From: an uncultured Rubritalea sp.
GTDB lineage: Bacteria > Verrucomicrobiota > Verrucomicrobiia > Verrucomicrobiales > Akkermansiaceae
Direction: 5' to 3'
NCBI GenBank assembly: GCA_937132085.1
Contig: CAKZNV010000202.1
Span: 1-61,955 of the forward strand
Length of the DNA: 61,955 nucleotides
The stretch's first letter is position 1, and every line of letters begins with the position of its first letter. Positions 1-61,955 of this stretch are shown here, one piece after another. A model generated the notes under the pieces. It made no database searches, was not told the DNA's origin, and saw only the letters and a list, made by a program, of their open reading frames with translations. Both the position numbers and the translations under genes were made by a program.

Positions 1-51
1 GGGAGCTTGGAGTGCAACAATATTAGGTAATGATACATCTTGTGAGGTAAG

Positions 52-71
52 AGAGCGCTTTTTGGCGCTCT
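52..71. other. Small hairpin near left edge
   Basis: A perfect 7-bp stem (AGAGCGC / GCGCTCT) closes a 6-nt loop made mostly of T. It lacks a T-tract after the stem, so it is not a standard terminator on the plus strand. It may end a gene lying outside the window. Nothing else recognisable is seen in the first 135 bases. Confidence 0.35.
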
Positions 72-135
72 ATGATGTGAAATTAATATATTACAAGGGT
101 CTGTTCCTCAGTGGATAACCGCTATGACTTAACCG

Positions 136-324
136 GTGTGTGATGTTTTAGTGAAATCTAACAAGAAGTTCATGCTCACGGAAAAACCTAAGGATTTTAA
201 TGAACACCGTGCCCTCGGAGCCGAGCTAGGTATTACTAGTCCTTTAGACAAGGATATAGATAAGAACAAGGACGGGAATGCAGATGAGGGCAAGAAAAGA
301 AAGTTTACAAAACAGCAGAAATAG
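136..324 (+). CDS. Hypothetical short protein, doubtful
   Basis: This 62-codon frame opens with GTG; an internal ATG would give about 50 residues. The product is highly charged and Lys-rich. Its middle has an acidic stretch, DKDIDKNKDGNADEG, resembling a calcium-binding EF-hand or dockerin-like loop, which is common at the ends of secreted proteins in this phylum. There is no signal peptide and no Shine-Dalgarno sequence. It may be the decayed tail of a larger gene, or no gene at all. It converges on the next gene with only 8 bases between them. Confidence 0.25.
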   Translation: MCDVLVKSNKKFMLTEKPKDFNEHRALGAELGITSPLDKDIDKNKDGNADEGKKRKFTKQQK

Positions 325-332
325 TAGTTTCG

Positions 333-3300
333 CTATTCAACTTTTAATCTATGGAACGTTCTTGTGTTTGTAATTGGAGCTGGCTCTCGCATGATAATTG
401 TCTCAGTGCCGTCGTTATGATCGGTCAGTGATGTTTGAAGCATTGTTTGAGCGTCCTGCCAAGTATCTACATCTAGTGATCTTTGTAGTTTGAATTTGTA
501 TTCATATCCCTTTCTTCTTCTGTAGGTTACTGCAGAGTGTTTGTGGTTTTCGACTGTGACTGTTAGAGCCTGGATTTCACCTTTACTTAGTGGGTTTTTC
601 GGATCTGAGAGGAGTAGAAACTCACTTAAATTAGAAAACCCGTCATTATCCGGATCAGCGAAACGATCTACTATAGCTTGGTCATCACGTTCGGCATCAT
701 TGAAGTTATTGCGTAGCCAGTCATCCCAAGGAGAGTCCTCTTGGGGAACAAAATTATAGGCTTTATTGCTGATCTTTATTTCATCGATCACACCATTGAG
801 TGCCGCATATGTAGCGACTTGGCGATTTGCTATCGTAAGGGGCTTGGAGTTATTTTTAATCTCACTTAGAGTAAATTCGGAACTAGAAATTCTGACCCCA
901 TTGACAAAGAGAGAGGAGGTGTGTGTAGAGGCATTCCAAGTGCCCGCGATATGATACCAAACATCTGTGCTTAGAGCAGGGGTGGCAAAAATATTTAGCG
1001 ACGAAGTGCCATCTCCTAGCCTCCAGTGGAGGCAATTGTTGTCGTCTATATAAATTCTGTAGCCTCCTGTTGGATCATTATATTCATGTTTTTTGTCGAT
1101 AAGAAATTGTCTTTTTCCAAGCTGATTGAACTTAACCCAGCACTCCACTGTGAGACTAGGGTTACTGCCCATGGGGAAGATTTTTGCAGCATCTGCACTA
1201 GGATCGATTACCCCAGAATCAGCTGGATTATTAGCGTCTCCTGAATTGTGTAGTCCCCAGCCGAATTTTCCACCAGATGCAAATTGGGCGCTTAAGTTAG
1301 CATTTATAGAAAGAGGTTCAGGGCTGAGTTGATTATTGCTAGAATCAACTTTATCGGCGTTTACCGAGTCTCCTCCATTTTTGACCTCATTAAGGTTATT
1401 CTGATCACAGTGCCAGAGATAAATGGTGTGCGGAGAAGTCCCATCTGAAGCCTGAACCCAATCATTGTAGCCAGATCTGATGTATAGTCTCACTTCCATG
1501 GTGTCTGTATCACCATGAGAGTCTGTTACTCTTACGATAAAAGTTTTATCACCTCTCTGGCTTGGTCTTCCCGTGATGAGTCCAGCAGGGGATATATTTA
1601 CCCAAGATGGTCCGCTAGCTTTGCTATATTCTATAATATCATGCAGGTCAGGGTCAAATGCGTCTTGTGCCACCGAGCTGATATAGGATTGACCTACTTC
1701 ACCGTCAGCCTTTTTCACAAAAGAATGGAGAAATTCTGGAGGAGCATTTGTAGATGCAGCACTAGGAGCATATAGTCTGACTCTGGTGATGGAGGCTGAG
1801 ATAGCGAGGTTACTGCCAAATGGATTGAGCCTCACGTAGCGAGCTGCTCCACCTGAGAAATAATAAGTCTCATAGTTATTAGTCGTGCCTGAACTGAATC
1901 GTGTCAGCACCTTTCGCCAAGTTTCCCCATCATTCGATAGCCAGAGAGCAAATTGGTTTTGCTCCGCGTCTCCGTTGTGCCATGATATATCGATCCGGTT
2001 GACTTCCTTTACCGAGCCAAGATCGAATTTAAGCATCAAAACTTTTCGAGGTAATGAAGTTTTTGATCCATCAGAGGACCAATATGTCGAGATGTCTTCA
2101 TCGAGCACATTAGTCTCCACATGAGGTGAATTATAATGAGCTGTAGAGACATCTGAAATATTTAGTTTAGTGGTAGCCAGTTGCCCCGTGTAAAATGTGA
2201 TCGGATCACCAAATCGGCTGTAAGTCGAGGTTGGGGCTGTCGATTCAGATCGAGTTACTTTTGCTCTCACTGTGAAAGTCCCTACAGGCACGTTAGTCCA
2301 ATCCCATGTGTAGGGTGCAGTCGTGTCACTACCGAGGAATTGATTGCCATTATAGAAATCTACTTTAGTCACCAGAGATGCTATTTCCGTAGGGACGTTA
2401 GCAGTTAGGGTAATAGATCCTGTATGGGCGATTCTACTCTGATCCGCAGGATAGGAAATGGTAGCCTTCGTGTTGTCTCGCAGTGTCCACTCAGTTTTCT
2501 CTGATTCCACCCAGGATGGAGCACTCTCTATACGTTCACTTAGCTGAGCCTCATAAAGCGACTCTGGTTGCACTGGCTGATTGACTGACTCTAACAGCTT
2601 ATATTGTGGGATGCCGCCATTTGAGGTTAATAGTAGATCCGTGGAGCCATTTTCGCTAGAAAAACCTACACTGATCGGCTGAACGAAACCAGGATAACTA
2701 TTATTGTTAGATTTCCAGACAGGGTAGTCCTTGTAGGCAAAGTCTCCAGTTTGTCTGAAGTTCCACATCGTATAGTAGCCTAGATGATTTGGCTGTGCCT
2801 CAGTATCTCCAGATGCACCACGCTCGGGGTGTAGTCCACCTTGCATCTGATCGATCAAGGTAGCGTAGGGCTGGCTACCATGCCCGCTAAACTCTGAGCT
2901 TTGATGATATTTATAACGCCAAAAGGTAACTCCAGAACTCCATCTGGAAACCTCAGGGCCATGAGTGAGTAGTGCAGTGTCGTGAGCCAATCCAGCCAAG
3001 TTATGCGTGCCTCTAAGGATGATTCCACTATGTCCATTATTACCATCTATTTCGATCTGTAAAATAGAATTGGCGACACCGTCGTTCAGTAGTATTGCAT
3101 TATTCCAGTCTTGAAATCTACATCTTGTGACCCATGAGTAGGCTGTCCTGCCAAAGTCCACAGCACTCCACGCACTGTCGGCTGTATCTCCTTGATGGTG
3201 GAGGTAGGGTGCTGTCCAGTTTCCTTTAAAATAGAGATCCTCGACCCCAACTCCCTCCAGATGACCAAATGTTTTCAAGCTCCATCCATCAGCCACCACT

Positions 3301-4793
3301 ATTTCATGCTTGGTGGGTGCTATGAAGGTTACTTGATTTCCTACGATAGATTCTATTTCATGGATCTCTTGCACTTTCATTCCTTCATTATATAATCCCC
3401 AGGGCTTGTCGTCTGTCAGTTCTTTATAGGGATCCATATAGCGTTTTTGCACACTCTCGCTGGAGTTTTTCATATACAGATAGACTCTCTGTCCCTCTGA
3501 TAATTCACTCGTGCTAGCGACTGTAAATGTGCGAGTCCCACGATCTCCGCCACTGGTGACAGTAGTAATGGTATCTAGGTTACCACCACCTGGGAGAAAT
3601 GCGAAAAGTCTAGGTGTTGAATAATCAAATCCCAACGGGTTATCGTGTCGATCGTTCATGAATAGTTCAGTGCCGTCTTCACCAGAACCACTACCACGGA
3701 TTACGATATTACTTTGAGATATCCTAATACTTCCGTTATCTTCATCCTCTGGCTCTAACAGTCTGAACTTTCCCACTGGGAAGAACACTATAGCTGGAGC
3801 GCCGCTAGCCTCTGCCGCTGCGATAGTATTAATGACTGCAATACGATCAGATAGCCCATCATTAGGTATAGCCCCGTAGTTAGTTACATCATAGACTGGG
3901 TGATCCACCTTAGGGATACCACTCCTGCCAAAGTCATACCCGGCGTAAGAGAAGTCTGGAATCGTAGTTGTTTGATTGGCTGCTTTTTCACTCAAATAGG
4001 TGTTCCATGCTGGTGTGTTTGGAGCATTTTGCGTATTGAGGACGCTTGTGAAATTTGTTCCAAATCTCATTTCATCTAATAGAGCATTATCTCCTGTGGA
4101 TAGAGCTAGAGCAAAGGCTGTGACCTGAGGGAATGTTCCTCCCTCAGAGCTTGCGATGGATTGAGCTGTTCCTGCTATGTTATTTAGGTCTGTAGGGTTG
4201 AGCCAAATTTCGATTTTACCAGTCCCTGCCGGAGCTCCCAAGCCGCTAATTTTGCCTATTATTAGAGTCGTAGCACCTAACGCTGAGGAGCTAGTCGAGT
4301 TATCAGAACCCAGGCCTATTATATTGGTGGCCCATACATTGGTATTGGTAGAGTTCACTGAACATAGGGTGCTAGCTCCACTGAGAAATCTTAACTCTAT
4401 ACCGCTAAAATTCCCTTGAGTGCGCTGAATGAGATAGCTGAAATAGAGGTCACCACTGTTGACTGGGTTTGTTAAATTACGCTGGGCTACCTGAGTGCCA
4501 GTTGCTGAGCTCACCATGGTAATAGAACCAGTCTCTGTGAGGAGTGTGTTACCTATTGTGTCGGTGTAGGCTAGGCTATTGACGAAGGATGTGTAATGGG
4601 GATCTGTTGTGGTTGAAAATTTTTCAAATCCGAGCCCACCACCTTGATTAGCGATTTGGGTGCCTGGTGGATAATTTACTAGTGAAAATCCGTCATAAGC
4701 AATCTGTGTAGCTCCCACTATGCCAAACCCAAGGAAGCAAATTATGAGCACGTTTATTAGCGCTCTAAATGTGGGTTTTTTCTGATTATCCAT
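333..4793 (-). CDS. Giant secreted pectate-lyase-like multidomain protein
   Basis: A Sec signal peptide (hydrophobic core about residues 11-28) is followed by about 1,480 residues in modules. These are: an N-terminal beta-sandwich-like region seen in verrucomicrobial exported proteins (about 30-240); a right-handed beta-helix of the pectate-lyase superfamily (about 300-760), opening with the YDVTNYGAIPNDGLSD signature; an Ig-like bacterial module (about 800-880); an F5/8 type C discoidin domain (about 890-1020); a putative cadherin-like Ig domain (about 1030-1110); a LamG/concanavalin-like domain (about 1120-1340); and an acidic DPDNDGFSNLSEF calcium-type repeat leading to a C-terminal module shared with two other proteins here. 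It probably binds and cleaves an acidic polysaccharide outside the cell. The ATG at 4793 is preferred to the TTG two codons upstream. The substrate cannot be told from sequence. Confidence 0.85.
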   Translation of the reverse strand: MDNQKKPTFRALINVLIICFLGFGIVGATQIAYDGFSLVNYPPGTQIANQGGGLGFEKFSTTTDPHYTSFVNSLAYTDTIGNTLLTETGSITMVSSATGTQVAQRNLTNPVNSGDLYFSYLIQRTQGNFSGIELRFLSGASTLCSVNSTNTNVWATNIIGLGSDNSTSSSALGATTLIIGKISGLGAPAGTGKIEIWLNPTDLNNIAGTAQSIASSEGGTFPQVTAFALALSTGDNALLDEMRFGTNFTSVLNTQNAPNTPAWNTYLSEKAANQTTTIPDFSYAGYDFGRSGIPKVDHPVYDVTNYGAIPNDGLSDRIAVINTIAAAEASGAPAIVFFPVGKFRLLEPEDEDNGSIRISQSNIVIRGSGSGEDGTELFMNDRHDNPLGFDYSTPRLFAFLPGGGNLDTITTVTSGGDRGTRTFTVASTSELSEGQRVYLYMKNSSESVQKRYMDPYKELTDDKPWGLYNEGMKVQEIHEIESIVGNQVTFIAPTKHEIVVADGWSLKTFGHLEGVGVEDLYFKGNWTAPYLHHQGDTADSAWSAVDFGRTAYSWVTRCRFQDWNNAILLNDGVANSILQIEIDGNNGHSGIILRGTHNLAGLAHDTALLTHGPEVSRWSSGVTFWRYKYHQSSEFSGHGSQPYATLIDQMQGGLHPERGASGDTEAQPNHLGYYTMWNFRQTGDFAYKDYPVWKSNNNSYPGFVQPISVGFSSENGSTDLLLTSNGGIPQYKLLESVNQPVQPESLYEAQLSERIESAPSWVESEKTEWTLRDNTKATISYPADQSRIAHTGSITLTANVPTEIASLVTKVDFYNGNQFLGSDTTAPYTWDWTNVPVGTFTVRAKVTRSESTAPTSTYSRFGDPITFYTGQLATTKLNISDVSTAHYNSPHVETNVLDEDISTYWSSDGSKTSLPRKVLMLKFDLGSVKEVNRIDISWHNGDAEQNQFALWLSNDGETWRKVLTRFSSGTTNNYETYYFSGGAARYVRLNPFGSNLAISASITRVRLYAPSAASTNAPPEFLHSFVKKADGEVGQSYISSVAQDAFDPDLHDIIEYSKASGPSWVNISPAGLITGRPSQRGDKTFIVRVTDSHGDTDTMEVRLYIRSGYNDWVQASDGTSPHTIYLWHCDQNNLNEVKNGGDSVNADKVDSSNNQLSPEPLSINANLSAQFASGGKFGWGLHNSGDANNPADSGVIDPSADAAKIFPMGSNPSLTVECWVKFNQLGKRQFLIDKKHEYNDPTGGYRIYIDDNNCLHWRLGDGTSSLNIFATPALSTDVWYHIAGTWNASTHTSSLFVNGVRISSSEFTLSEIKNNSKPLTIANRQVATYAALNGVIDEIKISNKAYNFVPQEDSPWDDWLRNNFNDAERDDQAIVDRFADPDNDGFSNLSEFLLLSDPKNPLSKGEIQALTVTVENHKHSAVTYRRRKGYEYKFKLQRSLDVDTWQDAQTMLQTSLTDHNDGTETIIMREPAPITNTRTFHRLKVE

Positions 4794-4799
4794 CCTCAA

Positions 4800-5196
4800 G
4801 TTATAATTGTTAGTATAAGTGATGCAAGCATTCTAACAGAATGCGTTCCATATGTGAATCTCATATCATAATGGAATACAATTTCAGTTTTAAATGAATC
4901 CTGAATCTCTAGGGTTTTCCCAAGGTTTTTAACTTTAAGTGCTCCTGCGCCTCGATGCATTCATGGTCTTATGTTGGTCAGAATACACAGAGATTATTAG
5001 TGACTTCTCACAGAGAAATTCACCACTTCTTATCATGACTGCGCTCTGACTTTTGCCTTATCAATTAGCGTCAGTGACTCTTGGGTAAGAGTCACTGACG
5101 AAGTTGCCTTAAACCGCCGTCACGAAGACAGACTTGATCGGGTATTGACTCATAAGGTGCTATCTCGTATCTACGTGTCATTAACTGCCACATCGT
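4800..5196. other. Divergent promoter region between giant lyase and gatB
   Basis: About 400 bases separate two divergently transcribed genes. The region must hold both promoters, but I cannot assign boxes confidently. Its one clear structure is the long perfect hairpin at 5069-5100, listed separately. No coding signal is seen; a short minus-strand frame reaching 5298 lies antisense to gatB. Confidence 0.6.
5069..5100. other. Perfect 14-bp inverted repeat with 4-nt loop
   Basis: CGTCAGTGACTCTT is followed by GGGT and then by its exact reverse complement. The stem is long and GC-balanced. It has no T-run on either side, so it is more likely a regulatory hairpin or protein-binding palindrome than an intrinsic terminator. 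It lies about 97 bases before the gatB start codon. Confidence 0.7.
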
Positions 5197-6660
5197 ATGC
5201 CAAGAGAAGATTACATAGCCACAATAGGACTCGAAGTTCACTGCCAGATCACTGCTAACTCCAAGATGTTCTGCGGATGCCGTGCTGGATATGGACATGA
5301 GCCAAATACTAATGTTTGCCCCGTATGCCTAGGCCTACCGGGTGCTCTGCCAGTGCTGAACAAGCATGCTATGGAGCAGACGATCCTTGCAGGGATGTTG
5401 CTCGACTGCAGCACACCAGAAATTTCTAAGTGGGACAGAAAGAACTATTTCTACCCAGATATGCCGAAGAACTATCAGCTGACTCAGTTTGATATTCCTC
5501 TCTGCCTCGGTGGCGGTGTGCCTCTCTATGATCTAGCTTATCCTAAGGATGTGCAGAAGAAGATCCCGAATCCCGGTAAAGTCGTGAAGATGAACCGCAT
5601 TCACCTAGAGGAAGATGTGGCTAAGTCTACTCACTTTGGCAGCTATTCTACCATTGATTTTAACCGTGCAGGAACTCCGCTAATGGAGATCGTGTCTGAG
5701 GCTGATATCGACTCTGGCGATGAAGCATACGCTTACCTAAAATCACTCCAGCAGATCCTCATCTATGGCGGCATCTCTGATGCTGATATGGAAAAAGGTC
5801 AGATGCGCTGTGACGTGAACGTTTCAGTCCGACCTGTAGGAACAACTGAGCTAGGAACGAAGCTAGAGGTGAAGAACCTTAACTCGATCACGGCTGTTAG
5901 AAAGTCGATCGAATTTGAAATCCAGCGTCAGTGTGATGAGTATGATCAAGGTATAGAGCAGGTGCAGGCGACTATCCGTTGGGACGATGCTATCGGTGAA
6001 ACGGTGGTGATGAGAACGAAGGAGAACTCAGCAGATTACAGATATTTCCCAGAGCCAGATCTACTACCAGTGAACACTGGAAAGATGGTAGAGAAGATGA
6101 AAGCTCACGTCCCTGAACTGCCGCATCACAAGCGTGACCGCTTCGTGGAGCAATACTCGGTGTCTGAATACGATGCTGGAGTGCTGACTTCTGAGCGTGC
6201 GTTGGCTGATTACTTTGAGGCTGCGGCTACAGGTGCTAAGGATAGTAAAAAGGTCGCCAACTGGCTGATCAATACGGTTCTTGGTAAGCTGAACGAGACA
6301 TTCCTCAGTATCAAAGAATGCCCAGTCAATGCAACCTCTCTCAGAGAGCTAGTAGATCTCGTGGAGGCGGGAACAATTTCTAACAACCAAGCGAAGGAAG
6401 TATTCCCTGTGCTGTGGGATGAGCCGGCTAAGGCACCTGCGGACATCGCTAAATCTATGGGATTCGAGCCAGCGGATAACTCTGCTATCGAGGCTATCAT
6501 CGATGAAGTGATCGCAGCGAATCCTGATAAAGTGGCAGAGATCACTGGCGGAAACCCTAAGATGGCTAACTGGCTCACTGGACAGGTGATGAAGGCGTCT
6601 AGAGGTAAAGCGAATCCTAAGATGGTAGCTGATACAATTTCGGCAAAGCTTGGGGTTTAG
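5197..6660 (+). CDS. gatB: Asp-tRNA(Asn)/Glu-tRNA(Gln) amidotransferase subunit B
   Basis: GatB is the tRNA-binding and kinase-like subunit of the GatCAB complex. The complex amidates Glu-tRNA(Gln) and Asp-tRNA(Asn) in bacteria lacking GlnRS and/or AsnRS. The 487 residues match the family length. Visible signatures are the GLEVHCQI start, the Cys-rich CPVCLGLPGALPVLN segment (about 41-55), the MNRIHLEEDVAKS and DFNRAGTPLMEIVSE motifs of the catalytic domain, and a C-terminal YqeY-like tail domain. The ATG at 5197 starts directly at the conserved N-terminus. gatA and gatC are not neighbours, so the complex is encoded at dispersed loci. A strong terminator follows downstream. Confidence 0.97.
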   Translation: MPREDYIATIGLEVHCQITANSKMFCGCRAGYGHEPNTNVCPVCLGLPGALPVLNKHAMEQTILAGMLLDCSTPEISKWDRKNYFYPDMPKNYQLTQFDIPLCLGGGVPLYDLAYPKDVQKKIPNPGKVVKMNRIHLEEDVAKSTHFGSYSTIDFNRAGTPLMEIVSEADIDSGDEAYAYLKSLQQILIYGGISDADMEKGQMRCDVNVSVRPVGTTELGTKLEVKNLNSITAVRKSIEFEIQRQCDEYDQGIEQVQATIRWDDAIGETVVMRTKENSADYRYFPEPDLLPVNTGKMVEKMKAHVPELPHHKRDRFVEQYSVSEYDAGVLTSERALADYFEAAATGAKDSKKVANWLINTVLGKLNETFLSIKECPVNATSLRELVDLVEAGTISNNQAKEVFPVLWDEPAKAPADIAKSMGFEPADNSAIEAIIDEVIAANPDKVAEITGGNPKMANWLTGQVMKASRGKANPKMVADTISAKLGV

Positions 6661-6670
6661 GTTAATGGTG

Positions 6671-6705
6671 GCTCCGTGCTCCGTGCTCCGTGCTCCGTGC
6701 TCCGT
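6671..6705. repeat. Five tandem copies of a 7-bp unit (GCTCCGT)
   Basis: Five exact head-to-tail copies of GCTCCGT start ten bases after the gatB stop codon and run into a partial sixth. Seven is not a multiple of three, so this is non-coding. The same words (GCTCCGTGCTTC) recur in the large hairpin after clpP at 16833-16904. The array is a candidate slippage-prone marker. Confidence 0.9.
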
Positions 6706-6782
6706 GCTTGAAATCGACTTCTCTTAATGAGCTATTTACTCATTTTTGAGCTTAACGGTGATTCAACTCCGCATTTTTAACA

Positions 6783-6828
6783 CCCAGAAAACAAGATCAG
6801 CGATGGTCTGTTGTTTTCTGGGTTTTTT
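6783..6828 (+). terminator. Rho-independent terminator of gatB
   Basis: A 12-bp stem (CCCAGAAAACAA pairing with TTGTTTTCTGGG) is followed at once by six T residues. It lies about 120 bases past the gatB stop, beyond the 7-bp repeat array. Confidence 0.9.
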
Positions 6829-7015
6829 GTTATTTGCTTATTTCTAGGTTGTTATGTGTTTTTGTTTCGAGTGGGCGTGAATTTTTTTCAATAATAGTCA
6901 CTTTGTTGTTGTTATTGAGATTCGTTTGCAATAGTAGTTTCTGCGTTGTCAGTTCTGAAGCGACTAAGGGTTGCGGATCAGCTAGAGGACGAAATTTTAC
7001 AATCAATTAGAGAAT

Positions 7016-8173
7016 ATGAAAAAGAGACTAATAACAATGGCCGCAGCAGGAGCTGTAGCAGCAATAACAGGGGTAGCTTCAGCAGAGAAATCTCTTGAGC
7101 AAAGAGTAGTAGAGCTAGAGAAGCAGCTAGCGGCTAAGAATCAAGCTAGCCAGACTGGGGGTAACTCAGTAGGCGACATGAGCCTTGGTAACTTCATGAA
7201 CAAGACTACTATCGGTGGTTATGGTGAAGTTCACTACAACAACATTTCTGGCTATGATGATCAGATCGACTTCCACAGATTCGTTCTGTTCTTCGGACAC
7301 AAATTCAATGACAAGATCCGATTCAACAGTGAGTTAGAAGTTGAGCATTCTGATACAAGCAAAGCAGGTGCAGTAGAGCTAGAGCAGGCATATATCGAAA
7401 TGGATCTTGAGAACAATGTTCAAGTGCGTGCAGGTCTAATGCTAGTGCCAGTGGGAATCATCAACGAGACTCATGAGCCACCTACATTCTTCGGAGTAGA
7501 GAGAAACATCGTAGAAAACAGAATCATCCCTTCTACATGGAGAGAAGCTGGTGTGAGCGTGTCTAAGAAATTGGATAACGGATTTAGCTTCGACGGAATG
7601 ATTTCATCTGGTCTCAATGTAGCTAACACAGGTAGTAACGCAGGCAGAATCCGTAGCGGACGAACTAAGGTGTCTGAAGCTATCGCTGATTCAGCGGCAT
7701 TCACAGGAAGAGTTTCTTATGTAGGTTTTGCAGGTCTTAAATTAACAGCATTCGGCCAGCTTAACACAGACGTAGTGCAGGACGATTCAGGTAGTAAGTC
7801 TGGAGTTCTCTACGGAGCATCTGCTCAGTATCAGAATGGTGGCTTCGGTCTCCGTGCTCTCTACGCTAAGTGGGACATCGATGGTGACATCCCAGAGGCA
7901 GCTAAAGAGCAGTCAGGTTGGTATGTTGAGCCTTCCTATACTTTCGACCTCAAGGGCGGTTCTAAAGTAGGAGTTTTCGCACGTTACGCTAACACTGACT
8001 ACTACCGTGGTGGTAGCAACGAAGAGCAGATCTTCACTACAGGTGTAAACTACTGGCCTATCGACAACGTAGTATTCAAGGCAGATTACCAATTTGTAGA
8101 TGTTGACGGAGCTCGTGCTGGATCTAAGGACGATGCGAATCGTTTCAACCTAGGTGTAGGTTATCAGTTCTAG
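7016..8173 (+). CDS. Outer-membrane porin, OprO/OprP-like
   Basis: The 385-residue protein has a Sec signal peptide (cleavage near ASA-EK, about residue 24). A short N-terminal coiled coil (SLEQRVVELEKQL) follows, as in many porins of this phylum, and then alternating beta-strands rich in Tyr, Gly and Asp. It ends in the outer-membrane signature NLGVGYQF with a terminal Phe. The GYGEVHYNN and FHRFVLFFGHKFND segments resemble phosphate-selective porin-type barrels. Substrate specificity cannot be inferred. It sits just upstream of the FMN-binding/PepSY/ApbE genes and points the same way, so it may share their transcript. The Shine-Dalgarno sequence before the ATG is weak. Confidence 0.85.
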   Translation: MKKRLITMAAAGAVAAITGVASAEKSLEQRVVELEKQLAAKNQASQTGGNSVGDMSLGNFMNKTTIGGYGEVHYNNISGYDDQIDFHRFVLFFGHKFNDKIRFNSELEVEHSDTSKAGAVELEQAYIEMDLENNVQVRAGLMLVPVGIINETHEPPTFFGVERNIVENRIIPSTWREAGVSVSKKLDNGFSFDGMISSGLNVANTGSNAGRIRSGRTKVSEAIADSAAFTGRVSYVGFAGLKLTAFGQLNTDVVQDDSGSKSGVLYGASAQYQNGGFGLRALYAKWDIDGDIPEAAKEQSGWYVEPSYTFDLKGGSKVGVFARYANTDYYRGGSNEEQIFTTGVNYWPIDNVVFKADYQFVDVDGARAGSKDDANRFNLGVGYQF

Positions 8174-8210
8174 TATTTAGCACCTATGTGTGCTAGTATT
8201 TTACCACAAA

Positions 8211-8771
8211 ATGATTGGTAGCATTACTAACAAAACTCATAGCAAGCATGGAGGGCGTAACATCGTTCTCCATGCTCTTTGTGTGTTGTCAGTTCTGATG
8301 GCTACTAGCTTATCGGCCTTGGCTGATAAGGTGTATCAGTCTCCAGCTGACTTCGTGAAATCTGAGTTTGCAGGCAAGGTTCCATCACCAAGGGTGCAGA
8401 GCTTGAGCGCTGAAATGCAGAAGAGAATCGCTCAGATGAATGGCAGAAAGTATGCTGCTCAGAGAGTGCGTTATTGGTCCTCTGGATCTAAGACCGTGTA
8501 TATTTTAAATAGTATCGGCAAGACTCAACCGATTACCTGTGGCTATGTGTTAGAGGGTAAAAAACTGAGTAAAGTCAAAGTGTTAGTTTACCGTGAGAGT
8601 CATGGCGATGAAGTGTCTCGCTCGTATTTCACTAAGCAATTTAGATCACTGACTCTGAAAAAAAATGGCAAGCTGAGTCGTAAGCCAGGCAACATCGCAG
8701 GTGCGACTATGTCAGTGAGATCGCTACAGAGAATGGCTAGAGTGGCCCTTTATCTTGAGAGTAACAAATGA
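8211..8771 (+). CDS. Exported FMN-binding domain protein (flavinylation target)
   Basis: The protein has a signal peptide ending near SALA-DK and a compact domain of about 145 residues related to the FMN_bind family (RnfG/NqrC C-terminal type). The motif IAGATMS near residue 165 matches the (S/T)GA(T/S) site whose Thr carries a phosphoester-linked FMN; here Ala replaces the leading Ser/Thr. In this family ApbE attaches the FMN, and an apbE gene lies two genes downstream. I chose the ATG at 8211; a GTG lies 21 bases upstream. The stop codon overlaps the next start (ATGA), indicating translational coupling to the PepSY protein. Likely role: periplasmic electron carrier. Confidence 0.8.
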   Translation: MIGSITNKTHSKHGGRNIVLHALCVLSVLMATSLSALADKVYQSPADFVKSEFAGKVPSPRVQSLSAEMQKRIAQMNGRKYAAQRVRYWSSGSKTVYILNSIGKTQPITCGYVLEGKKLSKVKVLVYRESHGDEVSRSYFTKQFRSLTLKKNGKLSRKPGNIAGATMSVRSLQRMARVALYLESNK

Positions 8772-9574
8772 GCAAAGTAGCAAAAAGAGCTCGCGCTAAG
8801 CGTAAGAAGACTTTTAGAAAGGTGCATACCTTGCTAGGCTTCTTGGTGCTTATACCGTTGTTGAATTACACGATTACTGGTGTGCTGCTGATGCATAAAT
8901 CAGACTTTGGCCTTGATCAGAAGAGGGTGAAATCTGAATGGGTAATGAGCCAATATGGACTGACATTTGAAGAGGAACCGGAGGCTTGGCAATTCGGGTC
9001 TGAAGAGCTTGTCGCTTGGGAAGGTGAGGCTGTGTTGGATGAAACTCTAGTCGAAGTAGAGGGCGAAATTGTCGCCATGACTGGAGTTGATCGTGGTGTT
9101 TGTATCGCTACAGCGAGCAAAATATATTTTTATGGAAAAAATAGAAAACTGATTGAGACCCTAGAGTCTGGGCTGAGCCTACCAGAGGGTGAAATAGTGA
9201 GTATCTCATCGATGGATGGAATGTTGACTGTGAAATATGCTGATAAGTCAGTTAGATTTGTCGATGCTGATTTGATTGAGTATGTAGACTTTTCCCCTAG
9301 TGGAGGAAAAGAGCTCAGGTCAGGGCGTAAGGTGGAATTAGATGAAGAACAGAAGATGAAGTTTAAACAATTGATCATCGGTGAAGGTGCTCCTATGGAT
9401 CGTGTTCTGTTAGATCTGCATTCAGGTCATATTTTTAGTTGGTTTGGTAAGGTGATGGCAGATGCGTTTGCTCTAGGCATATTAGGTCTTACTTTCTCAG
9501 GTGTGGCGATCTATGTGCGTAAGAGGCGCAGGGCACAGCGAAAGGAAAATGTCGATGAACCTTCCGAAATCTAG
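8768..9574 (+). CDS. PepSY-associated transmembrane protein
   Basis: This 268-residue inner-membrane protein starts with a basic cytoplasmic tail and one membrane segment (about 20-38, TLLGFLVLIPLLNYTITG). A large, acidic, probably periplasmic domain (about 45-220) follows. It ends with the LHSGHIFSWFGK segment, a second membrane helix (about 232-250) and a basic tail. This is the layout of small PepSY_TM proteins, which in flavinylation gene clusters are proposed to pass electrons between membrane quinones or cytoplasmic donors and exported flavoproteins. His residues lie beside both helices (KVHTLLG and LHSGHI), compatible with haem or quinone chemistry, but this is inference. It overlaps both neighbours. 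Confidence 0.75.
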   Translation: MSKVAKRARAKRKKTFRKVHTLLGFLVLIPLLNYTITGVLLMHKSDFGLDQKRVKSEWVMSQYGLTFEEEPEAWQFGSEELVAWEGEAVLDETLVEVEGEIVAMTGVDRGVCIATASKIYFYGKNRKLIETLESGLSLPEGEIVSISSMDGMLTVKYADKSVRFVDADLIEYVDFSPSGGKELRSGRKVELDEEQKMKFKQLIIGEGAPMDRVLLDLHSGHIFSWFGKVMADAFALGILGLTFSGVAIYVRKRRRAQRKENVDEPSEI

Positions 9575-10556
9575 ACGTCATTTCATTCTCACAGGCATGG
9601 CTGGCTTCGCTGGTCTGATGACAAGTTCGTGCTCTTCTAAAAAGGCGCAAACTTTCACGTGGACGAGTATAGCCTTCGATACAGAGGTCTCGGTAAAGAT
9701 GGTCGGTATAGATGCTACGCAGTATTCTAAACTAGCTCCACTACTGTCTGAGAGAATCTTAGAGATAGAAAAATTGTTTAGTTTATATCTAGCTGACTCA
9801 TGGATTTCTAGACTCAATGCCGATGGTGAAGTGAAGAATGCTCCGCAAGAGTTCACAGCAATGATCACTCGTTGCATCGACTATGGACGCCAAACTAAGG
9901 GGCTATTTGATGTCACGGTGCAGCCACTTTGGGAGCATTATCAATCGGGTGACAATGATTTAGATGAAGTTCTAAAGCTAGTGGATATCCAGAAAGTGAT
10001 AATGAACGGGGACTCCATAAAGTTTGCTCAAGCGGGGATGAAGCTCACGCTAAATGGGCTAGTCCAAGGTTATCTGACAGACGCTATTACGGAACTATTA
10101 GTAGAACAAGGCGTAGAAAACGCACTAGTGAATGGTGGTGAATTCAGAGCTTTAGGTGACGAAAACCCAGCTTCGAAAAACTCTGGCTGGCAAGTGCAGA
10201 TCATGGGAAGCGAAGCAGTGATTTCTACGACTACGCTACTTAGTGGAGAAGCTCTCGCTGTCTCTGCTGGTTATGGTCAGACCTATGCTGTCGGATCATC
10301 AGCAGAGCTTGGGAGACATCTATTTCACCCGAGTAATGGAGTGAAAAATCCAATCAACAAGAAGCGCACATTCGTCGTCAAAGCAGACAGCGCAGAAAAA
10401 GCAGACGTCTTCGCTACAGCCGTAGCAGTGTCTCAAAAACCTCAGTGGCAAGCGCTAGCGAAGCAAGTAACCGAACTGCAAGTATATGAAGGTGCCGAGC
10501 TTTTCTATTCCCTGAAAGGGGTTTATATATTTAAGCCCATGGTGAGCGAAGTGTAG
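9555..10556 (+). CDS. apbE: FAD:protein FMN transferase (ApbE), divergent
   Basis: ApbE moves FMN from FAD to a Thr in exported target proteins, and the likely target is the FMN-binding protein two genes upstream. The start at 9555 gives a Tat-type RR signal (SRRHFILTG) merging into a lipobox-like segment ending SSCSS. AAGG lies 9 bases ahead, and the start overlaps the PepSY gene by 20 bases. The core ApbE fold is recognisable: FDTEVSVK, LFDVTVQPLWEHY, LNGLVQGYLTDAI and HLFHPSNG. The sequence departs from the standard motifs; LNGLVQGY replaces DLGAIAKGY and HPSNG replaces IDPRTG. The last dozen or so codons lie in a palindromic repeat cluster, so the C-terminus may be an acquired extension. 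A second, more canonical ApbE is at 55128. Confidence 0.88.
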   Translation: MNLPKSRRHFILTGMAGFAGLMTSSCSSKKAQTFTWTSIAFDTEVSVKMVGIDATQYSKLAPLLSERILEIEKLFSLYLADSWISRLNADGEVKNAPQEFTAMITRCIDYGRQTKGLFDVTVQPLWEHYQSGDNDLDEVLKLVDIQKVIMNGDSIKFAQAGMKLTLNGLVQGYLTDAITELLVEQGVENALVNGGEFRALGDENPASKNSGWQVQIMGSEAVISTTTLLSGEALAVSAGYGQTYAVGSSAELGRHLFHPSNGVKNPINKKRTFVVKADSAEKADVFATAVAVSQKPQWQALAKQVTELQVYEGAELFYSLKGVYIFKPMVSEV

Positions 10557-10710
10557 CCGTGGGTTAAAGTAATTCGGTTAGACTAGAGGACTGAAAGTCT
10601 GATAGATGGGTTAAACCCTGTTCTCAAGCATCCAACATATATCAGGCTTTCAGCCCTCTTTATACTTTTATTGCATATACCCATGGCTTGCTCTGCGGCA
10701 CCATGGGCTA
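10510..10710. repeat. Cluster of short palindromes overlapping the apbE 3' end
   Basis: Five small inverted repeats lie in 200 bases. They are CCCTGAAAGGG at 10510-10520, inside apbE; a TTTAAGCCCATGG / CCGTGGGTTAAA arm pair at 10530-10568, spanning the stop codon; GACTGAAAGTC at 10589-10599; GGCTTTCAGCC at 10645-10655; and CCCATGG / CCATGGG arms at 10680-10707. Three share a CTGAAAG/CTTTCAG core, like the palindromes at 18579-18867. They resemble REP-type elements. Confidence 0.7.
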
Positions 10711-10760
10711 AATATGTAAGAGCCCGCTGGGCAAGCTGAATGGTTACCTTATTAAAGAAT

Positions 10761-10796
10761 AAAAAACGCCAGCTCCGGTGAAGGAACTGACGTTTT
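10761..10796 (-). terminator. Terminator of the tandem HMA gene
   Basis: Arms AAAACGCCAGCTCC (10763-10776) and GGAACTGACGTTTT (10783-10796) form a 14-bp stem with two G-U pairs. On the minus strand it is followed by a run of T, so it ends the HMA-protein transcript. The plus-strand T-run is shorter, but it may also stop read-through from apbE. Confidence 0.85.
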
Positions 10797-10819
10797 GAGA
10801 ATGGTTTGTAATCTAGGGA

Positions 10820-11410
10820 TTACTTAGCAGTTGTCTTGAAACCTAGTGCCTGGATTGTTTCGAGCACCTTTGCTTTTGATGTCTTAGATGTGTCTACAGT
10901 GATGTCAGCGTGGCCTGATTTGTGGCAAACTGAACATGCGCTTACACCTTCGAGTGCTTCTACAGCAGTAGTAACTTTACCTGAACATGTAGTGCATGTC
11001 ATTCCTGATACAGGAACGCTGAGCTTTTCGCCAGTTACTTTGAAGCCAGTTGCGTTGATCGCAGTAGTGACTGCTTCTTTGTTAGTCTTAGCTTCATCGA
11101 TGTCTACAGCAACTGTGCCTGACTTGTGACAAACTTTCTTGATTGTTACACCTTCAGTAGCAGCGAGTGCAGTAGTGACTTTCTTAGCGCACATTTCGCA
11201 GGTCATTCCTGTTACTGCGAATTTAAGAGCAGGTGCAGCTTCAGCTGTAGCATCACACTGACCAGCGTCTGTGCAGCCTTCTTTATCGCATTTGCCTTTC
11301 TCGCAAGTTGCAGACTTAGCGTCTTTGTCGCAGCCCTTGCAGTCAGCTGAAGCAGTGGTAGCGGATACAGCGAGGACGATTGATGATGTGATTGTGTATA
11401 GTAGTTTCAT
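10820..11410 (-). CDS. Exported Cys-rich protein with two heavy-metal-associated domains
   Basis: The 196-residue protein has a Sec signal (cleavage near ASA-DC). A Cys-rich segment (about 23-52, with several CxxC-like pairs) precedes two HMA-like domains of about 65 residues (62-126 and 131-194). Each HMA has the copper/zinc site GMTC-x-x-C (GMTCEMC and GMTCTTC). Each also has a second conserved segment, VCHKSG, before the third strand; in repeat 2 this reads CSVCHKSG, a CxxCH pattern. It probably binds or buffers metal (copper, perhaps zinc) in the periplasm. Tandem periplasmic HMA proteins often work with P-type ATPases, but none is encoded nearby. The gene points toward the apbE operon and has its own terminator. 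Confidence 0.82.
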   Translation of the reverse strand: MKLLYTITSSIVLAVSATTASADCKGCDKDAKSATCEKGKCDKEGCTDAGQCDATAEAAPALKFAVTGMTCEMCAKKVTTALAATEGVTIKKVCHKSGTVAVDIDEAKTNKEAVTTAINATGFKVTGEKLSVPVSGMTCTTCSGKVTTAVEALEGVSACSVCHKSGHADITVDTSKTSKAKVLETIQALGFKTTAK

Positions 11411-11485
11411 AATTTTTGGTTAGTTGTTTGTGGTTGTTCTATTGAGAGTTCATGGTGTGATGTTTATTCCAGCTAATTAACATTT

Positions 11486-11899
11486 TTAGAGATTAGCGCC
11501 ACCCCAGAGTTTTGTGTATTGCTCACAGTGGATGACGATTGATTTATAGTCAGATAGTTTGAGGCCTTTAGGTAGTTTGTATTCTTGATCACCTCTGTTG
11601 GATTTGAGTTTGGCTAGAAATTTAGACCCAGATTTCACTTTCTTAGATGTGAGTGACCCGATGCTTTTCTTGTGGAAGAAGAGTTTAAGATCTGGAGCGC
11701 TTTCAGTTTTGAAGTTCTTTAGCTTCAGAGTGACGTCTTTTCCGTCATCGACTATTTCCCAAGTTCCAGAGATTCTCTCAGCTTTCTTAGTCCAGCTTCC
11801 TGATGTGAGAGTTTTGGTAGCAGCTGAGGCGATGCCTGCAATGCTGATGAGTGTGACGAGTAATGTGATGAATGATTTCACTGTGTTTGATTGTTTCAT
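11486..11899 (-). CDS. Exported DM13-domain protein
   Basis: This small secreted protein of 137 residues has a signal peptide cleaved near ASA-AT. One DM13 domain follows (about 36-135), marked by SGTWEIVDDG near the start, APDLKLFF in the middle and the closing pattern YKSIVIHCEQYTKLWGGANL with a single Cys. DM13 domains are predicted redox or ligand-binding modules often linked to DOMON-type extracellular electron transfer; this is a family inference with limited experimental support. It is divergent from the next small gene and lies upstream of the HMA gene on the same strand, about 75 bases away. The two may be co-transcribed. Confidence 0.78.
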   Translation of the reverse strand: MKQSNTVKSFITLLVTLISIAGIASAATKTLTSGSWTKKAERISGTWEIVDDGKDVTLKLKNFKTESAPDLKLFFHKKSIGSLTSKKVKSGSKFLAKLKSNRGDQEYKLPKGLKLSDYKSIVIHCEQYTKLWGGANL

Positions 11900-12039
11900 G
11901 GTTAGTTCGTTGCTGTGGTTGTAATAATTAGGAGTCGATGCAATCGATTTCTATTCCAATTAGATCTCTTTTGTTATCGGCAACGAGCTGGATTTCCTTT
12001 ATGTAACCAGCAGTTCAGTAACCTATAAAAATTAATAAA

Positions 12040-12291
12040 ATGTTCGAAGAAGAGAGTTTAGTCAGCAATTTAGTGCCAGCAGTGGAGCAACAGATGGAGT
12101 CAGATCAGACACCATTCGTGAAGAAGACCTATGATCGTCTGGTCGAGTCTGGAGAAGAGGAAGGTGAAGCGAAACTGCTCATAGCTCTCTGCCTAGCAGA
12201 TGAAAGTAACCGCATGTTCATCGATAAAAGAGATTTCGATCTCAAGCGCTACCAAGAATTGCTCGAACGTCTACCAGAGGTTCCTGAGTAG
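12040..12291 (+). CDS. Small acidic hypothetical protein
   Basis: This 83-residue cytoplasmic protein has no signal peptide and is predicted all-helical. The central pattern VKKTYDRLVESGEEEGEAKLLIALCL looks like two helices of a small regulator- or SEC-C-associated-type helical protein, but I do not recognise a named family with confidence. There is no Shine-Dalgarno sequence before the ATG; the leader is A-rich. It stands alone, about 230 bases before the next gene. Confidence 0.6.
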   Translation: MFEEESLVSNLVPAVEQQMESDQTPFVKKTYDRLVESGEEEGEAKLLIALCLADESNRMFIDKRDFDLKRYQELLERLPEVPE

Positions 12292-12304
12292 GGTATTTAC
12301 ACAA

Positions 12305-12412
12305 GGGATTTTTTTATACAGAATTAACAGAATTTCTCAGAATAGGCAGAATTGCTTGATCAAATAGTTTCATTGGAATCGCAAAATTCTGAATAATTGT
12401 GCAAATTCTGTA
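12305..12412. repeat. Interspersed CAGAATT words forming an inverted pattern
   Basis: The intergenic stretch contains ACAGAATT, ACAGAATTT and GCAGAATTG on the plus strand, followed by AAAATTCTG and AAATTCTGT in the opposite orientation. The outer copies could pair into a long imperfect stem. It is not a terminator. I see no gene in 12292-12524 beyond this. Confidence 0.5.
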
Positions 12413-12524
12413 GAGCGCCGCAGGTATAGCCTCCTAAGTATAGATTCACTGTTCCTGAGTAAGTGATTTTAGGTTTGCAGAAGCGAACAATTACAGATAG
12501 TTAACAGCCAACAACACACAAATT

Positions 12525-12878
12525 ATGAATCCAGAAATTTACAAACTCATTCACTATGCAGGTATTTTTACCTTACTTTTTGCATTAGGCTCACTATTTA
12601 CAAAATACAACAAGGCTGCTGTTATTGGTCACGGTATTGCTCTGCTTCTTCTTATCCTCGGTGGATTCGGGATGCAGGCGAAATACAAGAGCGTGTATGT
12701 AGGTCAGTTCGGAGCTACATGGCCTAATTGGCTCATTGCTAAGATAGTGATCTGGGTGATATTTGGAGCAATGGTGGCTCTCGCTAAGAAGAAGAAAATC
12801 CAAGGCCCTGCGGCATGGATAGTCTGTATCGGTCTTGCACTAGCAGCTGCTTACCTTGCAAAGTTTAAGCCATTTTAG
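12525..12878 (+). CDS. Small integral membrane protein
   Basis: The 117-residue protein has about four predicted membrane helices (near residues 9-24, 31-48, 67-84 and 95-112), with short polar loops and a basic KKKK cytoplasmic segment. The HYAGIF start and general shape recall SirB2-like or DoxX-like small membrane proteins, but no diagnostic motif is visible, so the function is unknown. It is a single-gene unit with its own terminator directly downstream. Confidence 0.7.
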   Translation: MNPEIYKLIHYAGIFTLLFALGSLFTKYNKAAVIGHGIALLLLILGGFGMQAKYKSVYVGQFGATWPNWLIAKIVIWVIFGAMVALAKKKKIQGPAAWIVCIGLALAAAYLAKFKPF

Positions 12879-12898
12879 GTAACTAATATTTTTTAAAT

Positions 12899-12936
12899 GG
12901 TCAATGAAGCTTATCTGAGTTTCGTTGACCTTTTTT
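12899..12936 (+). terminator. Terminator of the small membrane-protein gene
   Basis: The 10-bp stem GGTCAATGAA / TTCGTTGACC, with one G-U pair, is followed by six T residues. It begins about 20 bases after the stop codon. Confidence 0.88.
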
Positions 12937-12952
12937 GTTTTTGGAGAGAAGA

Positions 12953-13369
12953 ATGAATACTGATTTTTTATACAAGCAGGTCTCCGAGGGGGAGGATCTG
13001 GAGGAGCTGGCTCATGCTTTTTGTTTAGAGCATGGTGATGATAAGCGTGGAGGTATTGCTGAGGGTGAGTTTACTCAACTCTATGATTTGTTAGGATCGA
13101 CTGTTTCTAAATACGCTACTTTTGGTGATGAGGATCCAACTGCGGACTTTATGGGGAGCCGGATGGTGGAGAAATTGCCTTACATTTTGTTGGTGGCTGA
13201 GGATGATTCAGATCCAGCGATTGCTCTTAAAGCCTCCCTAGAGACGATCAAGGTAGCTCATCGACCATTGGCGATTGCGTTCGATTATTATCCGCATGAG
13301 TTATTAGTAATTCCGCCCAATGTAGTGTTTTCGACATTTGATATCGAAGCCTTGACTGGGAAGGAGTAA
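12953..13369 (+). CDS. Hypothetical protein whose 3' end is repeated downstream
   Basis: This 138-residue soluble acidic protein has no signal peptide and no recognised family. The start at 12953 is supported by GGAG six bases upstream; a TTG start at 12935 would fall inside the preceding terminator's T-tract. The last 14 codons (VFSTFDIEALTGKE plus stop) are the beginning of a 205-bp unit repeated twice more downstream. Those copies still read VFSTFDIEALIGAE and VFSTFDIEVLIGAE, each with a stop. Confidence 0.65.
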   Translation: MNTDFLYKQVSEGEDLEELAHAFCLEHGDDKRGGIAEGEFTQLYDLLGSTVSKYATFGDEDPTADFMGSRMVEKLPYILLVAEDDSDPAIALKASLETIKVAHRPLAIAFDYYPHELLVIPPNVVFSTFDIEALTGKE

Positions 13370-13923
13370 CCAAGGTCGTTACGACGTCGTTCCAGCATAA
13401 GGTTCACTTTCAGCGAACGAATTTTGGTGGATATGGGTAATAGGGATGCGTTGCTTTGCTCCTTTCCCTATCCTGGTATAAATTTCACCGTTGGTGAAAG
13501 GGGAGTTGGTGATGGTGTTGCGCTGGATTGTGTTTTCGACATTTGATATCGAGGCGTTGATTGGGGCGGAATAATCGAGGTCGTTGCGGCGTCGTTCCAG
13601 CATAAAGTTCACCTTCAGCGAACGAATTGTGTGGGATGAGGGTAATAGGGATGCGTCGCTTTGCTCCTTTCCCTATTCTGGTATGAATTTCAGCGTTGGT
13701 GAAAGGGGAGTTGGTGATGGTGTTGCGCTAGATTGTGTTTTCGACATTTGATATCGAGGTGTTGATTGGGGCGGAATAGCCGAGTGTGTTACGGCGTTGT
13801 TTCAGCATAAAGTTCACCTTCAGCGAACGAATTTTGGTGGATATGGGTAATAGGGATGCGTTGCTTTGCGCCTTTCCCTATCCTGATATAAATTTCACCG
13901 TTGGTGAAAGGAGAGTTGGTGAG
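13325..13923. repeat. 205-bp tandem repeat, two full units and one partial
   Basis: Copies begin at 13325, 13530 and 13735, an exact 205-bp spacing, and the third stops near 13923. Each begins with the terminal codons of the upstream gene. Each then carries three inverted-repeat segments: GTTCACTTTCAGCGAAC-like, ATAGGGA...TCCCTAT, and TTTCACCGTTGGTGAAA. Copies differ by scattered substitutions but not by indels, which keeps the period constant. Apparent reading frames inside are by-products of the repetition. Confidence 0.92.
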
Positions 13924-13930
13924 TTTTGAG

Positions 13931-14038
13931 ATGAGCGCTCTCGTGAGCGAGATTCTAGAATTAGTATCTAAGCTGAAATCCTGTAAAAATCGTTACGATT
14001 CTGCGCAAACTGTTATTAAATATGAATGTGTGAATTGA
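13931..14038 (+). CDS. Possible 35-residue peptide after the repeat array
   Basis: A short frame starts with ATG right where the third repeat copy breaks off. It encodes a helical peptide (MSALVSEILELVSKLKSCKN...). It has no Shine-Dalgarno sequence and no recognised family, so it could be a remnant of a larger helical gene. The remaining bases to 14103 hold a pyrimidine tract of C and T runs beside the tag stop codon. Confidence 0.2.
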   Translation: MSALVSEILELVSKLKSCKNRYDSAQTVIKYECVN

Positions 14039-14103
14039 CTCAGTGGTTGGAAACGACCGTCACAAAGCACGGAGGCTTTCCCCTTTTTTCTTTCCCCTTT
14101 CCC

Positions 14104-14661
14104 CTAGCGAATTGGAGCGCAGCAACAATTCGCGGTGTGGTCATTGACCATACCCACAGCCTGCATGTAGGCGTAGATGATGGTGGGGCCTACGAAGGTG
14201 AAGCCGCGTTTTTTTAGGTCTTTGCTGATTGCCTCCGAGAGTGGGGTCTGGGTGGGGATGTCGGAGAAGTCTTTGAAGTGATTGAGGATGGGTTGGTGGT
14301 TTACCCAGTTCCAGAGGTAGTCGTTGAGGCTGGTTTCGGTTTTGAGGAGCTCTAGGGTGGCTAGGGCATTTTTGCGGGTTCCGTAGATTTTGAGCCGATT
14401 GCGGATGATGCCAGGGTCGAGGAGGATTTTGTCGAGCTGGGCGTCAGTCATTTTGGCTACTTTCTGGACGTTGAAATCATAGAATAGCTTCTTGTAGTGA
14501 GCTCGCTTCTTGAGGATGGTGATCCAAGAGAGACCAGCCTGTGCGCCTTCTAGTATAAGCATTTCGAAGAGATGACGATCATCGTGAGCGGGGACTCCCC
14601 ATTCTGTGTCATGGTAATTTATGTAGAGAGGATCGTCTGTGACCCATGTGCAGCGCTTCAT
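14104..14661 (-). CDS. tag: DNA-3-methyladenine glycosylase I
   Basis: Tag removes 3-methyladenine from alkylated DNA as the first step of base excision repair. The 185 residues match the family length. Signatures are the RCTWVTDDPLYINYHDTEWGVP start, the GLSWITILKKR helix and the C-terminal FVGPTIIYAYMQAVGMVNDH segment. The HhH-like zinc snap is complete, with Cys4, His17 and the His and Cys residues near the C-terminus (DHTANCCC). It is divergent from tig and transcribed alone. Confidence 0.95.
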   Translation of the reverse strand: MKRCTWVTDDPLYINYHDTEWGVPAHDDRHLFEMLILEGAQAGLSWITILKKRAHYKKLFYDFNVQKVAKMTDAQLDKILLDPGIIRNRLKIYGTRKNALATLELLKTETSLNDYLWNWVNHQPILNHFKDFSDIPTQTPLSEAISKDLKKRGFTFVGPTIIYAYMQAVGMVNDHTANCCCAPIR

Positions 14662-14809
14662 GGAGGTAATTTAGCATTATAAAAAAGTATGCCAAGTATG
14701 GATAAAGGCTTTGACGTTCGGCGTTTTCCTGCCTACTTTCCGCCTCCTGCGCTAAGCGACTTATAGAAGTCTTGCGCCTAAATAGATCAACTTTTAAGAC
14801 ACAAACGAT

Positions 14810-16147
14810 ATGAACATCACTGTAGAAAAACAACCAACATGTTCCGCTACTGTAAAGGTAGAGGTGCCAGCAGAAAAGGTAGCTTCAGAGCGCCAAGACA
14901 TTGTAAAAGCTTACGCTAAGAACGCTAATATTAAAGGATTTAGACCTGGTAAGGCTCCTTTAAGTGTGATCGAGAAGCGCCATGCTAAAGATATTTCTGG
15001 TGAGCTATATAGCAGACTTATCAATGCAGGTTGTGACGAAGCAATCAAGCAAGAGGAGCTCAAAGTCCTCTCAGTAAACGTGACTGACGAGCCTGAGCTT
15101 ACTGCTACTGGTGAGTTGAAATTCCAAGCGGAAATCATCCTCGCTCCTGAGTTTGAAGTTCCTAACTACCTCGGTTTAGCGGTAGAGGCACCTAGTGCTG
15201 AGGTGACTGACGAAGATTTAGATGCATCACTCGACGAGCTACGTCAGAGATTTGCAGAATTCACAGATGTAGAGCGTGAGCTTACTGATGGCGATTTCGC
15301 TGTAGTAGATTTCACTGCAACTACTGATGGCAAGCCAGTCGCTGAAGCGATCGGTAAGTCAGCTGGATTCCTCGAAGGCCGTGAAGGTCACTGGGCGAAG
15401 GTAGAAGACGATTCATTCATGCCTGGATTTGGTTCTGGACTCAAAGGCCTCAAGGCTGGCGACAAGAAGGAGCTAGTTCTTACAATGCCTGAAGATTTCC
15501 CACTTTCAGACGTCCAAGGTGCTGACATCACATTCGATGTGACAGTAACAACTGTTAAAGAGCAGGAACTTCCTGAGCTTAACGATGATTTCGCAGCTAA
15601 GCTCATGCCTGAAAAAGGTATGGACGATCTTAAGGACATGATCCGCATGCAGCTCGGACAAGAGAAAGAGCGCATCGCATCTGACGCTAAAGTAGAGCAA
15701 GTAGTAGAGCAGCTTAACAGCGGCGTAGACTTCGAGCTTCCACAAGCACTCGTAGATCAAGAGACTCAAGGCAATGCGATGAACATGATGGAGAAGGCAA
15801 GAAGCCAGGGCATGACTGATGAGATGATCCAGGAGCAAGAAGCTGAGATCGCTGAGTCAGCAGCGGCACAAGCTAAGCTTAACCTTAAGACTAACTTCAT
15901 CCTTCAGGAAATCGCTAAGAAGGAGAGCATCGAGGTCGAAGACCAAGACGTGATCCAGAGAATCTCTGCAATGGCTGAGCAAGCTCAAAAGCCAGTTAAG
16001 GCTTACATCAAGGAGCTTCAGAAGGCGAATGCTATCCAGAATGTGCGCAACTCAGTTCTTATCGGAAAGACTATTGACTTTGTAGTAGGCAAGGCGACTG
16101 TGACTGAAGTCGCAACGACTGAAACACCAGAAACTGATGCAGAATAA
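14810..16147 (+). CDS. tig: Trigger factor, ribosome-associated chaperone
   Basis: Trigger factor binds ribosomal protein L23 at the exit tunnel and shields nascent chains. The 445-residue protein has all three domains. The N-terminal ribosome-binding domain has the GFRPGKAP signature (about 43-50). The FKBP-type peptidyl-prolyl isomerase domain (about 160-245) contains GDFAVVDF and [16 protein letters not shown]. The C-terminal domain (about 260-430) is helical and chaperone-like, followed by an acidic tail. The next gene, clpP, begins within or directly after its 3' end, which is the usual tig-clpP order. Confidence 0.97.
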
Positions 16148-16172
16148 TACATTTAACGAAAATTCCAATACA

Positions 16173-16793
16173 ATGACTCCACAAAATAACTACTATCCGA
16201 TCCCTACCGTTATCGAGCAGGACGGCCGTGGTGAGCGTGGATATGACATCTACTCACGTCTGCTTAAGGACCGCATTATCTTCATTGGCACCGGTATCGA
16301 TGACCATGTTGCTAATGCAGTGATTGCTCAGATGCTTTTCCTACAAATGCAGGATCCTAAGAAGGATATCCACATTTATATCAACTCACCGGGTGGCTCA
16401 GTCACAGCGGGACTCGCTATCTATGATACGATGCAGTTCCTCACATGTGAGGTGAACACTTACTGTATCGGTATCTGTGCTTCAATGGGCGCAGTGCTTC
16501 TAACAGCGGGAACTAAAGGAAAGCGATTCTGCCTACCAAACTCACACGTGATGATCCACCAGGTATCTGGCGGAGCACAGGGAACTGCGTCTGACGTAGA
16601 GCGCACAGTGAAGTTCATGTATGGTCTAAAAGGGAGACTTAATAAGATCCTTTCACACCACACTGGCAAAACTGAGAAGCAAGTCGAGAAGGACGCTGAC
16701 CGTGACAACTACATGTCTGCGGAAGAAGCTACTGCCTACGGACTCGTGGACAAAGTTCTTGAGAGCAAGCCAGCTCATGACGAGAAGAAGTAG
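16173..16793 (+). CDS. clpP: ATP-dependent Clp protease proteolytic subunit
   Basis: ClpP forms the tetradecameric serine-protease chamber used by ClpX and ClpA/C. The catalytic triad is intact: Ser in ASMGAV, His in MIHQ 25 residues later and Asp in DRDNYMS 49 residues after that, the canonical spacing. I prefer the ATG at 16173 (206 residues, beginning just before [21 protein letters not shown]). An ATG at 16137 in the same frame would overlap tig by 11 bases and add 12 residues. clpX, the usual next gene, is absent; uvrC follows instead after a terminator. Confidence 0.97.
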
Positions 16794-16832
16794 TATTTTT
16801 AATTCTGACACCTAGGGGTAACCCTGGGAGCA

Positions 16833-16904
16833 AGAAGCAGGAAGCAAGTAGCCGCAAGCGTTCGACGTAGCGGCAGAGCTTCTCGCTCCGTGCTTCTCGC
16901 TTCT
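16833..16904. other. Large imperfect stem-loop after clpP
   Basis: Outer arms AGAAGC-AGG-AAGCA and TGCTT-CTC-GCTTCT enclose an inner GCCGC/GCGGC stem, giving a hairpin of about 70 nt. The right side contains GCTCCGTGCTTC, the same words as the 7-bp tandem repeat after gatB. It has no T-tract of its own and lies upstream of the true terminator. Confidence 0.6.
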
Positions 16905-16923
16905 AATGTCAAAGACATTCAAC

Positions 16924-16957
16924 AGCCGTCTTCGCAGAAATGCAGGGCGGCTTTTTT
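16924..16957 (+). terminator. Terminator of tig-clpP
   Basis: The 7-bp GC-rich stem AGCCGTC / GGCGGCT is followed by six T residues, about 130 bases past the clpP stop. Confidence 0.85.
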
Positions 16958-17003
16958 GTGATTTGATTTCGTCTCATATAGAGGTATTCATTTACAGAAT
17001 AAA

Positions 17004-18560
17004 ATGTCGACCAAACTACCAGAACTGAGGGCGAGGATGCACACGGTGCCTCTGAAGCCTGGCGTCTATATCATGCGAGACCGTCTGGGACACGTGATCT
17101 ATGTGGGCAAGGCGAAGGTGCTGAGGAAGCGGCTGGGTTCGTATTTCATGCCGTCTAGGAAGAAGCGTGCGGATGTGAAAACACGTGCGTTGATTGATTC
17201 TATTTGGGACTTCGAGACGCATACTGTTAGAAATGAAGAAGAGGCTCTTATTTTAGAATCTAAGTTGATTAAGCAATATCGACCTCGCTATAATATAGCG
17301 CTGAAGGATGATAAGAGGTTCTATCTGGTGAGAGTGGATCTGGCAGCCGAGTATCCTATTTTCGAGCTGACTCGGATTAAGAAGAGCGATAAATATAAAT
17401 ACTTTGGGCCGTTCGTGCATGCGCAGGCTCTGATCGCTACGCTGAACTGGCTGAATAAAGAATTTGGCCTCTGGGTAAGACCGCCTAAGAGTGAGGGAGA
17501 GTCTGGATATCTAGAGGTGGGTGAGGTGCTGAATAGAGCGTATGGTGAGGAATTTGTTGGCGAGGTTTCGGCTGATGATTATCGGATGCGAGTGCAGGAA
17601 GCTTGTTCGTTATTGTCAGGAAAAGGACGTAGGGACAAGATTAGCCAGCTAAAGGAAGACATGTCGCAAGCGTCTGTGGATATGGATTTTGAACGTGCTG
17701 CTGGGCTGAGAGACATTATTGAGAATCTGGAGAAAACGACGAGTCCAGCGAGGCAGTTTGCTTACGGAAAGGCGATCCCTACGACGGTGATTCCGACTGA
17801 GGATTTGGCATCACTGGGGGAATATCTGCATCTAGATGGGCCTCCGAAGGTGATGGAGTGTTTTGATATTTCTAATGTTTCATCGACCCATATTGTGGCG
17901 TCGATGGTGCGATTTTTAGGAGGAGTTCCGGACAATGCGAACTATCGTAGATATCGGATTAAAACAGTTGAGGGGCAGGATGACTTTGCATCGATGGCTG
18001 AGGTGGTGAGGCGAAGGTATGCGAGAATTATTGCGGAAAATCTAAGGGCTAATCCAGAGGTTGAGCATTCTCAGCAGAATTTGACTGAGTTGCTTTATGA
18101 TCTACGTAAGCAGGGAAAGAGTCCGTTGTTTCTGCCGGATCTAGTGATCGTGGATGGTGGTAAAGGTCAGCTCTCGGCGGCACATGCTGAGCTGGTGAAG
18201 CTAGGCTTGCATGATCTGCCAGTGATCGGTCTGGCGAAGCAGAGAGAAGAGATCTTTTTCCCCGGTGAGAGTGAGCCATTAACGATCGATCACGGTGAAG
18301 GTGCATTGAAACTGATGCAGCGAATCCGAGATGAAGCCCACCGCTATGCGAATCTCTATAACGAGTTATTGCTGAGTAAGCGGATGAAGGAAAGTCTGCT
18401 AGATGACTGTCCGGGAATGACAGCAGCTAGGAAGAAGGCCTTGCTGACGAAGTTCGGTTCTATTGCTAAAATGAAGAAGGCCACGCTTAAGGAGATTCAA
18501 GCGACTTCGAGTATTGGGCCACTGACTGCGGAGAAGATCTTCGATTTTTTACATAGTTAG
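17004..18560 (+). CDS. uvrC: UvrC excinuclease subunit, short form without the Cys cluster
   Basis: UvrC makes both incisions around bulky DNA lesions together with UvrAB. An N-terminal GIY-YIG nuclease domain (GVYIMRD...VIYVGKA, about 19-37) is followed by a UVR-type helix pair (about 210-240). The RNase-H-like 5' nuclease domain has ECFDISN, LVIVDGGKGQLSAA and RDEAHRYA with the expected Asp and His residues. A terminal helix-hairpin-helix is present (CPGMTAARKKALLTKFGS). It is about 518 residues against about 600 for typical UvrC. After YFGPFVHAQALIATL, the conserved four-Cys segment (FxLRxC...RPCL...C...C) is replaced by FGLWVRPPKSEG with no Cys. Only three Cys occur in the protein. Confidence 0.93.
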   Translation: MSTKLPELRARMHTVPLKPGVYIMRDRLGHVIYVGKAKVLRKRLGSYFMPSRKKRADVKTRALIDSIWDFETHTVRNEEEALILESKLIKQYRPRYNIALKDDKRFYLVRVDLAAEYPIFELTRIKKSDKYKYFGPFVHAQALIATLNWLNKEFGLWVRPPKSEGESGYLEVGEVLNRAYGEEFVGEVSADDYRMRVQEACSLLSGKGRRDKISQLKEDMSQASVDMDFERAAGLRDIIENLEKTTSPARQFAYGKAIPTTVIPTEDLASLGEYLHLDGPPKVMECFDISNVSSTHIVASMVRFLGGVPDNANYRRYRIKTVEGQDDFASMAEVVRRRYARIIAENLRANPEVEHSQQNLTELLYDLRKQGKSPLFLPDLVIVDGGKGQLSAAHAELVKLGLHDLPVIGLAKQREEIFFPGESEPLTIDHGEGALKLMQRIRDEAHRYANLYNELLLSKRMKESLLDDCPGMTAARKKALLTKFGSIAKMKKATLKEIQATSSIGPLTAEKIFDFLHS

Positions 18561-18881
18561 GGGGATTCCGAGATTCCGCTGTGCCTTCAGCACAGTCTCG
18601 GGTTGGTGAGTATTCCATGGACTGAAGTCCATGGCTTTGCACCCGTGCTCCCTTCAGGAGCGAAAAGCATTTGTTGCGAATTGTCCATGGGTTGTGAAGA
18701 TTTAATAGCGATCTAATGACGAAGATTGAGGTGGATATTCAACTGAATGCTCTAGGATCCTAGCTATTCTATATATGCAAAAATCTCCTGAATGGAGAAC
18801 ATGTGCAAAGCCTAGGACTTCAGTCTAGGTTAACTCCCCACCCACAGATACCGTGCTGAAGGCACGGAGGAACTCATTAGT
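18561..18881. repeat. Cluster of six small hairpins with CTTCAG/CTGAAG cores
   Basis: Non-coding stretch after uvrC. Palindromes lie at 18579-18595 (CTGTGC..GCACAG), 18615-18634 (CCATGGACT..AGTCCATGG), 18647-18661 (GCTCC..GGAGC), 18784-18798 (TCTCC..GGAGA), 18811-18829 (CCTAGGACT..AGTCTAGG) and 18851-18867 (CCGTGC..GCACGG). Stem sequences differ, yet nearly all loops are TTCA or TGAA, in either orientation. This looks like an expanded REP-like family. No gene is seen here. Confidence 0.8.
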
Positions 18882-19658
18882 TCAAGTTGATTCAGAGAAA
18901 ACCACGCCTCCATCTTCGATCTTCCACTTTAAACCACAACGCCCGCATATTAAGTCTAGAGCTTCGGCCATGCTCATCCGCTTAATGACTAATGCTCCTG
19001 GCTTTCTATTCCCGAACTTAGCGTAGTCTTGCTTGCTTCTACTGGTAAGACTCTTCACTGGTTTAGTTGTGGCCCAATCAACGTCTCTGTATCGAAGCCG
19101 CAACATATCTATAGCTTGTTGGAAGCTGATATCCTCTGTGAATTCTAAGTGCCCAAGCTGGTAGGCATGAAGTCTTATTAGAAGAATTTTGTTGTGATCA
19201 GGCAACTCGGGAGCAGGTTCTGTTTCTGGAGTTTTATTAAACCAGATCGCCCCATGTTTAACTTCCCAAGTGAGTTTACTACCTTTGCAGATTTGATTTA
19301 AAGCTTCTGCTAATGAAACATTTTTAAACTTTAATGCTCCGAAATGAATATGAGAAAATTGTGAGAGGTCTTGTTGTTGTGGTGGGTTTTGAGGCTTTGT
19401 GTAGGGAGTGGTATCTAATTCTCTGGCTCTCAACTTAAGAATATTTATTGCTTGGTTGAACGTGGTGTCTTTTGTGAATTCGACATTCTTCAAGTGGATG
19501 CTCTCAAGCTTAAACCATATCTGCTGGTCATCTTTTGAAAGAGAGGGAGTTTCTGTTTCAGTCTTTGTTCCAGCCTCTGGCTGCGGTGATTTACAGCTAC
19601 TAAATAAGATACAAGCTAGAGCTAGTATAGGTAGAAATTTAAGCAAAAAAGAAGACAT
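18882..19658 (-). CDS. Lipoprotein with two repeated STN-like domains
   Basis: The 258-residue protein carries a lipoprotein signal (LFSSC, Cys about 22). Two homologous halves of about 90 residues follow. Each runs: short strand, (V/L)EFT(K/E)D-x-x-(F)-(N/Q)QAI-x-x-L(K/R)LR, an insert, then a strand plus MS/VSLAEAL-x-x-IC, and LKWKIEDGGVVF or LTWEVKHGAIWF at the end. This matches the secretin/TonB short N-terminal (STN) fold found in many verrucomicrobial exported proteins. It probably acts as a periplasmic protein-interaction module, but no secretin follows. The start codon lies inside a small hairpin (19656-19676), and a TATAAAT box sits only a few bases upstream. Confidence 0.72.
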   Translation of the reverse strand: MSSFLLKFLPILALACILFSSCKSPQPEAGTKTETETPSLSKDDQQIWFKLESIHLKNVEFTKDTTFNQAINILKLRARELDTTPYTKPQNPPQQQDLSQFSHIHFGALKFKNVSLAEALNQICKGSKLTWEVKHGAIWFNKTPETEPAPELPDHNKILLIRLHAYQLGHLEFTEDISFQQAIDMLRLRYRDVDWATTKPVKSLTSRSKQDYAKFGNRKPGALVIKRMSMAEALDLICGRCGLKWKIEDGGVVFSEST

Positions 19659-19676
19659 GCCTATTTATACGGCATG
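19656..19676 (-). promoter_or_regulatory. Hairpin covering the lipoprotein start codon
   Basis: On the minus strand, CATGCC and GGCATG arms flank a 9-nt AT-rich loop; the second arm contains the start ATG. The loop includes TATAAAT, a good -10 box placed so close to the ATG that the transcript could be nearly leaderless. The two readings, hairpin or -10 box, are alternatives. Confidence 0.4.
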
Positions 19677-19710
19677 CCTTGCTAAAAGTTAAGAGATTAA
19701 AAATTGGGGA

Positions 19711-19857
19711 CTATCGCTTGCTCGCACGGACTGCTGTGTTTTCGACACCTTGGCCGAGTCTCTGAACGTCTTCACCTACGCCTCTGATGGTTGCGCATGA
19801 TGAGAAAGAAACGATTGTTAGGGCGGCTCCTACGATGGATAAAATTAGTTTAGACAT
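19711..19857 (-). CDS. Entericidin-like small lipoprotein
   Basis: This 48-residue protein has a hydrophobic signal and the lipobox FSSC (Cys21), followed by ATIRGVGEDVQRLGQGVENT. That matches the entericidin EcnA/EcnB family pattern (C-N/A-T-x-x-G-x-G-x-D-x-x-x-x-G). Entericidins are tiny cell-envelope lipoproteins linked to stationary-phase lysis in enterobacteria; in other phyla their role is unknown. It lies 52 bases upstream of the STN lipoprotein on the same strand. It is too short for usual ORF cut-offs. Confidence 0.8.
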   Translation of the reverse strand: MSKLILSIVGAALTIVSFSSCATIRGVGEDVQRLGQGVENTAVRASKR

Positions 19858-19949
19858 GTTTATATTTTAGCTCGAAATCGTGATATGTAAAGGACTTATC
19901 AGCTGAAATATGGGCTTGGATAGTGTCATAAATCTTCTAAAGTGGATGT

Positions 19950-20459
19950 ATGGCGATAGAGACTTATGAGGGCATCAGCCCAAAGATCAATGATAGTGCC
20001 TTCGTGGCAGGAAGTGCGGATGTGATAGGTAGAGTGACTCTGGGAGATGAGTCTAGTGTGTGGTATAATTCTACGCTACGTGGCGATATCAATGAGATCG
20101 TCGTGGGCCCAAAATCGAACGTTCAGGACAATGCTGTGCTGCATTTATCTGATGACTATGGAGTCTATTTGGGTGAGCTGGTGACGATTGGCCACAGCGC
20201 TATTGTTCATGCTGCGACTGTGAAAGATGAAGTTTTAGTGGGAATGGGTGCATGTATTCTGGATGGCGCTGTGATCGGTGAAAGGTCCATTATTGGGGCG
20301 CAGGCACTCGTCACAGGTGGGATGGTGATTCCTCCTGGATCGCTTGTCCTAGGTAGCCCAGCTCGTGTGGTGAAGACTCTCGATCTCAAGACTCAAAGCG
20401 ATATTAAGAAGTGGGCAGAGAAGTATGTGATTCAGTCTAGAAAATACCTAAATAGATAG
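19950..20459 (+). CDS. Gamma-class carbonic anhydrase family protein
   Basis: This left-handed beta-helix protein of 169 residues belongs to the gamma-CA/YrdA/PaaY group. Hexapeptide repeats run from about residue 15 to 140. The metal ligands His65, His82 and His87 fall in the family pattern, with the last two five residues apart as in archaeal Cam. It may hydrate CO2 or act as a thioesterase-like or structural homologue; the acidic loop needed for high activity in Cam is not evident. It stands alone between a divergent lipoprotein gene and the DUF1549/1553 gene. Confidence 0.9.
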   Translation: MAIETYEGISPKINDSAFVAGSADVIGRVTLGDESSVWYNSTLRGDINEIVVGPKSNVQDNAVLHLSDDYGVYLGELVTIGHSAIVHAATVKDEVLVGMGACILDGAVIGERSIIGAQALVTGGMVIPPGSLVLGSPARVVKTLDLKTQSDIKKWAEKYVIQSRKYLNR

Positions 20460-20557
20460 ATAATACAAATTATGATAGTTTTCGTCATGATTTGTCGTAT
20501 CTTAAGAGTTAGCCATTTTGCACAATTTAGTGCCGGCTGCTCTTAACATTTAGGATC

Positions 20558-23500
20558 ATGAAGAAAACCAAGTATATATTATGCACACTGACAGCTATCT
20601 CTCTAGCGTCTTGTTCAGAGAAGAATGCTGATGAGTCATCGGCTCAGCAAGAAACCGCGATTGAGGATGCTCCCAAGGCGCTCGCACATGTGTCGGTTAT
20701 TCCTGAGGGGCAACTTTCTTTTAATGAGCATATTCAGCCGATACTTTCAGCTTCTTGTTATCACTGTCATGGACCGGACTCTGGGTCTAGATTTCCAGAA
20801 GATGAGCCGCTTCGTCTAGATAATGAAGAAGGAACATTTGCGGTAAGAGAGAGTGGGAAACCTGTGATTATCAAGGGTGATCCTGACAATTCTTACCTGC
20901 TTCAGCTGATGGAGTCTACTGATAAGGATAAGGTGATGCCGCCAGATCCTTCTAAGAGTGTGCATGGCAAGGTGATGGATCCTGCGGAGATCGCATTGAT
21001 ACGTCGCTGGATCAAAGAGGGTGCTGTTTACGAAGATCACTGGGCGTATATATCGCCTAAAAAATCAGATGCACCAGAGGTGAAGCAAAAGGACTGGGTA
21101 AGAAATCCAGTGGATGCATTTGTCTTAAAGAAGCTAGAAAATGCCGGGCTCAAGCCTAATGCTGATGAGGACAAAGCGAGGTTGCTTCGACGCTTGAATT
21201 TTGACTTAGTTGGCTTGCCTCCTACACCAGCAGAGATCGATGCCTTCGTGTCGGATACTCGCGATTTTGAGGTAGTTTATGAAGAAAAAGTAGATGCACT
21301 TTTACAAACTGATGCCTATGCTGAGCACTTTTCTCGTCATTGGTTAGATGTTGCTCGTTATGCAGATACGCACGGGATTCACATTGATAATTATCGTTCT
21401 ATCTGGCCTTACAGAGACTGGGTGATCAATGCGTTTAAGGAGAATATGCCTTTCGATAAGTTCACCGAAGAACAGATAGCTGGAGATATGATGCCTAATG
21501 CGACGCTGGAGCAGAAGATCGCTTCTGGCTTTCAGCGTTGTCTGCCTACTACCGGAGAAGGTGGCGCTATCGCCGCTGAATATGAAGCTGTGTATGCTCA
21601 AGATAGAGTGAATACCACCTCTGCTGCCTGGCTAGGTCTGACGGCTGGATGTGCTGCTTGCCACGATCATAAATTTGATGCGATTTCTACTAAAGAGAAC
21701 TATCAGCTAACCGCGTTTTTTAGAAACACGACGATGTCGGCGCTCGATAGGAATAATGCAAATCATCCTCCTAACATTCTTGTAGCGTCTGCTTCTGACA
21801 GAGAAGAGATGAAGCAGTTAGATGCTGCAATAGCAAAGCAAGGGACCAAAATTAAGGCGCACTATAAATCTAATGAACCAGCATTCCAAGCATGGCTGAA
21901 ACAGTCTGGAGATACGGCTAAGAACGAAGATGTTGTTTTGAAAGGAATCGTCGCTCACTTACCACTCAGCGATAAAACGAAGGGAGTGAATCATCCTGTG
22001 TTTAGGAGTTCTGCTCCGTTGACTTGGGGCAAAGGCTTCGAGAAAGATGCGGTTCACTTCACAGGAGGAACAGTGATTGATCTGGGGAATACGGGTGATT
22101 TTGAGCGTAACCAAGGATTCAGTTATGGAGCTTGGGTGAAGTCTCCGGGAAATATCTCTGCGGGAATTATCGCTAAGATGGACACTAAAGCGTCGCACCG
22201 TGGTTACGATTTATGGGCTGAGCAAGGTAAGCTAGCAGTTCACTTGATTCACCATTGGCCGCAGAATTATATCAAGGTCACGACCAAGAATAAGTTTAAG
22301 CCTAATGCCTGGATGCATGTGATGGTGACCTATGATGGATCTAATAAGCCAGGAGGAATCAAAGTCTATATTGATGGTAAATCTCAAGCGATGAATACCA
22401 ATGAGAGTAAGCTGACCGAAACAATCAAGACGACAGCTCCTCTGCTCCTGGGGTCTAGATATGGAAATCAACCATTTCATAATGGCTACCTTCAGAACTT
22501 CCAAATGTATGATAGAGCGATCAGTGCTAAAGAGGTTCTGAGCTTATCTGGAGCTAAAAAGGGTGCGAGATTGCGAGCATTGGCAGCTAAAGGTAAGAAG
22601 CAGATGAATGCTGCTAGAGACTACTATTTCACGATCGTTGACCTGAAGAGTTCTGGATTGATCGCTGGTAACGAAGCGAATCAAGCGAAGAAAACGGTGA
22701 TCGAAAACCGTGGAGTGCGGACTCTAGTCATGCAGGAAAAGATGAACTCTAAACCGACTGCGCATATTCTAATTCGTGGTGACTATTCCGTGAAAGATGA
22801 AGAAGTGCTTAGCCCTGGTGTGCCAGCGTCTCTCCCTCCTATGACCGAGGATATGCCTAACAATAGACTCGGTTTAGCCATGTGGCTCACTGATCCCAAG
22901 AACCCACTTCCAGCCAGAGTGACTGTGAATCGTTATTGGTATTATTTCTTCGGAACGGGAATCGTAGATACAAATGCAGACTTCGGAGTGATGGGTTCAC
23001 GTCCTACGCATCCTAAGCTTCTAGATTGGCTAGCGGCTGATTTCGTGGAGCAAAAGTGGGATATGCATAAGATGATTAAGAACATCGTGATGTCATCGAC
23101 TTATCGACAAAGCTCTGTGATCAGTAAGGAAAAACTAGCGGTTGATCCGCTAAATACTCTGCTAAGTCGAGGTCCGCGGTATAGACTTTCTGCGGAAGAA
23201 ATTAGGGATCTAGCTCTGAGCGCCTCTGGACTGATGACTACTAAAGTGGGAGGGCCGTCAGTGAAGCCTTATATGCCCGATAATGTCTGGTCATCAGTAG
23301 CGATGACGAGCTCTAACACGAAAAAGTATGTCCAAGATAAAGGAGATAAACTCTATCGTAGATCGATGTATACGTTCCTCAAGCGGACTGCGGTGCATCC
23401 TTCTATGGAGATTCTGAACTCTCCTGCACGAGCTGAATCATGTGTGCAACGAGATCTAACAAACACACCGCTACAAGCATTTGTGATCATGAATGATCCG

Positions 23501-23806
23501 CAGTTTGTAGAAAGTTCACGTCAGTTGGCTGCTCTTGCTTTAGCCAATAGTAAATCTTCTAAGGATAGGGTGAACTTCATCTCGATGAGGTTACTCTCCA
23601 GAGAGATGCAAGCTGATGAACTAAAGATTATTGCAGATACTTTGGAGCAGGTGCAGACGAAATTTAAGGCCAAACCAGAGGCTGCTAAGCAACTCATTTC
23701 AGTGGGTGAGTCGATAGCTCCTGCGGCACTCGATCCAGTAGAACTGGCAAGCTGGACAGTCATTGCGAACCAAATAATGAACATGGACGAAGTCCTCAAC
23801 AAATAG
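20558..23806 (+). CDS. Planctomycete-type cytochrome C / DUF1549 / LamG / DUF1553 protein
   Basis: This 1,082-residue exported lipoprotein (LASC, Cys19) is of the PSD1 and PSC1 class typical of Planctomycetes and Verrucomicrobiota. The order is: a PSC1 domain with a haem-c motif CYHCH (Cys67, Cys70, His71); DUF1549 (about 175-370) closing with a second CxxCH (GCAACHDHKFDAI); a LamG concanavalin-like domain (about 465-650, with AHLPLSD, FSYGAWVKSPG and DGYL-type motifs); and DUF1553 (about 750-1010, NRLGLAMWLTDPKNPL...). The pair with DUF1501 directly downstream is a conserved two-gene unit of unknown biochemical role, proposed to handle complex glycans or redox chemistry at the envelope. Confidence 0.9.
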   Translation: MKKTKYILCTLTAISLASCSEKNADESSAQQETAIEDAPKALAHVSVIPEGQLSFNEHIQPILSASCYHCHGPDSGSRFPEDEPLRLDNEEGTFAVRESGKPVIIKGDPDNSYLLQLMESTDKDKVMPPDPSKSVHGKVMDPAEIALIRRWIKEGAVYEDHWAYISPKKSDAPEVKQKDWVRNPVDAFVLKKLENAGLKPNADEDKARLLRRLNFDLVGLPPTPAEIDAFVSDTRDFEVVYEEKVDALLQTDAYAEHFSRHWLDVARYADTHGIHIDNYRSIWPYRDWVINAFKENMPFDKFTEEQIAGDMMPNATLEQKIASGFQRCLPTTGEGGAIAAEYEAVYAQDRVNTTSAAWLGLTAGCAACHDHKFDAISTKENYQLTAFFRNTTMSALDRNNANHPPNILVASASDREEMKQLDAAIAKQGTKIKAHYKSNEPAFQAWLKQSGDTAKNEDVVLKGIVAHLPLSDKTKGVNHPVFRSSAPLTWGKGFEKDAVHFTGGTVIDLGNTGDFERNQGFSYGAWVKSPGNISAGIIAKMDTKASHRGYDLWAEQGKLAVHLIHHWPQNYIKVTTKNKFKPNAWMHVMVTYDGSNKPGGIKVYIDGKSQAMNTNESKLTETIKTTAPLLLGSRYGNQPFHNGYLQNFQMYDRAISAKEVLSLSGAKKGARLRALAAKGKKQMNAARDYYFTIVDLKSSGLIAGNEANQAKKTVIENRGVRTLVMQEKMNSKPTAHILIRGDYSVKDEEVLSPGVPASLPPMTEDMPNNRLGLAMWLTDPKNPLPARVTVNRYWYYFFGTGIVDTNADFGVMGSRPTHPKLLDWLAADFVEQKWDMHKMIKNIVMSSTYRQSSVISKEKLAVDPLNTLLSRGPRYRLSAEEIRDLALSASGLMTTKVGGPSVKPYMPDNVWSSVAMTSSNTKKYVQDKGDKLYRRSMYTFLKRTAVHPSMEILNSPARAESCVQRDLTNTPLQAFVIMNDPQFVESSRQLAALALANSKSSKDRVNFISMRLLSREMQADELKIIADTLEQVQTKFKAKPEAAKQLISVGESIAPAALDPVELASWTVIANQIMNMDEVLNK

Positions 23807-23810
23807 AGTT

Positions 23811-25316
23811 ATGAATTTCACAGACATATTTAAAGGAGTAGATTTACAGAATAAAGCGGTAAGTCGTAGACAATTCTTCAGGCAAAATGCGATGGGTCTA
23901 GGCGCTGCAGCATTGGCATCGATGATTCCTAAAGAGCTGATGGCAGCTGGTGGCGGCATGATTCCGGGGCTGCCGCATTTTGCCCCTAAGGCGAAACGTG
24001 TGATCTATATCTCGCTTATTGGTGCTCCTTCACAGTTCGAGACATTCGATTACAAGCCGAACCTTAAGAAGGAATTTAAGAAGAACATCAAAGACTATTT
24101 GGTGGCATCTGGTCAGAGATTGACGGGGATGACTGCCAGTCAAGGGTCGTTCCCAGTAGCTCCATCGTTTGTGGATTTCAAGCAACACGGTGAGTCTGGC
24201 ATGTGGGTCTCAGACCTGCTGCCGCATACAGCGAAAGTGGCTGATGATATCTGTCTGATCAAGTCAATGCACACAGATGCGATCAATCATGAACCTGCGA
24301 ATCAGCTCATCTACACGGGGAACATGCAGAGTGGTAAGGCATCGATGGGCTCATGGCTGTCTTATGGTCTTGGTTCACTCAATGAAGATTTACCGACATT
24401 TTGTGTGCTGCATGCTCAACATTCTAGCCCATTCTCCAATGTGCAGGCGATCTCTAACAGACTATGGAATTCCAGCTACCTTCCCGGGAAGCACTCTGGA
24501 GTAAATTTACGCTCTTCAGGTGATCCTGTTCTCTTCCTAAAGGACGCTCCAGGTATTGACCGTGAAATGCGTAGATCGATGCTGGACGGACTCTCTGGGC
24601 TGAACCAGAAGACTCTAGAACATGTCGGTGACCCAGAAATTCAAACACGAATCCAGCAATATGAAATGGCTTACCGCATGCAGATGTCGGTGCCGGAGCT
24701 TACTGATATGAGCAAGGAATCTGAAGCTACGTATGACCTCTATGGGCCAGACTCTAAGAAGCGGGGATCATTTGCTGCCTGTGCCTTGATGGCAAGACGT
24801 CTGGCTGAGCGTGGTGTTAGATTTACGCAGATTTTCCACCGAGGCTGGGATGCTCACGGCAACCTACCTAGAGACATGAAGGCGCAGTGTGGAGATATTG
24901 ACCAAGGTTGCTACGGACTTATTCAGGATCTAAAACAACGTGGAATGTTAGAGGATACTCTGGTGATCTGCGGCGGTGAATTTGGTAGAACAGTTTACTC
25001 ACAAGGTCAGCTTACTGAAACGAACTACGGACGTGACCACCACCCAAGAGCATTCTCACTCTGGCTTGCAGGAGCAGGAGTCAAAGGAGGCACAACTTAC
25101 GGTGATACGGATGACTATTCATTTAACATCACGACACCAGATCAGAAGGTGCATGTTAGAGATCTACACGCTACTATTCTGGAGCGCTGTGGACTAGATC
25201 ATCACAGGTTATCATTTGGCTACCAAGGCCTAGAGCAAAAGCTCACAGGAGTAGAGCCAGCAAGAGTGGTCACGGATATTCTAAAATCCAGTGATTATAA
25301 AAACAAGCTGCACTAA
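23811..25316 (+). CDS. Tat-exported DUF1501 protein
   Basis: The 501-residue protein starts with a twin-arginine signal (SRRQFFRQNAMGLGAAALAS). It carries the DUF1501 domain, an alkaline-phosphatase/sulfatase-superfamily relative, with WDAHGNLPRDMK, LVICGGEFGRT and RDHHPRAFSLWLAGAGVKGG as metal-site-like motifs. It starts four bases after the DUF1549/1553 gene, so the two are certainly co-expressed and likely form one exported complex, with the haem protein as partner. Hydrolase activity is predicted from the fold only. Confidence 0.92.
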   Translation: MNFTDIFKGVDLQNKAVSRRQFFRQNAMGLGAAALASMIPKELMAAGGGMIPGLPHFAPKAKRVIYISLIGAPSQFETFDYKPNLKKEFKKNIKDYLVASGQRLTGMTASQGSFPVAPSFVDFKQHGESGMWVSDLLPHTAKVADDICLIKSMHTDAINHEPANQLIYTGNMQSGKASMGSWLSYGLGSLNEDLPTFCVLHAQHSSPFSNVQAISNRLWNSSYLPGKHSGVNLRSSGDPVLFLKDAPGIDREMRRSMLDGLSGLNQKTLEHVGDPEIQTRIQQYEMAYRMQMSVPELTDMSKESEATYDLYGPDSKKRGSFAACALMARRLAERGVRFTQIFHRGWDAHGNLPRDMKAQCGDIDQGCYGLIQDLKQRGMLEDTLVICGGEFGRTVYSQGQLTETNYGRDHHPRAFSLWLAGAGVKGGTTYGDTDDYSFNITTPDQKVHVRDLHATILERCGLDHHRLSFGYQGLEQKLTGVEPARVVTDILKSSDYKNKLH

Positions 25317-25366
25317 ATATCTGCTAGGCAGTGACAGGATTTAGCGTTACTACTAGCGGCGTAGCT

Positions 25367-26014
25367 ATGACTATTCTTATTACAGCTGGGCCAACTCGAG
25401 AGCCTATTGATCCCGTCCGTTATTTATCTAACAGGTCGTCTGGGAAAATGGGCTATGCTCTCGCAGATGTGGCGGCTGGTCATGACAATAGAGTGATCCT
25501 CGTCTCTGGCCCTACAGATATCAATGTCCCAGATAATGTGGATTTCATCCCAGTGGAGACTGCTGAGGAAATGTATCTGGCGGTGGAAAAGTATATTAAC
25601 AAAGCTGATGTGGCTATTTTCGCAGCAGCAGTCGCTGACTACACTCCTGAGACTGTGGTGGATCAGAAGATCAAGAAATCTGATGATACGCTGAGCTTGA
25701 AGCTCGTCAGAACGAAGGATATTTTAGGTTCCGCTAGAGAAGTATTTGGCTTCGATGGTGTGCTGGTAGGTTTCGCCGCTGAGACTGAGAATGTGCTGCA
25801 GAATGCGAGAAAGAAGCTGCTTAAGAAGCAATGTGACTTCGTGGTTGCGAATGACGTTTCACGTAGCGATATCGGGTTTAGCTCGGATGAAAATGAAGTC
25901 ACACTCGTTTTCAAAGACCACAATGAAGCACTGAGTAAAGCCGACAAACATGAGATCGCTCATGGCATCATTCATAAAGCGAGTGATCTAAAAAATTTAA
26001 AATTAAACAACTAA
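25367..26014 (+). CDS. coaB: Phosphopantothenate-cysteine ligase, stand-alone CoaB
   Basis: CoaB joins cysteine to 4'-phosphopantothenate in coenzyme A synthesis. The 215-residue protein is only the C-terminal half of the usual CoaBC fusion. It starts at the domain signature ILITAGPTREPIDPVRYLSNRSSGKMG and includes AAAVADYTP, the KIKK segment and the FAAETE motif. The ATG at 25367 begins exactly at the domain; an upstream GTG would add 12 non-conserved residues. No coaC decarboxylase is adjacent, so it must be encoded elsewhere. The next gene follows after 15 bases, so an operon with the inositol monophosphatase is likely. Confidence 0.93.
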   Translation: MTILITAGPTREPIDPVRYLSNRSSGKMGYALADVAAGHDNRVILVSGPTDINVPDNVDFIPVETAEEMYLAVEKYINKADVAIFAAAVADYTPETVVDQKIKKSDDTLSLKLVRTKDILGSAREVFGFDGVLVGFAAETENVLQNARKKLLKKQCDFVVANDVSRSDIGFSSDENEVTLVFKDHNEALSKADKHEIAHGIIHKASDLKNLKLNN

Positions 26015-26029
26015 TAATCCATTAAACAT

Positions 26030-26779
26030 ATGAAACCAATCGACGTAGCAGTAAAGGCAGCCCATGCAGCAGGGGAACTTCTAAGAGCCAATTTCGGCTG
26101 TGCGCTTAAAGTGGATGAAGCATTACAGCACGATCTTAAACTAGCGCTCGATAAGGAATCTCAAGACCTCATTTTTGGGATCTTGTCAGAAAGCTTTCCT
26201 GATCATGCTCTCTACGGTGAAGAAGGAATCGGTGGAAACCAAGACTCAGATTATCAATGGATCGTTGATCCGATCGATGGCACTGTGAACTTCTTTTATG
26301 GTATACCACACTACTGTGTTTCGATCGCTCTGAGACATAAGGAAGACATCATCGTGGGTGTGATTTACGACCCATCAATGGATGATCTCTGGACAGTAGA
26401 AAAAGGAGGTAAACCGTATCTCAATGGTAAAGAAATCTCAGTCAGTAGTCGCACCAAGTTGGAGGAATCTATCCTCTATGTAGGCTGTGGTAAGACTGAG
26501 AACTCACTGGAAAAAGGTTTAGAAAGATTCAAAAAAGCATCTCTCAGAGCTCGAAAGATGCGCATGATGGGATCGGCGGCACTCGGTATGGCATATATCG
26601 CTACCGGCAGACTCGACGCCTACGTAGAATCAAGAATTTCCCTCTGGGACATCGCCGCAGGTCAACTCCTCGTGGAAGCAGCAGGTGGCAGCACGACTCT
26701 AACACCACACCCAACGGCACCAGATGTCTGGGGAATCGTTTCAAGCAACGCTAAGATCCCAATCGAAGAGATTCTGTAA
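26030..26779 (+). CDS. Inositol monophosphatase family protein (SuhB-like)
   Basis: This 249-residue Mg-dependent phosphatase belongs to the IMPase/FBPase/CysQ superfamily. The metal-binding motifs are complete: GEEG (about 63-66), WIVDPIDGTVNF (about 82-93) and SLWDIAAGQLLVEAAGG near the C-terminus. The substrate may be inositol phosphate, histidinol phosphate or PAP; sequence alone does not decide. It lies between coaB and a low-molecular-weight phosphatase with short gaps. Confidence 0.92.
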   Translation: MKPIDVAVKAAHAAGELLRANFGCALKVDEALQHDLKLALDKESQDLIFGILSESFPDHALYGEEGIGGNQDSDYQWIVDPIDGTVNFFYGIPHYCVSIALRHKEDIIVGVIYDPSMDDLWTVEKGGKPYLNGKEISVSSRTKLEESILYVGCGKTENSLEKGLERFKKASLRARKMRMMGSAALGMAYIATGRLDAYVESRISLWDIAAGQLLVEAAGGSTTLTPHPTAPDVWGIVSSNAKIPIEEIL

Positions 26780-26831
26780 TTTAGAGCAAACTGTTAGACC
26801 AGATTTAAACATATACATTAGGAGTAAAGAC

Positions 26832-27317
26832 ATGTCAGAAAAGAAAGTATTATTCGTATGCACAGGAAACACTTGCCGAAGCCCGATGGCTGAAGGTTTT
26901 TTCCGTAAGCTAGTAGAGGAAGAAGAGTCTGTTCAAGTGCTCGGAAGTGCTGGTGTGGCGGCGTATCCAGGGGATTTGATCAGTAAGGAAACTGATGACT
27001 TACTAAAATCAAAGGGTGCTGAGTTAGCTGGCTTTAGAAGCCGTGCGGTGGATGAGAAGATACTCAGTGAAGCAACTCATGTCTTCGCTATGACCGAAAG
27101 CCATCTCGATATGTTAGTGGGATCATTCCCAGCCTACGAAGACAAATGCTACCTAGTTTGTGACTTTATAGAGCTTAACGGGGAAGTCGGAATCGATGTT
27201 CCAGATCCAATCGGCCAAGGCCCAAGAGCTTATCAAATGGTAGCTCAAGTGTTCGGCCATGCTCTGCCTGCCTTGCTAGAATTTATTAAGCAGACGGATC
27301 AAGGAGAGGAAGAATAA
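26832..27317 (+). CDS. Low molecular weight protein-tyrosine phosphatase
   Basis: The 161-residue protein has the LMW-PTP P-loop CTGNTCRS (Cys10 to Ser17) and the general-acid Asp in DVPDPIGQG near residue 127. An AGGAG ribosome site lies directly upstream of the ATG at 26832; a longer frame starting inside the preceding gene is rejected. The family includes tyrosine, arginine-phosphate (YwlE) and arsenate reductase members. The residue after CTGN in the loop is Thr, as in arginine phosphatases such as YwlE (CTGNTCRS), so a protein-arginine phosphatase role is possible. Confidence 0.92.
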   Translation: MSEKKVLFVCTGNTCRSPMAEGFFRKLVEEEESVQVLGSAGVAAYPGDLISKETDDLLKSKGAELAGFRSRAVDEKILSEATHVFAMTESHLDMLVGSFPAYEDKCYLVCDFIELNGEVGIDVPDPIGQGPRAYQMVAQVFGHALPALLEFIKQTDQGEEE

Positions 27318-27325
27318 ACTAAGCT

Positions 27326-27454
27326 ATGAAAAGTATTTTAACGCTTAGTTTCATAATTAGCTTTATGGGAGTTGTATTAGCCATGCTATGCAGGATAAAG
27401 CATCCCACTGCTGGAATAGCGACTTGCACTGATTTTCAAGGAGGAGTCTGCTAA
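27326..27454 (+). CDS. Tiny membrane peptide, first of a coupled pair
   Basis: The 42-codon frame starts 8 bases after the phosphatase stop. It has one membrane helix (about 4-21, SILTLSFIISFMGVVLAM) and a Cys-containing tail ending GGVC. Its stop overlaps the start of the next small gene (TAATG), a coupling arrangement typical of real genes. No family is recognised. Confidence 0.5.
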   Translation: MKSILTLSFIISFMGVVLAMLCRIKHPTAGIATCTDFQGGVC

Positions 27455-27672
27455 TGCGAAACTTTTTTCTTCCATCCATGGATGACGTGAGTGTGAGTAG
27501 ATTAATATTTAGCTTATTGATTCCTTGCATTGGCTCTATGAGCCTATTGATTCATGCATTGTTGCAAAATACCTTAGCCCCAGGGTTTGTGATATTGGCT
27601 GTAATCGCAATACTCGTTCAGTGTGTATGTTTGTTTTGTCTGTTAATTATTCTTTATAGAAGACTTAGGTGA
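27454..27672 (+). CDS. Small two-helix membrane protein
   Basis: The 72-residue protein has two predicted membrane helices (about 18-36 and 43-66) and a basic C-terminal tail. The ribosome site GGAGGAG (27440-27446) is the strongest in the region and lies inside the preceding 42-codon frame, which supports translation of both. No named family is recognised; the second helix is rich in Cys and Leu. It probably ends the coaB-phosphatase transcription unit. Confidence 0.6.
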   Translation: MRNFFLPSMDDVSVSRLIFSLLIPCIGSMSLLIHALLQNTLAPGFVILAVIAILVQCVCLFCLLIILYRRLR

Positions 27673-27756
27673 TATACCTCTCGGCGAAGGAGTGGGGCAG
27701 ATAAAGTTCAATTAGATCTCATGTTACATGAAGCATACAAAATAACCCTAAGCTCA

Positions 27757-27780
27757 AAAACTTAGTCTTGGCTAAGTTTT
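27757..27780. promoter_or_regulatory. Candidate DtxR/TroR operator palindrome
   Basis: AAAACTTAG, six bases, then CTAAGTTTT form a perfect 9+6+9 inverted repeat. The core TTAG-N6-CTAA fits the DtxR/MntR-type palindrome pattern. It ends two bases before the likely -35 box of the metal-uptake operon, whose last gene is a DtxR-family regulator. The half-site CTAAGTTTT recurs at 33204-33212, before that regulator. Confidence 0.6.
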
Positions 27781-27782
27781 GT

Positions 27783-27811
27783 TTGACAGATGTATTTTTT
27801 GAGTCTAGAAA
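27783..27811 (+). promoter_or_regulatory. Likely promoter of porin-metal uptake operon
   Basis: A perfect -35 box TTGACA (27783-27788), a 17-base spacer and a fair -10 box TAGAAA (27806-27811) lie 41 bases before the porin ATG. The candidate operator abuts the -35 box upstream. Confidence 0.5.
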
Positions 27812-27851
27812 AAGTCTCAACGAGACGCACAACGTCCGAAACGATATCGAA

Positions 27852-29009
27852 ATGAACAACAACGTATTAATTTACTCACTATCACTAGGCTTAATTGGAT
27901 CTGTTATAGCGGCACCTAGTTTACCACCTTACCTCTCAATTGGAGGTGAATACACACATGAACTCACTGCAGTTCTGGATGGAGGAATCAACCAACGCTC
28001 TAGTCATAGAGAGCTTCTGGTGCTCGAAGCTGAGCTTGACCTAGAGAAGTTCCTAGGCATTAAGAACTCCACACTTTTTGCACAATTCCAACACGCAACC
28101 ACAGAAAAAGGTGGAACACTTGACGCTGGTGACCTCCAAGCATACTCAAACCTTGAAGTAGGAAGTTCAATCGATGAACTCTACGAATTTTGGTATCAAC
28201 AAACCTTCTTCAATGAAAAGTTACGAATTAAAGTAGGCAAAGTTGACGCTAACTCAGAGTTCAACTTTGTTGATGTAGCGGGTGGATTTGCCAACTCATC
28301 AGCTGGCTTCTCTCCTACTATCTTCGCTTTCCCAACTTACCCGAATCCTGCCATGAGTGTGCAAGCATTCTGGACATTCGAAAAGCAGAACCTCACATTA
28401 GGATATGGTCTCTATGATGGATCCGCTACTGTTGATGGAGTTCAAACTGGCCGCTACGGTCCATCTACCTTCTTCTCAAGTGATCAGTCGGACGACTACT
28501 TTCACATCCTTCAACTTGAGAGATCTTGGGACAAGGTGAATAACATGGGAGCAGGTAGAGCGTCGATTGGTGTCTGGCATCACGATGGTGAATTCACCAC
28601 ATTTGATGGCGCCACAGACCGCGGAACCTATGGTGGATTCTTCACTCTAGAGCAACAATTCACTGGCAACAGCGAAGAACAAGGTGTCTTTGGTTTCTTC
28701 CAATATGCGTGGGCTGATGAAGATGTTTCTGAAGTAGCGCAGCACATTGCTGGTGGTGTTGTCTTCCGAGGTAATGGCATCACACGATCTGGCGACGAAG
28801 CTGGACTCTACGTTACACATGCTGACCTTTCAGACGTAGCTGCTGCAGGATTTACTAAAAATGAAACTGCTATCGACGCCTACTACAACATTCAGTTTAA
28901 TAGCAACTTCGCACTCAAACCTGAACTTCAATACATTCTTTCCCCATCAGGCAGCGCTACAGTGGACGATGCATTCGTTGCTGGAGTCAGAGCCATATTC
29001 ACATTCTAA
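27852..29009 (+). CDS. Outer-membrane porin, OprB-like
   Basis: The start at 27852 gives a 385-residue precursor with a clean signal peptide (MNNNVLIYSLSLGLIGSVIA-AP). The product has the alternating strands and the closing VAGVRAIFTF (terminal Phe) of an outer-membrane barrel. Segments such as GKVDANSEFNFVDVAGGFANSS and AFPTYPNPAMSVQAFW match the carbohydrate-selective OprB family. Its position as the first gene of a metal ABC operon, only 27 bases before the binding protein, suggests it delivers metal or a metal complex across the outer membrane. This role is contextual inference; OprB members mostly carry sugars. Confidence 0.82.
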   Translation: MNNNVLIYSLSLGLIGSVIAAPSLPPYLSIGGEYTHELTAVLDGGINQRSSHRELLVLEAELDLEKFLGIKNSTLFAQFQHATTEKGGTLDAGDLQAYSNLEVGSSIDELYEFWYQQTFFNEKLRIKVGKVDANSEFNFVDVAGGFANSSAGFSPTIFAFPTYPNPAMSVQAFWTFEKQNLTLGYGLYDGSATVDGVQTGRYGPSTFFSSDQSDDYFHILQLERSWDKVNNMGAGRASIGVWHHDGEFTTFDGATDRGTYGGFFTLEQQFTGNSEEQGVFGFFQYAWADEDVSEVAQHIAGGVVFRGNGITRSGDEAGLYVTHADLSDVAAAGFTKNETAIDAYYNIQFNSNFALKPELQYILSPSGSATVDDAFVAGVRAIFTF

Positions 29010-29036
29010 TTTATCAAACCAACCACATTTAATACT

Positions 29037-29978
29037 ATGAAATTACGCACATTCAGCAAACTAGTCGCTGCAGGAATTATCGCAGCCATCACTTCTTGTA
29101 AACCAACAGGAGGCACTAGCACTTGGAGCACAGACAAGGTAAAGGTTGTCACTACCACCACCATGATTACTGACTTGGTTCAGCAAATCGGTGGCGATAA
29201 AGTCGAAGTGAAAGGCCTCATGAATCACAAGATAGATCCACATGGTTACGAACAAACTCACGACGACACACAGGCATTAAATACTGCAGATGTCATTTTC
29301 TATAATGGTCTTCATCTCGAAGCAAAAATGCAAAAAGGTCTCGAACATAAAGCTAAAAAAGGAGACCTCGTCTACGCTCTCGGAGCAGTCGTCACAGAAG
29401 CTGAAATGCTTATGGACGGACACGAACATGACCCACACATCTGGGGTGACCCAACACTCTGGATACGCACCATCGATATCGTGCGTGACGGTCTCATCAA
29501 AGCTGATCCTAGCAATAAAGCAACTTACGAAGCCAACGCTGCTGCATACAAAATAGAACTCGAAACACTAAATACATGGGTTAAGAGCCGTGTAGAAGAA
29601 ATCCCAGCTCAGCAACGTGCTTTGGTCACTGCTCACGATGCATTTGGTTACTTCGCCAGTGCTTATGGTTTCGAGGTGCGAGGTCTTCAGGGGCTCTCAT
29701 CTGCTGATGAATCAGGCGTCAAAGCTGCTACAGACCTAGCTGACTACATCAAGTCAAAAGGAATCAAAGAGATCTTCGCTGAAAGCACTACCAATAACAA
29801 AGGTCTTGCTGAAGTAGCAAAACAGGCTGGAGTTAAAGTCAGCAACATCGAACTCTACTCAGATGCCTGTGGTCCAATTGGCGCCACACACACAGCTAAC
29901 GGAGAAAGCTACGATGTAGGCACTTACACAGGGATGATCAAACACAACGTCAATACGATTGTTGACGCTCTTAAGTAA
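29037..29978 (+). CDS. troA: Metal ABC transporter substrate-binding lipoprotein (TroA-like)
   Basis: This cluster A-I binding protein of 313 residues has a lipobox (AITSC, Cys21). The likely ligands are His69 (DPHGYE), His134 (DPHIWGDP), His200 (TAHDAFGYF) and Asp276 (YSDACGP). A His-His-His-Asp set at this spacing matches TroA of Treponema pallidum, which binds zinc and manganese; Mn-type PsaA/MntC has Glu in place of the third His. A short acidic and His segment (DGHEHDPH) precedes the second ligand. Gene order behind it copies troABCDR. Metal choice, Mn or Zn, is not settled by sequence; the MntR-like regulator favours Mn. Confidence 0.9.
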   Translation: MKLRTFSKLVAAGIIAAITSCKPTGGTSTWSTDKVKVVTTTTMITDLVQQIGGDKVEVKGLMNHKIDPHGYEQTHDDTQALNTADVIFYNGLHLEAKMQKGLEHKAKKGDLVYALGAVVTEAEMLMDGHEHDPHIWGDPTLWIRTIDIVRDGLIKADPSNKATYEANAAAYKIELETLNTWVKSRVEEIPAQQRALVTAHDAFGYFASAYGFEVRGLQGLSSADESGVKAATDLADYIKSKGIKEIFAESTTNNKGLAEVAKQAGVKVSNIELYSDACGPIGATHTANGESYDVGTYTGMIKHNVNTIVDALK

Positions 29979-30023
29979 ATCATTTATCACCTCCCATACT
30001 CCCCACACTAGTTTGACAACGCC

Positions 30024-30797
30024 ATGATACCAGCACTCGAAACACATGACCTAACCGTGACCTACCACAAGCGTCCTGTGCTCTACGGTGTCGATCTCGC
30101 AATCCCTGAAGGTAATCTTGTGGGAATTATTGGTCCTAACGGTGCTGGTAAATCTACTTTCATTAAATCCGTCATGGGAGTCATCCCAACAGTTGGTGGA
30201 TGGGTGAAAGTATTTGGAAAACCTCTAAAAGAAAATATCACTCGTGTCGGCTATGTTCCACAACGAGGCAGTGTCGACTGGGACTTTCCTGTCACCGTCA
30301 TGGATGTAGCTCTCCAGGGCACTTACGGTAAGCTCGGGATGTTCCGACGTGTGGGTAAAAAAGAACGCATGCTCGCAGAGGAAGCTCTCGATAAAGTGGG
30401 TATGCTCCCTTATGCAAAACGCCAAATTGGTAATCTCTCAGGTGGTCAACAGCAACGCGTTTTCCTCGCACGAGCGATTGCTCAAGATAGCGATCTCTAC
30501 TTCATGGACGAACCATTCGTCGGTGTTGATGCTGCTACTGAATCAGCCATCATCAGCCTCCTACAAGACATGCGAGAAAATGGTAAAACAGTCGTTGTCG
30601 TTCACCATGATCTGCAAACCGCTCCTGAATATTTTGACATGCTGATGTTGCTGAACATGCGGCTCCTCGCTTTTGGTAAAACGGAGGACGTCTTCACTAA
30701 AGAACTCCTTCAGAAAACCTACGGTGGAGGACTCACCATCCTCAGTGAAATCGCTACCGCAGCAGCAAAAGAAAACGTTAAAGCTTCACACGATTAA
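30024..30797 (+). CDS. troB: Metal ABC transporter ATP-binding protein (TroB-like)
   Basis: The 257-residue ATPase has Walker A GPNGAGKST (37-45), the Q-loop QRGSVDWDFP, the signature LSGGQQQR, Walker B LYFMDEPF and a switch His in VVVHHDLQT. It belongs to the MntA/ZnuC/TroB subfamily. It couples ATP hydrolysis to import by the two permeases encoded next. It lies 45 bases after the binding-protein gene and six bases before the first permease. Confidence 0.95.
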   Translation: MIPALETHDLTVTYHKRPVLYGVDLAIPEGNLVGIIGPNGAGKSTFIKSVMGVIPTVGGWVKVFGKPLKENITRVGYVPQRGSVDWDFPVTVMDVALQGTYGKLGMFRRVGKKERMLAEEALDKVGMLPYAKRQIGNLSGGQQQRVFLARAIAQDSDLYFMDEPFVGVDAATESAIISLLQDMRENGKTVVVVHHDLQTAPEYFDMLMLLNMRLLAFGKTEDVFTKELLQKTYGGGLTILSEIATAAAKENVKASHD

Positions 30798-30802
30798 TCC
30801 CT

Positions 30803-32107
30803 GTGATCATCGATACACTAGCCCTCACACTCATTCATAAAGCTTTGCTTGCCTCTGCTTTATTAGGATTGATGTGTGGTGTGCTCGGCACTTTTGTTGT
30901 TGTTAGACGTATCTCTCTCGTGGGTGATGCCATCTCTCATGCAGTCCTGCCTGGAGTGGTTCTAGGATTTGTGATCAGTAGCCAACTCGGTGACCCACGT
31001 AACCCTTGGATCATTTTTGGATCAGCCACTATCGTCGGATTGATCTCGATGATTGTCGTTAGACAAATCATTGCCACCACTCGGCTCAAAGCTGACGCCG
31101 CACTCGGTATTGTGCTCTCAGGATTCTTCGGTATTGGCCTATTCATGAAACGCAGCATGCTTGATCTCATGGACAGCGCAGGTGGTCTCGATTCCTTTCT
31201 CTTTGGCAATATGGCAACTATCAGCGAAACCGACCTTCAAGCTGTTGTGATTGTTGGAGTAGTTCTCACCACTCTCGTTCTCCTGCTGATGAGACCTTTC
31301 ATCCTCGTCAGTTTTGATAGTCTCTTCGCCGAAACCTTGGGTTACCCAGTTAAGCTTCTCAACCTAGTTTTTTACACACTTCTTACGATCACCATCGTGG
31401 TTTCACTTCAGGCAGTGGGAGTCGTATTGGTCTCCGCAATGCTCATTATCCCTGCCGCTACAGCTTATCTTCTCACTGATAGAAAGATACACATGATGCT
31501 GCTCTCTATGTTCTTTGGAGCTGGAGCTGGTGTTTCGGGGTCATTCATTTCTGCCTCTGTTTCATCCGCTAATATCGCCAACGGTGCTGCCATGACTCTT
31601 GTTGCAGCTTCGTTTTTTTTCATCACCTGCTTACTCGCTCCCAGACATGGTATTGTTGCAAAATGGCTCAAAAGTAAACGCCAACGCCATAAGGTCACAA
31701 CAGAGAACGCACTAAAAGCCATCTATAAGTTAGTCGAACCCACAGGCGACCCAAGATCTGCAATTACTATCAACGATTATCAAACAGAACGACGATTAGA
31801 AACAGCAGAAGCAAAACTTCAACTCAAAGCTCTGAAACAACAACAGCACATCGAATATCTCGATAAACAGCAACTCACCCTCACACCAGATGGGTTAAAA
31901 GTGGCTCAAACGGTAGTCAGAAATCACCGTCTATGGGAGCTTTACCTCACTAGCCAAGCAAACTATCAAGCCGACCACGTGCACGATGATGCTGAACTTA
32001 TCGAGCACTTGTTAGATGAAGAAACAGTTCGTCAGTTAGAAGCGGAACTCAATTTCCCTACCACTGACCCTCACGGTATGCCAATCCCACGACCAGAAGC
32101 AAGCTAA
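30803..32107 (+). CDS. troC: Metal ABC permease fused to a DtxR-like regulatory domain (TroC-like)
   Basis: Residues 1-290 form an ABC-3 family permease with about eight membrane helices and the conserved RRISLVGDAISHAVLPGVVLGF segment. The last 135 residues are soluble. A predicted winged-helix part (TTENALKAIYKLVE... to LTLTPDGLKVAQTVVRNHRLWELYL) is followed by HVHDDAELIEHLLDEE, which resembles the metal-binding/dimerisation domain of DtxR/MntR. The protein has 434 residues; ordinary permeases have about 280-300. The cytoplasmic tail could sense metal and gate transport. GTG at 30803 is the start, six bases after troB. Confidence 0.9.
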   Translation: MIIDTLALTLIHKALLASALLGLMCGVLGTFVVVRRISLVGDAISHAVLPGVVLGFVISSQLGDPRNPWIIFGSATIVGLISMIVVRQIIATTRLKADAALGIVLSGFFGIGLFMKRSMLDLMDSAGGLDSFLFGNMATISETDLQAVVIVGVVLTTLVLLLMRPFILVSFDSLFAETLGYPVKLLNLVFYTLLTITIVVSLQAVGVVLVSAMLIIPAATAYLLTDRKIHMMLLSMFFGAGAGVSGSFISASVSSANIANGAAMTLVAASFFFITCLLAPRHGIVAKWLKSKRQRHKVTTENALKAIYKLVEPTGDPRSAITINDYQTERRLETAEAKLQLKALKQQQHIEYLDKQQLTLTPDGLKVAQTVVRNHRLWELYLTSQANYQADHVHDDAELIEHLLDEETVRQLEAELNFPTTDPHGMPIPRPEAS

Positions 32108-32109
32108 CC

Positions 32110-33069
32110 ATGGACACTGTATTACTCCAACTCGATGCCTTCCTCAGCCGCCCATTTCAGGGCGACGATAGTGGCTTATGGTATGTCCTCATGGCATTCT
32201 CCGTCGCTCTTCCTTGTTCATTACTTGGTTGCTTCTTGCTTCTTCGTCGCATGGCTCTCGTTGGTGATGCTATCAGCCACTCTGTGCTGCCAGGCATTGT
32301 GATAGCTTACCTCATCGTCAAGGACCTCTCTTCTCCATGGCTACTCTTCGGAGCTGGAGCTACTGGCATGTTAGTCACAGTGCTGATCGAGATGATTCAC
32401 TCCAAGACCAGAGTCAAACAAGATGCTGCGATCGGGATTTCATTCACCACGCTTTTTGCTCTTGGTATTCTACTCGTCTCCCTGTTCACACGTAATGATC
32501 ATATTGATGCCGATTGCATCATCAGTGGTGAACTCACCCACATTATCTACTATGAAGCATTAGAACTGTTTGGGAAAGAGGTGCCCATGCCGCTGATCAC
32601 TTCTACTATTGTTGCTATTGGTGCCATTGGTGCCATCATCGTGTTTTACCGCCTTCTCATGCTAAGCTCATTTGATGCAGGGCTAACAGCATCCTTTGGT
32701 ATTAATCCAAAAGTAGTTCACTACCTCCTCATGGCTGTTTTATCACTCGTCGTAGTTACCTCATTCCGAGCTGTTGGTGCCATTCTAGTCATTGCTCTTC
32801 TCATTATTCCTGCCGCCAGTGCTTACCTTTGCACACATCGTCTCAAAACAATGTTATTACTCTCTGGTATTCATTCTGCAATTTCGTCACTTGCTGCGAT
32901 GTATATTTATGTCAATTTTGAATGTTCGATTGCTTCCGCCATGGTCGTCGCAGGTCTTTTGCTCTTTATTGTTGCCTGGCTATTCGGTCCAGTGGACGGA
33001 CTGGTCTGGAAATGGAAACGTCGATATTTTCGCTCCGAAAGCTATGACTATGGGGAAGTCGATCACTGA
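32110..33069 (+). CDS. troD: Second metal ABC permease (TroD-like)
   Basis: The 319-residue ABC-3 family membrane protein has about eight helices and the hallmark RRMALVGDAISHSVLPGIVIAY near the N-terminus. It pairs with the fused permease as a heterodimer, as in troCD. Unlike its partner, it has only a short basic tail (KWKRRYFRSESYDYGEVDH). It starts two bases after the preceding stop. Confidence 0.94.
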   Translation: MDTVLLQLDAFLSRPFQGDDSGLWYVLMAFSVALPCSLLGCFLLLRRMALVGDAISHSVLPGIVIAYLIVKDLSSPWLLFGAGATGMLVTVLIEMIHSKTRVKQDAAIGISFTTLFALGILLVSLFTRNDHIDADCIISGELTHIIYYEALELFGKEVPMPLITSTIVAIGAIGAIIVFYRLLMLSSFDAGLTASFGINPKVVHYLLMAVLSLVVVTSFRAVGAILVIALLIIPAASAYLCTHRLKTMLLLSGIHSAISSLAAMYIYVNFECSIASAMVVAGLLLFIVAWLFGPVDGLVWKWKRRYFRSESYDYGEVDH

Positions 33070-33118
33070 GTGGCGATTCCCTTGACAAGCGCCCAGAATC
33101 AAAGACATTACCTTTGTT

Positions 33119-33184
33119 ATGAAGAAACTTGGTAGCTTAGCTCTGGTCAGCATTAACCTAACTGGAGCTCTCAAAAACAAGTAA
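33119..33184 (+). CDS. Possible 21-residue leader peptide before troR
   Basis: A short frame MKKLGSLALVSINLTGALKNK opens 50 bases after troD. A TTGACA box (33082-33087) precedes it, but no good -10 box is visible. It could be a leader or small protein in the metal regulon, or chance. Confidence 0.2.
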   Translation: MKKLGSLALVSINLTGALKNK

Positions 33185-33199
33185 GATCCAATTATTTTT

Positions 33200-33212
33200 A
33201 AAACTAAGTTTT
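33200..33212. promoter_or_regulatory. Candidate TroR half-site palindrome
   Basis: AAAACTAAGTTTT is a 13-bp odd palindrome located 15 bases before the regulator start. It contains CTAAGTTTT, identical to the right arm of the operator at 27757-27780, suggesting autoregulation. Confidence 0.45.
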
Positions 33213-33227
33213 CCCAATATTTCCAAC

Positions 33228-33665
33228 ATGTCTAGAAAATCACTACGAACCAGCGGCTCAGTCGCTATGGATGACTACCTCGAGCAAATTCACCAGCTTA
33301 TCGAGGATGTCGGCTATGCTCGCCCCGTAGATATTTCTAAAAAACTGGGCATATCGCAAGCTAGTGTCACTAATATGCTAAAACGTCTCGACGAAGAAGG
33401 GCTGGTGAAACATGTCAAATATCGTGGCACCACGCTTACTGAACAAGGGAAGACCATCGCTAATGCCATCATCACGCGGCACAACACTCTCACTAGGTTC
33501 CTCAGATTATTCGATGTAAATGAGGATACAATCTACAGCGATGTAGAAGGTATGGAGCATCACGTGTCTGGCCACACATTAGCAGTGATCAATGCCTTGG
33601 CCAATGAACTTCAAGATAACAGCAAGCTTCTTGAAAAGGTGAAATCTACTATTTCGCTAAGCTAG
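33228..33665 (+). CDS. troR: DtxR/MntR-family metal-dependent regulator (TroR-like)
   Basis: This 145-residue regulator has an N-terminal winged helix (about 14-75; recognition helix ISQASVTNMLKRLDEEGLV) and a helical metal-binding/dimerisation domain with RHNTLTRFL and SDVEGMEHHVSG. The Asp and Glu in MDDYLEQI, the His in ITRHN, and the Glu-x-x-Glu-His of VEGMEHH correspond to MntR-type metal ligands. No SH3-like domain is present, as in MntR and TroR. It most likely represses the upstream operon when metal is plentiful, through the palindrome at 27757. Confidence 0.9.
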   Translation: MSRKSLRTSGSVAMDDYLEQIHQLIEDVGYARPVDISKKLGISQASVTNMLKRLDEEGLVKHVKYRGTTLTEQGKTIANAIITRHNTLTRFLRLFDVNEDTIYSDVEGMEHHVSGHTLAVINALANELQDNSKLLEKVKSTISLS

Positions 33666-33954
33666 CATATAGTCATTTAACACTCAAATTAGCAAATAAG
33701 TAGCCAGACGATCTATTGGTATTCATTTCATCAAGAAGTTCTATACCTCGATTCAGATCTTAGATCCTAATTTGGAAGGACTATAATGATGCAGTAGCTG
33801 ACACCTTCGGCGCCTTTATTTGTCTAGGGTCTATGTAGCAATGAGATCAAGGTGCATAAGTGTGGCTGTGTGACAACTTATTCTTGATGAATGCGTTGAG
33901 GTTGTTTTTTGTGAAAAAAAGTTGTAAAATTATATTAATTTGTTTTTGTGTGTC
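33666..33954. other. Intergenic region before first M6 protease
   Basis: About 290 bases without a gene. The last 60 are very AT-rich (GTTGTAAAATTATATTAATTTG) and probably carry the protease promoter, but boxes cannot be fixed. No clear hairpin or repeat is seen. Confidence 0.4.
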
Positions 33955-36900
33955 ATGAAAAAATTACTATTACTGGTATCGGTGCTTATCCTCTCACTAT
34001 CTGTGAGTCAGGGTGCTCCGTATGGAGGGGACGGAAAGCCTGTAAGTTTTAAACAGCCAAATGGAAAAAAAATCTCTCTGAGAATGTTCGGAGATGAATT
34101 TTATGCACGCACCGTGACTCTTGATGGCTATACAGTAGTTTATAGTGGCGCAGATAGGACATACTACTACGCACAGACAAATATGCTAGGTGATGAGCTG
34201 ATAGCTACTCAGCTAGTGGTAGGAGTGGATGAGCCTGCTGGGCTCGAAAAGCAGATTAAGTTGACTGCCGAAGCTAGGCAGAAGAAGTGGAGTGAGAAGC
34301 AAAAGAAATTTGATACTGGGCTGAGCAAGCGATGGGCGGAGAAAGTAAAGAAGGCTCAGAGAAGAAGAGAAATCAAGAGGGATATCCAGCTTAGGAAGAC
34401 TCTAGAGCTGGAGAGAGGTCTAAATAATCTAGGTGACGATGCTGCAGACGATGCAGATGCAGCTGCTCTGGCAGCGCCGGATGCAGCACCTGTAAACGGG
34501 AGCAAGGTGGGATTAACTATTTTGGTTCAGTTTCCAGAAGATGTTGATAATGCTGGGAATCCAGCTGTAAATTTCCCTACGACTCAGGCTAAAATTGAGC
34601 GTTACTGTAATGAGTTTGGTTATAATGATGATGGAAATTCAGGCTCTGTGAGAGATTATTTCACAGATCAGTCAGGTGGAGCATTTGATTATACAATGAA
34701 GGTAACTCAAGTGGTAACAATGCCTGAGCCGAGAGGTTATTATAACTGGAGTGACTATCCTGCGAATGCAAACCTCCGAGATAGTGGGCTAGCGGGGAAT
34801 ATGCTGGTTAGGGATGCTATTGCACAGCTAGTGAATGATGGCTATGATTTTTCAGGTCTCACGGTTGAAGGAGGTGAAGTAGTTTCAACGAATTTATTTT
34901 TTGCCGGCAATAGTTCAGGTGTGTGGTCTGAGGGTTTATGGCCTCACAGATGGGGGATGCTGATACTGGATAACCCCATTGTGTCAGTGGATGGAGTTAA
35001 TGTTAGAATTAACGACTACCAGATTACTAATCTCAGTAATGCTGCAGTGAAATTAGGCACATTTGTGCATGAGTCAGGGCATTTGATTACAGGTTTTCCT
35101 GACTTATATGATACCAACTCTGGAAATGGCTCTTCTAGTGGGCTCGGACGTCACTGCTTGATGGCTAGTGGAAACGCAAGTAATGGTCAAAGGACTCCTT
35201 CGCCGATTAATATCTACCTTAAAGATACAGTAGGTTGGGCAAATGTTATTGATATTTTAGCTACTGAATACCATGATGTCACCTTTAATAGTAGTGGGAA
35301 TAATGGCTACAGAATATACAAACCTGGTTCAAATAGCGAATATTTCATTTTTGAGAATAGAGCCTATGATGGAGGAAACGGAGATATATGGGCTCAGTTT
35401 GTGCCTGATAAGGGAATGCTCATCTGGCATATCGATGAAGCAGTTTCAGGAAATCAGAATCAACAGATGACCTCGGCTCAGCACTACAAGGTGTCTTTAG
35501 AGCAACAAGATGGTCAATTTGATCTAGAAAATAATTCTGATACAGGTGACTCAACAGATGCATATGATATCAATAGCGCAGAGTTTAATGATGCGAACAC
35601 ACCGAACGCAAACTGGTGGGATGGTTCAGCGTCTGGCATCAAGGTGAAGGCTAAGAGCGCAGCCGATGGAGGCTCTATGAATGTGGAATTTGGAGAAAAT
35701 CCTCTGTTACTAGTGCAGTCTCCCAATGGAGGTGAATTAGTTGATCCAAATGGTTCTTATGAAATAAAATGGTCTGGTGAAGTAGCGGGAAACGTGAGCA
35801 TTGATCTCTACAAAGCAGGCATGCTTGTGGAGAATTTAGGAACAGCGCTAGGAGTTAATCAATCGTTTATATGGTATGTTAACAATAAATACTACGTTTT
35901 AGGTGATGACTATTCTGTCAAAGTCACAAGTGTTTTGGATCCCGCTAAAACAGATGATAGTGATGGGAGTTTTAGCATTCATGAAGAGCTGTTTCCAGTA
36001 GGTTCTGTGATGCCTGTGGGATGGGTCAAACCTCCATCAGCCAATAAGGGCTGGGTAGTAGCGTCTGATAAAGCCTTTGGAGGTAGTAAGGTTAGCCTTT
36101 CCAATGATGATATAGACGATAACCAAACTGCTGATGTAGAGTATACTGGGGTCTTCGAAGCTGGCATGATCACCTTTCAAGCTGAGGCGTCATCAGAGCT
36201 AGGTTATGATGCTCTCACATTTTATATTGATGATGTGAAGCAGGTGCTCACTTCGGTTAGTTTCTCAGGCCTTAAGAGCTGGACTCTACAGAGTATACCT
36301 ATCACAGCAGGAGAACACACGGTGAGGTGGCGGTATGAGAAGGATGTCAGTGCTAGTAAAAATGATGATAAAGTATGGATAGATGATGTGTTTCTTCCTC
36401 TAGCACCAGTCGTTCCAGTCTTCACTAATCAAGGGCGGTCTTCTGCTAACCTAAGCACTTGCTTTTCTTCGAATGAAATCTGGGATGTTAATTATAAAAA
36501 TAGCTGGAGTGGTAGTGATTCGAATATGAGCATCGTAGCTGACGGTCTAAAGGTAGAAAACCCAACCACTGGTAAAATGTTAGACGGCACCAACTCTACT
36601 AAAGATGGCGGTGTGACGACTTGGTCTTCAGGCAATGATGGTGATTGGACTGTGGAGGCTAGAATCAAGTTCGACGAATGCTCTAATGGCTATGCGTTGT
36701 GGCTGGGCACAGGAACAAAGAGAATTATCGTAGAGATATATGATGATCATACTCAAGACTACGGTGGGGAATCATACAATGTGTCTCATTCATCTAATGA
36801 AGATGGCCAGTTTCACGTGTATAGAGTAGCTCATGATTCTACTAATGAGGTGTATCACGTGTTTAGAGATGGGGTGAGGATTACTCCTGTAGCTGGGGCT

Positions 36901-37422
36901 GTATATGATGCTACTGATAATGATGAGCGATTGCTCTTTGGGGATTATACAAGCAAGATTTTCGGCGATGATTACGATGTAACGATTGACTACATTTGCT
37001 ATGATCAGACCGGTGATTATTTGCCTATAGATTCGGATTTAGATGGAGATGGTATCCCTGACTACTGGGAGTATCTTCATTTTGACGATTTCACGGTTGG
37101 CAAGGTTGACGATGATGCAGACGGTGACGGAGTTACCACGAGCGGTGAGTTCGAGGTGGACAGTGATCCTACTACAGCCGACAATGGGCTAGAGGCTAAA
37201 GTAGAGCCTGAAGCAAATACAAATAACCTAATGGTGATGGTGCCAAGGTCTTCTGTGAATCGTCTATACACACTCTTTGAATCTTCAGATATGGGAGTGA
37301 ATGATCCATGGACTGAGGTCACAGGAGCGATCGATATAGCGGGGAATGGTGGAGACCTAGAGTTCTCTGTGATACCTTCTCTACAGAAGAAGTTTTATAG
37401 AATCAAAGTGAAAGTGCCGTAG
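33955..37422 (+). CDS. Secreted M6-family (immune inhibitor A-like) metalloprotease
   Basis: The 1,155-residue precursor has a signal peptide (cleavage near SQGA-PY) and an N-terminal propeptide-like domain (about 25-100, FYARTVTLDGYTVVY). A Lys/Arg-rich helical linker (about 105-150) and an M6 peptidase domain (about 175-560) follow, with the zinc motif HESGH (His372) and FPDLYDTNS directly behind. Then come a Kre9/KNH-like PNGGE module (about 595-670), a beta-sandwich (about 680-830), a LamG-like domain (about 850-1020), an acidic DLDGDGIPDYWEY repeat and the shared C-terminal module ending FYRIKVKVP. The ATG at 33955 is chosen over an upstream GTG. It likely degrades extracellular protein. 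A longer paralogue lies at 45506. Confidence 0.88.
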   Translation: MKKLLLLVSVLILSLSVSQGAPYGGDGKPVSFKQPNGKKISLRMFGDEFYARTVTLDGYTVVYSGADRTYYYAQTNMLGDELIATQLVVGVDEPAGLEKQIKLTAEARQKKWSEKQKKFDTGLSKRWAEKVKKAQRRREIKRDIQLRKTLELERGLNNLGDDAADDADAAALAAPDAAPVNGSKVGLTILVQFPEDVDNAGNPAVNFPTTQAKIERYCNEFGYNDDGNSGSVRDYFTDQSGGAFDYTMKVTQVVTMPEPRGYYNWSDYPANANLRDSGLAGNMLVRDAIAQLVNDGYDFSGLTVEGGEVVSTNLFFAGNSSGVWSEGLWPHRWGMLILDNPIVSVDGVNVRINDYQITNLSNAAVKLGTFVHESGHLITGFPDLYDTNSGNGSSSGLGRHCLMASGNASNGQRTPSPINIYLKDTVGWANVIDILATEYHDVTFNSSGNNGYRIYKPGSNSEYFIFENRAYDGGNGDIWAQFVPDKGMLIWHIDEAVSGNQNQQMTSAQHYKVSLEQQDGQFDLENNSDTGDSTDAYDINSAEFNDANTPNANWWDGSASGIKVKAKSAADGGSMNVEFGENPLLLVQSPNGGELVDPNGSYEIKWSGEVAGNVSIDLYKAGMLVENLGTALGVNQSFIWYVNNKYYVLGDDYSVKVTSVLDPAKTDDSDGSFSIHEELFPVGSVMPVGWVKPPSANKGWVVASDKAFGGSKVSLSNDDIDDNQTADVEYTGVFEAGMITFQAEASSELGYDALTFYIDDVKQVLTSVSFSGLKSWTLQSIPITAGEHTVRWRYEKDVSASKNDDKVWIDDVFLPLAPVVPVFTNQGRSSANLSTCFSSNEIWDVNYKNSWSGSDSNMSIVADGLKVENPTTGKMLDGTNSTKDGGVTTWSSGNDGDWTVEARIKFDECSNGYALWLGTGTKRIIVEIYDDHTQDYGGESYNVSHSSNEDGQFHVYRVAHDSTNEVYHVFRDGVRITPVAGAVYDATDNDERLLFGDYTSKIFGDDYDVTIDYICYDQTGDYLPIDSDLDGDGIPDYWEYLHFDDFTVGKVDDDADGDGVTTSGEFEVDSDPTTADNGLEAKVEPEANTNNLMVMVPRSSVNRLYTLFESSDMGVNDPWTEVTGAIDIAGNGGDLEFSVIPSLQKKFYRIKVKVP

Positions 37423-37442
37423 TGTTCTACGGTTCTCCTTAG

Positions 37443-37460
37443 CTAGCTATATATAGCTAG
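37443..37460. other. 18-bp perfect palindrome between convergent genes
   Basis: CTAGCTATATATAGCTAG sits between the protease stop and the dapA stop. It is self-complementary without a loop and AT-rich at the centre. It lacks T-tracts, so terminator function is doubtful. Confidence 0.5.
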
Positions 37461-37488
37461 TGGTAGATTGGTATAAATCTGCTGTAAG

Positions 37489-38367
37489 CTATACTAGCTT
37501 GTAGTCTCCGAGAGCTGATTTTAGTCTCTTAATGTTGTCGTCTTCCAGTCTGATGAGTGGAAGGCGGATTTCTTGCTGACAGAGTCCCATGAGGGCTACA
37601 GCTGCTTTGACTGGGACTGGGTTTGTGTCTAGCCCCATGAGTGCGTTCATGAGGTTTTCGTATTCGTCATGGATCGCTTGAGCTTTAGCTACGTCACCTG
37701 CGTTCATTGCTCGGACTAGGTCAGACATTGGTCTAGGGATGACATTTGAGGCCACGGATACGAGGCCAGATGCTCCACGCTTCATGAATTCTACTGTGAG
37801 TGGGTCATCGCCTGAGAGAATTGGGAAGCCGTCCGGTAACGCTGCTTTTAGAGCGTCGACACGGTCTGGATCTCCGCCAGCTTCTTTGATTGATTGAACC
37901 GTTGGACAGTCATTGGCTAGTCTAGCAGCTGTCTCAGGCTCAATGCAGACGACTGATCTACCTGGCACACTATAGAGCATGATTGGGAGATTTGTGCATT
38001 CTGCGATTGCTTTGAAATGCTGATAGAGGCCTTCTTGAGATGGCTTGTTGTAGTAAGGCGTGACCTGGAGAGTGGCGTCTACACCTAGCTTGGCAGCTTC
38101 TGTGGTGAGGTAGATAGCTTCGGTGGTAGAGTTAGCTCCGGTTCCAGCTATGACTAGAATTCTGCCAGCAGCTGCGTCCACTGCGATACGGATGATTTCT
38201 AGGTGCTCGCGTCTGTTGACGGTAGGAGATTCACCTGTAGTTCCTACGGGGACGATGCCTTCTACGCCACCTTCGACTTGTAGTTCGACGAGTTTGCGGA
38301 ATGCGGGTTCATCGATTTTGCCGTCTTTGAATGGAGTGATTATTGCGGTGAAAGTGCCTTGGAACAT
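37489..38367 (-). CDS. dapA: 4-hydroxy-tetrahydrodipicolinate synthase
   Basis: DapA condenses pyruvate with aspartate semialdehyde in lysine and diaminopimelate synthesis. The 292-residue TIM barrel starts at MFQGTFTAIITPF. It has the Thr pair in VGTTGES (Thr43, Thr44), Tyr132 in LYSVPGR and the Schiff-base Lys161 in QSIKEAGGD, so it should be active. A 63-residue upstream extension in the same frame is non-conserved and antisense to the next gene, so I reject it. It is divergent from the GGQ-protein gene and stands alone. Confidence 0.96.
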   Translation of the reverse strand: MFQGTFTAIITPFKDGKIDEPAFRKLVELQVEGGVEGIVPVGTTGESPTVNRREHLEIIRIAVDAAAGRILVIAGTGANSTTEAIYLTTEAAKLGVDATLQVTPYYNKPSQEGLYQHFKAIAECTNLPIMLYSVPGRSVVCIEPETAARLANDCPTVQSIKEAGGDPDRVDALKAALPDGFPILSGDDPLTVEFMKRGASGLVSVASNVIPRPMSDLVRAMNAGDVAKAQAIHDEYENLMNALMGLDTNPVPVKAAVALMGLCQQEIRLPLIRLEDDNIKRLKSALGDYKLV

Positions 38368-38470
38368 AGTAGGGAGTTTTAGTAGGAAAAGCGGACTAGT
38401 CAAGCGAGGATGATGTCGGTAGCGCCAAATAAAATGTGGTAATTCATAAGTAGGTGCATAGAGTGAAACT

Positions 38471-38875
38471 ATGCCTAGCCCAGAAAAATGGAATACTCTC
38501 ACTGCGAGAATGGAGAAGCTGGGGCTACTCCCTGACGATATCACAGAGAAGTTCATTCGTGGCTCTGGTAGTGGTGGTCAGAAGATAAACAAGACTGCTA
38601 GCTGTGTCTATCTGAAGCATGAGCCGTCTGGTATAGAGGTGAAATGTCAGGCTGAACGTTCTAGAGAGTTGAACAGATATATTGCTCGCAAGGAGCTGTG
38701 TGAGAGGTTTCAGGAAATCATTTTGGGGATAAAAACGAAGAGGCAGCAGGCTAGAGAAAAGGTGCGTAGACAAAAACGCCGACGCTCACGACGCTCTAAA
38801 AACCGTATGCTTGATGATAAGTCGAAGCAAAGTGATAAAAAACAGCTAAGAAGAAAGCCGGGTAGCTCAGATTAA
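38471..38875 (+). CDS. GGQ-domain release-factor-like protein
   Basis: This 134-residue protein is built around the release factor catalytic domain: IRGSGSGGQKINKTASCVYLKH, with Gly35-Gly36-Gln37, and ERSRELNRYIARKEL. A strongly basic tail follows (KRQQAREKVRRQKRRRSRRSKN). There is no codon-recognition domain, so it resembles the ArfB/YaeJ and MTRFR (C12orf65) rescue-type hydrolases that release peptides from stalled ribosomes without a stop codon. Which subgroup it belongs to cannot be settled by eye. It lies 104 bases from dapA, divergent, and about 60 bases before glpK. Confidence 0.85.
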   Translation: MPSPEKWNTLTARMEKLGLLPDDITEKFIRGSGSGGQKINKTASCVYLKHEPSGIEVKCQAERSRELNRYIARKELCERFQEIILGIKTKRQQAREKVRRQKRRRSRRSKNRMLDDKSKQSDKKQLRRKPGSSD

Positions 38876-38936
38876 AGTTTGGCATCGTGTGCTATTTGCT
38901 GGCGTTCTGTTGATTTGGTTGTTTAGAGTAGAGCTA

Positions 38937-40412
38937 ATGTCGAAATTTATTTTATCGTTAGACCAAGGGACGTCTAGTTCACGTTCAGTTCTCATAGATC
39001 ATGAGGGTAAGATGGTGGCGGTAAGTAAGAAGGAATTTGCTCAAATTTATCCTAAGCCTGGGATGGTCGAACATGATGCAGAGGCAATCTGGGAGAGCCA
39101 GTCGGGCACGATGTTAGATGTGATGAAGGAGGCTGGGGCGAAGCTCGGAGATATTTCAGCCATAGGGATTTCGAACCAACGAGAGACGGTCGTGGTGTGG
39201 GATAGAGAGACGGGTAAACCTGTCTACAATGCAATCGTATGGCAAGATAGGCGCACCGCAGGTGTATGCCAGCAGTTGATTGACGCGAATGTGGATCAAG
39301 TTATATCTAGTCTAACAGGACTTAGAGCAGATCCTTATTTTTCTGCAACTAAGGTAAGATGGATTCTTGATAATGTCGAGGGAGCGAGAGCGAGGGCTGA
39401 GGCTGGTAAACTCTGTATGGGAACGATCGATAGTTGGCTTGTTTGGAATCTAACAGAAGGTAAAAGGCATCTAACAGATGCAACGAATGCGTGTAGAACT
39501 CTGCTGTATAATATTCATTCAGGACAATGGGATGATGATTTGTTAGAGATGTTTGATATCCCTAAGAGTATGCTTCCTGAGATAGTGGATAGTTCTGGGA
39601 TAGTAGCTCACTGGAAAGGTATTCCCATCGCGGGAGTAGTGGGTGACCAACAAGCATCGCTGTTTGGGCAAGGGTGCTTTGAAGCGGGACAGATCAAGAA
39701 CACTTATGGCACTGGCTGTTTCATGCTGATGAATACAGGTGATAGGATTGTAAGCTCTAAGAACAATCTTCTGACCACTGTGGCGATACAGATGAACGGT
39801 AAGCGGGAGTTTGCGCTAGAAGGATCTATTTTTATGGGAGGAGCCATTTTCAATTGGTTGCGTGATGGCTTAGGTATCGTTAAAGATGTCTATGAATTCG
39901 ATGCACTCGCTAAGTCTGTCGATGACAATGGAGGGGTTGTTTTTGTTCCCGCGTTTACAGGTTTAGGAGCACCGCATTGGGATCCATTTGCTAGAGGTAG
40001 CATCATGGGGATGACGCGAGGAACTACTAAGGCTCATCTATGTAGAGCTGCTCTGGAGGCGGTGAGTTTTCAGTCGGCTGATCTGTTAGAATGTATTGAA
40101 AAAGACGCAGCGACCAAGGTGAATGAGATTCGGGTCGATGGAGGAGCTTCGGTGAGTAAACTGCTGATGAAGATACAAGCTGACCATATGCAGTGTGAAA
40201 TAGTGCGACCTAAGAATTTAGAAACCACATCATTTGGCGCAGCTGCATTAGCAGGTCTTGGTGTCGGAGTCTGGTCTAGCAAGCAGGATATCTCTGCAAT
40301 CTGGGACTTAGATCTACGTTTCAAACCTCAGCCTTGGAACTGCGAGCTAGAGAGACAAAAAGCAGACTGGAACAAGGCGGTTGAAAGAACGAAAAATTGG
40401 AGTAAAGAATGA
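38937..40412 (+). CDS. glpK: Glycerol kinase
   Basis: GlpK phosphorylates glycerol to glycerol 3-phosphate. From ATG 38937 the 491-residue protein begins at FILSLDQGTSSSRSVLID, the FGGY-kinase phosphate loop. It continues with WQDRRTA, GDQQASLFGQ, YGTGCFMLMNTG and DGGASVSKLLMKIQAD, all family signatures. An upstream in-frame start would add 16 hydrophobic residues with no support. glpF and glpD are not nearby. The stop overlaps the next start (ATGA). Confidence 0.96.
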   Translation: MSKFILSLDQGTSSSRSVLIDHEGKMVAVSKKEFAQIYPKPGMVEHDAEAIWESQSGTMLDVMKEAGAKLGDISAIGISNQRETVVVWDRETGKPVYNAIVWQDRRTAGVCQQLIDANVDQVISSLTGLRADPYFSATKVRWILDNVEGARARAEAGKLCMGTIDSWLVWNLTEGKRHLTDATNACRTLLYNIHSGQWDDDLLEMFDIPKSMLPEIVDSSGIVAHWKGIPIAGVVGDQQASLFGQGCFEAGQIKNTYGTGCFMLMNTGDRIVSSKNNLLTTVAIQMNGKREFALEGSIFMGGAIFNWLRDGLGIVKDVYEFDALAKSVDDNGGVVFVPAFTGLGAPHWDPFARGSIMGMTRGTTKAHLCRAALEAVSFQSADLLECIEKDAATKVNEIRVDGGASVSKLLMKIQADHMQCEIVRPKNLETTSFGAAALAGLGVGVWSSKQDISAIWDLDLRFKPQPWNCELERQKADWNKAVERTKNWSKE

Positions 40413-40960
40413 TCGTTGAGCAAAAAGAGGCTCTGAGAAAATCTATGCGTGCTGAGCTCAAGAATTTGTCATCTATAGAGAAGGAAAGTGCCTCTGCTCT
40501 CATCGTGGCCAAGGTGGCAGGTGTGATAAAATCTACTAGCAAGCAGCCTAAGGTGGTGGCTAGTTTTAGCGCTTTAAGTTTTGAGCCTGACTTGGCTGGG
40601 TTACGTTCTGTTCTTCCTGAAGCTGATCTAGTGTATCCACTCTGTGTGGCAGATCAGCAACTGAAATTCTACAGTGTTGATGAACCTAGCAGGCAGCTGA
40701 GAAAAGGTCATTATGGCATCAGCGAGCCTGATCCAGAGCGTTGTGAAGAAGTGATGGTTGATGATATCGATCTCTTTTTAGTGCCGGCATTCGCCTACAC
40801 AAAACATGGTCACAGGCTGGGAAGAGGTGGCGGATATTACGACAGAGTGTTGACGAAGACGAAAGCCAAAAGCCTAGGTGTTATCTTTAAATGTCAGTTG
40901 TTAGAGAGTGTGCCTATTGAAGATCATGACGAAATTATCGATGAAGTGATAGCTCTGTGA
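40409..40960 (+). CDS. 5-formyltetrahydrofolate cyclo-ligase
   Basis: The 183-residue enzyme converts 5-formyl-THF to 5,10-methenyl-THF using ATP (FAU1/YgfA/MTHFS family). Visible motifs are KEALRKSMRAEL at the N-terminus, YPLCVADQQL, KGHYGISEP and the catalytic HRLGRGGGYYDRVL. It is translationally coupled to glpK by a 4-base overlap. This pairing has no obvious metabolic logic. Confidence 0.93.
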   Translation: MIVEQKEALRKSMRAELKNLSSIEKESASALIVAKVAGVIKSTSKQPKVVASFSALSFEPDLAGLRSVLPEADLVYPLCVADQQLKFYSVDEPSRQLRKGHYGISEPDPERCEEVMVDDIDLFLVPAFAYTKHGHRLGRGGGYYDRVLTKTKAKSLGVIFKCQLLESVPIEDHDEIIDEVIAL

Positions 40961-41002
40961 AGAACTGTTAATCTGCTCAAATCTATAAATGACACGGTGA
41001 CA

Positions 41003-41033
41003 CTTTAGTCACTCTTTTATAGTTTGACTAAAG
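41003..41033. promoter_or_regulatory. Inverted repeat upstream of second porin
   Basis: CTTTAGTCA and TGACTAAAG form perfect 9-base arms around 13 AT-rich bases, about 80 bases before the porin start. It is a candidate operator for the porin/phosphatase cluster. It has no T-tract. Confidence 0.5.
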
Positions 41034-41112
41034 TAGTTCTATGGCACAAATGTGCGTTGTCCGATATTTACTCTACTTGTTAGATGATCGGCATCAAAAT
41101 TACTTAATTAAC

Positions 41113-42342
41113 ATGCAAAACAACATAGCAAAAACAATAATCGGAGCTGTAGCCCTCACAGGGACAGCGGTAGCAGGTTCAGCAGTGGCGCCAGTTCAAG
41201 AAGCGGCAAGTCACAGTGGATCATTCTGCGAAACTATTCAGAATATCGGTAAAGTGTATAAGGATTCGACCAATCCATATATCCAAGAAGTTTCTATCTT
41301 CGGAAGATTTCAGGCTCAATATGCTTACCTAGATGGTAACGATCAGAATGGTGACGACTTTAACCAACACTTCGATGAAGCTCGTCGAGTGCGTCTTGGT
41401 GCTAAAGTAAAAGCATTCAACGGGTTTGAATTTAAGGCAAACATTAACCTCGTGAAAGATGACCGTCCAAAAGGTGGTGATCGTGACTGGGGATATGATT
41501 CATTTGATGAAGCTAAGGCTACATATAGCTTTGGTGATCTCATGGGACTCCAAGATGTGAAGGTTTCATACGGACGTCACAAGATTGGTGTTGGATTTGA
41601 AGCACATGAATCTTCTAAGAAAATCAAGACAGTTGAACGTTCAGCTCTCTCTAACACAATTTACGGTCCACGTTACACAGGTCTACTTCTTTCAGGTAAG
41701 CGAGCTGGTGTAGCAGGAACTGTTGGTGTTCTTAGTCTCGATAAGAGCAGGTTTGTAGGTAACTGGGATGCTGGAACAGCAATCTATGCTAGTGCTAGGT
41801 TTGAGGCTCTTCAGGGAACTGTTATTTTAGACGCTTTCTATAATCTCGACTACGGTGATGCTTCTAAAGATCAGATCGGTGTAGGCTATGAGCAGGCATA
41901 TTCAGCTTCTTGGTTAGGTGATGTTCGTGGATGGGATTTTGCTGCTAACGTAGTAGTTGGTGACAAGGGTTCTGATGCAGATGCAGGCGGCGCTGAGCGT
42001 GGTGGTGCATTCTGGGGACTTGTTCTTCAGCCATCTAGATTCCTCATCGAAGACAAGCTTGAGTTCGTAACTCAGTATCAATATCAAGGTTCATCAAGCG
42101 ATGCTGGTATCAGAGCAAACTCACGTTACCTCAGCAGAATCGAAAGCAAGAACGCTTCAGTAGATATCAACAGCCGCCGTGGTGACGCTCACCACAGCAT
42201 CTATGCTGGCCTTAACTACCACTTCTGTGGACACAACAGCAAGATCATGACTGGTATCCAGTATGAGAAGCTCGATACTCCAGCTGGTTCTGACAATGTA
42301 GACGCTACATCACTCTGGGCAGCATACAGATTATACTTCTAG
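41113..42342 (+). CDS. Outer-membrane porin, OprP/OprO-like
   Basis: From the ATG at 41113 the precursor has 409 residues with a signal peptide (MQNNIAKTIIGAVALTGTAV...). A barrel begins at about residue 55 (VSIFGRFQAQYAYLDG) and ends TSLWAAYRLYF. The RRVRLGAKVKAFNGFEFKANINL and VKVSYGRHKIGVGFEAHESS strands match phosphate-selective porin-type families. A Cys near residue 38 is unusual for a porin. A purple-acid-phosphatase-like gene follows, supporting a role in phosphate or organophosphate uptake; this is inferred. Confidence 0.83.
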   Translation: MQNNIAKTIIGAVALTGTAVAGSAVAPVQEAASHSGSFCETIQNIGKVYKDSTNPYIQEVSIFGRFQAQYAYLDGNDQNGDDFNQHFDEARRVRLGAKVKAFNGFEFKANINLVKDDRPKGGDRDWGYDSFDEAKATYSFGDLMGLQDVKVSYGRHKIGVGFEAHESSKKIKTVERSALSNTIYGPRYTGLLLSGKRAGVAGTVGVLSLDKSRFVGNWDAGTAIYASARFEALQGTVILDAFYNLDYGDASKDQIGVGYEQAYSASWLGDVRGWDFAANVVVGDKGSDADAGGAERGGAFWGLVLQPSRFLIEDKLEFVTQYQYQGSSSDAGIRANSRYLSRIESKNASVDINSRRGDAHHSIYAGLNYHFCGHNSKIMTGIQYEKLDTPAGSDNVDATSLWAAYRLYF

Positions 42343-42396
42343 GGCAATAAGGTCTTAAGAGATATACTTTCTGCACAGACTGAAATAAAAATTCAC

Positions 42397-42432
42397 AGCA
42401 CGGTTCCTTTCATTAGGAATCGTGCTTTTTTT
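42397..42432 (+). terminator. Terminator of the porin gene
   Basis: The arms AGCACG-TTCCT and AGGAA-CGTGCT, with one mismatch between, are followed by seven T residues. It lies about 55 bases after the porin stop and separates it from the phosphatase gene. Confidence 0.9.
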
Positions 42433-42468
42433 ATTTGGATTAATAGCATTCCTGTTTTAACTATCTTC

Positions 42469-44442
42469 ATGCGAAAATCATTTTACTTAGTCAGTTGCTT
42501 GCTAATCAATCTGGGTATTTCAAGCCTGTCGGAAGCTTCAGACTTTAGACGAGCACCGTATGTTCAGCTCACAACAGAGGAGTCTGCGACTATAGTTTGG
42601 AGAAATGGCTCAGTAATTAGTGCATCAGTCCGCATTGGAACTAGTGTGGAAAATTTAGATATTGTTTTAAAAGGTTCAAAAATCCTCACTAGGGCAGTAG
42701 GCGAGAAGGATAAATCTGGCCAACCGCTGTGGACAGGAGCAGTGGCTACTATGGCTCCAGCAGATACTGTGCAGTTTGAGGCCACTCTCTCGGGGTTGAA
42801 GCCAGACACGATTTATTATTATGCGATTTATGATGGTGAGAAGAGACTTACTGAGAGTCATGCAAGCTATCATTTCAAGACGCATCCTAAAGTCGGAGAC
42901 AAGGGCGATACTCGTTTCTGGGTTGTAGGTGACTCCGGTCGAGGCAGTATAGAGCAGAGAAAAGTGCATGGCGCTATGATCAAATTCTTAGAGTCCAAGC
43001 CTGGTCCAGTCAGACTCAACGGCTATCTCCATGTCGGTGATATGGCTTACGGTTCTGGTAGAGATAAAGAATTCTCGGATAAGTTTTTTGGTATTTATGA
43101 GCCAACTCTACGCAATACAACCTGCTGGGCATCGATGGGGAATCATGAAGGTTACACAGCTAATGGGAAGACTCAGAAGGGTCCATTTTATGATGCCTAT
43201 GTATTGCCTAAGAAAGCTGAAGCTGGAGGACTGGCTTCAGGCACTGAGGCATACTATTCATTTGATTACGGTAATGTTCACTTCATCTGTCTCAACTCGC
43301 ACGATCTAGATCGTAAGACTTCAGGTGCGATGGCGCAGTGGTTAAAAGCAGATTTAGAGAAAACAAAGGCAGACTGGCTAGTAGCATTCTGGCATCACCC
43401 GGCATACACCAAGGGCTCGCACGATAGTGACAAAGAGCACCAGTTGATCGAGATGCGTGAACACATTATGCCTATTTTAGAATCTGGGGGTATTGACGTG
43501 ATCTACACAGGGCACTCACATATTTATGAAAGAAGCATGCTTATCGATGGAGCGTATCACACACCGAGCATTGCTGAAGGAGTAGTTCTAGATGATGGAG
43601 ATGGAGATCCTAACGGTGACGGGAGTTACAAGAAGAGCGAAGGTCTAAAGCCTAACAATGGCACTGTTCACATCGTTGCTGGTAATGGTGGAACTGGACT
43701 ACGTAAGAGTGGTGATCACGTTCTCATGAGTAAAATCATTCTCAGACATGGCTCTGTAGTGATGGAGACTAAGGGGAATAAGATGTGGATCAACATGGTG
43801 GATTCAGAAGGCGTAAGCCTGGATCTCTGCTGTATCGAAAAAAGCGGGACTGTCGCTAGGAAAGTAGTGATGAACCCGAGAAATCCAGAATTCATAGATC
43901 GTATTGGCGGCACGAAAATCAGACCTGCTAAGCTGCCTAAGAATCACTCTCCAGTCATTGCTCCGCAGTCCGAGTGGGCGTATCTCGCTGGTGAAAACCT
44001 CCATGCAGCTAAGGGCTGGACTGGTCTTAGCTTCGATGATTCACAGTGGAAAAAAGGCAAAGCTGGATTTGGCTATTCAGATAAGGATGACAATACGATC
44101 CTCGATATGCGTAAGAAGTTCACCGCTGTTTACATTAGAAAAGAATTTGAGATCAATAACTTAGAAGACATTAAAAAGCTGGGTCTAGCGATACGATATG
44201 ATGATGGATTCATCGCCTACATCAATGGAGTAGAAGTTCTGCGTAGAGAGATTGATCTCGGTAACGGAGCAAACGTCAAAGGCGTCCACAGTCATGAGGC
44301 TAATTCGATCGAATTTTACAAGCTAGCGGCTCACAAGAAACTCTTCAAAAAGGGCAAAAATGTCATCGCTATCGAAGGGCATAATAACGCTCTGCTTAGT
44401 TCAGATTTTAGTTTAGATCCATTCCTTACAATCGAGAAGTAA
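42469..44442 (+). CDS. Secreted purple-acid-phosphatase-like metallophosphoesterase
   Basis: The 657-residue exported protein has a Sec signal cleaved near SEA-SDF. An N-terminal fibronectin-III-like domain (about 25-125) has the PAP pattern APYVQLTTEESATIVWR. The metallophosphoesterase domain (about 145-420) has the five metal blocks GDSGRGS, GDMAY, GNHEGY, WHHPAYTKGSHDS and YTGHSHIYER. A C-terminal beta-sandwich of about 150 residues follows (KGKAGFGYSD...YIRKEFEI...YINGVEVLRREID). It probably releases phosphate from organic esters outside the cytoplasmic membrane. The stop overlaps the start of the TPR gene. Confidence 0.9.
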   Translation: MRKSFYLVSCLLINLGISSLSEASDFRRAPYVQLTTEESATIVWRNGSVISASVRIGTSVENLDIVLKGSKILTRAVGEKDKSGQPLWTGAVATMAPADTVQFEATLSGLKPDTIYYYAIYDGEKRLTESHASYHFKTHPKVGDKGDTRFWVVGDSGRGSIEQRKVHGAMIKFLESKPGPVRLNGYLHVGDMAYGSGRDKEFSDKFFGIYEPTLRNTTCWASMGNHEGYTANGKTQKGPFYDAYVLPKKAEAGGLASGTEAYYSFDYGNVHFICLNSHDLDRKTSGAMAQWLKADLEKTKADWLVAFWHHPAYTKGSHDSDKEHQLIEMREHIMPILESGGIDVIYTGHSHIYERSMLIDGAYHTPSIAEGVVLDDGDGDPNGDGSYKKSEGLKPNNGTVHIVAGNGGTGLRKSGDHVLMSKIILRHGSVVMETKGNKMWINMVDSEGVSLDLCCIEKSGTVARKVVMNPRNPEFIDRIGGTKIRPAKLPKNHSPVIAPQSEWAYLAGENLHAAKGWTGLSFDDSQWKKGKAGFGYSDKDDNTILDMRKKFTAVYIRKEFEINNLEDIKKLGLAIRYDDGFIAYINGVEVLRREIDLGNGANVKGVHSHEANSIEFYKLAAHKKLFKKGKNVIAIEGHNNALLSSDFSLDPFLTIEK

Positions 44443-45347
44443 TGCTTAATCGGCTCATCATCATTTGTGGTCTCCTCATGCCTCAGCTTTATGCGCATGA
44501 GGATCCGCATGATGTTATTCATGAGCTGACGCATCAGATCAAGAAAGGCGAAAACCTCGAAGATCTCTATATGAAGAGGGCTCTAGAGCATCGCTCGCTA
44601 GGCCATCTCAAATCAGCAAAAAATGATCTACTCAAGGTAACAAAGCTCAACCCTAAGCAATTCTATGCATGGCTAAAGCTTGCAGAAATAGAGCAAGATG
44701 TAGCAGCCGCGTTAGAGTATATTAAACAGGCTGATCTAGTTGTGAAGTCTCCTGAAAATAAAGCCTTGGTAAACATTAGCTATGCTGAGCATTATTATAA
44801 GCTGGGTTCTGAAAAAGCTGAAATGTTGGCACTTAAGCACTGCAACGTCGCTCTGTCTCACAGAGAAGACAAATTCAACGACACCGAGTTAGTTCTCTTC
44901 AAGGCGCACATTCTACACTGCCTAGGTCAGTTCAAGGAGAGAGCTAGTTTCCTCACTGAAGCCAGTAAGAAGAATGGTAGTATCGTGATCAGAAATAAGC
45001 AAATCGACGGACTTATTGATAGCGGATCGATTGATGAAGTCACTCCGATCATTAAAGCGGAAATTGAAAGCTCCCGTTTCACTAGTTCGTGGAAAATCCG
45101 CCTAGCTAAGTGCATGATTGCAAGCGATCAAGATCTTACCAAAATTTTAAACGAAGCGATTGTAGAAATAAATCAACGCTTCAATCCCGCTAAGCCAGAC
45201 ACGACTTTACTCCTAGACAGGGCCGTAGCAAATGCTCTTCTCGGTAAACTAGATGAAGCAAAAAAAGACCTGAAGTCAGCTGAGCTGACAAGTCATGATC
45301 AATTATTGATCAGAGAGATAAGGGACTCGCTTATAAGGGGGAAGTAG
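44442..45347 (+). CDS. Exported TPR-repeat protein
   Basis: The 301-residue protein has a short signal (cleavage near LYAHED) and helix pairs typical of tetratricopeptide repeats, such as LYMKRALEHRSLGHLKSAKNDLLKVTKLNP and the terminal LLDRAVANALLGKLDEAKKDLKSAEL. It starts at the last base of the phosphatase stop codon (TAATG), so the two are coupled. It may serve as a partner or assembly factor for the phosphatase. A His/Asp-rich stretch (HEDPHDVIHELTH) follows the signal peptide and might bind metal. Confidence 0.8.
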   Translation: MLNRLIIICGLLMPQLYAHEDPHDVIHELTHQIKKGENLEDLYMKRALEHRSLGHLKSAKNDLLKVTKLNPKQFYAWLKLAEIEQDVAAALEYIKQADLVVKSPENKALVNISYAEHYYKLGSEKAEMLALKHCNVALSHREDKFNDTELVLFKAHILHCLGQFKERASFLTEASKKNGSIVIRNKQIDGLIDSGSIDEVTPIIKAEIESSRFTSSWKIRLAKCMIASDQDLTKILNEAIVEINQRFNPAKPDTTLLLDRAVANALLGKLDEAKKDLKSAELTSHDQLLIREIRDSLIRGK

Positions 45348-45505
45348 AAGTGAATTACGTCTCAGTGTGAGGTGTATTGCTTATTCGTTTTGGCTAGTTA
45401 TTGAATTTGGGCTGACGAATAAAAACGCAATTGTTATACAGATGTTTTAGATGGTCTGATAAATATGATTGATTTTCATTTTGGTCTTCTTTACATGCCT
45501 TCATT

Positions 45506-48500
45506 ATGAACAAATTCATTCTTCCGATACTAGCTATCATTTTAGCTCTTAATACTCTAGGGGTTGCAAAACCGACACTAGGTAGAGAGGTTGTCTTTAC
45601 TCAACCTAGTGGTATCGAAGTCAAGCTAGTGGTGATTGGTAATAATTACTATGCTAGGACAGAAACCCTTGATGGTTATACGGTGGTTTATCTACCAGGT
45701 AAGAATGCTTATTTTTATGCTCGGCTGAATGAGCAAAAAGATGGCTTGGTAGCGACAGAGCTACAAGTGGGTATTGATGAGCCAGTGGGACTGGAAAAAC
45801 ACCAAAGATTATCTGTAAAAAAGCGTTCAACTAAAGAGAGAAATGCGAGGCAAAAAAAGAATCTCCAGCATACTGAGAGAAACGAACGTTGGAAAGCAAA
45901 GCTAGAGGGAGCTAAAAACCGTCGTTTAAATAAACTAGAGAAAATGCTTAAAAAGTCTGCAGTTCCTAAGCTATCTGATTTGCAAGAAAATGCTGCTGAA
46001 GGGGATGGGGCAGATGCGGAACCTAATGATGTTCCAGCTCCAAATACAGCACCTGTAAATGGAAATAAAGTGGGTCTTACGATTCTGGCACAGTTTCCTG
46101 ATGACCCAGCTACTCCAGCAGCAGATCCTATTAATTTCCCTGCCAGCGTTGCTAAGATGGAGCGCTTCTGTAACGAAGTTGGCTATAACGATGATGGCAA
46201 TACAGGCTCGGTGAGAGATTACTTTTTTGACCAATCAGAAGGCGCTCTCACCTACACAATGAAGGTGACTGAATTCGTGACTTTGCCACAGCCTAGAAAT
46301 TATTACAATTTTAGTGATTATCCTGCTAACACCACACTCCGTGATAGTGGAGAGGCTGGTAACTTACTTATCAAAGATGCTATTGGTGTGCTGAATGCTG
46401 AGGGCTTTAACTTTGATGGTCTGACAGTTGAGGGTGGTGATGTGCGCTCTACTAATGTGTTTTTTGCAGGTCCTAGCTCAGGAGTCTGGAGTGAAGGATT
46501 ATGGCCTCACCAATGGGGTATGTATAGAGAACCACAACAGGATGTTACAGTTGATGGAGTTACTAGAGATATCCATGAATACCAGATTACTAATCTAAGT
46601 AATGCTGCAGCAGAAATAGGAACATTCATCCATGAGTCTGGGCATCTATTATTAGACTACCCAGACCTATACGATACCAATGGAGGATCTACTGGTCTAG
46701 GTAGACATGCTCTGATGTCGTCTGGAAACTTTAGTAACAGCGAGAAAACACCTTCACCGATTAATCTCTACCTTAAAGATGTAGTGGGTTGGGCTAATAT
46801 TACTGACATTTTATCGACACAATACTTGAATACCACATTAGCTTCTACAGGAAATGTGGGCTATCGATACACTAACCCTAACAACGCAAATGAGTTTTTC
46901 GTTATTGAGAATAGAGGGTTCACTGCTGGAGGGAATGCGACAGATAGATGGGCGCAGTATGTTCCTGATAAGGGAATTATGATTTGGCATGTGGATGAAG
47001 GTGTGTCTCATAACCAAAATGAGCAGATGACTGCAGCTCAGCATTATCATGTCTCTCTTGAGCAGCAGGACGGCTTGTTTGAGCTAGAAAATGATGCTAG
47101 TGGAGATTCTTCAGATTTATATGATAATAATAGTAACGCTTTTAATGATACTAGCCTACCAGATGCAAAATGGTGGAGTGGCACAGCGTCAGGGATTCAG
47201 GTCAAAGTAAATAGCTCTCCTAGTAACCTAATGAGTGTGGAATTTGGTGTGGATGGGATTACTGTGTTATCGCCAAACGGAGGTGAATTGGTAGACGTAG
47301 ATGGTTCTACTACGATTACTTGGCAGGGAAACATCGTGGGTAACGTTAAAATAGATCTTTATAAAGGTGGCGTATTCCAGGAGACACTCTCGGCGAATGA
47401 AGCAAATGATGGATCCTATACATGGACATTAAATGGGGCGTATGCTCTAGGTGAAGATTACACGATCCGCATTACTAGTGTGGATGATAATACAGAACAT
47501 GATACGAGTGATGCAGTGTTTTCTATAGCATCTGAGCACTTTGTCGCTAATGGAGTGATGCCAGCTGGGTGGACGCAGTCTGCTGGTAGTAATGCAGGCT
47601 GGATTGTCTCTTCTACTGAGTCAACCGAGGGGGCGCACAGTCTGACTAATGCGGACATCGGCGATAGTCAAAAAGCAGAGGTAGAATTTACGGCGACAAT
47701 CGTGGCTGGCAATGTGACATTCGATGCTAAAGTAGACTCTGAGCAGAGGTATGATTTTCTTCGCTTCTACATAGATGGAGTAGAGCAAAACCTCAATGCG
47801 GCAGACACAAGTCAAAATGGACTGTCTGGCTCTGTGGCTTGGGCGAACTACTCGTTCCCAGTAGCGGCAGGGACTCACACCTTCAAGTGGAGCTACATAA
47901 AGGATAACTCTCAGTCAAATGGAGCAGATGCAGCATGGATAGACAATGTGTTGCTACCGAAGGAGGAACTCACTCTTACCGCTCCTAATGGCGGTGAATC
48001 GATCGATAAAGATAGTAAAACTTCGATCAAATGGCAGGGGAGTATCTCAGGTAATGTCAAAATAGATCTTTATAAGGGAGGTGCATTTGATCAGACGCTT
48101 GCTAGCAATGAAGCCAATGATGGCTCTTACACATGGAATTTAAATGGGGCGCATCCTGTAGGAACAGATTACACTATCCGTATTTCCAGCATGAATGATG
48201 GAGCGCTCTTCGACACGAGTGATGCAGACTTTTCTATTACTACTGAGCTCTTTGTCGCAGGTGGTGTAGTGCCAGCTGGATGGACTCAGTCGGCTGGTAG
48301 TAATGCTGGATGGATTGTTGATACTCCAGAGGCGTCCGAGGGCATCTATAGTCTGAAGAATGCTGACATTGATGACTCCCAAAAGGCCGATATAGAATTC
48401 TCAAGGAATACAGTAGCTGGCAATGTGACATTTGATGCTAAGGTGGATTCGGAGTCTGGCTTTGATTTTCTCCGTTTCTATATAGATGGAGTGGAGCAAG

Positions 48501-49072
48501 ACTTAGATACAGCAAGCGCAACACGAAAAGGAATCTCTGGTTCAGTGGACTGGACGGGCTACACGTTCCCAGTGACAGCAGGCGATCACACATTCAAGTG
48601 GAGCTATACTAAAGATGGTTCTGTCTCAAATGGGGCTGATACAGCATGGATAGATAACGCAGTAATTCCAGCCGCAGGCATTGTAGGGATAACACTATGG
48701 AAGGATGACAACTTCACAGGAAATGACCCTGCTGTAGTAGGTGACTCAGCAGATCCAGATGGTGATGGCATCACTAATCTCATGGAATACGCCTTGGGCT
48801 TGGACCCTAACCAAGCAAATTTAAGCACTGGAATCAAAGTGGAAATGGTGGGTAACACACTTTCCATCATCTATCCTAAGAACACTGATGCAACGGACGT
48901 CACTTGGACATTACAGAGCTCTCCAGATCTAGGCCCAGATAACTGGGAACCATACCAGGGAACAGAGTCAAAAATGGGTAGCGAAGGTAAGGTGGACATG
49001 ATGAAAGCATCGAAGACTCTAGGAGCTGGAGAGGCGTTCCATTTCATGCGTGTGAAGATAGAACTCAAGTAG
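45506..49072 (+). CDS. Secreted M6-family metalloprotease with duplicated C-terminal modules
   Basis: The 1,188-residue paralogue of the protease at 33955 has a signal peptide (cleavage near GVA-KP) and a matching propeptide and basic linker. The M6 domain carries HESGH (His376) and YPDLYDTNG. It then has two copies of a 237-residue unit: a Kre9/KNH-like PNGGE sandwich followed by a carbohydrate-binding-like sandwich (VPAGWTQSAGSNAGWIV...WIDN). The DNA period is 711 bp (47321 to 48032). The 33955 protein has one such unit and a LamG domain instead. A DPDGDGITNLMEYALGLDP repeat leads to the common C-terminal module. Confidence 0.88.
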   Translation: MNKFILPILAIILALNTLGVAKPTLGREVVFTQPSGIEVKLVVIGNNYYARTETLDGYTVVYLPGKNAYFYARLNEQKDGLVATELQVGIDEPVGLEKHQRLSVKKRSTKERNARQKKNLQHTERNERWKAKLEGAKNRRLNKLEKMLKKSAVPKLSDLQENAAEGDGADAEPNDVPAPNTAPVNGNKVGLTILAQFPDDPATPAADPINFPASVAKMERFCNEVGYNDDGNTGSVRDYFFDQSEGALTYTMKVTEFVTLPQPRNYYNFSDYPANTTLRDSGEAGNLLIKDAIGVLNAEGFNFDGLTVEGGDVRSTNVFFAGPSSGVWSEGLWPHQWGMYREPQQDVTVDGVTRDIHEYQITNLSNAAAEIGTFIHESGHLLLDYPDLYDTNGGSTGLGRHALMSSGNFSNSEKTPSPINLYLKDVVGWANITDILSTQYLNTTLASTGNVGYRYTNPNNANEFFVIENRGFTAGGNATDRWAQYVPDKGIMIWHVDEGVSHNQNEQMTAAQHYHVSLEQQDGLFELENDASGDSSDLYDNNSNAFNDTSLPDAKWWSGTASGIQVKVNSSPSNLMSVEFGVDGITVLSPNGGELVDVDGSTTITWQGNIVGNVKIDLYKGGVFQETLSANEANDGSYTWTLNGAYALGEDYTIRITSVDDNTEHDTSDAVFSIASEHFVANGVMPAGWTQSAGSNAGWIVSSTESTEGAHSLTNADIGDSQKAEVEFTATIVAGNVTFDAKVDSEQRYDFLRFYIDGVEQNLNAADTSQNGLSGSVAWANYSFPVAAGTHTFKWSYIKDNSQSNGADAAWIDNVLLPKEELTLTAPNGGESIDKDSKTSIKWQGSISGNVKIDLYKGGAFDQTLASNEANDGSYTWNLNGAHPVGTDYTIRISSMNDGALFDTSDADFSITTELFVAGGVVPAGWTQSAGSNAGWIVDTPEASEGIYSLKNADIDDSQKADIEFSRNTVAGNVTFDAKVDSESGFDFLRFYIDGVEQDLDTASATRKGISGSVDWTGYTFPVTAGDHTFKWSYTKDGSVSNGADTAWIDNAVIPAAGIVGITLWKDDNFTGNDPAVVGDSADPDGDGITNLMEYALGLDPNQANLSTGIKVEMVGNTLSIIYPKNTDATDVTWTLQSSPDLGPDNWEPYQGTESKMGSEGKVDMMKASKTLGAGEAFHFMRVKIELK
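47255..48670 (+). repeat. 711-bp in-frame tandem duplication within protease gene
   Basis: Two consecutive units encode the same 237-residue pair of modules. Long words are conserved at DNA level (AAAATAGATCTTTATAA, CAGCATGGATAGA), with substitutions spread throughout. The second copy is diverged but fully open. Confidence 0.9.
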
Positions 49073-49134
49073 AGCTCTTTCACTCAAATCTAACATTTCT
49101 TCGAATACTTAGGTAACGTTTTAGGTCTCAGATT

Positions 49135-49158
49135 GGTAATAAGTGAAGTATTATTACC
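49135..49158. promoter_or_regulatory. Hairpin directly before the GH16 start codon
   Basis: GGTAATAA and TTATTACC pair as an exact 8-bp stem around 8 bases, ending one base before the ATG at 49160. In RNA it would cover the ribosome-binding region. In DNA it may be an operator. Confidence 0.5.
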
Positions 49159-49159
49159 T

Positions 49160-50110
49160 ATGAAATCTAAAATTATCATCGCTATAACTGCGGCTGCTTT
49201 ACTCAGCCAATGTGAGAAACAGCAGCAGAGTGTCGAAGCTCCAGATCAAACTACGCCTCAAGTTCAGCTACAAACTTTGGCTCCAGCCTCGCCCTACGAA
49301 GGGATGTCACTGGTGTGGCGAGATGAGTTCGATGGAGCTGAGTTAGATCGCACTAAGTGGACAGTCATGGATCGCTATGCGAGTCCTAAGAAGACACACC
49401 TCTATTTCCGTGATCACCGAGATAATGTGCGGGTAGAAGACGGTAAGCTCATTCTCCAAGCTCATTATGTGCAGTTACCAAACCCACAAAAAGGCAAAGC
49501 CTGGAAACCCTCATTAGAGAAGGATAAGCGCTTCACTCAAAATTCAATTCCAGTCACTTCTGGCCGAGTCCAAACAGCCGATAAAAAGAATAATCTGGCC
49601 TCCTGGAAATATGGACGGATCGATGTGCGAGCGAAACTTTCTCCAGTCCATGGCACCCATGCTGCGATCTGGACCATGGGATCAGACTTCTTTGACATTA
49701 ACTGGCCACGTGCTGGAGAGATCGATATTCTGGAGCACCTCGGGAGAAGTCCTGATGCATCTTGGAATGTCATTCACAAAGGCGATGCGAAAGGCAAAGA
49801 CTCTACAGTGAATAACAATGGCAAAAAGCCGTTCCCAGGTAAGTCTCTTGCTGACGGGAAATTTCATACTTTTTCTGTGGTTTGGAATGAGAAGGAAATA
49901 GTCTGGTTCTGTGACAACGTAGAGACCTACCGTTTTGATGTGACGAGTGCGGACGTTCGTTATGATATTAAAGGTAAGGCCTACGGAAATCCGTTTAAGA
50001 CAGCTCACTTTTTGATTCTTGATCTTACGATCGGGGGCTGGGGTGGTCCATGGAGTAACAAAGAACTCCCAGCCACGTTTGAAATCGACTACGTAAGAGT
50101 CTACCAATAG
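49160..50110 (+). CDS. Glycoside hydrolase family 16 lipoprotein
   Basis: The 316-residue enzyme has a lipobox (LLSQC) and a GH16 jelly-roll domain (about 50-316). The catalytic motif is E-I-D-I-L-E (GEIDILEHLG), with nucleophile and acid/base Glu residues flanking the Asp. Other family landmarks are WRDEFDGAELDRTKW, YGRIDVRAKL, HTFSVVWNEKEIVWFCDN and FEIDYVRVYQ. GH16 enzymes cut beta-1,3- or 1,3-1,4-glucans (laminarin), agar or carrageenan; the subfamily is not resolved here, although laminarinase-like motifs dominate. ATG 49160 is chosen because the upstream extension lacks a signal peptide. Confidence 0.93.
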   Translation: MKSKIIIAITAAALLSQCEKQQQSVEAPDQTTPQVQLQTLAPASPYEGMSLVWRDEFDGAELDRTKWTVMDRYASPKKTHLYFRDHRDNVRVEDGKLILQAHYVQLPNPQKGKAWKPSLEKDKRFTQNSIPVTSGRVQTADKKNNLASWKYGRIDVRAKLSPVHGTHAAIWTMGSDFFDINWPRAGEIDILEHLGRSPDASWNVIHKGDAKGKDSTVNNNGKKPFPGKSLADGKFHTFSVVWNEKEIVWFCDNVETYRFDVTSADVRYDIKGKAYGNPFKTAHFLILDLTIGGWGGPWSNKELPATFEIDYVRVYQ

Positions 50111-50225
50111 CTTGCTTTACGCATAACAAAGCAATGGGATTGTGCGCTCAACTGATGAAGATAAAGCGAGAAAGTGTCGTTTTTGACAGAGTTGGCACAG
50201 TTATTGCTTTTAGTGATCATAGATT

Positions 50226-50969
50226 ATGAAAAAAATAACATACACATTATTGGCAGGTGCTGCTCTCTCAAGCTCACATCTGATGGCAGGAAACGAAGTA
50301 GTTCAAGCTCCTGCAGAGGATCCAGCTTTCGCACTAGACATCGGTGCTGGCTACAACACGAAGTATATCTGGAGAGGACTAGATCTAGGTAACGACATGG
50401 TAGAGCTCAGCGCAGAAGTGACTGGAGCTTATGCTGGTCTCGACCTAACAGCGGGTGCTTGGTATGCACACGTGTCTGATCAGGTATCTGGTGCTCCTAA
50501 AGGAGAGTTAGATCTCTACTTTGATGCTAGCAAGGATCTCGGATTCGCTACTGCTAGCGTAGGATACATTTTCTACCACTTCGCTAACAGCTCATCTGCA
50601 GCTGAAGATGCTCAGGAGATTTACTTTGGACTCAGTAAGGACATCGCAGGATTCTCTACTAGCCTCAAATACTTCTGGGACATCGAGACTGATAACCAAG
50701 GTTACTCAGAGCTAGCGATTGAAAAAGAAATCACCATTCCTATGAGCAGCTACACCGTGGATGCAGGAGTGACTGTTGGTTACCTAGTAGAAGAAGGTGC
50801 TCTCTCTCACATCACTGGAAAAGTATCTAAAAGCTTCAGCCTATGCAGCGGTGTCACAGCGACTCCATATGTAGCCTACACAGTTGAGCTAGACGATCTT
50901 GAGCGTAACTACGGAACATCTGAGCAGAACGAGTTTTTTGCAGGTGTAGCTCTCGGTTACAGCTTCTAA
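50226..50969 (+). CDS. TorF-family outer-membrane barrel protein
   Basis: The 247-residue exported protein has a signal peptide (cleavage near LMA-GN). Its beta-strand pattern starts DIGAGYNTKYIWRGLDLGND, the landmark of the TorF/Gcw_chp putative porin family, and ends VALGYSF. There are about 10-12 strands. The substrate is unknown; some members respond to nitrogen or metal status. It stands alone, with a hairpin between it and the convergent L,D-transpeptidase gene. Confidence 0.85.
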   Translation: MKKITYTLLAGAALSSSHLMAGNEVVQAPAEDPAFALDIGAGYNTKYIWRGLDLGNDMVELSAEVTGAYAGLDLTAGAWYAHVSDQVSGAPKGELDLYFDASKDLGFATASVGYIFYHFANSSSAAEDAQEIYFGLSKDIAGFSTSLKYFWDIETDNQGYSELAIEKEITIPMSSYTVDAGVTVGYLVEEGALSHITGKVSKSFSLCSGVTATPYVAYTVELDDLERNYGTSEQNEFFAGVALGYSF

Positions 50970-51003
50970 ACGATTAGAAAATAATAATTTACGCAATAGC
51001 AAT

Positions 51004-51034
51004 GGAGGGGTGTTAGTTTATTCTAGCATCCCTC
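51004..51034. terminator. Hairpin between convergent genes
   Basis: The stem GGAGGGGTGTTAG / CTAGCATCCCTC has a G-U pair and a short loop. It lies between the TorF-like gene and the L,D-transpeptidase gene. Its T-tract is weak, so it may act as a bidirectional block rather than a classical terminator. Confidence 0.5.
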
Positions 51035-51047
51035 TTGCTGTGTCTGG

Positions 51048-51515
51048 CTATAGACTGATCTTCACCTTAGTCCCCTCAGGCACTCGATCATAAAAATCGA
51101 TAATATCATCATTGAGCATTCGAATACAGCCACAGGATGCTGGTGTGCCAATGAGATTTTCTTGATTAGTCCCGTGGATGTAGATGTAGCGTGATTTGGT
51201 GTTGGTGTTGTCTGTATCTACTCCATCGAGCCAGAGAATTCTTGTCAGAACGTGATCCTTGTCATCTGCCTGCTCCACATCATAGACGCCTACTGGCTGG
51301 CGCCCTACGAACATCGTCATTGGGGCTGCTCCATCGCCATGCTTTTCTGATACGATGAAATTACCCAACGGAGTGCAATAAGAGCCTTCCTCTGCTCCTG
51401 TGCCATTCGCTGCGCTGGAAACCGGGTAGCTATGCACGAAGCCATATTCGTCTGTCAGTTTCATCGATTGCTTCGCTATCGAGACTTCTATATAGGGTGA
51501 ATTTTCTGTATTCAT
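51048..51515 (-). CDS. L,D-transpeptidase (YkuD domain), atypical active site
   Basis: The 155-residue protein consists of one YkuD catalytic domain. The conserved His is in YIYIHGTNQE and the catalytic Cys in TPASCGCIRM. The usual signature is S-H-G-C; here the second position is Cys, giving SCGCIRM, so two thiols sit next to each other. No signal peptide or membrane anchor is visible, which is odd for an enzyme that cross-links or attaches to peptidoglycan; it may use a non-classical route or be anchored by a partner. It is divergent from parA. Confidence 0.85.
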   Translation of the reverse strand: MNTENSPYIEVSIAKQSMKLTDEYGFVHSYPVSSAANGTGAEEGSYCTPLGNFIVSEKHGDGAAPMTMFVGRQPVGVYDVEQADDKDHVLTRILWLDGVDTDNTNTKSRYIYIHGTNQENLIGTPASCGCIRMLNDDIIDFYDRVPEGTKVKISL

Positions 51516-51616
51516 GGATCAATACCAGCTTGTCGCCTTGTTGCTAATTTGTCAAATGATGCTGATAGTGAAATTTTGCGTGTTTTTCTGAAAATACCGA
51601 CTAGAAATAGAAGCGT

Positions 51617-52393
51617 ATGAAAGTAATAGCGATAGCAAACCAAAAAGGCGGAGTGGGCAAGACGACCACAGCCATTTCTCTCTCTGCCGCACTCGCTAAG
51701 TTAGGGAAGAAAGTTCTCTTGCTAGATCTTGACCCTCAAGCTAATGCCACATCTGGGCTAGGCATCGAGGCGGATAGCAGCATCTACTTTCCACTCATCG
51801 GCGAAGCTAGTATGCTTGATCAAGTCGTCGCTACTTCGACTGAAAACTTATTCATAGTGCCTTCTGGAATGGATCTTTCAGGTGTAGAGATAGAGCTCGC
51901 TCGTAGAGATGATCACCTCACATTTCTAAGAGATATGCTGGTGGATGTAAGAGAATGTTCAGATTTCGACTACTGTTTATTAGACACTCCTCCGAGTCTG
52001 GGAGTGCTTATGACTTCATCGCTCGCTTCAGCAGATGAGGTGCTCATACCACTTCAGTGCGAATACTTTGGCCTCGAAGGATTGGCCAAAATCATCCACA
52101 TCATTACTCAGATCAGAGAGAGCGGAGCAGCTCCAGATCTTTTATTAGGAGGTATCATCATGACTATGTATGATGGCCGGACTAACCTTTCAAGACAAGT
52201 GGTGGACGAAGTAACAAAGCATTTCCCTGATCATATCTTTGAGCGTGTGGTGCCTAGAACTATTCGTCTCAGTGAGGCTCCATCATTTGGTAAAACTATT
52301 TTCCAGCATGACGCCAGCGGGACAGGATCACGAGCCTACATTGCTGTTGCTCATGAATTCCTAGAGCGTCACGGAGATGCTCCAGTTGAGTAA
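51617..52393 (+). CDS. ParA/Soj-type ATPase
   Basis: The 258-residue P-loop ATPase has the deviant Walker A KGGVGKTT (9-16), the Walker A' region LLDLDPQANATSGLG and the Walker B region DYCLLDTPPSLG. It matches chromosomal ParA/Soj and lacks the N-terminal HTH of plasmid type Ia proteins. It probably works in chromosome segregation. No parB follows: the next features are a structured RNA and a kinase gene. A role as an orphan ParA-like positioner cannot be excluded. Confidence 0.9.
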   Translation: MKVIAIANQKGGVGKTTTAISLSAALAKLGKKVLLLDLDPQANATSGLGIEADSSIYFPLIGEASMLDQVVATSTENLFIVPSGMDLSGVEIELARRDDHLTFLRDMLVDVRECSDFDYCLLDTPPSLGVLMTSSLASADEVLIPLQCEYFGLEGLAKIIHIITQIRESGAAPDLLLGGIIMTMYDGRTNLSRQVVDEVTKHFPDHIFERVVPRTIRLSEAPSFGKTIFQHDASGTGSRAYIAVAHEFLERHGDAPVE

Positions 52394-52478
52394 ATCGTCA
52401 GAAAAAGCTACTACAGCGAGGAAGTAAATAATTAGCTGAATAATTTATTTGCTTATTTCTGGCAACACGCTTACAGCT
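52394..52478. other. Short AT-rich spacer, probable SRP RNA promoter region
   Basis: About 85 bases between parA and the SRP RNA. They are AT-rich with words such as AATAATTTATTTGC, and likely carry the RNA promoter. No box is certain and no gene is seen. Confidence 0.4.
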
Positions 52479-52479
52479 T

Positions 52480-52583
52480 TGCCCGTCAGGAGCTGTGGAG
52501 TATCGGCAGACGAATCCCGCCAGGCCTTAATCGGAGCAACGGTAGTTTGTCCAGTATTGCCGCAGTTTCCTGGCACTTTTTTT
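52480..52583 (+). ncRNA. ffs: Small bacterial signal recognition particle RNA
   Basis: The stretch CCCGCCAGGCC (52516-52526) and GGAGCAACGGTAG (52532-52544) is the conserved SRP domain IV pattern. CCAGG and AGCA form the symmetric loop bound by Ffh. Outer pairing continues as GACGAAT with GTTTGTC, CGGCA with TGCCG, and CAGGAGCTG with CAGTTTCCTG. A run of seven T ends it, giving a hairpin of about 100 nt, the size of the small SRP RNA. The apical loop differs from the usual CCCGGAAGGG: it reads CCTTAATCGG, the same length but without the GGAA tetraloop. Ends are estimated. A minus-strand frame across it is spurious. Confidence 0.85.
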
Positions 52584-52737
52584 GTTTTTTTTACAACTTA
52601 ATCTAATAAATTTGGTTTCATCTACGTTATTCCTACGGAATACATGAAAAGCGAAAACTCCTTTAGAATTGCTAAAGTTCATGAAATCTGTAATTTTATT
52701 CACTAGCCCCATTTTCTAGAATTCAAATTTTTTACTA

Positions 52738-54561
52738 ATGTCCACGTTCACAGCACCTAACATAGAAACTCTACAGGATAAGTTCCCGAGCCATGAAATC
52801 GAAAGTTTCATTGCTAAAGGAGGCATGGGCGCCGTTTATCTCGCTCGTCAGAAGTCCCTGGACCGACCAGTAGCGATCAAGATTTTACCAGTAGAATTTG
52901 GTGATGATGCGGATTATCGTATCTCATTTGAGACAGAGGCTAAGGCGATGGCAAAGCTTAACCATAGTAACCTAGTAGGGATTTATGACTTTGGTGATAT
53001 GAATGGAATGCTCTATATTATTATGGAGTATGTGCCTGGTCGTTCACTTCATGATACGGCGCATGGCCAGAGAGTAGATCAGCTAGAAGCAGCTCGTCTC
53101 ATCGCAGATATGAGCGATGGACTAGCTCATGCGCATAGCGCTGGTATGCTCCACCGTGATATCAAGCCGGCGAATGTTCTTATTGATGATGAAGTTCGTC
53201 CTAAGATTGTGGACTTCGGCCTCGCTCGACCTATGGGTGACAGTCAGACAGATGGAGTCGTATTTGGAACTCCAGGCTACACAGCTCCTGAGGTGCTAAA
53301 TGACCCTTACTCAGTTGATCAACGCTCAGACATTTTCTCTATGGGGGTTATGCTCTATGAGCTACTCACTGGTAAACTTCCAGGAGACCCATTCATACCA
53401 GCTTCTAAAGACTCAGAATCTGATCGTAGATTTGATGCCATCGTAGCAAAGGCAATTCATCCTAACCCTGATAAACGCTACTCAAGTGCGGGCGATCTTG
53501 GTGAAGATCTGCATAATCTCATTAAAAATTTCGATGATAAGGCGCAAGCATCTGGTCTCAAGACTGGAGTAGCTCCCACTCGTGGAGCAAGGCCATTAGG
53601 TGGGGCAGTGGCTCGTCCTATAGTCCCTGGTAGATCTGTAGCTGCTGTAGGAGTCAGACCTGTAGCGAAGCAATCTAATAGTTCCACAGCGATCTTAGTC
53701 TGTTTATTATTACTAGGATTCTTAGTAGGTGGAATTTTCCTCTATAGCAGCCACAGCGCTAAAGAAGAAGCAAAAGCCGCTACGGCTCTAGCCCAGGCTA
53801 AAAAGAAAGTGGCTGAGGAGAAGCGTATCGCTGAAGAGCGACGCCAGAACGCTTTAGCATTGAAACGACAGCGAGCGAGAGAAAAGCGTGAGAAAGAGGA
53901 AGACCGGATAGCTCGTCTAGCTGAGCTTGAAGAGATGAGAGAAGAAGCGGCTAGGGATGCTGAACGTAAAGCTAAGGAAGAGGAAGAACGCATCGCTGAA
54001 GCAAAGAAAAAGGCAGCAGAAATGTTGGCCAATCTAGAAAATGAGCCAGATGAGCCTGAGGCTCCTGAAGTAGTTGAGTTCGATTATGAAAAATTTATCA
54101 GTGAAGTAAGAGAAGATCATAAGAAGAAGTTAAGTGAGCACAGAGCTAGCATTCTTGAAGAGAAACTGCCTCATATTAAGAAACTCGAAAGAGGTCTGAA
54201 AAGAGCTGTTAGAGGCTGGAATAAAGGAAAAGCAGCAGGCAAAGCGATGAAGGTTGTCGATGCTTATATAGAGAGAATTCGCGAAACTGGTGAACTCGGT
54301 GAAGTGCCTAAAAAACTGGATGATAAACTCAAGAAACGTGTGGAAAAAGCGCTCGAAATCTATGAGAAAGATATTGCTAAAATTGAAAAAAAGGACCAAG
54401 AGGCAATCAAAGCCCTACGCAAGTCATACATTGCAGTGTTAGAAAAGAAAATGACTGAGCTGGAAAAACTTGGCGATGATGCCGCTCAAGAAGCCATTAG
54501 TGAAGAAGTTGATGGCGTTGATAAAGACGAAGCATTTGTCCAGCTCTTCGAGGAAGAATAA
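52738..54561 (+). CDS. Membrane-anchored Ser/Thr protein kinase with coiled-coil tail
   Basis: The 607-residue Hanks-type kinase has a catalytic domain at about 20-270, with GGMGAVYLA, Lys48, HRDIKPAN (Asp141), DFG (Asp159) and GTPGYTAPE. A linker rich in Gly, Ala and Pro follows, then one membrane helix (about 316-337, AILVCLLLLGFLVGG). The rest is a long Lys/Glu/Arg-rich region (about 345-600), predicted coiled coil outside the membrane, with no known sensor domain. The coiled coil may sense envelope state or dimerise the kinase. It stands alone, 155 bases after the SRP RNA. Confidence 0.92.
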   Translation: MSTFTAPNIETLQDKFPSHEIESFIAKGGMGAVYLARQKSLDRPVAIKILPVEFGDDADYRISFETEAKAMAKLNHSNLVGIYDFGDMNGMLYIIMEYVPGRSLHDTAHGQRVDQLEAARLIADMSDGLAHAHSAGMLHRDIKPANVLIDDEVRPKIVDFGLARPMGDSQTDGVVFGTPGYTAPEVLNDPYSVDQRSDIFSMGVMLYELLTGKLPGDPFIPASKDSESDRRFDAIVAKAIHPNPDKRYSSAGDLGEDLHNLIKNFDDKAQASGLKTGVAPTRGARPLGGAVARPIVPGRSVAAVGVRPVAKQSNSSTAILVCLLLLGFLVGGIFLYSSHSAKEEAKAATALAQAKKKVAEEKRIAEERRQNALALKRQRAREKREKEEDRIARLAELEEMREEAARDAERKAKEEEERIAEAKKKAAEMLANLENEPDEPEAPEVVEFDYEKFISEVREDHKKKLSEHRASILEEKLPHIKKLERGLKRAVRGWNKGKAAGKAMKVVDAYIERIRETGELGEVPKKLDDKLKKRVEKALEIYEKDIAKIEKKDQEAIKALRKSYIAVLEKKMTELEKLGDDAAQEAISEEVDGVDKDEAFVQLFEEE

Positions 54562-54562
54562 T

Positions 54563-55042
54563 TTATTCTTCTGCTGCTACGACTCCCACCCACACTCTAG
54601 GAGCCTTTTCTTGATATTGAGGTTCTAGTTTTTGACTCTCAGGAAATGCTTGAGGTTCAACGGCATGACCTTTCGGTGGAGCGATCATACCCAGAACCAT
54701 AGGGCGATTATCATGAGTCGGTGTATGAGGTGAACATGACGCCAATGCTAATCCCGCGATGCTTGTGCCAATTATAAATGGCTTGCTTAGGCTTGGCCTG
54801 GGCGCTGTTTTTTTCTCATCCTGACTACAAAGCATTCCACACAGCTTTCCGCCTAGCTCTGCTTTCAGTGAGAGAACCTCAGCTCGACTGAGATCACTGA
54901 TATCATGCACATGATGATCACACTGACTACAATGCCTGGCTGTCGTTTGGCATTCACTATTCCGCACAAGCTCATCCGCACCAAGTTCGGACCATTGTTT
55001 ATGGCAGGGAGTCGGGATTAAAGGATCTAGATTAGTATTCAT
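54563..55042 (-). CDS. Cys-rich zinc-ribbon-like membrane protein
   Basis: The 159-residue protein opens with a metal-binding-like N-terminal domain: CHKQWSELG, then RHCSQCDHHVHDISDLSRAEVLSL and LCGMLCS. This Cys-His pattern (CHKxW...HCxxCxxxVxDxS) is found in small proteins of Myxococcota, Bacteroidota and Verrucomicrobiota. One membrane helix follows (about 88-104), then a periplasmic Pro-rich tail. Function unknown; it may bind zinc or iron-sulfur. It lies 85 bases downstream of the second apbE, on the same strand. Confidence 0.68.
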   Translation of the reverse strand: MNTNLDPLIPTPCHKQWSELGADELVRNSECQTTARHCSQCDHHVHDISDLSRAEVLSLKAELGGKLCGMLCSQDEKKTAPRPSLSKPFIIGTSIAGLALASCSPHTPTHDNRPMVLGMIAPPKGHAVEPQAFPESQKLEPQYQEKAPRVWVGVVAAEE

Positions 55043-55127
55043 AATGCTAAATAACTAGCACATGATTCAGCTGAATTCAAGTTCTTAGTTTGCTGAGCTT
55101 ATCCAGATAGATCATTAGAGAATGAGT

Positions 55128-56165
55128 CTATTTCTTTTCTAGTGGCCTGATTTTAGGGAAATTATTTGTCTGTTGGGAGCTTTCTAGATGCGGAATAAAC
55201 AGAGCTTCTAGCTTCGGAACGTTGTGTGCAATCTCTAATGCTCGAGCAGTTGGCAGAATGCGTAATGCTGTGGCCCAAGTGTCTGCTTCCATAGAGGTAG
55301 GGGCGATTGTCGTGACATTGAGGCGGTTCGTCTTTCCTTGTTTTGTCTTGGGGTCGATGAGGTGGGCTTGGCGTTTGCCATCCAGCTCGAAGAATTGGTA
55401 GCTATCGCCAGATGTAGAGATAGCAGTGTTAGAGAGCACCAATTTACCGATGATTTGATGCTCAGGGTTTTCAATGCCTATGTGCCATCCATCTTTGTTC
55501 GGCGGAGCATCTGCTAGGACGGTTTCACCGCCTATAATGACAGCTGCCTTAGTGATTCCGTCCTTCTTGATAATCTGCATCAGCTGATCTGCAATGTAGC
55601 CTTTGCCGATCGCTCCGAGGTCTATCTTGAGGGGCTTGTTTAGCGTGATTGTCTGCTTGTTGTGGTCGAGGATGAGATCACGATAGTCCGTTAGCTCTAA
55701 TACTTTATCATTCGCTGTTTCCTGCTTTCTCCAGCGTTGAGTGTGCTTACCAAAGGTGATGTCAAATGCGCCGTCTGTCTGTTCTGATATAGTCTGGGCA
55801 AATGCGATGATGGTGAAGAGTTCATCACTGACCTTATGAGGTTCTCCGAGAGGTCGCTGGCTAAGCTTGCTGACCTCACTGTCTGGGAGATAATCGGAGA
55901 GCATCGCATTGAGCTCATGAATACGTTGGAAGCATCGCTTTGAGAGCTGCTCAGCTTCTGCTTCATTTTGCTCAGAATAGAACACTATCTGCACTAATGT
56001 TCCAAGGTGTTGCTCGGCGAACTGATGTTTGTATAGCTCAATGGCAGTGTTAGAATTGACAGGGATATCAGGATTAGAATGTGTCTTTTTCTTCTCCCGT
56101 ATATAGAGGGCGGTAGATAGTATTGCGATTACGAAGATAATGCTGACAGAGAGGCGTGCTTTCAT
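55128..56165 (-). CDS. apbE: FAD:protein FMN transferase (ApbE), canonical type
   Basis: The 345-residue protein has an N-terminal membrane anchor (about 6-24) and all standard ApbE motifs: LGTLVQIVFYS, DGAFDITFG, DLGAIGKGYIAD, IIGGETVLAD, STSGDSYQFF and HLIDPKTK. It differs clearly from the ApbE at 9555, so the two probably serve different targets. No FMN-binding protein is next to this copy; upstream neighbours are SUMF1-like proteins. It may modify flavoproteins encoded elsewhere, such as Nqr or Rnf subunits; that is inferred. Confidence 0.94.
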   Translation of the reverse strand: MKARLSVSIIFVIAILSTALYIREKKKTHSNPDIPVNSNTAIELYKHQFAEQHLGTLVQIVFYSEQNEAEAEQLSKRCFQRIHELNAMLSDYLPDSEVSKLSQRPLGEPHKVSDELFTIIAFAQTISEQTDGAFDITFGKHTQRWRKQETANDKVLELTDYRDLILDHNKQTITLNKPLKIDLGAIGKGYIADQLMQIIKKDGITKAAVIIGGETVLADAPPNKDGWHIGIENPEHQIIGKLVLSNTAISTSGDSYQFFELDGKRQAHLIDPKTKQGKTNRLNVTTIAPTSMEADTWATALRILPTARALEIAHNVPKLEALFIPHLESSQQTNNFPKIRPLEKK

Positions 56166-56272
56166 TATAGAGAAGTATCAATAATTTACTCCTCTACCTC
56201 AACCTCAGAATTCCGGTAGGGATATATTTCTTCTGCCGTTGGTGTTTTTTTCCTTAACTAATCTGTTAGGTT

Positions 56273-57439
56273 CTATTCCTCTGGGCTGTAGAGCGGATGT
56301 CCTTTTTCGTAAACTGTATAGACTCCGTCTTCTGCGACTCCGTTATTCCAGTAGTGATACATTTCTTCTACGCTAGGGGTTTTCTCTGGTCGGACTATGC
56401 GGAATCCTACTGTTTGTGCGCTAGTGTGATAAAAGATACTCTTAGGCTCCTGAGGATCCTTAATCTTCCATTTAGGGTGTGATTTGTGCCGAGCATTGGC
56501 CGTTAATTGAGCTGGACGAGACATCCAGTGTCCTCCTTTGGTGACGTGTGGGTAGGGTTTGGTTGCTTTGACCCATGGGTTGTGCACTTTGGTTTTGGCG
56601 AAGTATTTTTTGCGATTTGGGACGTATTGATCGAGAGTCCATTCCATGACGTTGCCATGCATGTCGAGTAATCCCCAAGCGTTGGCTTGCTTGAGGCCTG
56701 GTTTATTATAGTTCGTTTTATCATTACCTCCGAACCATGCGTATTTATTACCTTCAGCGGGATCATTTCCCCAGCTGTATTTAGTGTTACTGCCAGCTAA
56801 ACAGGCGTATTCCCACTCAGCTTCGGTAGGGAGGCGATAGAAATGACCAGTTTTGTAGCTAAGCCACTGGCAGTATTTGTTCGCTGCGTGCTGAGTCATG
56901 CTGATCATCGGGTAGCCATCGCGAGGCATCCCATTAGCTAGTGGGTGATATTGAGGTGTAGGTCTCGCCAGAAAGTCGATCTCATCTTCAATTTGAGCGC
57001 GCATGTAGTCGATGAGATAGCCATCTTTTTCTCTCTTCAGTTCGGGGTGCATAAAGAGGCTATATTCTTGCCATGTTATTTCTTTTTTTGCCATCCAGAA
57101 TGGGGAAAGGCTGACTTCGAGTTTGTCGTCAGCTTGCTCACCTTGCCATGTGAAACTTCCGCCTTTGATTGGGAGTAGATCTAAGCTCTCATCTGAGCTG
57201 ATCTTTTCATTGTAAGCGTTGAACGCCGTCTTGTTAGATTTATTTTCGCTAGCTTGTTTCTTGGTGATACGCTTGTGAATGATTTTGGTCATACGCATGA
57301 TTTCCTCATCGAATTCATCGTTAACCAGAGTTGGCTTGATGTCATCGGTTAGAGTCACGGGCGTTTGTGCCTGAGCGTTGAGTGTAGTTGCCGCTGAGGC
57401 GATGAGTAGTGAGTTTGTTAGTGGCCGGATGAGTTTCAT
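56273..57439 (-). CDS. Exported SUMF1/formylglycine-generating-enzyme-like protein, copy B
   Basis: The 388-residue protein has a signal peptide (cleavage near NAQA-QT) and a SUMF1 fold from about residue 90. Signatures are WMAKKEITWQEYSLF, ISMTQHAANKYCQWLSYKTGHFYRLPTEAEWEYACLAG, NAWGLLDMHGNVMEWT and the terminal GFRIVRPEK. The segment after TKGGHWMSRPAQL lacks the catalytic Cys pair of true formylglycine-generating enzymes, so sulfatase activation is unlikely. It is a paralogue of the next gene upstream. The fold in this phylum often serves structural, gliding or ligand-binding roles. Confidence 0.87.
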   Translation of the reverse strand: MKLIRPLTNSLLIASAATTLNAQAQTPVTLTDDIKPTLVNDEFDEEIMRMTKIIHKRITKKQASENKSNKTAFNAYNEKISSDESLDLLPIKGGSFTWQGEQADDKLEVSLSPFWMAKKEITWQEYSLFMHPELKREKDGYLIDYMRAQIEDEIDFLARPTPQYHPLANGMPRDGYPMISMTQHAANKYCQWLSYKTGHFYRLPTEAEWEYACLAGSNTKYSWGNDPAEGNKYAWFGGNDKTNYNKPGLKQANAWGLLDMHGNVMEWTLDQYVPNRKKYFAKTKVHNPWVKATKPYPHVTKGGHWMSRPAQLTANARHKSHPKWKIKDPQEPKSIFYHTSAQTVGFRIVRPEKTPSVEEMYHYWNNGVAEDGVYTVYEKGHPLYSPEE

Positions 57440-57465
57440 AAGATTTGTATTAATGAGATTGGAGC

Positions 57466-57500
57466 AAAAAAATACCGTGGGTAAAGTTACGCACGGTATT
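57466..57500 (-). terminator. Terminator between the two SUMF1-like genes
   Basis: The 9-bp stem AATACCGTG / CACGGTATT on the minus strand is followed by a run of seven T. It ends the transcript of the upstream SUMF1 copy A, so copy B probably has its own promoter. Confidence 0.85.
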
Positions 57501-57536
57501 GAGAATGTCTTTCGATGATATTATGTAAAAACTTGC

Positions 57537-58691
57537 TTAATCGTCTTCAGCGACACCAGAGTTCCAGTAGTGATACATTTCCACTGCAGTTGGTATCTTT
57601 GCTGGGCGGACCACTCGTAATCCTAGCCAAGGTGTGTCGGTATGATACCAGATACTTCTTGGGTTCTGTGGATCAGACTGCTTCCATTTTGGGTCAGACT
57701 GTTGGCGTCCATTTCCCGCTATATCAGCAAGTGTTTGCTTCCAGTGACCACCTTTGACTACGTGTGGATATGGTTTGCTAGCTTTCACCCATGGGTTGGT
57801 GACAGTGTCCTTGCCGAAGTATTCTTTGCGGTTAGGAACGTATTGATCCAGGGTCCACTCCATGACGTTGCCGTGCATGTCGTAGAAGCCCCAAGGGTTT
57901 GGTTTTTTAGCGCCTGGCTTTTGGTAGTGAGAAGCCGCGTCTCCACCAAACCATGCATACTTATTACCTTCTGCAGGATCATCTCCCCAGCTATATTTAG
58001 TCGTAGTTCCAGCCTTGCTCACGTATTCCCATTCTGCCTCGGTAGGCAGGCGGTAGAAATGGCCAGTTTGGTAGCTGAGCCATTGGCAATACTTGTTGGC
58101 AGCATGTTGAGTCATGCTGATAGCAGGGTGGCCATCGCGCTTCATTCCGAAAGTCATCGGGTGATACGGAGGTGTCGGACGTGCTAGGAAGTCGATGTCG
58201 TTCTCGATCTGCTCACGCATGAACTCCAGAACCTGACCGTCTTTCTGACGAGGGATTTCGGAGAGCATGAAGGGCTCATATTCTTCCCACGTTACTTCCT
58301 TTTCTCCCATCCAGAATGAAGAGAGGTTGACTTCAAGTTTGTCGCCCTCTTTGTCACCTTGCCAAGTGAAGCTACCTCCTTTGACTGGGAGCATGTTGAA
58401 CTGCACACCAGTCTTGAGGCTTTCTTTGTAAGATGCGAAGGGTTGCTCCTTGTTGTCGTTGGTCTTGTTCTTTATCTGCTTGTAGTCGACTATGCGCTTG
58501 TGGATGATTGTAGCGAGGCGCATTTGCTCCTCGTCGAGATCATCTTTAGCGAGTGCAGGCTTGATATCAGCAGCCGACACAGCTTTAGCGGGAGGAATAA
58601 TTTCGGGTGGTGACTCAGCACTCACAGGTATGACTGAGAGCGCGGTGAGTGCGACAATTGCTTTTTTAGTAGTAAGTGCTGACTTGATCAT
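57537..58691 (-). CDS. Exported SUMF1/formylglycine-generating-enzyme-like protein, copy A
   Basis: The 384-residue protein has a signal peptide (cleavage near VSAES) and the same layout as copy B. WMGEKEVTWEEYEPF, ISMTQHAANKYCQWLSYQTGHFYRLPTEAEWEYVSKAG and NPWGFYDMHGNVMEWTLDQYVPNRK are near-identical between the two. The active-site Cys pair is absent (VKGGHWKQTLADIAGN). The start lies six bases after the stop of the Gfo/Idh/MocA gene, so it is the third gene of that operon. A 181-residue plus-strand frame across it is antisense noise. Confidence 0.88.
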   Translation of the reverse strand: MIKSALTTKKAIVALTALSVIPVSAESPPEIIPPAKAVSAADIKPALAKDDLDEEQMRLATIIHKRIVDYKQIKNKTNDNKEQPFASYKESLKTGVQFNMLPVKGGSFTWQGDKEGDKLEVNLSSFWMGEKEVTWEEYEPFMLSEIPRQKDGQVLEFMREQIENDIDFLARPTPPYHPMTFGMKRDGHPAISMTQHAANKYCQWLSYQTGHFYRLPTEAEWEYVSKAGTTTKYSWGDDPAEGNKYAWFGGDAASHYQKPGAKKPNPWGFYDMHGNVMEWTLDQYVPNRKEYFGKDTVTNPWVKASKPYPHVVKGGHWKQTLADIAGNGRQQSDPKWKQSDPQNPRSIWYHTDTPWLGLRVVRPAKIPTAVEMYHYWNSGVAEDD

Positions 58692-58697
58692 GGTTGA

Positions 58698-60029
58698 TTA
58701 GACAAATTTAGTTTTACCAGGGTGGGCCGTTTTACGAGCTTTGAATGGAGTCTTGAAGTTAAGATCCTTGATGTCTGGGAGTAGAGTATCCGTGGAGGTC
58801 ATGATCTGATCACCAGTGATAAGCTTACCTGTGTAGCCTGCTGTGCGGCCCATGAGAGCGACAATGTGGCTGTTGCCCATTTGATCCATAACGTCGTTGT
58901 AGACTTTACCTTCGCGGATATGCTTAGTGAGGATCTTGTGCTCATTGGTGTAGCCGAGTCCGCCTTTGCCCTTCCAGATTTCCTTGCCGCCGCTGATGAT
59001 GGATACTCCACGACCGTCTGCGATAGCGCGGCCGTTTGTTCCAATAATGGTGTCGCCACTAGGTGCGTAGGTTCCGCGGATCTGGCGTCCGAAGAACTCA
59101 GATGTGCGGCCGTCAGCGTATTCGTAACGAAGACTGAACTGGTCCCAAGTGTTAGCTGCTTTCACTGGGTTGATATTAGCGCCATTTGCGTAGCACTTCA
59201 CAGGGATAGCATCACCCATTGCCCATGACATGCGGTCGATACCGTGAATCATGAACTCGAGGATTCCGTCACCACTAAGCTCTAGGAAGTTCTGCCAGTA
59301 TCTGAGTGACCATTCCATGTCAGACATTGTTGGTGGCTTGAACTTGATGTCTGGCATCTGGTTTGGTCGTCCGCCGCCAGAGTAGGCTGATGAGCAGCTT
59401 AGGACATCACCAATAGCACCGTCTTTGATACGCTTGTGCATCTCCATGAGGTGTGGGCTGTAACGCCATACGAGACCAGTAAGAACAGATTGTCCGTTGC
59501 TCTGAGCCTTTTTAGCGTTTTCAACCACGCTCTTGAGTCCTGGGATATCGAGTGCGAACGGCTTCTCCATGAAGACGTGCTTACCTGCGGCTACAGCTGC
59601 TTCGAAATGAAGCGGTCTGAATGCTGGAGTTGAGGTAAGGAGAACGATGTCTACACCACTATCAATCACTTTTTGATATGAGTCAAAACCTACGAACTCA
59701 CGCTTGCCACCGTCTGTGTCGATGCGGCCAGAATACTTGTTCTTTAGCTTGCCGAAACTCTTGATTCTGCTGTCGAAAATATCACCTGCAGCCCAAATAA
59801 CTGTATTCGGGTCAGCATTGATGATGTCACGGACTGCACCAGATCCACGTCCACCTACGCCGACGACGCCGACTTTTAGCTTTCTGTTGCCAGCAGCTTG
59901 GACTGCTGCGTTTGCCACTGGGAATGCGAGTGTGCCCATTCCTAGTGCTGATGCACCTAAAACAGTGCTCTTCACGAACTTGCGACGTGTGAATTGTGAA
60001 TCTTCGTTTGATGGTAGTTGATCTGACAT
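58698..60029 (-). CDS. Tat-exported Gfo/Idh/MocA-family oxidoreductase
   Basis: The 443-residue protein starts with a twin-arginine signal (TRRKFVKSTVLGASALGMG). A Rossmann fold (KVGVVGVGGRGSGAV, about 38-52) and the EKPFALD motif with the conserved Lys follow. The C-terminal substrate domain includes GDGILEFMIHGIDRMSWAMG. These enzymes oxidise or reduce sugars and inositols with NAD(P), and exported members keep the cofactor bound during Tat export. It follows the TIM-barrel gene by 25 bases, a common pairing for sugar-derivative breakdown. Confidence 0.93.
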   Translation of the reverse strand: MSDQLPSNEDSQFTRRKFVKSTVLGASALGMGTLAFPVANAAVQAAGNRKLKVGVVGVGGRGSGAVRDIINADPNTVIWAAGDIFDSRIKSFGKLKNKYSGRIDTDGGKREFVGFDSYQKVIDSGVDIVLLTSTPAFRPLHFEAAVAAGKHVFMEKPFALDIPGLKSVVENAKKAQSNGQSVLTGLVWRYSPHLMEMHKRIKDGAIGDVLSCSSAYSGGGRPNQMPDIKFKPPTMSDMEWSLRYWQNFLELSGDGILEFMIHGIDRMSWAMGDAIPVKCYANGANINPVKAANTWDQFSLRYEYADGRTSEFFGRQIRGTYAPSGDTIIGTNGRAIADGRGVSIISGGKEIWKGKGGLGYTNEHKILTKHIREGKVYNDVMDQMGNSHIVALMGRTAGYTGKLITGDQIMTSTDTLLPDIKDLNFKTPFKARKTAHPGKTKFV

Positions 60030-60054
60030 AATATGTGTTCTGGTTGTGTTAAAA

Positions 60055-61014
60055 TTACTTGGAGCTTAAGCCAAATGCTTTATCCATGTTTGCTGAGACT
60101 TCTTTGAGACGGTCTAGTTTGCCACCGCCAACTTCTGCGGCGCACCAACCATTATAGTTGATTTCGATGAGTGCTTTGCGGACATCTGTGAAGTCGATGT
60201 CTCCAGCTCCGATCTTGGTGAATTGATTTTTCTCGCGTGAGAAACCTTTGACGTCGAGCTTGACGATACGCTTACCTAGGTGGCGAATCCAGTCACCCAT
60301 GCTACCGTATTTCCAGTGGTTGCCGATGTCGAACTGTAGCCCTACGAATGGTGAGTTAAATTCATCGACATATTTACCTAAGAGCTCTGCCGTTTGATTT
60401 GAGTCTCCTTTGTGATCGTAGCAGAAATGGTTCCAGACGTTTTCGATGACGATAGTGATGCCGTTCTTCGCCGCGTATGGGACAGCGAGCTTAATGTTTT
60501 CTACAGAGCGTTTCCATACTTCTTCCTGAGTTCCGTCTTTGCCGTGGCCTACTACTAGAAGGATAGTGCTGCCTCCAACTGCTCGAGTTTCATCGATGCC
60601 TGTCTTGAGGTCTTTGAGAGCCTTCGCTCTGACTTCTGGTTTCGGGTCACTGTGGCGCACTGCCCAGTGAGAGCCGCAGACTGTGCCATCTACGATGATA
60701 CCAGTCTCCTTGATCGCGGCCTTAGCTTGTTCGATAGGGATGCCTGGTGTGTTGAACTCAATCGCTTCAAAGCCAGCTTCTTTAGCCATGTTAAATCGCT
60801 CAAGAACGGAACCGCCTTTGATCATGCCATACTTGAGAGTCTTGAAGAGCCTTCCTTCGAGAGGGGCCACAGGTGCCACCACCTTCTCCGCTTGAGCGGC
60901 TAGGAGCTGGGATACTAAAGGTGTTGCGGCTAGGCTACCTAGAGCTGCCTTTTTGATGAATCCACGACGTGAGCCAGAGTGGATACTGCTAAATTGATGC
61001 TGATTATCGTCCAT
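60055..61014 (-). CDS. Tat-exported sugar phosphate isomerase/epimerase-like protein
   Basis: The 319-residue protein has a twin-arginine signal (SRRGFIKKAALGSLAATPL) and an AP-endonuclease-2/xylose-isomerase-like TIM barrel (about 60-310). Visible metal-site candidates are Glu in VIENVWNHF, Asp in QFDIGNHWKYG, Asp/Lys in VKLDVKGFS and Glu in WCAAEVGGG. As the first gene of the minus-strand operon it probably isomerises a sugar or lactone that the Gfo/Idh/MocA enzyme oxidises. The substrate is unknown. Confidence 0.92.
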   Translation of the reverse strand: MDDNQHQFSSIHSGSRRGFIKKAALGSLAATPLVSQLLAAQAEKVVAPVAPLEGRLFKTLKYGMIKGGSVLERFNMAKEAGFEAIEFNTPGIPIEQAKAAIKETGIIVDGTVCGSHWAVRHSDPKPEVRAKALKDLKTGIDETRAVGGSTILLVVGHGKDGTQEEVWKRSVENIKLAVPYAAKNGITIVIENVWNHFCYDHKGDSNQTAELLGKYVDEFNSPFVGLQFDIGNHWKYGSMGDWIRHLGKRIVKLDVKGFSREKNQFTKIGAGDIDFTDVRKALIEINYNGWCAAEVGGGKLDRLKEVSANMDKAFGLSSK

Positions 61015-61302
61015 TTGTGTAAAACTATACTACAACTATTGGGAAAACTATCACAAACTCTTCATTTTTCACTCTTTTCTAAGACATAATGGTTATGGTA
61101 AATGTTTTACGTGATGATTACAGTCTGATGTAGAGTGATTTATCTGGTCTGCAGTTCGAACCAGTGAATTAGGTGTGTTTTTTTTCTAGGCTGTATTATT
61201 AAATGCATCCGTCGTCTAACAAAAGCGAATAAATTTGGCTGTGGCCATGTTTTCGAATTGTTAGCTATTTTTTAAATGCTTCATCTGTAACCCATCAATC
61301 CT
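61015..61302. other. AT-rich intergenic region before the Rhs fragment
   Basis: About 290 bases of low-complexity, AT-rich sequence. It must carry the promoter of the minus-strand sugar operon. GTTCGAACC near 61155 is a short palindrome, not a tRNA. No gene or strong hairpin is seen. Confidence 0.4.
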
Positions 61303-61955
61303 GTGTCTAAATTTTCAATCTCTTTTCCTAATATGAGGAAGCAACTTCCTGAGGTGCTGCGCCAGATTGACAGTATTAAGTTTGCTTATCAAGGCATCAT
61401 CGACTCGCAGGGTAAAGATTTGCCAGAGATGGAGAAAGCGAAGCTTCAGCCTAAGCCGTTCGCTAGTCTACTAAAAGCGAAAGACAACTTCTCCTTCGCA
61501 GCCTCACAAGTCCTCACATTCACAAACGCTACCACCAACGTTTACGACGTAAGAAGCAGACTAGCTAGCACCACGGATGCCAACAACATCACCACCGACT
61601 ACACCTACGACGCCAACAACAACCTCGTCACACTCTCTGACGGCAAAGGCAACGAGCGCCACTGGTTCTTCGATGCACGTAACCTCAACGTAACCAAAGT
61701 TTACCCAGGCAGCGCAGGAAATGACTTCTACACACAGAACTTCGACGCCCTCGGAAGAGTCAGCATCAAGGTCGACCAGATCGGCACCACCTGCAGCATG
61801 ATTTACGACCTAGCAGGCCGCATGATTGAAAAACAATACCACACCGGAGCCACACCAGCTCAAGGAGGAATCGTAGTTCAAGGCCCAACACTAGAATCAA
61901 CCGACACCTTCAGCTACGACGCAGCAAGCCGTCTAACAGCGACTAACAAAGGCCG
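61303..61955 (+). pseudogene. Rhs/YD-repeat protein, partial and probably a displaced fragment
   Basis: An open frame runs off the right edge. It can start at GTG 61303 or ATG 61333. After about 50 residues of unrelated, charged sequence (RKQLPEVLRQIDSI...LLKAKDNF) it turns into YD repeats: YDVRSRLASTTDANN, YTYDANNNLVTLSDGKGNERHWFFDARNL, FDALGRVSIKVDQIG, YDLAGRMIEKQYHTG and FSYDAASRLTATNKG. Codons shift to C-ending forms (AAC, TAC, ACC, GAC) at about 61485. No signal peptide is present, although Rhs proteins are exported. This looks like an Rhs 3' segment joined to foreign 5' sequence, as in rhs tip displacement; the rest lies outside the window. Confidence 0.7.

Follow-up and report, generated by a model that had tools for sequence, protein, structure and literature searches.

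A permease with a DtxR-fold tail in a Rubritalea metal import cluster: a conserved metal domain beside a drifted DNA-reading part

The import cluster and its fusion protein

The window analyzed here, meaning the whole stretch of 61,955 nucleotides from an uncultured Rubritalea sp. (assembly GCA_937132085.1, contig CAKZNV010000202.1), carries a metal import cluster at 27.7-33.7 kb on the forward strand. The cluster comprises a porin, a substrate-binding protein (SBP), an ATPase, a permease fused to a DtxR-like tail, and a second permease, followed by a separate MntR gene. The OprB-type porin (27852..29009; Pfam PF04966, 121.6 bits) likely starts at the ATG at 27852, as inferred from sequence; its listed TTG start (27768) falls within a predicted operator. 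Downstream lie a metal-binding protein of the ZnuA/TroA SBP family (29037..29978; PF01297, 259.6 bits), the ABC ATPase of the importer (30024..30797; PF00005), the fusion (30803..32107), and a tail-less second permease (32110..33069; PF00950, 166.8 bits). The top NCBIfam match of the 257-residue ATPase is the manganese protein MntA, below its cut-off, and no additional Pfam domain scored over cut-off in this protein, except an overlapping AAA_21 at the nucleotide-binding site. The stand-alone MntR-type repressor (33228..33665) has an intact helix-turn-helix (HTH), matching PF01325 (68 bits) as well as PF02742, and scores 133.6 bits against the NCBIfam MntR model PRK03902 (cut-off 138). The nearby MntR and these family matches suggest that the importer carries Mn(II) or Fe(II).

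A perfect palindrome, AAAACTTAG-TCTTGG-CTAAGTTTT, lies ahead of the porin (27757..27780, forward strand) and is presumed to be the MntR operator of the cluster. With zero mismatches, its arms (AACTTAG-N6-CTAAGTT) occur at no other position of the 4.46 Mb genome; if as many as two mismatches are allowed, 22 sites result, compared with 26 for a reversed control pattern. Directly after the operator, a promoter-like pair can be read from the sequence (27783..27811, forward strand), namely TTGACA (27783-27788) and TAGAAA (27806-27811) separated by 17 nt, though a stricter promoter scan did not list this pair and found fewer promoter-like sites than in shuffles. A search for riboswitches gave no Rfam match at gathering scores within 24000-38000. 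Both the window and one congener (L112:1382-2773) have the porin in first place within the cluster, with the operator ahead of it; this porin is possibly an outer-membrane metal channel. Adjoining mntR, at 33940-37422, is a gene for a secreted-looking protein of 1160 residues with an HESGH motif, presumably an M6-type metalloprotease.

The fusion gene (GTG start, 434 codons) encodes a membrane domain at residues 9-277 (30827..31633), which matches ABC-3 at 212 bits and resembles PsaBC in predicted fold (7kyp; Foldseek E 9.7e-17, 37% identity), and a metal-binding and dimerization domain at residues 361-430 (31883..32092), which matches Fe_dep_repr_C (PF02742) at 87.7 bits (cut-off 27). The Pfam model of the DtxR N-terminal HTH, PF01325, has no match in the window's tail at E 1. 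AlphaFold2, run on a 34-row alignment, nevertheless predicts a winged-helix part at residues 323-360 (31769..31882), with helices 323-330 and 334-346, the latter being the recognition helix, and strands 350-352 and 357-360, leading into the metal-domain helices; mean pLDDT for the full protein is 93. Modeled alone (pLDDT 89), the tail adopts a whole DtxR fold, which resembles DR2539 (8pw0; Foldseek E 1.2e-9) and superposes on DtxR 2qq9 with a VIA-align Z of 18.8 and an rmsd of 1.8 over 135 aligned residues.

Sequence matches and predicted structure together confirm that this gene encodes a PsaBC-type metal permease joined to a full DtxR-fold domain, i.e. winged helix plus metal/dimer domain. 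A first-pass annotation had described a TroC-like permease with a winged-helix and metal-binding tail, and Pfam, AlphaFold2, the superposition on DtxR, and recurrence in 128 distinct fusions all bear this out; the extension, given there as 135 residues, is present, but measures about 150 (285-434). It had also placed a separate DtxR-family repressor at the end of the operon. The gene is indeed separate, but it starts 158 nt past the second permease, has a palindrome of its own (AAAACTAAGTTTT, 33200..33212, forward strand), and in three congeners (G004, G006, and G010) lies distant from the fusion or on a different contig. A chance ORF or frameshift artefact was considered and is ruled out by the reading frame, the Pfam matches, the predicted fold, and the recurrence. 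In its permease fold (7kyp) and adjoining SBP and ATPase the system is similar to Mn/Fe importers of the PsaBC/TroCD type, from which it differs in that one of the two permeases in the window's cluster bears a DtxR tail. To our knowledge, neither PsaB nor TroC has such a tail.

Distribution, metal site, and drift within the tail

A contig scan with the window protein alone as query found no relative, while the tail alignment, used as query against species genomes, returned at least 548 confirmed matches. Among the best 80 of these, 79 belong to named Verrucomicrobiota or members of the phylum and one to a Candidatus Sumerlaeota MAG (L158). PF02742 was present in 57 of the 58 genomes of the relatives search, the window's own included, and in at least 129 of the 144 genomes of a phylum sample. 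We aligned 44 fusions from the fetched loci of relatives, where the usual order, if neighbors lie on the contig, is SBP-ATPase-fusion-permease. In total, 136 first-permease fusions were gathered, of which 128, the window's among them, are distinct after removal of 8 identical copies; the set of relatives and the set of named loci share some members (e.g. G010 and Rubritalea marina L118 are the same assembly). In an 80-row tree, which was midpoint-rooted and hence gives no direction, the first-permease tails all fall on one side of a branch with support of 99/95, and a branch of 99/94 groups them with 8 of 9 second-permease tails and sets this group apart from the FeoA-linked proteins and from MntR and DtxR of the stand-alone type; the remaining second-permease tail (L212) sits on a very long branch. 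The tail shares with DtxR, MntR, and IdeR the whole two-domain fold and the metal-domain ligands (nearest solved structures DR2539 8pw0 and DtxR 2qq9), but it is fused to a permease, is unrecognizable to PF01325, varies in length across its HTH and wing, and lies across the 99/94 branch from stand-alone MntR and DtxR.

Ligand columns were scored over the 128 distinct fusions, which divide into classes A (101), B (23), and C (4); we take the ligand roles and equivalents (H79, E83, H98, C102, E105, and H106) to follow DtxR/MntR numbering. In the window, the presumed ligands are H375, E379, H394, E398, E401, and H402, plus N302 on alpha-1. The H79 equivalent is His and the E83 equivalent Glu throughout (128/128), and the E105 equivalent is Glu in all 127 fusions with a letter at that position. 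Other positions vary by class: the H98 equivalent is Asp in class B and otherwise His; at the C102 equivalent, class A has Glu in 96 of 100 tails and Asp in 4, class B always has Asp, and class C has Glu; the H106 equivalent is Glu in class C and otherwise His; and the alpha-1 position is Asn in 95/101 of class A, His in 21/23 of class B, and Gln in class C. Every class A and B tail also has a Trp (W378 of the window protein), which the aligned MntR rows lack. PF02742 matches 24 of 24 tails in a first set and 76 of 76 in a second (which leaves out 3 of 79 tails having ambiguous letters). The comparison shows the tail's presumed metal-ligand positions and metal domain to be strongly conserved. 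The four class C tails (L088, L089, L090, and L091) carry the pattern VHQ..E.IEEIT.PEIA, with Glu at H106, no class A/B Trp, and a changed DPHG motif, and their putative metal site appears strongly diverged.

The tail is joined to the membrane domain by a linker at residues 284-303 (flanked by G283 and L304; 31652..31711), part of a helix predicted by AlphaFold2 to continue from the membrane exit into sensor alpha-1 (284-314) in the window protein. Linker length is 20 residues in 128/128 distinct fusions, and a pattern applied without alignment recovers this length in 101 of them. The stretch between the H79 and E105 equivalents is similarly uniform (25 residues in 127/128, the remaining one having 16), as against 21 different lengths, from 55 to 104 residues, between alpha-1 and the metal domain. 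Stand-alone proteins have only 3 lengths for that interval, 64-67 residues, among the 48 of 74 that fit a simple pattern, the other 26 being omitted from the comparison. Comparison and prediction show the sensor and permease to be joined in a fixed register by a linker of constant length, which the model has as helical in the window protein. Conserved ligands near the modeled cytoplasmic exit might also be expected of a metal buffer or hand-over site, in which the HTH would be a mere spacer, or of an assembly module, with no regulatory role in either case. We consider this quite improbable, as a buffer requires neither a fixed-length linker nor a complete DtxR-type sensor domain, and related plain permeases with MntR work without a fusion, from which the tail would not be generally needed for assembly.

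The DNA-reading part of the tail follows a different course. In 20 genomes that have both a class A fusion and MntR, mean pairwise identity in the recognition helix is 0.23 among tails and 0.76 among MntR proteins, whereas in the metal domain it is 0.80 and 0.68, respectively, giving HTH/metal ratios of 0.35 (0.31-0.40) for the tails and 1.00 (0.94-1.06) for MntR. The same holds where the regulator adjoins the fusion: at 11 loci with a full-length DtxR, recognition-helix identity is 0.38 for the tail against 0.75 for DtxR (metal domain 0.89 for both), and at 12 loci with MntR it is 0.22 against 0.59 (metal domain 0.80 against 0.52). The helix is unconserved even inside the genus, and is less variable in Opitutales tails (identity 0.38). 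PF01325 is found in 1 of the 24 tails of the first set (E 0.2) and 2 of the 76 of the second (best E 0.0047), compared with 20/20 in the MntR control. By comparison, then, most constraint on sequence and length is shown to be gone from the tail's putative DNA-reading helix and wing. The two features singled out for checking in the first-pass annotation, a winged helix and a conserved tail, give a mixed picture: the model does contain the winged helix, and conservation holds for the metal half of the tail but fails for its DNA-reading part. The tails retain two basic residues just ahead of the recognition helix (Arg in 17/20, then Arg or Lys in 20/20), which could contact DNA, and residual or relaxed DNA binding by the tail is possible, given that a winged-helix fold is still predicted.

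Operator sequences and their presumed readers

Of 21 class A relatives (the relatives-set fusions of this class, 24 in all, apart from the window, L099, and L036), 16 have the motif TTAG-N6-CTAA upstream of the SBP gene, and a TTGAC box follows closely downstream of the operator in 10 of 15 relatives inspected. Operators could be scored at 55 of the 80 named loci, the other 25 being dropped for want of a recognized SBP gene, less than 200 nt of upstream sequence, or an unclear regulator type. Where the genome encodes a short MntR, TTAG-N6-CTAA was found at 19 of 37 loci and TTTGA-N4-TCAAA at 0 of 37; where it encodes a full-length DtxR, the counts are 0 of 15 and 15 of 15, respectively; and three named loci without a stand-alone regulator have neither. 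The background across all 80 loci, 740 kb in total, is 26 TTAG-N6-CTAA and 24 TTTGA-N4-TCAAA sites. These counts are not independent, since regulator types are partly clade-bound, and a Fisher value of 1.4e-4 overstates their independence. The strict TTAG-N6-CTAA is missing near the SBP gene in 18 of the 37 MntR genomes, and one of these (L120) has a strict site 1.4 kb upstream, a position at which its counterpart L112, from a congener, carries the gene for the porin. Neither strict site was found at the class B or C loci L063, L067, L081, L086, L089, L090, L091, and L117, at locus L211, or at the two-tail loci L201, L203, and L204.

Tail class does not explain operator type, as classes A and B each occur with either operator. 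Class A tails co-occur with both, and class B tails are found with TTAG in short-MntR genomes (L062, L076, and L082) and with TTTGA at L079, L084, L206, L207, and L209, each with a full-length DtxR; the L079 genome has both regulator types, with the full DtxR as divergent neighbor. In fusion-less operons with a divergent MntR, the strict TTAG-N6-CTAA lies before mntR in 7 of 8 (L041, L044, L050, L056, L059, L078, and L083, but not L087), so that MntR goes with the same operator in the absence of a fusion; the same seven loci, from related families, have plain permeases plus MntR. Comparison of the loci shows that the predicted operator of the operon tracks the stand-alone regulator of the genome, MntR or DtxR, and not the tail. 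The drift of the recognition helix, the length variation of HTH and wing, and the match between operator and regulator make it well supported, at the level of sequence, that the tail is not the reader of the operator of its own operon. The 15/15 scorable full-DtxR loci with TTTGA-N4-TCAAA also amount to a ready operator prediction for this DtxR group. A full-length DtxR gene is divergent from the fusion operon at L164, L174, L176, L178, L179, L182, L183, L186, L194, L195, and L196.

Alongside the fusion, 71 of the 80 named genomes (the best 80 of at least 548 matches) encode a stand-alone protein of the DtxR family, with one further case unclear. This frequency and the conserved dimerization/metal domain are also what one would look for if the tail were a decoy, pairing with stand-alone MntR at the membrane through the dimerization domain, such that the amount or state of the transporter tunes repression. 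The class A tail is found, however, with two quite different partners, short MntR and full-length DtxR, and some fusions appear partner-less, with no stand-alone regulator detected in, e.g., G011 (92% complete) and G054 (96% complete); we judge such pairing to be rather improbable. Other genomes in which no stand-alone regulator was detected still have an operator: TTAG-N6-CTAA in G030 (84% complete) and the single-cell assembly G121, and TTTGA-N4-TCAAA in G039 (83% complete).

Fusions of this type are already known from Chlamydia trachomatis YtgC/CT069, or YtgCR, studied in 2011-2012 and later. The chlamydial tail is reported to be released and to confer iron-dependent repression of ytgABCD and trpBA, and orthologous permease-repressor fusions occur in 11 phyla per a review (PMC5599777, PMC7755916, PMC6504234). 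These accounts agree with the first-pass annotation that similar fusions exist in other phyla, and run against its statement that their function is not well described. In further excerpts, the role of the YtgC part in import is called unclear (PMC7755916), and a study of Waddlia ranks YtgC among transcription factors (PMC4989314). Both the chlamydial and the verrucomicrobial proteins combine an ABC-3 permease with a C-terminal DtxR-like domain in the order SBP-ATPase-fusion-second permease, and, among the traits considered for YtgCR-type fusions, the verrucomicrobial tails also have conserved metal ligands. In C. trachomatis, the released tail is reported to bind operators of both ytg and trpBA, and no other iron-dependent regulator is known, whereas the verrucomicrobial fusion has a drifted DNA-reading part and usually a separate DtxR-family gene, which the operator follows. 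Taking the chlamydial proteins by description, reading of the operator of its own operon is thus a trait that the verrucomicrobial tail appears to lack, and a plain YtgCR-like autoregulator was not adopted, given the HTH and operator tests.

A modified version of the chlamydial scheme would have the tail cut off to become a soluble metal-dependent regulator, with other targets or relaxed DNA specificity. The shared architecture and gene order, together with the cleavage and repression reported in the excerpts for chlamydial ytgABCD (PMC5599777, PMC7755916, PMC6504234), lend this version some weight, as do the predicted winged-helix fold and the retained basic pair. It is nonetheless unlikely in our view: the recognition helix is unconserved even between congeners, the HTH/wing has 21 lengths, the operator tracks another protein, and the linker is confidently modeled and constant in length, with no disordered stretch, which a release site would not require.

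A protein-level role for the tail

We hypothesize that the tail is a DtxR/MntR-type domain retained as a protein-level metal sensor and not as this operon's repressor, and that it probably serves to slow import when cytoplasmic Mn/Fe is high. This is the best reading of four features, namely the conserved metal ligands, the drifted DNA-reading helix, the operator that tracks the stand-alone regulator, and the constant 20-residue linker. When DtxR and MntR are activated, metal bridges alpha-1 and the metal domain. By analogy, at high cytoplasmic Mn(II)/Fe(II), metal might bridge N302 on alpha-1, the helix leaving the membrane domain, with E398, E401, and H402, while H375, E379, and H394 could form a second metal site. 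Bound metal would then shift or clamp the linker helix, or pair two tails, such that the transporter is slowed and a fast feedback on import is obtained, while MntR would shut off transcription at TTAG-N6-CTAA. Against this reading, the window's transporter has one tail, so that a second transporter or some other partner would be required to form a DtxR-like dimer, and the chlamydial precedent is a repressor that is released. The direct metal feedback on transport envisaged in the first-pass annotation finds indirect support in sequence, from the kept ligands, drifting helix, operators, linker, and two-tail forms described below, but none of the publications consulted shows metal in such a tail altering transport.

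Both permease genes are tailed in 8 of 18 fetched loci (L198-L205), all eight of them distant; contigs of this kind were chosen for their neighboring long frames, so that their number carries no frequency information. Seven of the eight genomes also have a full-length DtxR, and the eighth has a longer frame that includes this domain. Ten permeases from five of the two-tail loci all match ABC-3 and PF02742 (10/10), and none matches PF01325 at E 0.5. The first tail of L198-L205 is of class B type and the second is nearer to the class A metal motif (DHLH...DPHGK.IP in several). Such pairs are what one would predict for tails that work on the transporter and associate inside it; a single transporter could then hold a pair made of one tail from each permease subunit. 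More tentatively, and with rather more doubt than the sensor reading itself, we suggest that a DtxR-type repressor domain became a metal-operated brake or gate, with a rigid helix that is clamped and acts on the transporter instead of DNA; that the two-tail form, parallel or older, pairs as a DtxR-like heterodimer; and that a similar FeoA-joined switch may serve Feo import.

In the ABC importers MetNI and ModBC, the regulatory domain is located on the ATPase and has other folds. Trans-inhibition in these importers, as outlined in a review of transporter switching, involves a cytoplasmic domain that senses imported substrate and stalls the transporter, and the term 'DtxR' has 0 occurrences in that review (PMC10710835). 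The likeness to our proposal is confined to this logic of a substrate-sensing cytoplasmic domain stalling the transporter, as the regulatory domain here would be a DtxR fold on the permease and not on the ATPase. Searches of the open-access literature turned up no work in which a DtxR domain acts on a transporter.

The fusion type is thus already known through YtgCR, and what is new is the apparent loss of operator reading, the fixed linker, and the two-tail form. The verrucomicrobial set separates sensing, which is kept, from operator reading, which is apparently the task of another protein, and does so outside obligate intracellular growth. If true, the sensor reading would provide a case of a DtxR fold acting directly on a transporter, and would suggest re-examining the chlamydial protein, which might have two functions or represent an intermediate state.

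Domains of the DtxR type are linked to other iron-transport parts as well. PgMntR is described, in an excerpt, as a stand-alone MntR with twin C-terminal FeoA domains (PMC4805248); it resembles the tail in linking a DtxR-type metal domain to such parts, but is a regulator and not a permease tail. We also observed proteins that combine a DtxR metal domain with a pair of FeoA domains but have no PF01325 (L035:7438-8448, L068:5035-6048, and L109:5654-6778, with similar frames in L213, L214, and L215); those of L035 and L068 start with a hydrophobic, membrane-like stretch. These proteins are possibly the Feo counterpart of the permease tail. A plasmid search returned 1340 records, all of less than 60% identity. 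On four haloarchaeal plasmids (H1, H7, H23, and H24), a metal permease and a DtxR-type regulator are separate adjoining genes, a neighbor pair that possibly pictures the pre-fusion state and hints at the origin of the fusion.
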